A stretch of DNA of 34,415 nt from a virus. Shown here piece by piece: positions 1 through 34,415 of this stretch. Position numbers and translations under genes: made by a program. The DNA lies in IMG/VR virus record IMGVR_UViG_3300030390_000425, positions 1-34,415 of that record. One strand, written 5' to 3'. Numbering within the stretch: the first letter of the stretch is position 1; every line of letters starts with the position of its first letter. The notes under the pieces were generated by a model. The model was not told the DNA's origin. It made no database searches and worked only from the letters and a program-made list of their open reading frames with translations.

Positions 1-68
1 GCAATTCCATCGCCATCCATGTCATAAGCGTCGTACTTGGATTGATCTTCTAGCTTTTTTGCCGCCAT
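1..68 (-). CDS. Partial second copy of the 5' end of the EF-hand membrane protein gene
   Basis: The ATG lies at 68-66 on the minus strand. The frame runs off the window start after about 22 codons, still within the EF-hand segment. The complete gene is at 34070-34384. This fragment exists only because the terminal overlap duplicates the locus and should not be counted as a separate gene. Confidence 0.9.
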   Translation of the reverse strand, partial: MAAKKLEDQSKYDAYDMDGDGI

Positions 69-99
69 TCTAATCCCCGATCTTTACCTCAAAACACTG
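2..99. repeat. Left copy of 98-bp direct terminal repeat (circular join)
   Basis: Bases 2-99 are identical to 34318-34415. Base 1 (g) differs from its counterpart at 34317 (a). The repeat covers the 5' end of the EF-hand gene and its upstream region, so it is one locus seen twice. The simplest reading is an assembly overlap of a circular or circularly permuted genome, giving a 34,317-bp unit. A true short terminal repeat of a linear virion DNA cannot be excluded. Confidence 0.9.
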
Positions 100-237
100 C
101 ACCATTATTGTCCTTGCCGTTACTAGAACCTTTGCTTCATCTCGCGCTTTCATGCACTCCACTCGATTTGGGTGCTGAGACAATTGGTGATACTTGAGAT
201 CGTTATTGAAGAACTGCATCCACATTAAGAACCACAT
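70..237 (-). CDS. Small hypothetical protein of the lysis region (55 aa)
   Basis: I chose ATG at 237-235 because it overlaps the TAA stop of the upstream gene as TAATG, a translational-coupling arrangement used many times in this genome. A longer frame to 315 would run into the neighbour. The product begins MWFLMWMQFF, a short hydrophobic aromatic start too weak to be a convincing membrane helix, followed by a polar segment with ECMKARDEAKV and ending FEVKIGD. Short proteins with this ECxxARDEAKV-like core are, to my knowledge, common unnamed genes of marine phages. The function is unknown. Its place between the XhlA-like/membrane genes and the EF-hand/holin genes suggests membrane or lysis association, which is inference only. 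Confidence 0.7.
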   Translation of the reverse strand: MWFLMWMQFFNNDLKYHQLSQHPNRVECMKARDEAKVLVTARTIMVQCFEVKIGD

Positions 238-704
238 TACCACTTCTCCATGTATCGTCCAAGTGCAAAGACGAGCGCAACCATTCCGCTTACAGCAAAC
301 AGACATCCCAAGCACATCATTGCCATTTCGACTAATTGTTCGCGTTCTTTTTCACGTTGTTTTTGTGCAGCTTTTCTAGCCTTACGGGCTTCGGCCTGGA
401 AAAATTGCCATTTGTCCCAAGTGCCGGGAGGTCCGTACAATCTGCACCAAGACTCAAGCTCACGGCGCTGCTCTTGAATCTTTTCAAGGGCCTGAAACTC
501 TTCCCAGTCGCCTTCTGACCCGCCAGTTATGGCTGTGATCGGGTTATTCTTTTTACGTTTTACTGCATCTTTTAGATCATCTTCGGCGGATAGGAACTTG
601 CCAACATGGCCCACCATATCCTTAACTTCACGCCCGTTCTCAAGACATTTTTTTATGACTCCGTAGGCCGCATTTGCAGCCATAATGGTTTCGAGTACGG
701 CCAT
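237..704 (-). CDS. Conserved phage protein with C-terminal membrane helix (155 aa)
   Basis: The N-terminus (MAVLETIMAANAAYGVIKKCLENG) is helical. The middle contains a WxxFxALEKIxxQ-type helix and a GPPGTWDKWQFFQAEARKARK stretch rich in Ala/Arg/Lys that should form a long amphipathic or coiled helix. Residues about 127-150 form one hydrophobic segment (MCLGCLFAVSGMVALVFALG), a probable transmembrane helix, with a short basic tail. I recall proteins of this architecture as conserved, unnamed genes next to the lysis genes of marine phages. The function is not established; a role in the membrane stage of lysis or as a structural accessory is possible. The downstream 55-aa gene is coupled to it by TAATG. 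Confidence 0.8.
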   Translation of the reverse strand: MAVLETIMAANAAYGVIKKCLENGREVKDMVGHVGKFLSAEDDLKDAVKRKKNNPITAITGGSEGDWEEFQALEKIQEQRRELESWCRLYGPPGTWDKWQFFQAEARKARKAAQKQREKEREQLVEMAMMCLGCLFAVSGMVALVFALGRYMEKW

Positions 705-710
705 ACATTC

Positions 711-902
711 TTACATCTTCATCAAGACAGCAACTAAAAGCGCAATTATGAAACCAGTTGCGCCAATCATGATCGCCTCAAGGCGCTTAACTCTACCAAA
801 CAGATCTTTGAACTGGATTCGCATTTCGGTTTGCATTGCAATAACCTCCTTCTCTAGTCCATCGATGCGCTCATGCGCGCTGCTTACTGTTCGTTTATCC
901 AT
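711..902 (-). CDS. XhlA-like coiled-coil plus TM protein (63 aa)
   Basis: Residues 1-43 are a charged heptad-like helix (HERIDGLEKEVIAMQ, DLFGRVKRLE). Residues 44-62 are a single hydrophobic helix (AIMIGATGFIIALLVAVL) ending in KM. This coiled coil plus C-terminal transmembrane layout is that of the haemolysin XhlA family, small phage membrane proteins that accompany holins. An upstream TAAGGTAATTAAC element gives a modest ribosome site before the ATG. It sits between the tail fibre genes and the lysis block. Exact family membership needs a profile search; a small membrane protein of the lysis module is fairly secure. Confidence 0.75.
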   Translation of the reverse strand: MDKRTVSSAHERIDGLEKEVIAMQTEMRIQFKDLFGRVKRLEAIMIGATGFIIALLVAVLMKM

Positions 903-912
903 GTTAATTACC

Positions 913-2361
913 TTATATTTTTACTACTAAACTTGTAGCAGATATTGCTGTCCCTGCAAAGACGCTTGGATCGGCAGCGGTTGTGCCTATCGTCCCGTCT
1001 GTCTGAACGAAGTAGCTCTGCCCTGCCGTAAGGCTAGACTGGTTTGTGCTGACAGAGCCAATGATGTCTACCGTTGCGCTGCTACCGCTTGCTACAGAGC
1101 CGCCCTGAGAAATTCCGATGTAGTTCTCGCTGGTGAGGTTGATGGAGGAAGAGGCAAAGGTTATAGCTGTTCCATCCCCGCCGTTACCTGCGTCAGTATA
1201 AACCATAACAGATTTGTTGGCGGTACTATTAAAACACATACCGATATAATTGGTAGTAGCTGCTTCAAAAACTACTTCTGAGTCAAAAGCTATAGAGGTT
1301 CCTGAAACTGAACCTGAAACAACAGTACCATAACTGCTGTTTGAAATATCTTTATAAGAAAAAACAACCTTATTTGCAGAAGTATCAAAAACAGCTTTAA
1401 CGCTTGCAGTTGCGGAGTCAGCAAAAAAGACTTTGCTTCCAAAGCTAATGCTAGTTCCCGATACAGTCCCGACCACTGCCGCACCTCTATTGCTAGTTGT
1501 GCCATCTTGCCATCCAATAACAACTTTATTTGAGGTGCTATCAAATGCAGTAGCAATTTCACTCGTACCACCCGAAGTTTGAGTAGAAAAAACTGTAGAA
1601 GACCCGAAACTTATGCTTGTTCCGCTAACCGTGCCAACAACCGCCTCGCCATAACCGCTTGTATTACCTCTAAAGGCTGTAACAATTTTATCATTTAAAG
1701 TGTCAAAAGTAGAAGATTGATACCTTGCAGTGTTGCTGTAGTATACAACCGGGGTTCCAAAACTAATTGAAATTCCGCTAACCGTGCCAACGACCGCAGT
1801 CCCATAACTGCTATTGCCGTAGTTCCTATAGGAAATTACAACTTTATTAGCGGTGCTATCAAATGTTATAGCCAACTCTTCGCTGGTGTTATTATTAAAT
1901 TCTGTCGCACTTCCCCAACTTACAGTTGTTCCTGACAAAGAGCCAACAATGGCATATCCATGACTGCTGTCGTTCCCATTTCTAAAAACAACAACAATTC
2001 TATTGTTCTCACTATCAAAAACAGAATCAAGCTGCTGATTATCGGAGTTCATAGCAGTGCCAACAGAACCAAATGAAATAGAAGAGCCTGATACAGTCCC
2101 TACCACATATTCCATCAGTGGACTTCCAGCGTTATAAGTACGATAAACAACTATTACTTTGTTATTAGAGCTATCAAAAACAGCGGTGTTGAACGCCACT
2201 TCATCTGTTTCAAAAACCGCCGCAGAGCCAAGGCTTGCACTTGTCTCGCTAACAACACTCACAGTACCGTCTGCATTAACCACAACAGGCTTACCATTCG
2301 GCAGTGTACCAGAAGCCTTGGCCCTATGCGTACCCTCTTCAAGTTCAGGTATAGTTCTCAT
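913..2361 (-). CDS. Tail fibre / receptor-binding paralogue A, seven-repeat predicted beta-propeller (482 aa)
   Basis: The N-terminal region (about 1-45) carries LPNGKPVVVNADGTVSVV. Seven repeats of about 50 residues follow (about 46-395), each built as xVF(E/Y)xxxx-xFDSxxNKVVIxYRxxxxSxYGTAVVGTVSGTSISFGS. A shared C-terminal domain (about 396-482) contains LTSENYIG, LTAGQSYFVQTDGT and PSVFAGTAISATSLVVK. Two more genes (2365-3816 and 4089-5525) have the same plan. Seven copies of a four-strand-sized repeat suggest a seven-bladed beta-propeller. This would be a distal adhesin or tail spike, most likely for host recognition. The virion role is inferred from its position just after a T7-type fibre gene; the fold is inferred from the repeat number. 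Confidence 0.8.
   Translation of the reverse strand: MRTIPELEEGTHRAKASGTLPNGKPVVVNADGTVSVVSETSASLGSAAVFETDEVAFNTAVFDSSNNKVIVVYRTYNAGSPLMEYVVGTVSGSSISFGSVGTAMNSDNQQLDSVFDSENNRIVVVFRNGNDSSHGYAIVGSLSGTTVSWGSATEFNNNTSEELAITFDSTANKVVISYRNYGNSSYGTAVVGTVSGISISFGTPVVYYSNTARYQSSTFDTLNDKIVTAFRGNTSGYGEAVVGTVSGTSISFGSSTVFSTQTSGGTSEIATAFDSTSNKVVIGWQDGTTSNRGAAVVGTVSGTSISFGSKVFFADSATASVKAVFDTSANKVVFSYKDISNSSYGTVVSGSVSGTSIAFDSEVVFEAATTNYIGMCFNSTANKSVMVYTDAGNGGDGTAITFASSSINLTSENYIGISQGGSVASGSSATVDIIGSVSTNQSSLTAGQSYFVQTDGTIGTTAADPSVFAGTAISATSLVVKI
1180..2226 (-). repeat. Seven tandem ~150-bp coding repeats (fibre A)
   Basis: Boundaries are approximate. The seven units share near-identical DNA around the VVGTVSGTSISFGS coding segment and diverge around the loop positions. 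The same repeat family fills the two downstream paralogues, so there are about 21 copies in 4.6 kb. Confidence 0.8.
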
Positions 2362-2364
2362 GGT

Positions 2365-3816
2365 CTAGCCTTTCACGATAATCTTTGTTGCCGATACGGC
2401 TGTGCCAGCGAAGACACTTGGGCTTCCAGCCGTCAAACCTAGTGTTCCATTCGTCTGCACAAAGTAACTCTGACCCGCAGTCAAACCTGATTGCCTGTCG
2501 TTTATCGCACCTTGCACATCAATGGTGGCCCCAGCGGTGTCAGGGTAGCCGTTGCTGGATAAGCCAACGTAGTTTTCTGAGGTGAGGGTGGTGGCAGGAG
2601 CATTATAAACTTGTGCTTTACCTTTATCGCTATCATCGTCATCTTGATAAGCAAAAACTACTTTTTTCTGGACAGGGTCAAAAACACTTGAAGCCTGTGT
2701 TCCATAAGCAGCAGTGGTGATGACGGTGGAGGAACCAACAGTAAAACTAGAACCATCTGATGTTATTGGTATCGCATATCCATAATCACTTGCTCCACGA
2801 ATACCAATTACACTTGTGGCTGCATTAGAATCATAAACAGCGGTTAAAGCACTTATCCCTGCCGCATCATAAAAAACTTCTGGAGTTGTGAATGAAATAC
2901 TTGTTCCTGACACTGTTCCAATAACAGCTTTTCCTTTATCAGAATCATCATCATCCATATAAAAAATGTTAGTTTTATTGTTACCTGAGTCATAAACAGC
3001 CATTGTGTACTTAATAGCACTTGTCTCAAAAACAGCAGCCGAACCAAAGGTAATTGATGTGCCAGAAATAGTTCCTACAACAGCCGTTCCATAATTACTA
3101 TTACCTTCATCTCTATAAGCAATAACAACTTTATTCGCAGAGCTATCAAAACTTATGCCAAGGTTGCTAACAACAGCATTTTCAAACCCTTCCTGACTAC
3201 CAAAGCTGATAGACGTACCACTTACAGTTCCGACAACAGCATACCCATGAGCACTATCACCGCCAGCTTGATACGCTATAACTGATTTTTGAGCATTGGC
3301 ATCATAAACCGCCGCAATCTGTGAGGCATATCCTCTGCTGTAAAAAACAACAGGGCTACCAAAGCTAATGCTTGTTCCACTGACGGTTCCTACTACAGAT
3401 GTGCCGTATTGATTGTTACCTAAGTCTCTATAAAATATAACAATCTTTTGAGCATTGATATCATAAACTGGTGCGACGTTTGCAGTAAAACCACTCTCAA
3501 AAACCACAGGGGTTCCAAAACTTATAGACGTTCCACTAACTGTTCCTACTACAGATGTGCCGTAGTTGGAGTTTGAATTATCCCGATAAGCTATAACTAC
3601 TTTGTTTAAGTTACTGTCAAAGGCTGCGGGACCGACCATATTTTTGATTATACCACTTTCAAATATAACAGCACTCCCTATAGATGCAGAACCTATTCCA
3701 ACAGCACTAACAGTGCCATTAGCATTCACGACAACAGCCTTACCATTGGGCAACGCACCACTGGCAATGGCGTTCAGCTTTCTTACTTGTGTGCTGGGTG
3801 TACCAATGGTGCGCAT
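2365..3816 (-). CDS. Tail fibre / receptor-binding paralogue B, seven-repeat predicted beta-propeller (483 aa)
   Basis: The domain plan matches fibre A: N-terminal LPNGKAVVVNANGTVSAV (about 18-38), seven units of about 50 residues (about 49-400) and a C-terminal LTSENYVG ... LTAGQSYFVQTNGTLGLTA ... VFAGTAVSATKIIVKG domain. Repeats 5 and 7 carry the acidic loop DDDDSDKGKA in place of the usual GNSNYGTA, a possible metal-binding or specificity loop. Repeat 6 is the most degenerate and lacks the GTVSGTSISF core. Only 3 bp separate its stop from the ATG of fibre A, so the two are co-translated from one message. A host-binding role is inferred. Confidence 0.8.
   Translation of the reverse strand: MRTIGTPSTQVRKLNAIASGALPNGKAVVVNANGTVSAVGIGSASIGSAVIFESGIIKNMVGPAAFDSNLNKVVIAYRDNSNSNYGTSVVGTVSGTSISFGTPVVFESGFTANVAPVYDINAQKIVIFYRDLGNNQYGTSVVGTVSGTSISFGSPVVFYSRGYASQIAAVYDANAQKSVIAYQAGGDSAHGYAVVGTVSGTSISFGSQEGFENAVVSNLGISFDSSANKVVIAYRDEGNSNYGTAVVGTISGTSITFGSAAVFETSAIKYTMAVYDSGNNKTNIFYMDDDDSDKGKAVIGTVSGTSISFTTPEVFYDAAGISALTAVYDSNAATSVIGIRGASDYGYAIPITSDGSSFTVGSSTVITTAAYGTQASSVFDPVQKKVVFAYQDDDDSDKGKAQVYNAPATTLTSENYVGLSSNGYPDTAGATIDVQGAINDRQSGLTAGQSYFVQTNGTLGLTAGSPSVFAGTAVSATKIIVKG
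2630..3672 (-). repeat. Seven tandem ~150-bp coding repeats (fibre B)
   Basis: Approximate limits of the repeat block in paralogue B. Units 1-5 are close to the family consensus; units 6 and 7 are diverged at the inner strand. Same repeat family as in the flanking fibre genes. Confidence 0.8.
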
Positions 3817-3820
3817 ATGA

Positions 3821-4084
3821 TTACTCCTCGTCTTCGAGTGTTGGGTCTACCCAATCAGAGTTTGCAGTCCAAGATGTTCCGTCAAAGAAATACTTGTTGC
3901 CAGTCCAATCAGCAGGGGCGTTGGTCACGCCGTCCGTGACAGTCACTGTTGTGCTGTTCAGATCACCAATGATGAACTGCGCAGGGTCGCCTACAGTGAT
4001 ATTGTCAGCAGTAGCTGTGATTGTAACGTCATCAGCGAGCAAGTACTTCGACAAGCCGCTTGATGTCTCTACGATAGTCTTCAT
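3821..4084 (-). CDS. Small acidic protein between fibre genes (87 aa)
   Basis: The product begins MKTIVETSSGLSKYLLADD and ends with KYFFDGTSWTANSDWVDP followed by an acidic LEDEE tail. A DW-x-G-x-KYxFDG motif sits near the C-terminus. Small proteins of this kind occur beside tail fibre genes of marine phages as I recall, without an assigned function. It lies in the fibre operon with 4-bp gaps on both sides. A fibre-associated structural or chaperone role is plausible from position alone. No membrane segment or signal peptide is visible. Confidence 0.75.
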   Translation of the reverse strand: MKTIVETSSGLSKYLLADDVTITATADNITVGDPAQFIIGDLNSTTVTVTDGVTNAPADWTGNKYFFDGTSWTANSDWVDPTLEDEE

Positions 4085-4088
4085 GGGT

Positions 4089-5525
4089 TTATCCTTTCAC
4101 GATGAGTTTAGTAGCCGACACGGCAGTGCCAGCAAGTACAGATGGATTGGCAGCGGTTAAGCCCAGCGTACCATCAGTTTGAACGAAGTATTGTTGACCA
4201 GCAGTTAAGCTAGACTGTGCGTCATTGATAGAGCAACCCGTCTGGACAACAGCAGATGCCCCGTTAGCAGCAGCGCCCTTGGCAATTCCGATGTAGTTCT
4301 CTGAGGTGAGGTTGAAAGCCAAGGGCCTAAAAAAAGTAGCCGTCCCGCGATCAAAGAAACCTTCGTCCCTGTACGCAATTACTACATTATTAGAAGTGCT
4401 ATCAAAAGTGCATGAGGTATGAGAAGTATTTGCAGACTCAAAAACCACCGGAGAGTTGAAACTTATTGATGTTCCGCTTACAGTCCCAAGGATTCTAGTT
4501 CCGTAAAATGAATTACCGTTATCCCTGTAAACAACCGCTACCTTATTGGCATTGGTGTCAAATGTAGAGGATATTTCTCGAGCATCAGCAGCCTCAAACA
4601 CAACAGCAGTTCCAAAGCTAATGGATGTTCCGCTTACGGTTCCCACAATAGAATTACCATAAGTGGTGCTTGTAACTCTATACGAAATAACCACCTTATT
4701 AGAGTTGCTATCAAATGCCGCCGCAATAAAAGTTACCGCTGCGTTTTCAAATACAACAGGGGTTCCGAAGCTGATACTTGTTCCGCTTACTGTACCCACA
4801 ACACAAGTGCCAATATCGGTGGTCTGTATATCGCGATAGGCAATCACTATTTTATTGTTGCTGCTGTCAAATACCGTGGACGTATCTGTTGAGTTGCTGG
4901 TTGTAAATGCAACAGAAGAACCAAAACTAATGTTTGTTCCGCTTACAGTTCCAACACTAGCAGTCCCATCGCCCCCCGCACTATTATTTCTGTAAGTAAC
5001 CACTACTTTGTTTGAATTACTATCAAATGTAGCTCCTATACCTGCCATAACGACGCTTTTAAAAACAACAGCACTTCCGAAACTAATACTTGTACCAGAA
5101 ACTGTTCCTACAATACCAGTACCGTAACCACTATTACCATTATCTTTATAAGCAATAAAAATCTTGTTGTTAGAACTATCAAAAGTTATAGCTATTTCAT
5201 CTGTACTCGCAGATTCAAACACCACCGCCGTTCCGAAACTAATAGATGATGCCCCCACAGTTCCGACGATTGCCGTTCCATAATTGCTGTTTCCACCATC
5301 GCGATAGGCAATCACTACTTTGTTATTGCTGCTGTCAAATGTCGCTGCTGTAGATACTGTGTTTCCACTTTCAAAAACATTCGGAGAACCAATTACTTCA
5401 GCAGTCTCCGCAACAACACTAACAGTCCCATCAGCATTAACTATTACAGGTTGCCCACTAGGCAGTGTACCAGAGGCAACCGCCCGTACTTCACCATCTA
5501 CAGGTGTGTTGCCAAGGGACCGCAT
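4089..5525 (-). CDS. Tail fibre / receptor-binding paralogue C, seven-repeat predicted beta-propeller (478 aa)
   Basis: This is the most regular of the three paralogues. It has N-terminal LPSGQPVIVNADGTVSVV, then seven units of about 50 residues with cores NKVVIAYRDGGNSNYGTAIV and GTVSGTSISFGT, then the shared C-terminal LTSENYIGIAKG ... LTAGQQYFVQTDGTLGLTA ... VLAGTAVSATKLIVKG. The ATG at 5525 overlaps the TAA of the upstream structural gene (TAATG). It is probably a receptor-binding fibre. Whether all three paralogues are assembled together on one virion, or are alternative adhesins, cannot be told from sequence. Confidence 0.8.
   Translation of the reverse strand: MRSLGNTPVDGEVRAVASGTLPSGQPVIVNADGTVSVVAETAEVIGSPNVFESGNTVSTAATFDSSNNKVVIAYRDGGNSNYGTAIVGTVGASSISFGTAVVFESASTDEIAITFDSSNNKIFIAYKDNGNSGYGTGIVGTVSGTSISFGSAVVFKSVVMAGIGATFDSNSNKVVVTYRNNSAGGDGTASVGTVSGTNISFGSSVAFTTSNSTDTSTVFDSSNNKIVIAYRDIQTTDIGTCVVGTVSGTSISFGTPVVFENAAVTFIAAAFDSNSNKVVISYRVTSTTYGNSIVGTVSGTSISFGTAVVFEAADAREISSTFDTNANKVAVVYRDNGNSFYGTRILGTVSGTSISFNSPVVFESANTSHTSCTFDSTSNNVVIAYRDEGFFDRGTATFFRPLAFNLTSENYIGIAKGAAANGASAVVQTGCSINDAQSSLTAGQQYFVQTDGTLGLTAANPSVLAGTAVSATKLIVKG
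4355..5387 (-). repeat. Seven tandem ~150-bp coding repeats (fibre C)
   Basis: Approximate limits of the repeat block in paralogue C. All seven units retain the VxF(E)-FDSxxNK-YRxxG pattern, and six retain GTVSGTSISF or a close variant. Confidence 0.8.
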
Positions 5526-5896
5526 TAGCTGATCTCTTCGTAACTAATCGTGGCTACAAGATCAGATGCAGTGGAAGCTATTCCGCCAAGAGATTTATCT
5601 TCCTCTAAATATATGGCTGTACTTTTATCCAGAACAACAAGAGCGGAGTCGGCAGGCACTGAAATCGTAGAAGCGATAGCAATGCCGGTACCGCCAACAT
5701 CATCTTGCGGATACAGATTGACTGTAATATCGGCAGCGTTAGTGCCATCAATATTAGTAATTATAAGCATGTTGACTTTAATAACCTTGCTTGAACTAGC
5801 AGGGTTTTCTAAAATTTGTGTAGCTGATGTACCGATAGCAACCTGGGCTGTCTTGGCGGTAATCGTCGCAACATTTACGACATTGGGGGCTGACAT
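5525..5896 (-). CDS. Probable virion structural protein (123 aa)
   Basis: The sequence is Thr/Ala/Ile-rich, with beta-type segments: VATITAKTAQVAIGT, KVIKVNMLIITNID, ITVNLYPQDDVGGTG and SALVVLDKSTAIYLEEDKSL. Proteins of this length and pattern are small structural proteins in marine phages as I recall, often with a jelly-roll or Ig-like beta fold. There is no signal peptide or membrane helix. An AAAGGAGAATATAA ribosome site precedes its ATG. It lies between the T7-type fibre and the propeller fibre genes and is coupled to the latter by TAATG. A fibre-connecting or decoration role is inferred. Confidence 0.7.
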   Translation of the reverse strand: MSAPNVVNVATITAKTAQVAIGTSATQILENPASSSKVIKVNMLIITNIDGTNAADITVNLYPQDDVGGTGIAIASTISVPADSALVVLDKSTAIYLEEDKSLGGIASTASDLVATISYEEIS

Positions 5897-5908
5897 TTAT
5901 ATTCTCCT

Positions 5909-7480
5909 TTAACCAAAGACCATCGCCATTGCGATTGCTTTTCCTGTTGTTGCTGTAGAGTTTAGGTGCGCTGCGTTTACTGTAAGATCGCTAATCTGAG
6001 CTACGTTTATGCTTGTTGCTACCGGCGCAACGTCCTGCCAAGCAGATCCATTGTAGACTCGGACCTTATCTGAGCTTGTATTATATACCAAATCCCCTTC
6101 GTTCAGACTGTCTGACGGGTCGGAGCTTGCTATTCGATACTGAGCCGCAAAATTGTTTACGGAGCTTATATTAGACGCAACAGTATTTACGTTACCTATT
6201 GATCCAGAAACATTCGACATCGCCGTGACATTGGCAGAGGTTCCCAAGACATTCATGTCAGTTACAATATCAGAGGTAGCTAAGATATTCATGTCTGCCA
6301 CAACATCGTTCGTAGCCAGGATAGCCATGTCTGCAACGATGGCGTCCGTAGCCAAGATAGCCATGTCGGCTACAATAGCATCAGTGCCTAAAATCGCCAT
6401 ATCAGCGACAATTGCATCTGTTGCAAGAATCGCCATGTCGGCAAGAACGGCGGAAGCCGCAAGTGCGTCAATGTTTGCTTGGGCAGAACTGCTAGGCGTA
6501 AGGGCGATCCATGCAGATCCGTTGTAAACTTTCATCAAGTTTGTTGACGAATTGAAAAACAAATCACCAGTGTTTAAGGCGCTGCTAGGATCGGAAGATC
6601 CTGTGGAGTATTGGCCGGTAAAACTAGCAAGTGCGGTTTCTGAAGAGTTCTTTGCAGTAACGCTTGCGTCCTTTGCAACAACGCTTGCGTCTTTGGCGAC
6701 GACACTTGCATCTTTTGCGGCAATGCTTGCGTCCCGTGCGGTCTCTGCGTTTGTCTCTGCTGTCTCTGCCGCTGTCTCGCTTGCGGCTGCTGCTGTAGCG
6801 CTGGTGGTTGCTGCGGCTGCATTAACAATTAAATCATACTTTGCGCTGTTAGCATTTGTCGTAAGTGGCTGCGAGCCGCTAGAAGTGTGCGCAGTTTTTA
6901 CCATAAAGATATTATTAGTGCTTGTGTCCTTAACCAAGTCGCGCACTTCATAAGCGGTAGACGCGGCCCAATTTCCCCGAAACGTACCGATCTCTTGGGT
7001 AATGCTAACATTGCCGGAGCTATCAAAAGCAAAGATTTTATTCGCACGATCTGTCGCAGAGATTGTAAATTCAGAGCCAGTAATGACGTTTGTTCGAGAA
7101 GCCTTGATTGTTCGACCAAGCTCTTCTTTGTGCTGCTGCACCATGAAGGTCAGTTTGTCTAAACTGTTTTCAAGAGATTGGGCTGGAAAAGGATCGTTAG
7201 GAACTAAGTCTAATCCTTGATCCAGGTCCAATTCGCGCAAGATAACAATGGTAACTCCTGACGCCGGTGCAGCCCCAAAAACTACGTTACCGCCGCTAGC
7301 GGCCCCTACACCTGTGACAGTGTAGTTAGTTGTAATCGATTGGACTGTTTCTGTTCCAGCGCTTGATCGAAGGATAACCGTCAGCTCATCTTGGTCAAAA
7401 ACCTTAAAGCCGTAAGCGAAAGTCGTAAGCGCGCCATTGCCGCTGTAACTTGCTCGGTTGGTGCTGCTTGATACTGTCAT
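5909..7480 (-). CDS. T7-type tail fibre (523 aa)
   Basis: Residues 1-130 match the N-terminal tail-attachment domain of T7-like fibres: YSGNGALTTFAYGFKVFDQDEL, then a long hydrophobic beta region and SLENSLDKLTFMVQQ with following RTIKAS. Residues 248-282 are five heptads of A(K/R)DASVV, a coiled-coil stalk. Residues 341-424 are seven 12-residue repeats of the type ATDAIVADMAIL. Two GDLxxNxSxxxxxVYNGSAW modules (about 305-324 and 462-481) flank the second repeat. The fibre is short for a complete adhesin and ends in a small Ala-rich tip. It may therefore act as the adaptor that attaches to the tail and carries the propeller fibres encoded just downstream (inference). Confidence 0.88.
   Translation of the reverse strand: MTVSSSTNRASYSGNGALTTFAYGFKVFDQDELTVILRSSAGTETVQSITTNYTVTGVGAASGGNVVFGAAPASGVTIVILRELDLDQGLDLVPNDPFPAQSLENSLDKLTFMVQQHKEELGRTIKASRTNVITGSEFTISATDRANKIFAFDSSGNVSITQEIGTFRGNWAASTAYEVRDLVKDTSTNNIFMVKTAHTSSGSQPLTTNANSAKYDLIVNAAAATTSATAAAASETAAETAETNAETARDASIAAKDASVVAKDASVVAKDASVTAKNSSETALASFTGQYSTGSSDPSSALNTGDLFFNSSTNLMKVYNGSAWIALTPSSSAQANIDALAASAVLADMAILATDAIVADMAILGTDAIVADMAILATDAIVADMAILATNDVVADMNILATSDIVTDMNVLGTSANVTAMSNVSGSIGNVNTVASNISSVNNFAAQYRIASSDPSDSLNEGDLVYNTSSDKVRVYNGSAWQDVAPVATSINVAQISDLTVNAAHLNSTATTGKAIAMAMVFG
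6209..6460 (-). repeat. Seven tandem 36-bp coding repeats in tail fibre
   Basis: Codons 341-424 read as seven consecutive 12-residue units, consensus ATDAIVADMAIL, decaying to GTSANVTAMSNV in the last copy. The strict period suggests a trimeric beta-helix or coiled stalk and a length-variable region. Confidence 0.85.
6635..6739 (-). repeat. Five tandem 21-bp coding repeats in tail fibre
   Basis: Codons 248-282 encode five heptads of the type AKDASVV. The heptad period implies a coiled-coil stalk. Confidence 0.85.
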
Positions 7481-10400
7481 TACCGTAGACCCTCTGCTTT
7501 CAACTGTTCCACTTGCTGATATGCTTTGCGCATATTTGCATATCTTGGACTTTCAATCAACGCTTCCTCACCAGCTTTAATAAATTTCGCATTAAGCCCT
7601 CTTAGAAAAGTAACCTTAACCGAATCGTCCATTTCTTGGTATTCTCTGGTTGAGGTAAATACCGCCAGTGCATTTCTAAAGTCTAAAGCCCCATAGCCAT
7701 CTATGGAAAGCTCTATTTCATTCTTGGCTAAATTTATTAAATCCGATTGCATGCCGTAACTTAGTTTAATTTGCCCCATAGTTTCTGGATTGGTAAGGGG
7801 CCATTTGTTCGTCATTGCTTGCAACCTGATCAATTCTTTTTCGTATGGTTCTAGCTTTTCGCCTTTTTTTAGACGAAAGCCGGATACGTTGCTAAACACC
7901 GCCGCCACTGGATTAACCGCAAAGCTAAACTCATCAGACCCTTTTGCGTTTCCAAAGGTGTCGTACACCACAGCGTTAAGATCTCTTTCGTCGCGGATAA
8001 AACTGTCCTTAGATTGCAGGGCATTCATCTCTTGAACATATTCCAAAACCCCCCGGCCCGTATCACTCTTTTGAGTTCCTACAACAGCATAGTTTGGCGT
8101 GCCGTCTGGCAATGGAAAAGCAAAAGTTTTCTTTCCATTTTCGTCAACAGAAATCGCTTCTACTTCTTTTAAAGTGTAATATTCAAAGTCTTCCCGAGGG
8201 CGAACCCTTGTAGGATCTGCTAAACGCTGAAACATGCGTTGCAATGAGCTGACAGGATTAGGGAAGCCTGCAATGGTTGCGCTTTCTGCGTAGCTGCGAG
8301 AAAGCTTGGCCGCATCGTAACCATCTAAAAATGAAACAACATCAGAAATGCCTTGCAACATAGGAAGCTCTTTATAGTAATCCATTGTTGCTAAAATAGC
8401 TGCTTGAGCATAATTCTCCCGCAACTCTGGATCGTTAGTCTTGTTTGCGCGCTGTACTGTGTCGGCCGTAATCGCAAGCAAACCGCCAACAGGCTCAAAC
8501 CCTGCAAAGCTTACATAGCGTAAAGGGCCGTTTGGCGCGCCGAAACTATCATATAGTGACATGCCTTCTGGAAAGCCTTCGCCCTTTAAAACAAAGCTGT
8601 AAGGTTGCCAGCCAGGTGGCAAGGCGTTGCGTGATGCTTTGTCATTTGGCATAGATCCGGTTATCTTGCCGTCCATTGCAAACTGAGCGGTTTGGAACAT
8701 AACAGCCCCACCCATAGTGTAACGACCAAGGGCTAGCTGTCGCGCACGATTGCCGTTTTTTCCTGTCAAATCTACAATAGATTTGCTAGGCATCCCTGGC
8801 ACATATTCCATCGTGCGCAACACAGCATTGGTTGGGGCTGTTACAAATGGCATAATAAACCGTCCCAAAAGGGTGCGCTGCAATTTTCCTGTTACGTCCC
8901 CAAAAGCCCCCAAGTCAGATTGAAGTGTGTCAAACTTAGATTGAGCGACTAAATCATCCGCCACAGACGATGGATCTAACAACATCATTCCAGCTTCATC
9001 TAAAGCCTCTTGCTCACTCATGCCTTCGCGCAAAGAATGTTGGTAGCGCCTATTAATCTGAGTATAAAATTCTCCACGCTGAGAAATTGTTTTTGTGAAC
9101 TCATCAGCCGCAAGCAACAAACGGAACGGAATCCGCATACGCTTGCCAACTTCGTCTATTGACCTACCAAAAAAACTATCGCCAGAGCTAACACTTGGGG
9201 AATATCTTTCAATGTCTAGCTTGGTAGCTCCGGCAGGCATCTCAGTGCGCCATGCAATAGATCCTGCTTTTAGCGCGTCTCTGTACGCGTCTGACCATCC
9301 TTTTACTCTTAAAAGCGCATCTTCCATGTAGGCTTGATCTTCACTTATAGGAGCGTGTACTTGGCCAAACGGTTTTTTAATTCCTCTTGCAATGCCGCCA
9401 TACATACCGGCTACAACTTCTGTCGGTAGTTGAAACAGCATAAATGATGTTGTGCCAATTATGTTTTTCATTTGCGTGGCTGGTGAAGACAAAAGCCCCG
9501 CCAAGTAGGCTTGGTGAACCGCGTTTTTTGTCTTTGCGTACTTACCAACTTCAGCCACTCTGTTAATGCCGGACAAGCCATTTTCTTTTGCAGTGCTTAA
9601 AATCGCCGCAGCCAAAGCATCTGTGCTTTGATTAGCCCCTGTTTCAGAAAGAAGTCTTTGGGCCTCTTCTCCAAATGCTTTCGCGTCCAACTCCCCGTCA
9701 ACTCTAATCTGAAAAGATTGCAATGCCCGAGCTGCTTCAGTTTGCGCCCCTTTTAACTGCAATTGAATGCCGCTGTGAATCGAAAGCTGCCTGCGAAATC
9801 TTAATTTGACATCAGCCCCAGCAGTTCCTAATTTTATCTGCTCTGCAAGTTTCGTAAGCGTGTCAGCACTTTTTACAAGGATTTCTCTGGCTGCAAGAAA
9901 TTCTTCTGCGTTTAAACCGCCTTCGCCAATTTGCCTGTTTAAAAGCTTTCTGGTAAAACCGATCTCATCCAAAAATATTTTTTCCGCATTTTTTATAGTG
10001 AGATCATTTGGTATTTTGCCACGGGTTCGTGCGGATGTTTCATCTTTATATCGCTCACCAACAGCAGTGATCATTGCTTTCACATCATCTGTTGTGTCAA
10101 CGTAATCAAAGTTGAAATCTCCGCCATCCTGCAAAGATACAATGTTTTTATCTTTAACTTGAACTCTTGTTAAGATTTCGTCTGCGACCTCTTCGGGGAT
10201 AAGAGCCGTTTCTGCGTTAAAGCCTTTTGCATCTGCCTGCATCGCTTTTTTTGCTAAATCGTTAATATCAACAGCAGAGGCTTCCGCTTCAGCGGCTTCA
10301 TCCGCAAAAGCGGATTGTGCGTCTTGGATTACATCTGTTGGGGCTTCTTCGCCGATCTTCGGCGCTTTTAGACCTTGAGCCTCAAACTTTGCCACGCCTT

Positions 10401-10755
10401 CTGGGCTAAGAACCTGACCGGCCAATGCGCGCTTAGTTGCCGTTTCTGAAAACGCTCCCGAGTCGGGGACTAGGCCAGCCTCTTGCGGCGTTGGCATTCG
10501 GGGCGCAAGCATAGGGTCAGCCACTTCTGGAGTTAGCACCTCATCTTGTCCTGCTGTAGCCGCTTTAACCCTTGGGGGCTTAGGCGGAACTACGCCGGAA
10601 TCAAGCTTATTCAGCAAATCGAATAGCCTTCCGACACCCGCAACTTGCACACCTTCCTGCTCTGGTCCTTGGGCAAACTCAGTTGGCTGACCAACCGCAG
10701 TGATGCGTTGCTTGGCCTCTTGGTCTTGTGCTACCTGGTTTGGATCAAATGCCAT
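7480..10755 (-). CDS. Large internal virion / DNA ejection protein (1091 aa)
   Basis: The N-terminal 180 residues are Pro/Ala/Glu-rich and probably disordered. A helical middle (about 250-400) includes LLNRQIGEGGLNAEEF. A segment at about 415-455 (YLAGLLSSPATQMKNIIGTT then SFMLFQLPTEVVAGMYG) resembles the membrane-interacting region of large polyvalent or ejection proteins. It is followed by RLLLAADEFTKTISQRGEF and GRFIMPFVTAPTNAVLRT, a pattern I associate with LPD38-type domains of phage internal proteins. The C-terminal third is helical. Size, order and position between the core proteins and the fibre fit the largest T7-like ejection protein. No lysozyme or transglycosylase motif was recognised. 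The start codon is coupled to the downstream fibre by TAATG at 7480. Confidence 0.75.
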   Translation of the reverse strand: MAFDPNQVAQDQEAKQRITAVGQPTEFAQGPEQEGVQVAGVGRLFDLLNKLDSGVVPPKPPRVKAATAGQDEVLTPEVADPMLAPRMPTPQEAGLVPDSGAFSETATKRALAGQVLSPEGVAKFEAQGLKAPKIGEEAPTDVIQDAQSAFADEAAEAEASAVDINDLAKKAMQADAKGFNAETALIPEEVADEILTRVQVKDKNIVSLQDGGDFNFDYVDTTDDVKAMITAVGERYKDETSARTRGKIPNDLTIKNAEKIFLDEIGFTRKLLNRQIGEGGLNAEEFLAAREILVKSADTLTKLAEQIKLGTAGADVKLRFRRQLSIHSGIQLQLKGAQTEAARALQSFQIRVDGELDAKAFGEEAQRLLSETGANQSTDALAAAILSTAKENGLSGINRVAEVGKYAKTKNAVHQAYLAGLLSSPATQMKNIIGTTSFMLFQLPTEVVAGMYGGIARGIKKPFGQVHAPISEDQAYMEDALLRVKGWSDAYRDALKAGSIAWRTEMPAGATKLDIERYSPSVSSGDSFFGRSIDEVGKRMRIPFRLLLAADEFTKTISQRGEFYTQINRRYQHSLREGMSEQEALDEAGMMLLDPSSVADDLVAQSKFDTLQSDLGAFGDVTGKLQRTLLGRFIMPFVTAPTNAVLRTMEYVPGMPSKSIVDLTGKNGNRARQLALGRYTMGGAVMFQTAQFAMDGKITGSMPNDKASRNALPPGWQPYSFVLKGEGFPEGMSLYDSFGAPNGPLRYVSFAGFEPVGGLLAITADTVQRANKTNDPELRENYAQAAILATMDYYKELPMLQGISDVVSFLDGYDAAKLSRSYAESATIAGFPNPVSSLQRMFQRLADPTRVRPREDFEYYTLKEVEAISVDENGKKTFAFPLPDGTPNYAVVGTQKSDTGRGVLEYVQEMNALQSKDSFIRDERDLNAVVYDTFGNAKGSDEFSFAVNPVAAVFSNVSGFRLKKGEKLEPYEKELIRLQAMTNKWPLTNPETMGQIKLSYGMQSDLINLAKNEIELSIDGYGALDFRNALAVFTSTREYQEMDDSVKVTFLRGLNAKFIKAGEEALIESPRYANMRKAYQQVEQLKAEGLR

Positions 10756-10759
10756 TTAT

Positions 10760-13615
10760 TTATCTGGCTCCACTTTTTGCTCTTGCTTCGTCAATTCGTT
10801 TTTTGAAGAGGTTTTCAAGTTCTGCCCCATCAATATCGAGTATTCCTTGCCCGGTGTTGTCTGAGGCCGCATCTTTTCCAAGCTGTCCACTAAAGTAATT
10901 TTTGTAACCGCCACCTGTCTGATCCTCTTCCCAATTGTTGCGCAGCCTAGTTAGGTCTGCTTCCATAATATCTATTTCAGCGTCGAAATTCAACTCATCT
11001 GTAATTGCACCAAGTCTATCGTTTGCAAACTCTTGTATATAAGAAACTGCCTGGCTCTTTGTAAGAGGGCTTTCTTTTACAGCATCATCTGTAATTAAAA
11101 TGCGGATTCCTGGCTTGCCGTCAACAATGATTGGCTGGTAACCGCGAAATAATCCATTTGGCTCTTCAGCGATTATTCGATCAAACAGCGTGGTTAAGCT
11201 GTCGCTATCTCTTAAATTTTCTCCTGTAGTCTCAACAATATCAATTGAAAAGTTTTTAGGATTTTTGGTCATTGCTTTAGGTGTATTGATCCAAACCTCT
11301 GTTTGCTGGAGCAAGTACCCCAAGCGCGCACCAGCTTCGATAGCTGTTTCTTTTGACGCAATCGCTTGTTGAACTGTTGACGGGTTTTGCCAAAGCTCCC
11401 AACCGCCAGTACCGTGAACAGTATTGCCAAGCGTAATACCCGTCTGTTTGTTCACAAGATCAATAGCTTCTGACGTTACTTCATCGTTAATTGCCCTTCG
11501 ATCTTCTAATGGCAAGTTTCCAAAATCTTCACCAAACTTAGCCGCCCACGGAGATCCTGCCCCTGGGTCAACTTCCATAGAGATCCTTCTAGTTGTTCTG
11601 GTAAACGCATCGACAACATCGCCGCCAGTATTTGATCCTCCATACATGCCTGACAATTGCATCCAGCCAATAGCTTGTATTTCTGCCGGTTCCCAATCGC
11701 TCCGCCCCATCCAATTTTTATCGTTTAACTCTTCTGTCAATTGTTGACCAAACAGCGCCCTGCTTTCGTATTGTGGCCCTTTAATGCCACCGCCGCCAAC
11801 GTCCGCAATCAAATTGTCTGGAACATCATAGCCTAGTCTTGTTAAGTGGTTTATGTAGATTTCATCGACAAGACCAGTGTCTCGCGCTGTGTGAATGTCA
11901 ACAACAAATGGAGAGCCACCTTCAGCCTTATTGCCCATAATCGCTCTTACATTCTTGCCATAGCCACTATCTAGGAAATCAGAAATTTTTTGCCCTGCGC
12001 CGCCTTCAATTGTAGAATCTGTAAGAATATCAATTACAATTTTGTTTGCTGACGGCAGACCTTTACCCTTTAATTTATCTTTTGAAACGCCACGCTTGAT
12101 TTGCTCATAAACAAACAAGACATCATTCAGTGTTTGTTGTGGGCTAGAGTTTTGCTGTCCAGCAAACCAAGCATCTGTAAGTTTTGCAATTTCTTCTGGG
12201 TCTCCATTAGCTTGCTTTTGAAACTCTCCAAAAACAATTTTGTACCATGATGCCGCTTTGTTGATTTCGTCTGGAGACATTGTCGCTTCAATGCGCTGCC
12301 TCCAATCATCTGGCTCAATATTTCCTACAACAATGTCAGGCAGGTCTGATCCCTCTGGTGCTGGAATAACAGTTCTTGGATTCTTGGGAGCGCCAGGGTA
12401 AGGAGATTGCCCTTCTTCCATTTTTTGCAAACGGTTTAAGTGCAAGCGTAAATTTTCGTCGCCTTTTTCTTGGACGATTGGCAACCCGCCATCTGACCTT
12501 ATACCTTGTTGCTTTGTTTTAGAAACAAGTTTAGCCACTCCCGCAAGGAGCCTATCAACTCCAGGCCCAACAGGGTTGCTAAACATTGTCGAGCCTTCTT
12601 GCGCTATGCGCTGCTCGGCCTGTGCTGCTGCGCGCATTAGTGGCCCCTCTAGCCTTTTTACACCCGTTTTAAGAAGCTTGCCGACTGCATAGCCAACGCC
12701 TGTTGCCTCGGCCAAGCCTGCAAGCATAATTGTCATGCCCATTGCACGCCCTGTTAGTGATCCATCTGGACCAAAGTTCTGCTGGTACATCCGATAACCT
12801 TCTTGGATGTCCATTACGCCAGCAGTACCAAAGTCACCAATGCCGACCTCTAAAGGGTTTCCTGTGCCAAACAGCGCGTTTGAAAGCACATCTGCCTCGC
12901 TCCGCAACCTTGGCATGGCTGCTTTGATCTCTTCTTCAATAGTGCGAGGGTCTGCACCTTTCGCCTCTAATTCGCCGCGCAAGCCTTCAACTGCGGCCCC
13001 AACCGCAAAGTCTGTTACAGCCGCGCTGCCGCTCTCACGCAGAAGCGGGTCATAGTCGCCTATAAGAGATCCGCCCTCTGACACGATCTTGGCAACTTCA
13101 TCCTCTGTTAAAGCCTCTGTGCGGCCACTAGGTGCAGCCTGCGCCCCCATAAGGCCAGCCGCCTCCACAACATCAGGACTGTAGCCAGCAGCTTCAAAAT
13201 CTTCCATAGTTGGCATAGCGCCGGTAGATGCTTGGCGCTCTTGAGCAAACGACATAGCGCCCTCTACCGGCGCTGATTCTGTTGCCGGTGCCGCAAGCGC
13301 ATCAGGAGCAGCAGACATAACCTCTGGTTGCGGCGCTGGGTAATACCTTTGAAACTCTGGCGTATCGGGGCCAAACTCCATGCCTTCGATTAAGATTGAT
13401 TGCGGGGCAATCTCTTTTCCCCCACCCTCTTCGCCGATCTGCACATAACCGCCTTGGCTCATAGGCAGAAGAATTTCATGCCTTAATGTTTCAGCGTTAA
13501 AAACACTTTTTTTGTTTTTAAAAATTGCGGGATTGCCCACAGAAGCAAGAGTTTCTTCGGCTTCGTAATATTTGTCCATTTCGTAATCGGTGTCATTACC
13601 TAACAGATCGCCCAT
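10760..13615 (-). CDS. Large internal virion protein (951 aa)
   Basis: This is the second of three consecutive large internal-protein genes. Residues 1-30 are acidic (DYEMDKYYEAEETLAS) and 85-175 are Ala/Glu/Pro-rich. A glycine-rich hydrophobic stretch near 285-315 (MGMTIMLAGLAEATGVGYAVG) could insert in a membrane. Around residues 550-620 there is SPFVVDIHTARDTG, GGGGIKGPQYESRALFGQ and, further on, DWEPAEIQAIGWMQ. This arrangement resembles a helical domain of unknown function seen in other phage internal proteins (tentative). The stop lies 4 bp before the next ATG. The role, inferred from position and length, is delivery of the genome through the envelope. Confidence 0.7.
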   Translation of the reverse strand: MGDLLGNDTDYEMDKYYEAEETLASVGNPAIFKNKKSVFNAETLRHEILLPMSQGGYVQIGEEGGGKEIAPQSILIEGMEFGPDTPEFQRYYPAPQPEVMSAAPDALAAPATESAPVEGAMSFAQERQASTGAMPTMEDFEAAGYSPDVVEAAGLMGAQAAPSGRTEALTEDEVAKIVSEGGSLIGDYDPLLRESGSAAVTDFAVGAAVEGLRGELEAKGADPRTIEEEIKAAMPRLRSEADVLSNALFGTGNPLEVGIGDFGTAGVMDIQEGYRMYQQNFGPDGSLTGRAMGMTIMLAGLAEATGVGYAVGKLLKTGVKRLEGPLMRAAAQAEQRIAQEGSTMFSNPVGPGVDRLLAGVAKLVSKTKQQGIRSDGGLPIVQEKGDENLRLHLNRLQKMEEGQSPYPGAPKNPRTVIPAPEGSDLPDIVVGNIEPDDWRQRIEATMSPDEINKAASWYKIVFGEFQKQANGDPEEIAKLTDAWFAGQQNSSPQQTLNDVLFVYEQIKRGVSKDKLKGKGLPSANKIVIDILTDSTIEGGAGQKISDFLDSGYGKNVRAIMGNKAEGGSPFVVDIHTARDTGLVDEIYINHLTRLGYDVPDNLIADVGGGGIKGPQYESRALFGQQLTEELNDKNWMGRSDWEPAEIQAIGWMQLSGMYGGSNTGGDVVDAFTRTTRRISMEVDPGAGSPWAAKFGEDFGNLPLEDRRAINDEVTSEAIDLVNKQTGITLGNTVHGTGGWELWQNPSTVQQAIASKETAIEAGARLGYLLQQTEVWINTPKAMTKNPKNFSIDIVETTGENLRDSDSLTTLFDRIIAEEPNGLFRGYQPIIVDGKPGIRILITDDAVKESPLTKSQAVSYIQEFANDRLGAITDELNFDAEIDIMEADLTRLRNNWEEDQTGGGYKNYFSGQLGKDAASDNTGQGILDIDGAELENLFKKRIDEARAKSGAR

Positions 13616-15387
13616 TAAAACAATCCTTTATTTGAATACTTGCGGACTTTTGATTTAGTTCTTATGTATTTATTTTCAGATTCGGCTTGCTCTGTTGCTG
13701 TCAGGCTTTCATACCAGCGATCTAAAGCTCCCATAGGGTCAGCTTGAAATTCAGAATCAAAAGAAAGTTCTGGTATGCTTCTAAGCGCAGTTTCCATATC
13801 GCTTTCAAAGTTTTCCCTTAATTGTTCTACATAAATGTCTTCATATTCTTTTATTTGTTCTTTAGCATAAGCAAGGATTTCCTTGGATGTCATAGGGTCG
13901 CCTTCGGCCTTTCTGTCAAAAAACTCTTCTTGCAAAGCTCCATCCGCAGCTTCAAAAGCAGCCTTAGAAGCTGCGGATAAGTCAGAATCGTTGTTGGCTG
14001 CTTGCTGGGCGTTATAGTTAAAACGCCTCTTTATTATATTTGTTGCTCCTGCTTTAAAAATGTTACCGCTTGTAGCAATTTTATTTCTTAGACCTATATG
14101 TTGATCCAAAGAAAGATTTGGTTTATTTGAATTTAGTTCCTCAACAGTGAGAGTTCCCTCTGTAGCCATTCCGTTTAGCATGCTATATGTTTCGCCATCA
14201 CCATTTCCAGGAGTTCTAAAAACAAGATCTGTTTCAGAAGACAAAACTTCTTCCATTTTAGCTTGCTGCTCGGGACTAGCCCACATCTGCCGCGTCAACC
14301 CATCGAACAAAATGTTTTGAGCCACCGATCCTGTAAACTCGCCGACATCTTCTCCATAGGTTCGGTAGACGTTTTTCATATCAATAGGGTCTAACAGATC
14401 TCTTAATGTTTCCACTTGAACTGTGTCTTCTTTGTCTAACGATATAACAAAATTGTAAGCTCTGACGTTGGCTTTGCCTATTTCTTCTTCGCGCTCACCC
14501 TCAAGCTTTTCTTTAGCGTTAAAAAATGTAGAAGCCATTTTTATTGTATCTTGAACAACTTCTTTAGCTTTTTCTGCTGGAACGCTTTGGAGCATATTAA
14601 TGACATGCGAAGGAAAACCATTGATTCCCACCATATCTTTTGGGTCAAGATCCCCCGAGTTCACCCTGTCAATTTGGTCTAAAAGGCCGGAAAGACCAAC
14701 CGCAAGTCCAAGATCGTCACCCGCATAAGCTGGAATAAGATTTTCTAATGCCTTGTTTAAGATCTTTTGGCTGACATCACCCATAATCTCAGGGTTGATA
14801 CCACCGGCTGCAACAGCCCGATTGTGAATGCTTGTCAGACCAGCTTGAGACATAGCAAGCTCATCGACAGTCATATCAAGATTAGGGTCTGACAAAGTGG
14901 CTATTTGCTGATCTTGCAAAGCTTTAAGAGCAGCCTGCCTGCGCTTTTCAATCTTTATATCAACAACTTCTTTTAAGCGGAACTTAATTGGGATTTCCAT
15001 TTGCCGAAAGCTGTTGTCAAAATCCTGCAACGCATATTTGTTTTTGCCAACAGTAGCGCGAAGCTCATTAAAAACGCCATTTACGCCTTCGTTATATTTG
15101 TTTTCGCCATCAAAGATATTTGCAAAATCTGTGCTTTTCTCCAACGTGCTAGACAAACCCATCAAGGCTTCTTTTGCAGAAAAGATAGCTTCGTTCTTTT
15201 GCGTTTCGACAATCATCTTGTAGCGCATGTTGGCGTATTCACCAACTTGGTTTATAATTTCTGTGCCTACTGCACCCTTCTGCAACGCAGCATTTACAAA
15301 AGGCTGGGCGTTCATCCTAGCAGTAATCCGAGCGCCGGGGGCTTCGGATGTTGGCCGCAATTGCGATTTATAAACTGGTATCTGCAT
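13615..15387 (-). CDS. Internal virion protein, mostly helical (590 aa)
   Basis: The sequence is almost wholly helical and highly charged, without catalytic motifs I recognise. It begins MQIPVYKSQLRPTSEAPGARI, a short motif common at the start of internal core proteins of marine podoviruses as I recall. Helices such as IKIEKRRQAALKALQDQQIATL and EREEEIGKANVRAYNF follow. It lies in the ejection-protein block with the same order as T7 gp14-gp15-gp16 (small, medium, large), so it is the gp15-position protein. Its stop overlaps the next ATG as TAATG at 13615. Function is inferred from synteny. Confidence 0.72.
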   Translation of the reverse strand: MQIPVYKSQLRPTSEAPGARITARMNAQPFVNAALQKGAVGTEIINQVGEYANMRYKMIVETQKNEAIFSAKEALMGLSSTLEKSTDFANIFDGENKYNEGVNGVFNELRATVGKNKYALQDFDNSFRQMEIPIKFRLKEVVDIKIEKRRQAALKALQDQQIATLSDPNLDMTVDELAMSQAGLTSIHNRAVAAGGINPEIMGDVSQKILNKALENLIPAYAGDDLGLAVGLSGLLDQIDRVNSGDLDPKDMVGINGFPSHVINMLQSVPAEKAKEVVQDTIKMASTFFNAKEKLEGEREEEIGKANVRAYNFVISLDKEDTVQVETLRDLLDPIDMKNVYRTYGEDVGEFTGSVAQNILFDGLTRQMWASPEQQAKMEEVLSSETDLVFRTPGNGDGETYSMLNGMATEGTLTVEELNSNKPNLSLDQHIGLRNKIATSGNIFKAGATNIIKRRFNYNAQQAANNDSDLSAASKAAFEAADGALQEEFFDRKAEGDPMTSKEILAYAKEQIKEYEDIYVEQLRENFESDMETALRSIPELSFDSEFQADPMGALDRWYESLTATEQAESENKYIRTKSKVRKYSNKGLF

Positions 15388-15403
15388 TATATAAACATCT
15401 CAA

Positions 15404-15919
15404 TTATGTGAACATATTGTTGTTAGAAGCAAATTGACCCGCTCGGCCAAAGCTCTGTATTAAGCTGGTTGTGCCTTGCGCCCTTAAACCAGCGGCCTGC
15501 GCCCCGCCTTCCATGCGTGACAGTTCAGCACTTAGCTCTAAGCTTTCTTGCTGATCGTTGATCTGCATGTTTGTGACTGTATTATTAAAATCAACAATCG
15601 CTTGATCGTACTCAAACTCACGCGCGGCCTGACGCATAACTCGCATTGGCGTGCCATGTGAAATATCTATACCAGCGCCGCTGTATTGAGTGACAATCGA
15701 TCCTTGAGCTTCCGCAAAGCGAAACCTATCAACACGCTCCTGCAAAACAGCATTGCGATTAATGATCTCACGTTGCTTTTCCAGTAAGCCAATGTCGCGC
15801 TCAATGAGTCCTGCGTTAAACTCGCCCACTCTTGCAGCGGCAGCGGCAGCTTTGTTTGCAGAGCTTTTTGCACTTAGCCCACCAAGTATTGTTGCACCAA
15901 GTGTTAGTATTTCAAACAT
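15404..15919 (-). CDS. Small internal core protein, gp14 position (171 aa)
   Basis: I chose ATG at 15919 rather than an upstream TTG at 15925 because GAGGTG lies seven bases before this ATG. The N-terminus (MFEILTLGATILGGLSAKSSANKAAAAAARVGEFNA) is a glycine/alanine-rich hydrophobic helix followed by a long coiled helix (IERDIGLLEKQREIINRN). Further on are GTPMRVMRQAAREFEYD and a Gly/Ala/Ser-rich tail. This pattern and size match small internal core proteins of T7-like marine phages that lead the ejection-protein block. It lies between tail tube protein B and the gp15-like protein. Confidence 0.8.
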   Translation of the reverse strand: MFEILTLGATILGGLSAKSSANKAAAAAARVGEFNAGLIERDIGLLEKQREIINRNAVLQERVDRFRFAEAQGSIVTQYSGAGIDISHGTPMRVMRQAAREFEYDQAIVDFNNTVTNMQINDQQESLELSAELSRMEGGAQAAGLRAQGTTSLIQSFGRAGQFASNNNMFT

Positions 15920-15930
15920 ACTCAATCACC

Positions 15931-17931
15931 TCACAAATCAAATGTGTTCATGCGTGGATATAGCGCAAGAACAGTCATTGGTAGTGGCTGTGATTGCCGC
16001 ACATAGATGCGATCACCATCAACGAAACCGCCGTCAAACTCGATTTCTTTGTCTCCAGTGAATAATGGCACAGCTTCATCCATATTCATAGAGCTGTCGC
16101 GAAAAAATATTCTGTCAGCGTTTCCGCTTTCTGTGCCTACTTCGGCGCCAACTGTCTCATGGAACCTCACGGTTATGTCGTGAATCCTTTTCGGCTTGCC
16201 TTGGGAGGTGCCGTCTTGAGATCCAGACTCTAGGCGCATTGTTTGCATTTCGCTTGTGTAACCGAACCCCAGCGCCCCGCTTGTAACTGAAAAGTCTAGC
16301 GTCACACCGCCACCCGAAACCGTTTCGTCCGCGTGTGTGGCTCCGTTAGCTAAAATAGATAGGGTCTGGCCCTCAAGGTGATAGAGGCCAGAAAGTGTTG
16401 AGGTAGCAGATCCAGAGTAAGCCAAACCGCTGTCTACAAAAAACGCAGCCGTTGTGTCGCTACCAAAATTAAACGTCTTCATAACTTCAACATAGCGCTT
16501 GGTTACGCTGTTGATCGTGCGCTTTACTATCATGTAAAGCTCATCCTCACCGCTGTCTGTCGGCAAAGTAATTATGCTCTCAACTACAGCCTGACCACTT
16601 CCAAACGACCCGCCAATGATGTGCTTGTGCCAAGCAACAATTTCTTCTTCCCGCCGGTAAGTCAAACCAAGCAAAGTGCCATCAGTGCGGCGCGCCCAAA
16701 CAATGCTTTCCGGCTCTTGTTGATAGGCAAACTCTTGGATGCCGCCTTCGGTTAAATGTTCTGAAAGAATGGTAATGTCTGGAGCCGCATATCCTGCGAC
16801 ATCTACTTCACCAATATAGCGAAACTCTCGCACTTTGCGCGCTCCGCGCTGGGCAAACAAAGTAACGTCAGCAACTTGGACAACCTCGCTGTCAATGCAG
16901 CCATAGTTAGAATACTTTCGGATCACTGTTTGCGTAGGTGTAATCGGGCCACCGTTTGCGGTTGTCAGAACATACTCGCCGCCAGATGTACCAATGTTAA
17001 GTATTCGAGTAGCAGACAAGTATCGGATCGCGTTCACTTTGTTTGAAGCAATAGTGTAGATTAGAGCGTCATTGTCACCCGTGCCGGTGTGAAAGTTTAA
17101 ATAGTCAGCATTCTTTGAGAACCACAAGGTCTGTGGATTATTGTTTGTTGCCGCAAAAACTAAACGCTGTTCAAAGAAAGTAACAACGCTAGGGTAATTG
17201 TCAGAGCTAGTCAGAACTGGCGTATTGTTTTCGTTAATAGTAGGAGTCGCAAACGTCCAAGCATTGTGATCAGTGCGGGAAAGCGTGCGGATAGCGTGGC
17301 TTGGATGCACTATATACATAACATCCGCAGATTGCGCGAACCGAACATCATTAACCTGAGCAGATGTATATGGGGTTGCGACCTCATAAATCTTTGCGGT
17401 TGTTACGCCATTGTTAAAGGTTGTGAAATTTGTAGTATTAATTGCCACGCCATACAAATCTGTCAGCGTGAAAGTGTTTGTAGAGGCACCCGCCACAAGA
17501 TAGTTTCTAGATTTTAGCTCGGCCATCGCGCCAGAGTTTTCTAAATATACTTCATCGCCGTTGCTGTAGCCATGAGAATTACTTGTAAGGACACCAGGGT
17601 TAGCTTTTGTAATTGCTGATATTGTTTTTGTGGCGCTAAGAACTTGCAAACCATTGCGGAAAACACGCATGTATTGGTTGCCAAACTCTAGCGCGTATGT
17701 GTCTGCGGTTTTAAACTCAAACGGAATCAGCCGCGTGACATTTGAGCTGCTCTTAACTTCGCCAAGATATTCTGTACCTGGTCGGCGCGTCACGCCGCCG
17801 TGAGGCTGCACGATCATGTTTGTTAGAATAGACAAACCTTCAAGGTACTTCTCAATCGTAGCGCGCCCTTCTAGGCGCGGTGAAATTTCCCCTGCGGTAA
17901 ATGTGCTAATCGCTGGTGCTGATCGCGCCAT
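15931..17931 (-). CDS. Tail tubular protein B / tail nozzle (T7 gp12-like, 666 aa)
   Basis: The N-terminus carries the hallmark of this family: F-x-x-GEISPRLEGR, KYLEGLSILTNM, then HGGVTRRPGTEYLG. The following beta-rich body includes LIPFEFKTADTYALEFGNQYMRVF. In T7-like phages this protein forms the nozzle of the short tail, under the gp11-type ring. The length fits the family. The ATG at 17931 overlaps the stop of tail tubular protein A (TAATG), keeping the usual gp11-gp12 order. This assignment is among the more secure ones in the window. Confidence 0.88.
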   Translation of the reverse strand: MARSAPAISTFTAGEISPRLEGRATIEKYLEGLSILTNMIVQPHGGVTRRPGTEYLGEVKSSSNVTRLIPFEFKTADTYALEFGNQYMRVFRNGLQVLSATKTISAITKANPGVLTSNSHGYSNGDEVYLENSGAMAELKSRNYLVAGASTNTFTLTDLYGVAINTTNFTTFNNGVTTAKIYEVATPYTSAQVNDVRFAQSADVMYIVHPSHAIRTLSRTDHNAWTFATPTINENNTPVLTSSDNYPSVVTFFEQRLVFAATNNNPQTLWFSKNADYLNFHTGTGDNDALIYTIASNKVNAIRYLSATRILNIGTSGGEYVLTTANGGPITPTQTVIRKYSNYGCIDSEVVQVADVTLFAQRGARKVREFRYIGEVDVAGYAAPDITILSEHLTEGGIQEFAYQQEPESIVWARRTDGTLLGLTYRREEEIVAWHKHIIGGSFGSGQAVVESIITLPTDSGEDELYMIVKRTINSVTKRYVEVMKTFNFGSDTTAAFFVDSGLAYSGSATSTLSGLYHLEGQTLSILANGATHADETVSGGGVTLDFSVTSGALGFGYTSEMQTMRLESGSQDGTSQGKPKRIHDITVRFHETVGAEVGTESGNADRIFFRDSSMNMDEAVPLFTGDKEIEFDGGFVDGDRIYVRQSQPLPMTVLALYPRMNTFDL

Positions 17932-18536
17932 TAGAACCTCGCTTCAATAAAGTCACTTGCCTCTATTCGTTGCGGCGCGCCTTCGGTTGCGTCAACAAAT
18001 CTTGCTTGCTTTAACTTGTCTGAGTATTCAGCCGCCATCATTTGCTTAACACCATTTGATCCAGTTATTGCATAACCTATTTCGAATGCTAACGCCGCAG
18101 ACAATGCGTCAATTAAATTGGCGTCATACTCTTGCGGGTCAGTTACTCTGGCAACATATTTGATCTTAACTGTACCTTCGTCACATAAAAGCTTACGGCC
18201 CTCAATAACGAAAACAGGGCCACCTGTGTTGCTTCTCATATTATCTTGAGGATAAGACATTGACCCGTTGCTAAACTCTAGCACGCGCAAACAATATGGG
18301 CTGGTGGGCAATGCGAATTGATTAGAATATCCAAAAGAGGGCGAATCAGTCTCTTTGGCAAGCTCGGCCCTGCGGATCAAGCAATTCCAAGGGTGCGCCC
18401 GAAACACACTGTCGCGCACGCTGTCAAACCTCTGATTGATTAAACGCGCCGGTTTGCTGTTTTCCTCAAAGCTTGAAATGTTATTAGCACCCAAGCTATT
18501 CAGCGCATAGTTTGCAATATCAACCGTACTGGTCAT
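17931..18536 (-). CDS. Tail tubular protein A (T7 gp11-like, 201 aa)
   Basis: The protein begins with TVDIANYALNSLGANNISSFEENSKPARL and continues with QRFDSVRDSVFRAHPWNCLIRRAEL. This is the typical N-terminal helical region of gp11-like adaptor proteins (N-x-ALxxLGAxxIxSFxE and HPWNxAxxRA). A central beta region contains FALPTSPYCLRVLEF. It would form the ring connecting portal and nozzle. Length is right for the family. It follows a hairpin terminator (18553-18577) and precedes the nozzle gene with a TAATG overlap. A TGGAGAGAGCTTATG ribosome site precedes its start. Confidence 0.9.
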   Translation of the reverse strand: MTSTVDIANYALNSLGANNISSFEENSKPARLINQRFDSVRDSVFRAHPWNCLIRRAELAKETDSPSFGYSNQFALPTSPYCLRVLEFSNGSMSYPQDNMRSNTGGPVFVIEGRKLLCDEGTVKIKYVARVTDPQEYDANLIDALSAALAFEIGYAITGSNGVKQMMAAEYSDKLKQARFVDATEGAPQRIEASDFIEARF

Positions 18537-18552
18537 AAGCTCTCTCCATGTG

Positions 18553-18577
18553 AAAAGAGGGGGCGGCGAACCGCCCC
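18553..18577 (-). terminator. Hairpin terminator with UUCG loop between head and tail genes
   Basis: Read on the minus strand, GGGGCGG-TTCG-CCGCCCC (arms 18560-18566 and 18571-18577) is followed by CTCTTTTC. The stem is seven G/C pairs and the loop is the extra-stable UUCG tetraloop. The T-tract is short and interrupted, so termination may be partial, giving fewer tail than head transcripts. Confidence 0.75.
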
Positions 18578-18584
18578 ACTCCTA

Positions 18585-19043
18585 TTAGTCTACCACATAC
18601 ATGATAGTTAGCTCAATAGAGCCTGTCGCCGTACCCGCATTAGTCACGGTAATTGCTACGCCGTTCTCGTTTGCATCTGTCTCTGTGCCGGAGCCTAGAG
18701 CGATAGTTGCAAGAACGTCTACCTTTTGGGCAGATGTTGACGCAGCCGCTGCCTTGTAAGCTGCCGCTGCCGCAGACACAGCCGTACCGGCTGCGTTTGT
18801 GTGGGCCGCGTAGCCAACAGACAATGTTGTGCCACTACCAAGCGCGTCATATGCCAGGTTTCCTTCAACCAAGCGCGCGCCATCGGGTAAAATAAACATC
18901 TCAATTACACTAGCAGCCGCCAGTGAAGATGCTTCGTATGTGCCATAAGCTATGCGGACTCGTCCACTAAGCTCATTGGCTTGGTTCATCACTGCCGGTG
19001 TGGCGCGTGAGTTGGTGCGTTGTGCGGAATATACAGTAGCCAT
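18585..19043 (-). CDS. Probable head decoration / structural protein (152 aa)
   Basis: The start ATG follows GGAGACTGAAAA. The first 40 residues include QANELSGRVRIAYGTYEASS, and the rest is Ala/Thr/Gly-rich with beta-prone segments (ASVIEMFILPDGARLVEGN, TATGSIELTIMYVV). Composition, size and place directly after the coat protein resemble small structural proteins of marine podoviruses that decorate or stabilise capsids. A terminator follows its stop. It has no membrane helix or enzyme motif. The virion role is inferred from synteny and composition; the exact function is open. Confidence 0.7.
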   Translation of the reverse strand: MATVYSAQRTNSRATPAVMNQANELSGRVRIAYGTYEASSLAAASVIEMFILPDGARLVEGNLAYDALGSGTTLSVGYAAHTNAAGTAVSAAAAAYKAAAASTSAQKVDVLATIALGSGTETDANENGVAITVTNAGTATGSIELTIMYVVD

Positions 19044-19055
19044 TTTTCAGTCTCC

Positions 19056-19916
19056 TTATTCGTTACAAGCGATTTCAACGACTTTGGACTCTTCCATCCT
19101 CGTCGCACCGACTGACTGACAATAGTACACCTGAGTCGCATAGGATTTGTCTGCACGTTCATCAATGCGTGCTGATGGCTCTTTGCCAATGGCGCACTTG
19201 ATGCCGTCTGTTGCAAACGCAATCACTCGACGATCAGAGTTACTATCTATGCTCAAGCGGTTTGAAACGATAAAGTTAAAACCAACAAACGTGTTGATTT
19301 CGCCCATCGCTAGAGCTTTGACAGTGTTGTAGTCGCTTGAAGTTACAGTTGTGTTGTTCAACAAGTCAGAAATTTGCTTTGGAGAAACAACGATATTACG
19401 CGCAATCGAAGGATCGACGTTTCCGCTGTCAAGTTTCTCTTTAGCTTCAACCAACTTAGCAATGGTCAAACCGGCAGATCCGTGTCCGATCTTTTGGCCG
19501 TTTGGCAATGATGTTGTTGTTGAACCGTCTTTACCTGTCTGGGCTACGCCAAGAGCAGCAGAAAGGATAACATCATCCATTGCGCGGCCCATAGCTGCGG
19601 CAGCAGCACGACTGTATGTTGAAGTCGGATCAACGAGCAAACGCACTTTGTCTTGATCATCGATCAAGTCAGCGTACTCATAGTCAGACATTGTTACCAT
19701 CCGGCGGCTATGTGGAGTGTCCACAATAGGCGTATCAGCGTGGCGCGAAGTTCGTAGGACAGCCGCAGCCGCACCCACTTGGTCAAAGAAAGCTTTTTCG
19801 CCATTCACGCTTTCCACATCTACCGCGTTACGCAGCAGAGAACCCATTTGCTGTGACAGCATTTGGATGTTTGCAGAAAACTGATTGACAAAAGCTGTGG
19901 TAATTTGAGAAGACAT
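19056..19916 (-). CDS. Major capsid protein (286 aa)
   Basis: I place the start at ATG 19916 (MSSQITTAFVNQFSANIQM), preceded by AAGGAGAGACAAC. The frame is open upstream to 20012, but that extension has no ribosome site and unlikely composition (SKAPIGITGRSNFNCNRAR). The sequence around residues 12-45 (FSANIQMLSQQMGSLLRNAV then GEKAFFDQVGA) and the segment with DTPHSRRMVTMSDYEYADLIDDQDK is typical of coat proteins of marine and bacterial podovirus-type phages with an HK97-like fold. Position between scaffold and tail tube A supports it. The 130-bp gap upstream and strong ribosome site fit a highly expressed product. Confidence 0.88.
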   Translation of the reverse strand: MSSQITTAFVNQFSANIQMLSQQMGSLLRNAVDVESVNGEKAFFDQVGAAAAVLRTSRHADTPIVDTPHSRRMVTMSDYEYADLIDDQDKVRLLVDPTSTYSRAAAAAMGRAMDDVILSAALGVAQTGKDGSTTTSLPNGQKIGHGSAGLTIAKLVEAKEKLDSGNVDPSIARNIVVSPKQISDLLNNTTVTSSDYNTVKALAMGEINTFVGFNFIVSNRLSIDSNSDRRVIAFATDGIKCAIGKEPSARIDERADKSYATQVYYCQSVGATRMEESKVVEIACNE

Positions 19917-20046
19917 GTTGTCTCTCCTTGCTCTGTTACAGTTAAAGTTGCTGCGCCCGGTTATCCCTATTGGGGCCTTGCTACTGCTTAGGGCAGATAA
20001 TCCGCTTGACACACAAGCTTGGCGGCGTGGGCCTTTCGGTTATCCA
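19917..20046. other. 130-bp leader between scaffold and coat genes
   Basis: This is the longest gap inside the structural block. Apart from the strong ribosome site (AGGAGAGA) before the coat ATG I see no convincing promoter or hairpin. It may serve as an mRNA leader or processing site for the coat message. Confidence 0.4.
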
Positions 20047-20859
20047 CTATGACATGAATGCAAATAGTCGCTGCGCTTCCGCAACGTATGCATCATGCTC
20101 TGGATGCTTCGCATCCAAATACGGCCCGTCTTGCCGCATAACCTCTTTAAGTTGACGCTGCGCCTCATCTGGCGTCATCACCAATTCGGTAGGTTCACCT
20201 ACTAGGTTATCCTCTCCGATCTGTTCTGCCAAGCGAGAAAACATTTTTATAATTTCTGGGTGATCTCCAAGCTTGCGGCCATCAGACAATTCGACGCTTT
20301 CAAACATCTGCATACCCTCTTCGCCCAGCATTGTGCGTGCAGCGCCCTGTGCCATGCCTATACGCTGCTCGTAAGCTTTTCCAAACTCTGCGCGCAGGGT
20401 TTGCTCTGACTCGTACAGAGCGGCCTCTGCGCGGCCCTGAGCCTCACCCTTGGAGCTTTCTCCGCTTTCGGTGATGAATTTTGCAAGGCGGTCTACCTGT
20501 CGGGGCTGCAATCCTGCTTCCCACATAGCTTGGCGAAGACCAGAAACAGCATCGTCGTTCATACCATCGCCTAGGTTCATCTCATAAGCATCAGCGCTAT
20601 CTGGGCGACCAACAGAATTGTAAAAATCATTATACTGATCATCTGTCCAGCTCTTGCCAGGCTTGGCAATTTTGTCAGAGCCAATCATGCGTTGCGCATT
20701 AACATAGCTCTTTGCCAGGCTGGCAGGATCTGTAAACGTCCGCAATGACGGTTCGCTGCGCAGATCTTCTGGCAAACTATCTAAAAATCCAACTGGTGCA
20801 GAAATGGCACCCCCTGCGACTTCTTGAGATCCAGTATCTTGGATTGCCTCTTCGCTCAT
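20047..20859 (-). CDS. Capsid scaffolding protein (270 aa)
   Basis: The product is acidic and highly helical. It starts MSEEAIQDTGSQEV, with a GFLDSLPEDLRSEPSLRTF motif, then TDPASLAKSYVNAQRMIG and a DADAYE-like PDSADAYEMN. These are characteristic of phage scaffold proteins, which have a conserved LPExLxxxPxLxxFxDxxxLAKSYxxAxxxIG region. The C-terminal third is charged, with LKEVMRQDGPYLDAKHPEHDAYV, a likely coat-binding helix region. It is located immediately upstream of the coat gene, as in T7 gp9. A 4-bp ATGA overlap couples it to the Bbp19-like gene. Confidence 0.88.
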   Translation of the reverse strand: MSEEAIQDTGSQEVAGGAISAPVGFLDSLPEDLRSEPSLRTFTDPASLAKSYVNAQRMIGSDKIAKPGKSWTDDQYNDFYNSVGRPDSADAYEMNLGDGMNDDAVSGLRQAMWEAGLQPRQVDRLAKFITESGESSKGEAQGRAEAALYESEQTLRAEFGKAYEQRIGMAQGAARTMLGEEGMQMFESVELSDGRKLGDHPEIIKMFSRLAEQIGEDNLVGEPTELVMTPDEAQRQLKEVMRQDGPYLDAKHPEHDAYVAEAQRLFAFMS

Positions 20860-21065
20860 CGTTTTTCCTTTTCTTCGGTCAGCATACGGACAATCAGCAG
20901 CAACGCTGCGCGCTGACCTTCATTAAATGCAGTTTCATAAGGATTGTCCGAAAACGTAGTTACCTCGTATCCAAAACGGGATTTAATATCGCGGAGTACC
21001 TTCTCGCCGTCCTCAGTATTAAACGTGCGCCGGTAGGCTAACTTTAAATCCTCTATCTGCTTCAC
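20856..21065 (-). CDS. Bbp19-like small phage protein (69 aa)
   Basis: The protein reads YRRTFNTEDGEKVLRDIKSRFGY early and ends with AFNEGQRAALLLIVRMLTEE. This matches the Bbp19 family of small proteins found between portal and scaffold in many podoviruses (pattern FxTxxGxxVLxDL ... FxEGxRxxxLxI). Its function is not known; I infer a head-assembly role. It overlaps by 4 bp with both neighbours (ATGA), so the portal, this gene and the scaffold are translated as a coupled set. Confidence 0.82.
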   Translation of the reverse strand: MKQIEDLKLAYRRTFNTEDGEKVLRDIKSRFGYEVTTFSDNPYETAFNEGQRAALLLIVRMLTEEKEKR

Positions 21066-22666
21066 TGTCCACCGCCTTGCGCTGCTTTAACTAAAGGCGC
21101 AATGTTGCCGCCAGCTTCAGCCGCCATCATTTCGCGCTGCATCTGCTCTTGAACCTGAGCTTGCTCTGCTTGCTGCTTGCGAACTTGCTCAACCTCATCA
21201 GCACCTCGGATTATTCGAGCTGGCAAACCGGCTGTCTCAACCAAATACTGAACCATCTTGTCGCCGTCCAAGTAATCTGTGACAGGCGCAACCTCGCTAA
21301 CTTGTAGCAAGATTTCAAACCCGCGAAGCATTGCCTGCAAGTCCGTAAGCTTCTGAGCCTTAGCAAGTGGAGAAACGTATTCAATATCAATGTTTTGGCC
21401 TTGCAATTCTTCGGGTGGCTCGGGAAGTAAGCCAGCCCGAAGAAGCAATGCAAAAGAACGATCAATCAGCGGCTGGAGAAGCTCGGCCTGAAGGCGACCC
21501 AAAACAGGGCCAAGCAAACGCATTTTCTCTTCGTTCCTCTGCAATACCTCAGTTGCAGTCATTGCAGAACCTTGCCCTAACAACAACTGATCAACATAAA
21601 ACGCCTGACGAATTGCAGTCCGGCGCTGCTCTTCCATGTTTAAACCTAGCGGATTGTTTGCGCCAATGTTTAAAGGCTCCAAACGATCCCGAGTACCCGA
21701 GCGGTAAAAGTTCAAAGACCCTGGGGTAGTGCGGATAGGAAGCATAAACCCGTCATCAGGAACCATCAAAGGCGGATCAATCTGCTTTTGAGCAGCTTTG
21801 ATCGTTGTTTCAGACATCTTGTTTAACATCTTAACGTCTGGCAACGCAGTCATTGCCGGTGATCGGCCATAAGTAGACACGCTATCCTTAACAAAACGTG
21901 GACACATAAACGGAAATTCGTCAAAGCCGCCCTCAGAAAGCAGCTCCCTGTTGTCAGCTAAGTAATAAACAGAAGCCACAGGCTTGTTTTTCGCCAGCTT
22001 ACCTGTTGCCTCGGCTCTAGGGAAAACAGCGTGGACAACACTGTGCTCCTTATAAGGATCATCTTTTAAATCTATTTCTATCTGACGCGGCATTTTCGCA
22101 TCTGGGAACTGCATGGCAATCGCCCGAGCAGTCAATTTAAACTTACGGTAAACAGTATCAACGCGGCCACTAGGATCTTCGCTTATGCAAACTTCAGCAA
22201 TGTGACGGCAAGCAAAACGCAAACCACCCTCTTCAGACTCAACATAAAAAGCCCCTGTGCCAAAAACAACCAAGTCGTAATACAGCTCATGAATTTCTTG
22301 CTGGAAGTTAGAACGGTTGAAATGCTGGTACATCTGATCCATGCAGATTTCTAACCACTCATTCGCAGCGTCATCACGCTGCAAAGCAGTGTCCCGATAA
22401 CGCATCGCAAACCAAGGCGTGCTTGGAGAAGTCAACATCCCATGCAGCGAAGACGCCAACAACTCAACAGCATGAATAGCCGTGCCGTCAAAAATCATCT
22501 CAGTGCGCTTGTCGCCCTGCGTCCGCTTCTTTGTAATGTCAGCCTTACGAGGCAGCATAAAATCAGCCAGCTCCTGCCAGTGAGATTCCCAATTGGATCG
22601 CTGGTTCTGTAACGTCTTATATCTTTTGTCTAAGCGTCCAACTAACGGATTTATCTCTGCCATCAT
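21062..22666 (-). CDS. Portal protein (head-tail connector, 534 aa)
   Basis: The N-terminus RYKTLQNQRSNWESHWQELA and DFMLPRKADI is the classic opening of podovirus portals of the Head-tail_con family. It is followed by the SSLHGMLTSPSTPWFAMRYRD motif at about residues 71-91. The usual C-terminal Gln-rich helix (VRKQQAEQAQVQEQMQREM) is present. Length fits the family. The portal is the dodecameric vertex through which DNA is packaged and ejected. Two in-frame ATGs exist (22666 and 22663); the first overlaps the upstream stop as ATGA and was kept. Confidence 0.92.
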   Translation of the reverse strand: MMAEINPLVGRLDKRYKTLQNQRSNWESHWQELADFMLPRKADITKKRTQGDKRTEMIFDGTAIHAVELLASSLHGMLTSPSTPWFAMRYRDTALQRDDAANEWLEICMDQMYQHFNRSNFQQEIHELYYDLVVFGTGAFYVESEEGGLRFACRHIAEVCISEDPSGRVDTVYRKFKLTARAIAMQFPDAKMPRQIEIDLKDDPYKEHSVVHAVFPRAEATGKLAKNKPVASVYYLADNRELLSEGGFDEFPFMCPRFVKDSVSTYGRSPAMTALPDVKMLNKMSETTIKAAQKQIDPPLMVPDDGFMLPIRTTPGSLNFYRSGTRDRLEPLNIGANNPLGLNMEEQRRTAIRQAFYVDQLLLGQGSAMTATEVLQRNEEKMRLLGPVLGRLQAELLQPLIDRSFALLLRAGLLPEPPEELQGQNIDIEYVSPLAKAQKLTDLQAMLRGFEILLQVSEVAPVTDYLDGDKMVQYLVETAGLPARIIRGADEVEQVRKQQAEQAQVQEQMQREMMAAEAGGNIAPLVKAAQGGGQ

Positions 22667-22878
22667 TTTATCCCGTAATTTGTCATCATTGTACGCTTAG
22701 GACGCGCCTTAGGACTTTTAATTCCTGCCACCGCACCGCCTTGAGTCCGGCCAGCCATCTTTTGCTGCGCACGCTCCAAAGGATCAACAGTAGATTGACC
22801 AAGCATAGCAGCAGGCTGAGAAGAGTTGCCGCCCATAATACCAGCAATGTTGCTCGGCTTCTTTTTCCCAATAAGCAT
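22663..22878 (-). CDS. Small basic Gly/Ser-rich protein upstream of portal (71 aa)
   Basis: The product is basic and low in complexity: MLIGKKKPSNIAGIMGGNSS at the start and SPKARPKRTMMTNYGIK at the end. No enzyme motif, signal or membrane helix is visible. It overlaps the portal ATG by 4 bp and follows the 199-aa gene by a 1-bp gap, so it is part of the coupled packaging operon. It could be a minor head or packaging accessory protein. I do not recognise the family. Confidence 0.65.
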   Translation of the reverse strand: MLIGKKKPSNIAGIMGGNSSQPAAMLGQSTVDPLERAQQKMAGRTQGGAVAGIKSPKARPKRTMMTNYGIK

Positions 22879-22879
22879 A

Positions 22880-23479
22880 CTACCCCCCGATCAATGAACG
22901 GCGGAGGCGGGTCTTGCCATCGTCTTCGCCAGAACCAAGCAAACCGCCAGGTTTTGTAAGAATAGTTGACCGGCGACCCTTCTTCATCATCTCCAAAGCC
23001 GCGTCTTCAGCCTCGCCAACAGATGTGGCACTGGCAGCATCAAACTGAGCCTGACCGCCAGCAGCCGTGCCAACAGATGCAGTTCCAGTAGCATCGCCAG
23101 TAAAGTCACGATCATCGCCAAAAGTCTGGTCGCCAATAGTTTCAACTTCTGTTAAAGAAGTGTCAACCGTTTCACCAAGAACAGTTCCTGTGTCTGCTGT
23201 GGTAGTGGTAGTAACTGCTGTATCAACAACAGGGGCAGAAACTGCGGCAGAGTCATTATCGTCCCTTCTTATAAGCTCTTCGTTAGCGGCTGCACCCCTA
23301 GCTCGCCGTTCAGCTAAATCACGATCATAAACATCGTTTTTCTTTTTAAGGCCAGTATCCATTAAGAAATCATCAACGGCGCTGTTGGCCGGGGCGCTCA
23401 TAGTTGAGCCTCTAGGCGCGCCACCGCCGCCGCCAGTAGGATCTCTATCCGGCTTACTACCACCAAAACAACCGCCCAT
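22880..23479 (-). CDS. Low-complexity Gly/Thr/Asp-rich protein between acetyltransferase and portal (199 aa)
   Basis: It begins MGGCFGGSKPDRDPTGGGGG. A charged helix follows (DVYDRDLAERRARGAAANEELIRR), then a long Thr/Val/Asp-rich, probably disordered region, and a conserved-looking C-terminus KKGRRSTILTKPGGLLGSG and DDGKTRLRRSLIGG. RRSTILT-x-xGLLG tails occur in small proteins next to portals in several marine phages as I recall. No catalytic motif is visible. The upstream acetyltransferase stop overlap (TAATG at 23479) shows co-translation with the packaging genes. The function is unknown. Confidence 0.7.
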   Translation of the reverse strand: MGGCFGGSKPDRDPTGGGGGAPRGSTMSAPANSAVDDFLMDTGLKKKNDVYDRDLAERRARGAAANEELIRRDDNDSAAVSAPVVDTAVTTTTTADTGTVLGETVDTSLTEVETIGDQTFGDDRDFTGDATGTASVGTAAGGQAQFDAASATSVGEAEDAALEMMKKGRRSTILTKPGGLLGSGEDDGKTRLRRSLIGG

Positions 23480-23952
23480 TACAAAACCTTCCTATACTCA
23501 GAGCCAACAGGCTCATAACCCAAACGCTCAATTAGTTTATTAGACCTAGACATCGAAATGCCAGAAGAAGTGCCGCCAACTAAAATCTTCGCGCCCTTGT
23601 CAGACGCCCAAGCCTCAAACATCTTCAATAACCTAATACCAATCATGCTGCCACGATGTTGGGGCAAGACATACCACAAATTATTCTGAGCTGACAAGGT
23701 TTTTGAAAAATACATTTGGGAAACCCAGCCAGACATGAATCCAGCAACAGAACCATTCAGCTTCGCAACAGCAAGAAAACAATTGTCATCATCGTAAAGC
23801 CAAGCCAAATGACCAGCAAAAACAGCATCATCAAAAGGAATATCTTTTAATTGAGTTTCTTGGTGAAAATCACGGCACATCTCAAAAATAGAAACAGCAT
23901 CACTGCGACCAGCTAAACTGTAACTAGAAACATCACGCCGCAAATGGATCAT
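23479..23952 (-). CDS. GNAT-family N-acetyltransferase (157 aa)
   Basis: The fold order fits a GNAT domain: an N-terminal strand and helices (SIFEMCRDFHQET), the beta4 region NCFLAVAKLNGSVAGFMSG, and motif A as YVLPQHRGSMIGIRLLKMFE, where the HRGSMIG loop matches the acetyl-CoA pyrophosphate-binding Q/RxxGxG/A signature. A C-terminal NKLIERLGYEPVGSEYRKVL completes the family pattern. It would transfer an acetyl group from acetyl-CoA to an unidentified amine. The gene lies between TerL and the portal, overlapping the TerL end by 20 bp. The target could be a virion or host protein. Confidence 0.85.
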   Translation of the reverse strand: MIHLRRDVSSYSLAGRSDAVSIFEMCRDFHQETQLKDIPFDDAVFAGHLAWLYDDDNCFLAVAKLNGSVAGFMSGWVSQMYFSKTLSAQNNLWYVLPQHRGSMIGIRLLKMFEAWASDKGAKILVGGTSSGISMSRSNKLIERLGYEPVGSEYRKVL

Positions 23953-25210
23953 ATTCCATTACCGCCATTCTCTGAGGAGCCGCCAATTGGCCCCGACTCT
24001 CACGCAAACCAACAGCCAAATATCTGAAAGCATCAGCAGCATGGCTCGACCAATCGTGAACAGGCGAAGCCCTAAAGCTACGAGTGCGCTCATTGTACGC
24101 CCGGTGATACTGCCGCAAACATTCCAAACCATGCTTACACTTCTCTTTATCAAACCATAAACGCGGGATCAACATCTGAGCCGCATGTATTCCATCCTCA
24201 ATCGGCAGCTTAGGAACAACCCGAAAGTTTAAGCCTAAGTCCCAAGCAACCTCGCGCCTACTCTTGCCAGACCCCAATTCCCTAACCTCAATATCGTGCG
24301 GCGCATTGTGATCGCCATACAAATAACTCTTAGAAGTTAAAATCTTGCAGTAATGAGGCAAACCCTCACCCCTAGCTTCATAGTAATCTATCACATGTAT
24401 AGCACGGCCAACCGATTGCGTAAACCATATTGCTGTGGAATCGCCAACTCCAAGATCCCACCAAGTATCAACCTTCGCTGAAGGGTCATAAGGAACATTG
24501 GAAACACGGCCATCAATCTGTGAAGTCTCCATCTCCTTGCCATAAACAGCGCCAGGAACATTCGCATTCCAACTACACTCAAATTCCTGAGCATACTGGT
24601 CAATGCTCATCATAGACCTAGCAGCCTCCAATTCCTCATCGTCCAGCAACCCCGTCTCACTCGCCTTGTATACAGCAGCCAACCAATTAGGATTACTCGC
24701 AGCTTCTTCATACTTATCAAAAAAAGCATTGTGGCCCTTGGGCGTCCCAACAAACACACACCAACCCTTCCGATCAGATAAAGCAGGACGCAATACCTCA
24801 GGGAAAACATTCTCAGGCATGTCGGCAACCTCATCCATCACACAACCGTCAAGATAAATACCCCGCAAACTATCTGGATTCTCAGCGCCTAAAAGGCTGA
24901 TACGCGCCCCGTTAGGCAAATCACACCGCAATTCAGTCTCATGAAACCGAACATTCGGGATCTTCCCAGCAAACTGTTTTATATAATCCCAGGCTACATT
25001 CTTCGCCTGGCGGTAGGTGGGCGCCATATAGGCATACCGGGGGTTCGTCTTGTCAGACATTAACGCATCACGCAAAACATGATTGATCGCCCAAACAGTC
25101 TTGCCAAAACGCCGGTGACAAACAACAACACCCCAACGCTTCAAACTCATCTCATTGTGCAGCTTTAACTGCAACTCACGCGGCTCATACGGAATCTCAA
25201 TATGCGTCAA
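23933..25210 (-). CDS. terL: Terminase large subunit (425 aa)
   Basis: This is the motor that pumps DNA into the prohead and cuts it. The ATPase domain has Walker A-like CHRRFGKT (residues 31-38), Walker B ending in MDE (about 117-127, acidic pair D126/E127) and the coupling motif GTPKG (155-159). The RNase H-fold nuclease domain shows WDLGVGDSTA (D252), a conserved GDHNAPHD segment (299-306) and DWSSHAADAFRY (386-397). The length is compact, as in T7-like and related terminases. The ATG overlaps the preceding small gene by 4 bp. All key residues are present, so the enzyme should be active. Confidence 0.95.
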   Translation of the reverse strand: MTHIEIPYEPRELQLKLHNEMSLKRWGVVVCHRRFGKTVWAINHVLRDALMSDKTNPRYAYMAPTYRQAKNVAWDYIKQFAGKIPNVRFHETELRCDLPNGARISLLGAENPDSLRGIYLDGCVMDEVADMPENVFPEVLRPALSDRKGWCVFVGTPKGHNAFFDKYEEAASNPNWLAAVYKASETGLLDDEELEAARSMMSIDQYAQEFECSWNANVPGAVYGKEMETSQIDGRVSNVPYDPSAKVDTWWDLGVGDSTAIWFTQSVGRAIHVIDYYEARGEGLPHYCKILTSKSYLYGDHNAPHDIEVRELGSGKSRREVAWDLGLNFRVVPKLPIEDGIHAAQMLIPRLWFDKEKCKHGLECLRQYHRAYNERTRSFRASPVHDWSSHAADAFRYLAVGLRESRGQLAAPQRMAVMEYDPFAA

Positions 25211-25407
25211 TGCTCAACAACCTTCTCCTGATCCTCATAGATCAATATGCCGTTCCGCTCTAAGATAGCCTCATACAAATCAATAAGCAATATAGCGCAC
25301 TCAAGCTGCATAGACGCGCTGGCACTAGAAAGAACCCCGCAACGCAAAGATCGCATATGGCCGAGTAGCGCATGCTGTTGCGGCGTTAGAGGAAGCGTCA
25401 ACGTCAT
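25207..25407 (-). CDS. Small hypothetical protein upstream of TerL (66 aa)
   Basis: The product is MTLTLPLTPQQHALLGHMRS followed by a helix with SMQLECAILLIDLYEAILERN and an acidic end. The ATG overlaps the upstream stop as ATGA and has a GGAG element seven bases before it. It also overlaps TerL by 4 bp, so it is firmly embedded in the packaging operon. I do not recognise a family. A small helical packaging accessory is possible. Confidence 0.7.
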   Translation of the reverse strand: MTLTLPLTPQQHALLGHMRSLRCGVLSSASASMQLECAILLIDLYEAILERNGILIYEDQEKVVEH

Positions 25408-25718
25408 TCCAACTCCGGTGTAATATGGGTATAGAAGCGGCGGATTATTTTTGGGGGGGTGGGGGGGTCACTTGCGCAAAATGCATAGCTTACCCTTAGG
25501 TTCATAATGGTTATTATGTTAAATAGAAAATAAGTAACTGTTATTGCTACAGAATTTATTCCAGCTAGGTATGCACTCAACGCAAACCACAACATGTTGT
25601 GCCTACCCTGCTGCTCAGCCTGCCTGACCGGCGCAACATCAAGGCACCTCATCACCTCCGCTTCATGCGCGTAGATGGGACGCACAGGATGTGATGTATA
25701 CACATGATATGAGGTCAA
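25404..25718 (-). CDS. Small membrane protein between TerS and TerL (82-104 aa)
   Basis: The frame is supported at its 3' end by an ATGA overlap with the next gene. The start is uncertain. A TTG at 25718 overlaps the TerS stop (TTGA) but has no clear ribosome site. ATG at 25652 has a GGAGG only two bases upstream. Residues about 42-72 (MLWFALSAYLAGINSVAITV, then YFLFNIITIM) are strongly hydrophobic, enough for one or two membrane helices. The C-terminus crosses a C7-A-C7 tract encoding DPPTPPK. It is unusual to have a membrane protein between terminase subunits. The family is not recognised. Confidence 0.55.
   Translation of the reverse strand: MTSYHVYTSHPVRPIYAHEAEVMRCLDVAPVRQAEQQGRHNMLWFALSAYLAGINSVAITVTYFLFNIITIMNLRVSYAFCASDPPTPPKIIRRFYTHITPELE
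25453..25467 (+). other. G7-T-G7 tract, G-quadruplex-capable
   Basis: The plus strand reads seven G, one T, seven G, which can be parsed as four GGG runs with single-base loops, the tightest G-quadruplex pattern. It lies in the non-coding strand of the small membrane protein gene between TerS and TerL. It is also a homopolymer hot spot for sequencing or replication slippage. Confidence 0.85.
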
Positions 25719-26179
25719 TGCTTGGTTGCCACATCTGCCTTATCTTTGCTGGGTTCATCTACCGCAGTAACTTCTACTGCGTCACCTCCGGCCCAACTGA
25801 TTGTGAATGCTTGGGCTTGTGGCTGGTCTTCCTTTTTGTCTCGGATACCGAACGGTTGGTTCCTTGCTGTTGTCCACTTGAGGGTATCGATCTCTAGCCT
25901 GCGTCTGTTGACTTCAGCGTTCAGCTCTCTGACATCCAGTCCTTTTGGCAGTGGAGCCATTGCCAATCCATTGAGGTGATCGGCGTAGTATTCTGCTTGG
26001 AGGATACGGCCTTTGCGGTACAGTTCCCACATTTCATCGTCGCCTGCCACTGCTCTTGTGACTGCTCGGTATGTTGGCATTCCGTTTGACTTAACGATAT
26101 CAACTAGGGTTTCGCCTTGTGCTAAGCGATCCACTATCTTTTCCATGATCTCTGCGTTGACGGTTCTACTCTTGCCCAT
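25715..26179 (-). CDS. terS: Terminase small subunit (154 aa)
   Basis: An N-terminal helix-turn-helix spans about residues 10-45 (IMEKIVDRLAQGETLVDIVKSNG then PTYRAVTRAV). The following helical segment (WELYRKGRILQAEYYADHLNGLA) and ELNAEVNRRRLEIDTLKWTTARN resemble oligomerisation helices of phage small terminases with the LxxxRxxxDxxKWxxxR pattern. TerS recognises the packaging site and recruits TerL, which lies two genes downstream. The start is preceded by GAGGATAGAAC and a candidate promoter, so this is probably the first late gene. Confidence is high from motif pattern and context together. Confidence 0.88.
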   Translation of the reverse strand: MGKSRTVNAEIMEKIVDRLAQGETLVDIVKSNGMPTYRAVTRAVAGDDEMWELYRKGRILQAEYYADHLNGLAMAPLPKGLDVRELNAEVNRRRLEIDTLKWTTARNQPFGIRDKKEDQPQAQAFTISWAGGDAVEVTAVDEPSKDKADVATKH

Positions 26180-26204
26180 GTTCTATCCTCGTTTGTTTGT
26201 TTGG

Positions 26205-26232
26205 ATCATAGCACAAAAAAGGCCCAGCGCAA
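26205..26232 (-). promoter_or_regulatory. Candidate late promoter (extended -10) upstream of TerS
   Basis: On the minus strand, TGC followed by TATGAT (26205-26213) is a near-consensus extended -10. A weak -35, TTGCGC, sits 16 bases upstream at 26227-26232, inside the loop and stem of the preceding terminator. The predicted transcript would start about 20 bases before the TerS ATG. Confidence 0.5.
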
Positions 26233-26244
26233 TAATGCTGGGCC
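26215..26244 (-). terminator. Rho-independent terminator after the replication block
   Basis: On the minus strand, GGCCCAGC-ATTATTGC-GCTGGGCC (arms 26237-26244 and 26221-26228) is followed by TTTTTT (26220-26215). This is a canonical intrinsic terminator, downstream of the SSB-tail protein gene and upstream of the late genes. Confidence 0.9.
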
Positions 26245-26308
26245 AGTTGTTGAGGAAGCAGAGCAGTGGGAAATGGTTGGGACGCTGCTCAATCCGTGCT
26301 TCATTGTA

Positions 26309-26902
26309 TCAGAATGGGATGTCATCATCAAATAGTTTTGATCTTTTGGGCCTGATGTCCATGACTTCTGCGCCTGGGAATGATTGCTTGACTGCTTGTT
26401 CAAACTGTCCTGCTTTGTGTTTTCTAAAGTGTCGGTATGCTAGGGCCACTTCACGCATTGTGAGCAGTTCCATTTCTGGTCGTTGTTGTTTGATTGCTTG
26501 CCACGATCTTCCGTCTTTCATTATTCCGAGCAGCTCACCGTCTATTTCCATCTCCCACACGTCCGTAGAGGCTCTCTGAGCGCCTAAGCGCTCTGCTTCT
26601 GCATCCATAGCCGCCAGCCCTCTAACAACGATCTCTGCGCGTATTTTACATTCCTCTGGATTATTTTCTTGTATGGCTGCATTCATCTTTGCCATTGCTG
26701 ATCCATATTTCTGGGCTGTTTCGACGCTTACCAATTCTGGCAGCATATCGATTCCCCATTTAAGGTCCATTTGCACTGCGCTCCGATCGACTGGCGCTAT
26801 TGCGTAGTCGCACATAATTTCTGTTTTGCTTGCTTCACGATTAAACAGTTTATCTGCTTTCTTTGAATACTTAGGCTTTCTTGTTTTAGTTTGCGTTCCC
26901 AT
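26309..26902 (-). CDS. Replication-module protein with bacterial SSB C-terminal tail (197 aa)
   Basis: The protein ends KRSKLFDDDIPF. DDDIPF is the conserved C-terminal tail of bacterial SSB, which binds PriA, RecO, RecQ, the Pol III chi subunit and others. The rest does not read like an OB-fold SSB. It is mainly helical, with IMCDYAIAPVDRSAVQMDLKWG, LPELVSVETAQKYGSAMAKM and a helical REVALAYRHFRKHKAGQFEQAVKQ. The ATG (26902) follows GTGGAGG and the CCACAGT cluster. A strong terminator follows the gene. It may be a helicase-loader-like or adaptor protein recruiting host replication proteins to phage DNA (inference). I do not recognise a named family. Confidence 0.8.
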   Translation of the reverse strand: MGTQTKTRKPKYSKKADKLFNREASKTEIMCDYAIAPVDRSAVQMDLKWGIDMLPELVSVETAQKYGSAMAKMNAAIQENNPEECKIRAEIVVRGLAAMDAEAERLGAQRASTDVWEMEIDGELLGIMKDGRSWQAIKQQRPEMELLTMREVALAYRHFRKHKAGQFEQAVKQSFPGAEVMDIRPKRSKLFDDDIPF

Positions 26903-26916
26903 CTTCTTTTAATCCT

Positions 26917-27070
26917 CCACAGTTAAATCACCACAGTTTTATCTAATCCACATTCCCCCACAGTAGTATGTCTAATACATACAACTACTGTGGTGGAAGT
27001 ATTTGTGGCCTTTTCTTCCACAGTTCCACAGTTCACCACAGTTCATAAATATACAACTGTGGAACTGTGG
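26917..27070. repeat. Cluster of nine CCACAGT motifs, candidate iteron origin
   Basis: CCACAGT occurs in direct orientation starting at 26917, 26931, 26958, 27018, 27026 and 27036. It is inverted (ACTGTGG) at 26987, 27056 and 27064. The cluster lies in the 211-bp gap between the primase-helicase gene and the SSB-tail gene. Iterated 7-8 bp motifs in an AT-containing gap beside a Rep-type gene are the usual build of a replication origin; an operator array is the alternative. Confidence 0.75.
26958..26993. repeat. Inverted repeat CCACAGTAGT... within the motif cluster
   Basis: Left arm CCACAGTAGT(ATGT) at 26958-26971 mirrors right arm (ACATACA)ACTACTGTGG ending at 26993, with a three-base bulge. 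It could form a hairpin or bind a dimeric protein. Confidence 0.75.
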
Positions 27071-27073
27071 AAG
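27015..27073. repeat. Perfect 19-bp inverted repeat with AT-rich spacer
   Basis: CTTCCACAGTTCCACAGTT (27015-27033) is exactly the reverse complement of 27055-27073, with a 21-base spacer containing ATAAATATA and one more CCACAGT. Each arm holds two motif copies. Confidence 0.88.
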
Positions 27074-27113
27074 GCATACAATTCACCCCGTACATTCTCC
27101 ATCGACCCATCCA

Positions 27114-29306
27114 TCAACCCACTTCCTCCCAATGCACCCACTCGCCTACGACAACGCACGGCACGTCTCTTCCATGTCGTTTGGACGGTATGTCTGCTAT
27201 TTTGAGGCTACCAGTGTTTATCCATTGCTTTGCTACTGCTTTGGCTCTGGCTTTATCGCCTGGTTTATCTATGTCTAGGTTTAGCTGTTCTGCTACTGCT
27301 TGTCCGATCCAGTTCTTTGCTCTGACATCTGATCTGTATGCTTGGTCGTTTTCTTCTGCTTTTGCGACTGTTCTTTGTACTTTGTAGAGGTCTTTGGTTG
27401 TTATGCCGTCGAACAGGTCAGGCAGTTTAAATTCTGTTGCTACTCCGAGGCGTTCACCGTTTGCTATTTCGACTGACACCATGCGTCTGTAAGTTGCTTT
27501 GTCCGATGGGGGTGCTAGGTTTGCTTTGCCATCGTCTATTCGGAATATCCCGAGGCTTTCTTGTTCGTCCACTCCGAGTGCTTGTGCGTCTTCTGGTGTG
27601 ATCCTGTTGATTACTCTTGCTGCTCTTGCTGCACCGATCAAAGATCCTGCTCCGCGCACTGAATCAACTGTTGCGTCTTCTCCGTTGCCTTTTCTGATGT
27701 GATGCACGAGCTGAACTGAGCTGTTGGTGTCTCTTGCTAGCTTCCTGAGCATTGATACGACTGCTTGTATGCTGCCATTGTTGTTTTCATTGACCAGATG
27801 GGCTGACACGAATGGGTCTAATATTACGACACCTATGTTGTTTTCTTTGATCTTTCGGATCATAAAGGCTAGCAGCTCATCGTTTTGGATTAGGCCGTCC
27901 CTGCCTTCTGCTGCGAGTGTGATCTGCATTGTGTCCTCACCATCCATGAACAGCTTGCCTGTGACATCATCTGGCGTAAGTCCGTAGTGCTGCATGGCTG
28001 CTAGGGTTCTCATCTGCATTTCTGAGATTGGATCTTCTAGATTTATGATCCAAGTGTTTGTTTGTTGTTTAACCTGAACGCCAAGAAGGTCTTTGCCTGT
28101 TGATATTGCCAGTGCCTCGACAATGATTGCTGATGTTTTACCGATACCTCCGGCTGATGCTGTGACGCTGATATACTTCTTAATGTAATCGTATCCATAG
28201 ACCCACTCTCTGCGGGGCAGAGACAGCGCATCGAACATTGTGTAAGGCGTAGGCCATTCATGGCCTGTATCGTCCTCTGTGTGGCTCTGTGTAGGCTCTA
28301 GGGCTATGTTCATGGCTTGGTTTTGCTGATCCATGCGCTCGGCTGCTGGATCTGGCTGTGGCGTCCATCCTTTTGCTCTTGCTCCATCGATTGCCTTTTG
28401 GACTTCTCTTCGCGTGTCTTCTGGTGAGTATCCTGCCAATGTGAAGCTGTCGCTGATCGCGTGGATCTCTTCGTCTGTTAGTCCTTTGTTGACGTATGAG
28501 CCAACCAGGCGCACCATATTGAGGTGCCAATCATCCCCTGCTAGCACGTTCTGCACTGCCATCTGCCTGTCCATTGCCTGCTGTCCGAGGTCTATGTTGA
28601 TTGTGCTAGCAACCGGCGTTGATGTCTTAGGGAATGTTCGCATCATGCGTTCAAACTCTACTGGATCTCTGTCTGTACTAAATTCTGTACGCATTGTGAC
28701 CAGCTCTGGGACGTATCCTTTGTCTTGTTTCTTTTGGTTGGGCCATGAGACTGTGCCTGCCACGCGCATTATTCGGCTTGGGTTTACGACTGCTGCATCT
28801 GTTTGCAGTGATGCTGCTATTGATTTCTGAACGTCACGCCATGCCTGGAGGTTTTGAACCGGTTCTTCTAAGGCCCAGTATGCGTGGCCTCTGGCGAATG
28901 GCGTTGTTCCTGTCTTGATTGACATTGTGAATTTTGGGCCTGCAAAAGACAGTATGTTTTCCATTGCGCCTGCTGTGTCTGCGTCGGCAAAGCAATAGAA
29001 TGCTGCTAGGATGTCGGTGTCTTTGGCTGCTTGGCCTGCTGGGATGTCTACAATGGGATCAATTGGATTGATGCACATGTAGATGTTTTGCTTGGCTGCG
29101 TTCATTGCCTCGGCGTGCTGAACTGCATCATCAAGGTTTTTTAGTGCAAATCTTGCGGCATTGGCTGATCCAGTTGTTGAGATAGAGCGTATCTCTATGA
29201 GCGGCTTGCCAACAGCATTCCAATTTTCTGTAATCTGTGCTATAAACTGCTTTATGACTTCGGACTTGGGGGCCATTTCCATTTTGTTTTCCATTTCCCT
29301 ATTCAT
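27114..29306 (-). CDS. Primase-helicase: RepB/AEP-like primase fused to RepA-type ATPase (730 aa)
   Basis: Residues about 1-230 look like an archaeo-eukaryotic-type primase. The acidic metal site is FADAD (106-110), the histidine motif is ARGHAYW (138-144), and SRIMRVAGTVSWPNQKK (177-193) matches the RxxRxPGTxNxK pattern of RepB-like primases. Residues about 360-600 are a RecA-fold helicase of the RepA/AAA_25 type: Walker A SAGGIGKTS (384-392), Walker B GVVILDP (492-498), and sensor VHHIRKG (534-540) followed by RGAGSLIGAAR. GGGAGGTTCAAT precedes the ATG. It would open and prime the phage origin and probably binds the CCACAGT cluster just downstream. No polymerase gene accompanies it, so host polymerase is implied. 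Confidence 0.85.
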   Translation of the reverse strand: MNREMENKMEMAPKSEVIKQFIAQITENWNAVGKPLIEIRSISTTGSANAARFALKNLDDAVQHAEAMNAAKQNIYMCINPIDPIVDIPAGQAAKDTDILAAFYCFADADTAGAMENILSFAGPKFTMSIKTGTTPFARGHAYWALEEPVQNLQAWRDVQKSIAASLQTDAAVVNPSRIMRVAGTVSWPNQKKQDKGYVPELVTMRTEFSTDRDPVEFERMMRTFPKTSTPVASTINIDLGQQAMDRQMAVQNVLAGDDWHLNMVRLVGSYVNKGLTDEEIHAISDSFTLAGYSPEDTRREVQKAIDGARAKGWTPQPDPAAERMDQQNQAMNIALEPTQSHTEDDTGHEWPTPYTMFDALSLPRREWVYGYDYIKKYISVTASAGGIGKTSAIIVEALAISTGKDLLGVQVKQQTNTWIINLEDPISEMQMRTLAAMQHYGLTPDDVTGKLFMDGEDTMQITLAAEGRDGLIQNDELLAFMIRKIKENNIGVVILDPFVSAHLVNENNNGSIQAVVSMLRKLARDTNSSVQLVHHIRKGNGEDATVDSVRGAGSLIGAARAARVINRITPEDAQALGVDEQESLGIFRIDDGKANLAPPSDKATYRRMVSVEIANGERLGVATEFKLPDLFDGITTKDLYKVQRTVAKAEENDQAYRSDVRAKNWIGQAVAEQLNLDIDKPGDKARAKAVAKQWINTGSLKIADIPSKRHGRDVPCVVVGEWVHWEEVG

Positions 29307-29324
29307 ATTGAACCTCCCTGAACT

Positions 29325-29358
29325 GCCCAGCGGCTTAGACCGCTGGGCCTTTTTATTT
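29325..29358 (+). terminator. Plus-strand intrinsic terminator antisense to the replication operon
   Basis: GCCCAGCGG-CTTAGA-CCGCTGGGC (29325-29333, 29340-29348) is followed by CTTTTTATTT on the plus strand. All surrounding genes are on the minus strand, where the hairpin lacks a T-tract. It may block antisense transcription or act as a message-processing hairpin between two minus-strand genes. Confidence 0.7.
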
Positions 29359-29974
29359 AAAACTCTGCGTCAGCCGGTGGTTCTGCTGCGGGAGCTGGTG
29401 CAGGCGGTGGTGTGGGTGCAGCTTCTTCGACTGCTATCCCTGCGGCGACACCTTCTTTGAGGCTATCGGGTTTATCAACAGCAGTGACTTCAAAGATCGG
29501 CACACATGTGCCGCCTTTGGTAAACTTGATGTCTTTTGTGTCAACAAGCTGAAGCCTCGCCGACTGTCCTAATGGAATTTGCGATAGCTTTGGGGCCAGC
29601 TCTGTGAGTGCTGCCCAAACGCCTGCGCCTGCTTGTTCCCACATGGCAACCTTTCCGCTACCGATTGCGCACTTAACTGAGAAGCCTTTCTTGTAGTCAT
29701 CGCCAGGTTTAGCCATCATTTGATTAACTGATGGGTTCCACTTCCATTCAGGCGCTACGCCGATCATGCCGTCTGACTTCTGCCAGCCTGTCTTTAGGCT
29801 TTGCAAATCAATTATGAATCCGTTTGCGCGTGCGCTTTCAAACTCATCCTTGGCTGCACCATCCCGAATGTAGAACTGCTTGGCTCGTACTGCACCGTCT
29901 TGGGTGCCACGCGCTGACCATTGCAGATATGTATTAACGTCAGAGCCTGTTGCTCCTAGATCGATTTCAAACAT
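29357..29974 (-). CDS. Putative single-stranded DNA-binding protein (205 aa)
   Basis: It begins MFEIDLGATGSDVNTYLQWS, with basic/aromatic strands (RAKQFYIRDGAAKDEF, GFIIDLQSLKTGWQKSDG) and EWKWNPSVNQMM. A beta-rich body is followed by a Pro/Ala linker (TPPPAPAPAAEPP) and the short tail ADAEF, a flexible-linker plus acidic-aromatic end as in SSB-type proteins. This protein type is known to me only as an uncharacterised or SSB-like gene of proteobacterial phages. Its place between nuclease and primase-helicase agrees. OB-fold identity needs structure prediction. AAAGGATACAAA precedes the ATG. Confidence 0.65.
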   Translation of the reverse strand: MFEIDLGATGSDVNTYLQWSARGTQDGAVRAKQFYIRDGAAKDEFESARANGFIIDLQSLKTGWQKSDGMIGVAPEWKWNPSVNQMMAKPGDDYKKGFSVKCAIGSGKVAMWEQAGAGVWAALTELAPKLSQIPLGQSARLQLVDTKDIKFTKGGTCVPIFEVTAVDKPDSLKEGVAAGIAVEEAAPTPPPAPAPAAEPPADAEF

Positions 29975-30034
29975 TTTGTATCCTTTACGTTGTTTGATTG
30001 TTGGGTTTGTTGTGCGCGTAACCCTGCGCTGGGA

Positions 30035-30784
30035 TTAAAAACCATACAGCTCTTCTCGTGTGTCTTCCGACCCGTTCCAGTAAAAGGAATTTGGGTTGAC
30101 CGGTATGATGTCTTTAATTTCGTCTGCGCTACCTGAGCGCAAAAACTTCTCAAGCCTAGCAATCCGCTTCTTGGCTATGGCTAGGATCTCTGTCGGATCG
30201 CCGTCTTCTAGCAGGCTTGTCTTCTTTGATGACACATAAAGAAACTTAACAATCTGATTGCCTCTTGCCTGCTGATAGATCGCTCTTTGTAGCTGATGCT
30301 CTGCTGACATCGTGCTTGGAATGCGGCCTGTTGTTTTAAGATCAATGACCACGCCGTGATCTGGGAATACAAAATCAAGGTATCCGATCACAGGTATTTC
30401 AAAGTCAGAAGTTTTAGCTGTGATGCTGATCTTTACTTGGCCCTCTTCTGGAAACTCAGGCTTTCCGTACTGCTCAAGGTCTTGAAGCGTTAGCTCCATG
30501 CACGGCTCAATCATAGCGCGCTCTTTGCTTATCTTTTCGTCGGCAAGAAAAAACATTTTGTCAAACTTTGCCAAAGCCTTTTCCAAAGCAGCTTCCTTTT
30601 GCATCTCGCCGGTAAGGAATGCTGACACTGCATCTTCTGTGCAGATGCCCCGCATTGCCGGTGCTGACATTGATCCACGCTTCTTGAACAAGTATGTGGC
30701 AACCCAAACGTCTGGCGCGTTTGTCCACAAATTGATGCTGGACGCTGAGAGGTGCTTGATGCCATGCTTTTCAAAACCATTCAT
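30035..30784 (-). CDS. PD-(D/E)XK family exonuclease, RecB/Cas4-like (249 aa)
   Basis: The motif order is that of the PDDEXK_1 nucleases: LSASSINLWTNAP at residues 12-24, an RGICTEDAV helix (45-53) with the acidic residue, GYLD (134-137), IDLKT (147-151) with D148 and K150, and QLQRAIYQQ (164-172, the QxxxY motif). No cysteine cluster for an iron-sulphur centre is visible, so it is RecB-like rather than classic Cas4. It probably degrades or resects DNA ends in recombination-dependent replication or host DNA breakdown. It overlaps the RuvC-like gene by 4 bp. Confidence 0.88.
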   Translation of the reverse strand: MNGFEKHGIKHLSASSINLWTNAPDVWVATYLFKKRGSMSAPAMRGICTEDAVSAFLTGEMQKEAALEKALAKFDKMFFLADEKISKERAMIEPCMELTLQDLEQYGKPEFPEEGQVKISITAKTSDFEIPVIGYLDFVFPDHGVVIDLKTTGRIPSTMSAEHQLQRAIYQQARGNQIVKFLYVSSKKTSLLEDGDPTEILAIAKKRIARLEKFLRSGSADEIKDIIPVNPNSFYWNGSEDTREELYGF

Positions 30785-31251
30785 GCTGTTAGCTTTCCAT
30801 ATAGGGCCAAAAGACAGGCTTCACTTCTGCCATCATCCTTGACGCGCTTGAATAAATCAGCCTGCTCAGGCCATCTTTGGCTGGCAAGTGATCGGCTCAG
30901 TCCCTTGTCTTTGTTTAAACCTAAAAATGGTTTCCACTTGGACGGCGTGACCAATGTCATTGGTAGCTTGTGCGCTGCAATAGCCATCTGCGTGGCTCCG
31001 TAGCCTTGACCAAATCGGAACATACTGCTGACTCCGTTGCCCCTTACGGCGCTTACCTGTTCCAGTATTACATGATGAGGCTCATCGCCTTCTGGCGTTA
31101 GGATTGCATGCAGCTCGTACAGGTTAAGCTCTGTCTTACCCTTTATGTTCTTGTAAACAGGCATGTCATGCACTTCGACGCGGTTAGGTTTCGGCCAGAA
31201 GAATGCAATTGCACCAGTAAAACCTGGATCGATGCCGACATATACAGTCAT
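30781..31251 (-). CDS. RuvC-like Holliday junction resolvase (156 aa)
   Basis: The RNase H-fold acid sites are visible: GIDPG with D8, VILEQV with E64, and C-terminal KDDGRSEACLLA with D140 and E144. The segment FRFGQGYGATQMA and PSKWKPFLGLNKDK are typical of phage and bacterial RuvC proteins (FxxGxxxGxxxG and PxxWK). Length is right. It would cut four-way junctions and branched concatemers before packaging. It overlaps its neighbours by 4 bp on both sides (ATGA). Confidence 0.9.
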   Translation of the reverse strand: MTVYVGIDPGFTGAIAFFWPKPNRVEVHDMPVYKNIKGKTELNLYELHAILTPEGDEPHHVILEQVSAVRGNGVSSMFRFGQGYGATQMAIAAHKLPMTLVTPSKWKPFLGLNKDKGLSRSLASQRWPEQADLFKRVKDDGRSEACLLALYGKLTA

Positions 31252-31430
31252 ACCTGATCTCTGATTTTAATGCCGTTAAAGTTAAGGAAAAAGAAGATCG
31301 CCTCTTCGGTGAGGTCGCGAAGGGTTGGGTCTTGCCCAGCCATCTTCTTTCGATTTTCTTGCAGCGCTCTCATGCCGTCAGCCAACTCGCACTTGATGCG
31401 GTGGTTCCATTGTTCTTTGTTCTGTTTCAT
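31248..31430 (-). CDS. Small early protein at head of replication operon (60 aa)
   Basis: I chose ATG 31430 (MKQNKEQWNHRIKCELADGM) over ATG 31454. The -10 of the candidate promoter (31461-31466) would put the message start close to 31454, making the longer form leaderless. The longer form would also encode the operator-like TGCTAG at 31445. The product is charged and helical, with a hydrophobic ending AIFFFLNFNGIKIRDQV. The function is unknown; it could be a small regulator of the operon. It overlaps the RuvC-like gene by 4 bp. Confidence 0.65.
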   Translation of the reverse strand: MKQNKEQWNHRIKCELADGMRALQENRKKMAGQDPTLRDLTEEAIFFFLNFNGIKIRDQV

Positions 31431-31444
31431 TTTAACCCCAAGGT

Positions 31445-31531
31445 TGCTAGTCATTCACAACACATAGTGCTAGCAATTATTTTTATCAAGTGCAAAAATT
31501 TGCTAGCAAGGGTATTGCAAAGCTGCTAGCA
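31445..31531. promoter_or_regulatory. Divergent operator: four TGCTAGCA-type palindromes
   Basis: TGCTAGCA occurs at 31468-31475, 31501-31508 (inside TTGCTAGCAA) and 31524-31531 (inside CTGCTAGCAG). A degenerate copy, TGCTAGTC, lies at 31445-31452. Start-to-start spacings are 23, 33 and 23 bp, so the array is symmetric and close to whole helical turns. The sites overlap both candidate promoters. Confidence 0.8.
31461..31489 (-). promoter_or_regulatory. Candidate leftward promoter (replication operon)
   Basis: On the minus strand, TTGATA (31489-31484), 17 bp, then TATGTG (31466-31461). The -35 matches consensus at five of six positions; the -10 is weak. The spacer contains a TGCTAGCA palindrome. 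Confidence 0.55.
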
Positions 31532-31543
31532 GTCCCTTATCTT
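31515..31543 (+). promoter_or_regulatory. Candidate rightward promoter (early operon)
   Basis: TTGCAA (31515-31520), 17 bp, then TATCTT (31538-31543). The spacer holds the TGCTAGCA copy at 31524-31531. A transcript would start near 31550, just before the AAAGGAAAAC ribosome site of the first small gene. Confidence 0.6.
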
Positions 31544-31572
31544 GTATTTTTAATTGGACGAAAGGAAAACCA

Positions 31573-31659
31573 ATGAAACGTAAATTTGAAATCACCGGCG
31601 AAATCGTATTTATCATTGCATTGTTTGCAGTGCCATTGCTTGTGAAGGGAACAATGTGA
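31573..31659 (+). CDS. 28-aa single-helix membrane peptide
   Basis: This short frame is preceded by AAAGGAAAACCA. It encodes MKRKFEITGEIVFIIALFAV and ends PLLVKGTM. Two or three basic residues are followed by about 15 hydrophobic ones, a typical single membrane span with basic N-terminus. Its stop is directly followed by the ATG of the next gene with no gap. It is the first gene of the early operon, a position where phages often place small host-takeover or exclusion proteins (inference). Confidence 0.7.
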   Translation: MKRKFEITGEIVFIIALFAVPLLVKGTM

Positions 31660-31830
31660 ATGAAGAAATTTATTGACTGCCCAGAATGTGACGGCAATGG
31701 GACGCAAGAGCAGGAGGTATACGTTAGGCAAGGCTTTACCAACGACTACGGCTTTCCAGACTCTGAAGTTACCGAATGCCGGAACTGCGCAGGCACTGGG
31801 AAGATTGAACCGCTGGAGGCTGATGAATGA
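31660..31830 (+). CDS. Free-standing DnaJ-type zinc finger mini-protein (56 aa)
   Basis: The ATG directly follows the stop of the preceding peptide. Two CxxCxGxG motifs are present: CPECDGNG (residues 7-14) and CRNCAGTG (40-47). They are separated by a hydrophilic loop with YVRQGFTNDYGF. This is half of a DnaJ cysteine-rich domain without a J domain. Four cysteines would bind one zinc ion and may bind unfolded host protein or act as a redox or assembly helper. It overlaps the next gene by ATGA. Confidence 0.8.
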   Translation: MKKFIDCPECDGNGTQEQEVYVRQGFTNDYGFPDSEVTECRNCAGTGKIEPLEADE

Positions 31831-32006
31831 CACTAACACCGGCAGACACTGCGATCCTAGAATACTTGCGCAGACAGGTAGATAGGTTGCAAGATGAACG
31901 ATACAGGCAAGACGTTAGACCGAGCATTGCAAATGAACTTCATATTGCCCAGCGCGATCTTAAAGAGTTTACATCTGATTTAAGAAAAAAAGGATACCAC
32001 ATATAA
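31827..32006 (+). CDS. Small helical protein of early operon (59 aa)
   Basis: The start is chosen by the ATGA overlap with the zinc finger gene. The end overlaps the next ATG as TAATG. The sequence is a charged amphipathic helix pair, with ILEYLRRQVDRLQDERYRQD and IAQRDLKEFTSDLRKKGYHI, likely a coiled-coil dimer. The function is unknown. Both overlaps with neighbours strongly support that it is translated. Confidence 0.75.
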   Translation: MTLTPADTAILEYLRRQVDRLQDERYRQDVRPSIANELHIAQRDLKEFTSDLRKKGYHI

Positions 32007-32410
32007 TGGTAAAGATAGTTGACGTTGAAATCTCTTTGGATAATTTCAAGCGCGCGTTTAATCGTATACCTACTCAGGAAGAGATTGGCATGATGATGCG
32101 GCTCAAGGCGCACAACCATGAGAAGCAACCTTCCAACGGCAAGATGCACATATCAATGAATCGGCGCTGTGATTTTCAAAAGGCCGCTCAGGACTCAGCA
32201 AGGGGAAGATCTCTTAAAGATAATGTTGTTATAACAAAGCAAGTCTGGTCAATTAATTGCTTGCTGGTTAATGGTTTGAAAAAAGACCAGATCATTGATG
32301 CGCTGCATTTGACCGAGCAAATGTATGACCGGGCTTTGGCTCGGTACAATCTCCCTAGAAAGGGACTAACCAAAAGGTTTAAGCATGAAAAGAGATCAAG
32401 TATTATCTGA
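32006..32410 (+). CDS. Putative small DNA-binding protein (134 aa)
   Basis: The protein is basic. The N-terminal part has a repressor-like IPTQEEIGMMMRLKAHN segment. The C-terminal part has a possible helix-turn-helix NGLKKDQIIDALHLTEQMYDRAL followed by YNLPRKGLTKRFKHEK, a basic tail. It could be the regulator that binds the TGCTAGCA palindromes of this operon, but no direct evidence exists beyond its basic, HTH-like character. It overlaps the following gene by 26 bp, and its ATG overlaps the preceding TAA. Confidence 0.6.
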   Translation: MVKIVDVEISLDNFKRAFNRIPTQEEIGMMMRLKAHNHEKQPSNGKMHISMNRRCDFQKAAQDSARGRSLKDNVVITKQVWSINCLLVNGLKKDQIIDALHLTEQMYDRALARYNLPRKGLTKRFKHEKRSSII

Positions 32411-32654
32411 GGCAGCGCGAATCATTAGCGGAGATCGTCACGATGATTACGGCCCAGCTTCTGATTCATTCAAAAAGATTGCAAACCTTTGGAGCGCGTA
32501 CCTTGGGGATCGTACAATAACATCAATGGATGTTTCCAACATGATGATCCTTAATAAGGTTTCACGCACTCTAACGTCACCTGAGAAGACAGACACATAC
32601 ACCGACATCTGCGGCTACTCAGCATTGTGCTGTGAAATTATGACAGAAGGATAA
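32385..32654 (+). CDS. DUF6378-like phage protein (89 aa)
   Basis: The core GDRHDDYGPASDSFKKIANLWSA, then YLG and DVSNMMILNKVSRTL, then DTYTDICGYSALCCEIM, matches the conserved pattern of DUF6378. These are small proteins of many phages with an RxxDYG...F..IA.LWSAYLG and DxxxDxxGYxAL signature. They look helical and MazG/dUTPase-like in their acidic helix pattern, but no activity is assigned to my knowledge. It lies in the early operon. It overlaps the preceding frame by 26 bp, so the start may be coupled. Confidence 0.8.
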   Translation: MKRDQVLSEAARIISGDRHDDYGPASDSFKKIANLWSAYLGDRTITSMDVSNMMILNKVSRTLTSPEKTDTYTDICGYSALCCEIMTEG

Positions 32655-32658
32655 GAAA

Positions 32659-32886
32659 ATGACCTACTGGGCAGCACTAATCCTGACCTACACCGTAAAC
32701 AGCGGCGTGATCTCTTATGAGGCCACATCAACGGTATACTTTAAAGATATGCAAGCCTGCTCCGTTGCCAGCGATGTAATCTATCCCGTTATCCTTGCGC
32801 AATCACGGGACAGCATGGCAAAGTGCAAGCGAACTGAACTACCATCCTATAGTATTAGACCGAAAGGAAGACCTAACAATGGATAA
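32659..32886 (+). CDS. Small putative exported protein (75 aa)
   Basis: The N-terminus MTYWAALILTYTVNSGVISY is hydrophobic and could be a weak signal or membrane anchor. The rest is polar, with two cysteines (QACS and AKCKR) that could form one disulphide. An AAGGATAAGAAA ribosome site precedes the ATG. It overlaps the following 30-aa gene by 8 bp. The family is not recognised; small Cys-containing exported proteins are common in phage accessory regions. Confidence 0.65.
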   Translation: MTYWAALILTYTVNSGVISYEATSTVYFKDMQACSVASDVIYPVILAQSRDSMAKCKRTELPSYSIRPKGRPNNG

Positions 32887-32971
32887 AATAGAACTTGCTG
32901 GATTGATTGGCTGCATGATCGGCTTCGTCTGCGGAGCCGTCCTTATGGCGGTAGTCGGTACAATATTTTAG
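32879..32971 (+). CDS. 30-aa membrane peptide at end of early operon
   Basis: ATG 32879 follows AAAGGAAGACCTAAC. The product MDKIELAGLIGCMIGFVCGA with VLMAVVGTIF after it is almost all hydrophobic after residue 6 and rich in Gly/Cys, typical of a small single-span membrane peptide. It overlaps the previous gene by 8 bp. It is the last gene before the convergent junction. Confidence 0.7.
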   Translation: MDKIELAGLIGCMIGFVCGAVLMAVVGTIF

Positions 32972-32975
32972 TAAT

Positions 32976-33052
32976 CGTGAGGCCAGCCTGGTGAAAAGTA
33001 ACAAAATGCTGGTTTGGTGTAGAATAAAGTTAAAATTAAAGCTGGCCTCACG
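32976..33052. repeat. 12-bp perfect inverted repeat flanking 53 bp at the convergent junction
   Basis: CGTGAGGCCAGC (32976-32987) is the reverse complement of GCTGGCCTCACG (33041-33052). The spacer is AT-rich and contains a second GCTGG at 33008 that could pair alternatively with CCAGC. It lies between the ends of the early (+) and lysis (-) operons. No T-tract follows on either strand. A structured RNA or a bidirectional, non-canonical terminator are both possible. Confidence 0.75.
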
Positions 33053-33083
33053 AAAAGCATAACACCGAATTTAATCACTGCAA

Positions 33084-33245
33084 CTACTTTTTCTTCTTGT
33101 TCATCATAGATGTTTTGGCGCTGTCCTTAAAATCTTTGGAGCTAGGCGCACCAGCCGATCCAGGCTTGCGCATTTTCTCTCCGCTGCCAGAAGCAATGCG
33201 CTTCTTTTTTGCGTTGATGTTTGAATATAATCCTTGCTTAGCCAT
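33084..33245 (-). CDS. Conserved basic 53-aa marine phage protein
   Basis: Reads MAKQGLYSNINAKKKRIASG and GEKMRKPGSAGAPSSKDF, with a Lys-rich end. Proteins of the pattern MAKQGLYxNIxAKxxRIxxGSGExMRKPGxxGAPxxxxF are common, short, unnamed genes of ocean phages and usually sit near tail or lysis genes. It is highly basic, so it could bind nucleic acid or be a virion component. ATG 33245 overlaps the amidase stop by 8 bp. This is the last gene of the late transcript. Confidence 0.8.
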   Translation of the reverse strand: MAKQGLYSNINAKKKRIASGSGEKMRKPGSAGAPSSKDFKDSAKTSMMNKKKK

Positions 33246-33672
33246 CTAACCATTCTCCTACGTTAAAACCTGGGCAAGCTTTGCTTGCATAATCATTGTG
33301 TCCTGACACTGTTTTGATTTTTGGATGCTTTTCCTTGTAGTCCGCAATCAACTTTCGTAAAGCTGCATCCTGCTCTGTCGTAAAGTTATCTTCAAACTTG
33401 CCATCGGCTACACCGCCACGACCACCGACTAAGCTCACGCCTAGAGTTGTAGAGTTTCGACCAGCAACATGCGCGCCTTTGCGATCATCTGATCGGCCAT
33501 GTGCAACTGAGCCGTCACGATGCACTATGGCATGGTAACCTATATCAGACCAGCCTCGCTCCTCAGTGTGCCAGCGGCGGATCTCAGCAACAACATCTTC
33601 AGCCGATTTACTTTCGTACCACTTGGCATTCGTTGCTGTGCAATGCACAACTATTTCATTTATTAGCCTCAT
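33238..33672 (-). CDS. Endolysin: N-acetylmuramoyl-L-alanine amidase (T7 lysozyme-like, 144 aa)
   Basis: Amidase_2 fold motifs are complete. Zinc ligands are H10 (VVHCTAT), H125 (SGHNDY) and C133 (KACPGF). Y46 (DIGYHAIVHRDG) and K131 complete the catalytic set seen in T7 lysozyme. It would cut the amide bond between MurNAc and L-Ala in peptidoglycan. No signal peptide is present, so it depends on the holin. It follows the 3TM holin with an ATGA overlap. T7 lysozyme also inhibits T7 RNA polymerase, but no phage polymerase is encoded here. Confidence 0.93.
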   Translation of the reverse strand: MRLINEIVVHCTATNAKWYESKSAEDVVAEIRRWHTEERGWSDIGYHAIVHRDGSVAHGRSDDRKGAHVAGRNSTTLGVSLVGGRGGVADGKFEDNFTTEQDAALRKLIADYKEKHPKIKTVSGHNDYASKACPGFNVGEWLDG

Positions 33673-34070
33673 TTTGTTAATCCTTGTTTCTTTTCGTAAC
33701 TGCGCAGACCACCAAGCCCGAGCATCCCCATCATAACAGTCATTAGGCTACCCATGTCAAATGATGGTAGCTCTGGTATGGCGACACCAGCTACTGTGAC
33801 GCCGAAAACTATGAATGGCTGCAACACGAAATGGTATGCAAACGCAGCACCGCAAACCCATCCGATGAATGGTCTCCAACCGCCCTTGAACACTGAACCG
33901 CTGGCTGCTTCTGCTTTGTTTACTTCTATCTGCGCAAGCATCGCTTCCTGCGCGTGCTTGTCGGCCATCGTTGTTAGGTCATGGGCCAACTGTGCCGCTT
34001 GATCCTTATCTTGTATAAACTTCCCAGCAAGCTCAGTCGCTGGCCCTATTAGTGCGCTTAATATGCCCAT
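33669..34070 (-). CDS. Holin, GTA-type 3TM family (133 aa)
   Basis: The start is ATG 34070, overlapping the TAA of the EF-hand gene (TAATG); the frame is open upstream to 34229 but that part lies inside the other gene. The N-terminus MGILSALIGPATELAGKFI and the central helix (QAAQLAHDLTTMADKHAQEAMLAQ) lead to the GSVFKGGWRPFIGWVC motif, then a hydrophobic AFAYHFVLQPFIVFG helix and a C-terminal GMLGLGGLRSYEK. The WRPFIGWVC...GGLRSYEK arrangement is characteristic of the GTA_holin_3TM family. It permeabilises the inner membrane for the amidase encoded next. Confidence 0.9.
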   Translation of the reverse strand: MGILSALIGPATELAGKFIQDKDQAAQLAHDLTTMADKHAQEAMLAQIEVNKAEAASGSVFKGGWRPFIGWVCGAAFAYHFVLQPFIVFGVTVAGVAIPELPSFDMGSLMTVMMGMLGLGGLRSYEKKQGLTK

Positions 34071-34384
34071 TACTTTCGTCCCATCCATGCTGTTGCGCCC
34101 ATGAAAGCGCCAACAATGCCAGCGCCAGAAATGTAGAATAGATTGCTTATGTCGCTTAGTGCAGTGACGCGATCCAAAGGTATAAAGAACATTGTGACTG
34201 TGAATACTGCCATGCCGACCAGTGTCCACCGGGCCATGCGAAGCTGGGCCAGGTGCTTACGCAGCGCGTCCTCTGTTTCGCGGATCTCTTTGGCCTTCAT
34301 CATCTCAGCGTCAGAGACAATTCCATCGCCATCCATGTCATAAGCGTCGTACTTGGATTGATCTTCTAGCTTTTTTGCCGCCAT
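34070..34384 (-). CDS. EF-hand membrane protein of the lysis block (104 aa)
   Basis: A calcium-binding EF-hand loop is visible at residues about 16-27 (DMDGDGIVSDAE), with the expected D-x-D-x-D-G-I-x-x-x-x-E spacing. A helix follows with AKEIRETEDALRKHLAQLRMAR, then two membrane helices (WTLVGMAVFTVTMFF and ISGAGIVGAFMGATA). Its ATG is in the terminal overlap. It directly precedes the holin, so it may regulate or sense lysis conditions or cations. The gene arrangement is seen in marine phages as I recall; the function is not established. Confidence 0.85.
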   Translation of the reverse strand: MAAKKLEDQSKYDAYDMDGDGIVSDAEMMKAKEIRETEDALRKHLAQLRMARWTLVGMAVFTVTMFFIPLDRVTALSDISNLFYISGAGIVGAFMGATAWMGRK

Positions 34385-34415
34385 TCTAATCCCCGATCTT
34401 TACCTCAAAACACTG
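34318..34415. repeat. Right copy of 98-bp direct terminal repeat
   Basis: Identical to 2-99. It contains the start of the EF-hand gene and the 31 bases upstream of it. Confidence 0.9.

Follow-up and report, generated by a model that had tools for sequence, protein, structure and literature searches.

A cluster of short repeats that follows the primase-helicase gene of this phage is very probably a replication origin of the iteron type, to which the primase-helicase of the phage itself, P2, binds through a C-terminal winged helix in which residues 662 and 711 would specify the first and fourth letters of a six-base motif. We write this motif X1-TG-X4-GG, CTGTGG being its form here, and number residues as in the P2 of the window, by which we mean the whole 34,415-nt stretch of DNA analysed (IMG/VR record IMGVR_UViG_3300030390_000425). 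Binding, melting, helicase loading and firing are what we infer by comparing sequences; an origin bound by the primase-helicase, as an earlier note on this DNA had proposed from the repeats, now gains support from the conservation of the array in relatives and from its covariation with the C-terminal domain of P2. Indeed, the window holds what is expected of an iteron origin, several regularly spaced copies of one short motif near an initiator gene.

The ends of the record (1-98 and 34319-34415) overlap by ~97 bp, so that the window probably represents an entire genome, either circularly closed or permuted. A terminase, a head-tail adaptor, an internal virion protein and a GTA-type holin among its gene products point to a podovirus. 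The host is probably an alphaproteobacterium; close relatives were not found among GTDB genomes, and so the host could not be assigned by that route. At the DNA level, relatives of the P2-P1 stretch were not found among deposited phages, nor relatives of the array among plasmids. Nearly all genes share one strand, and because of this the GC and AT skew, the check on the origin that had been proposed earlier, says little; there is no clear turn of GC skew at the array. Elsewhere in the window, three or four GCTAGC palindromes (TTGCTAGCAA-like) lie at 31440-31535, in the gap before an early gene (31248-31454, minus strand), where a heptamer is clustered locally without genome-wide enrichment; the palindromes resemble an operator at which a repressor would control a divergent early promoter.

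Positions in the window of the array, its inverted repeats and the flanking genes
Feature	Position	Strand	Remarks
P2, primase-helicase, proposed initiator	27114-29306	-	upstream of the array in transcription; PHROG 906, AAA_25, 1g8y, 6zp9
P2 region with C-terminal winged helix, proposed iteron-binding domain	27117-27434	-	residues 625-730; AlphaFold2, PDB comparison, covariation
R662 codon, H711 codon	27321-27323, 27174-27176	-	proposed readers of bases 1 and 4
Iteron array	26917-27070	unstranded	nine exact CCACAGT/ACTGTGG copies, six + and three -; orientation and spacing kept in relatives
IR1	27015-27073	unstranded	perfect 19-bp inverted repeat, two facing iteron pairs, 21-nt spacer
IR2	26953-26998	unstranded	inverted repeat; two facing iterons, opposite in orientation, flank an AT-rich dyad core
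P1, SSB-tail protein	26309-26902	-	C-terminal DDDIPF; first gene after the array

The copies of CCACAGT, whose core on the minus strand reads CTGTGG, start at 26917, 26931, 26958, 27018, 27026 and 27036 on the plus strand and at 26987, 27056 and 27064 on the minus strand, exactly the six direct and three inverted copies that the earlier note had claimed, and the whole 34.4 kb contains a single further copy, at 5255. The count is far above chance, as had also been supposed: in 30 Markov simulations of the window the commonest 7-mer per 154 bp reached 3-4 copies, against the nine observed. The perfect inverted repeat is likewise exact (arms 27015-27033 and 27055-27073); its spacer has the 21 nt given for it, but is only moderately AT-rich and contains an additional CCACAGT copy (27036-27042). 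The second, imperfect hairpin was found as well, with 14 of 15 positions paired between its arms (26953-26967 and 26984-26998), and its core is the other AT-rich stretch of the array besides the IR1 spacer. This dyad core, kept in most relatives, is the best candidate at the sequence level for a DNA-unwinding element. Folded as single-stranded DNA, the gap reaches -39.8 kcal/mol (z = -8.2), and Rfam gave zero matches in the window. The exact DnaA box TTATNCACA is absent and DnaA boxes occur at or below chance; the one match with a single mismatch (26944-26952) shares bases with a degenerate iteron and does not persist in class C arrays. A DnaA-assisted theta origin, for which conserved DnaA boxes are expected, was considered and set aside.

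P2 matches the DNA polymerase/primase family PHROG 906 and Pfam AAA_25. Its N-terminal part resembles the PrimPol primase domain (phmmer, 6zp9, E 5.5e-4) and is archaeo-eukaryotic-primase-like, and its middle part resembles the RecA-fold helicase RepA of RSF1010 (1g8y, E 1.8e-8). The C-terminal ~90 residues form a winged helix in AlphaFold2 models, with a pLDDT of 78-89 in the full-length model, which is poor as a whole (pLDDT 51) and of which only this part was used, and a mean of 80 when the domain is modelled alone. Structure comparison to the PDB returned mostly winged-helix domains, with middling scores, and we take the predicted C-terminus to be a winged helix as a statement about fold only. 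The matches to particular winged-helix proteins (RecQ RQC, FtsK gamma, SAMD1) were likewise taken as a likeness of fold only, and initiator winged-helix families outside the compared list may fit too. In the domain model, residue 711 is found at the wing tip and residue 662 in the loop before helix 2.

The gene product on the other side of the array, P1, has no match in PHROG, Pfam or NCBIfam. Almost all of 78 homologs retain its tail, DD-x-IPF or IPW, suggesting that P1 may dock on host SSB-binding proteins via an SSB-like acidic tail; it is possibly a co-regulated gene and not the predicted binder of the array. P3 (29357-29974) also has an SSB-type look and an acidic tail, and matched no library family.

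Four scans of IMG/VR with P2 queries gave 83, 186, 48 and 13 confirmed matches, the best 80 of 83 and the best 80 of 186 being carried forward from the two largest sets. We looked among these relatives for phages that keep the gene pair and lack repeats in the gap, the outcome that the earlier note had held to speak against an origin: nearly all of the roughly 170 listed loci that encode a P2 relative have the array, conserved in orientation and spacing. It was not found within 2.6 kb at three loci (L137, L156 and L169), and Rhizobium phage RHph_X2_26, which has a related helicase with a different C-terminus, lacks the array in the two gaps examined. Two further loci, L132 (5818-6100) and L187, have an array of about four copies only. 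Their P2 is ~95% identical to that of phages with eleven copies, and the short array is either a minimal origin or a sign that the origin has moved elsewhere. Every member of the close group that was checked has the array immediately upstream of P1, and in some of these phages an optional gene, for a PAPS-reductase-like SFSGGRTSGYML protein or a methylase-like one, sits between the P2 stop and the array; such cargo genes were inserted repeatedly at this same point (L012, L016, L020, L026, L028, L114 and L115).

The order and spacing of the copies are kept as well. Among 30 distinct IR2 cores, the last forward copy before IR2 and the first copy in an IR2 arm are 28-30 nt apart (only one core departs from 29 or 30), and the two copies within IR2 lie 27-30 nt from each other. 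The core sequence itself varies by lineage, yet it is palindromic and mostly AT-rich: 29 distinct cores have 243 pairs, against a shuffle mean of 154.5 and a maximum of 168, when counted with a movable centre, a fixed mid-core symmetry understating the dyad. To judge by these counts, the AT-rich dyad is maintained through compensatory change.

The repeat motif differs between phages and is largely uniform within one. CTGTGG, GTGTGG and GTGAGG are found in the close group, more distant relatives add GTGCGG and CTGAGG, and the classes are mutually exclusive within a phage. On trees of the same 71 phages, the motif needs 13, 11 and 13 class changes for P2 residues 1-210, 211-420 and 421-630, respectively, and 12 for P1, as against 4 for the C-terminal domain. 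Within P2, only this winged-helix domain tracks the motif, an indication that domain and array are transferred or altered jointly, apart from the remainder of the genome. A class D group (L080, L138, L139 and L178) has GTGGCGCA-type repeats (TGGCGCA-type) in the same place; its winged helix is diverged, with an insertion, and lies outside the residue-base code described below.

With the column of residue 662 located by anchoring on the conserved W-x-G, 176 loci among the matches listed gave 99 distinct pairings of residue and motif. Arg662 is accompanied by C at X1 in 46 of 48 pairings and by G in 2 of 48, and Gln662 by G in all 51. At X4, Gln711 is accompanied by A (30/30), Ala, Ser, His, Lys or Thr by T (63/63), and Asp or Asn by C (6/6), this last part of the rule having appeared only in the distant set. 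The rule was first derived in the close group and then checked on relatives 50-60% identical, where it held, including for Arg662 with Gln711, a combination that goes with CTGAGG and is absent from the close group. The exceptions are two Arg662 sets with GTGTGG (L038 and L128) and some mixed arrays, so that Arg662 does not strictly demand C. An unbiased scan of 380 P2 positions (helicase and C-terminus), with close sequences down-weighted, placed 662 at the top for X1 (symmetric uncertainty 0.81, next 0.53) and 711 at the top for X4 (0.65, next 0.47), with 711 fully determining X4.

A natural, nearly isogenic pair of loci, L143 and L144, provides a close-up of such a change. Their P2 fragments are 96% identical, with Asp replaced by His at 711, and their arrays can be aligned throughout; the X4 sites differ in 9 of 10 cases and the other columns in 16 of 140 (Fisher p = 2e-7), and 8 of the 9 X4 differences are C to T on the motif strand, with one in a shifted copy. 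Independent pairs on well-supported branches score 4/0/0, 3/0/0 and 5/0/1, the residue changing as predicted or, once, not at all; well-supported independent switches are few (3-6 per trait), and formal sign tests miss 0.05. Together this suggests that two P2 residues spell out two letters of the repeat, and that the address could be changed by changing both sides together. We lean slightly towards a broader proposal, that this is a natural, nearly digital code for origin choice in double-stranded DNA phages, in which the wing residue (Gln, Asp/Asn or other) would set one iteron base and a second residue (Arg or Gln) another. Lineages would jump repeatedly, with almost all of their roughly ten copies changing together, perhaps to escape the replication interference of relatives or origin-directed nucleases.

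The rule does not depend on proximity. Where the P2 stop and the array are 518-2037 nt apart, X1 fits in 34 of 35 and X4 in 35 of 35 distinct pairings, and this 0.5-2 kb in between argues against mere linkage, in which the 3' end of P2 and the adjoining array would be exchanged jointly by recombination with no protein-DNA contact. We consider linkage very improbable, even though different N-terminal backgrounds have clearly swapped C-terminal domains, and the domain lies next to the array in many close relatives: P1, which adjoins the array on its other side, does not covary, distant lineages share identical residue-base pairs, and the array at L143/L144 was not swapped wholesale but changed mainly at X4 sites. 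The same lack of covariation led us to reject P1 as the array binder. The earlier note had allowed for an autoregulatory operator of the SSB-tail gene, and the basic N-terminus of P1 and its start beside the array would suit one bound by the P1 protein; the covariation, however, points to the P2 C-terminus, the P1 tree needs class changes in the range of 11-13 found for the unlinked parts of P2, no P1 position tracks the motif well, and arrays persist at loci without a recognisable P1. Binding by P1 is in our view barely credible.

An operator could also be bound by P2, which would then control the downstream module (P1, then the packaging genes) as an early/late switch, the array being mainly a regulatory site and not an origin. 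The constant place of the array directly upstream of P1 in close relatives, even with a gene slipped in after P2, speaks for such a switch. Against it, different genes can follow the array, no P1 homolog being seen at 39 of 63 distant loci (some of them short fragments); the protein predicted to bind is a replicative helicase, and plasmids carry the pair too. A promoter and terminator scan found no sigma-70-like promoter in 26600-27400, which is weak evidence. We judge a mainly regulatory array unlikely, and a second role as operator for the following gene, added to that of origin, compatible with the layout.

The plasmids in question are complete circular plasmids of Methylobacterium indicum (pVL1_6), Microvirga lotononidis and M. 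terrae, in all of which a related helicase, similar in its C-terminus, is followed just downstream by an array of GTGGGG or mixed GTGAGG/GTGGGG. All three have Gln at the 662 position and G at X1. Their primase is a separate toprim protein, an indication that the array goes with the helicase-winged helix part. A Rhodoplanes plasmid has GGTGACGC repeats, a motif that the code does not cover. pVL1_6 also has genes for a phage tape-measure protein, ParA and an integrase, and another annotated replication initiator was not found in its (incomplete) annotation.

If the array is an iteron origin, the P2 winged helix would bind each 6-bp copy X1-TG-X4-GG, the residue just before helix 2 (662) specifying X1 and the wing-tip residue (711) specifying X4. 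Several P2 molecules would assemble on the regularly spaced, facing copies, and the complex would melt the AT-rich dyad of IR2, where the RepA-type helicase ring would be loaded and priming carried out by the fused primase. Such a system would provide a concrete origin and initiator for a widespread environmental phage group, for which we found no cultured close relative, and for related alphaproteobacterial plasmids. It would also be a natural collection of variants, where exchanging a few residues of a single small domain should alter origin recognition, making the evolution of replication specificity directly testable, and the code may allow origins of related metagenomic phages to be recognised by their sequence alone.

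Staphylococcal SaPI Rep and SCCmec Cch2 use C-terminal domains to bind iterons that lie just past their own genes (PMC7581432). P2 is like them in having short iterons directly downstream of the helicase gene and a C-terminal domain proposed for origin recognition; a residue-to-base code is not known to have been described for them. Unlike that of P2, their primase is not fused. P2 also differs from them in its RepA-type helicase: SaPI Rep is not known to be of that type, and Cch2 is described with the D5 family. The pRN1 ORF904 and phage BIP-1 type proteins combine a primase, an SF3 helicase and a winged helix, with a stem-loop origin downstream (PMC4234260). P2 likewise has an archaeo-eukaryotic primase, a helicase and, at fold level, a C-terminal winged helix in one protein, with inverted repeats downstream, but its helicase is AAA_25/RepA-like and not SF3, and pRN1 has one large stem-loop as its origin, with no iterons, unlike the array here. 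RSF1010 has an iteron origin, and the P2 helicase domain is a sequence relative of its RepA (1g8y). The helicase, primase and iteron binder of RSF1010 are three proteins, RepA, RepB' and RepC (PMC4234260), where here one protein is proposed to fill all three roles; since the covariation lies in the helicase's own C-terminal domain, a separate RepC-like iteron binder would not be needed.

In the PLE satellites of Vibrio cholerae, the RepA_N domains and the origins vary together, apparently driven by an origin-directed nuclease that attacks them (PMC8263062). There, as proposed for P2, the part of the initiator that binds DNA follows the iterons in its variation and is exchanged as a unit; the PLE iterons, however, are ~30 bp long, the protein family is another, and whole domains are swapped in place of a one-residue-one-base code. 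In geminiviruses, one variable base of the iteron core (GGNGTCC) is associated with one Rep residue, an association thought to set replication compatibility (PMC2974675), although these are single-stranded DNA viruses of plants with an unrelated, rolling-circle Rep. We found no description of the RepA-type helicase/array system presented here in the literature searched. The principle is already known from SaPI, PLE and geminiviruses, and what appears to be new is the RepA-type-helicase lineage and its readable code.
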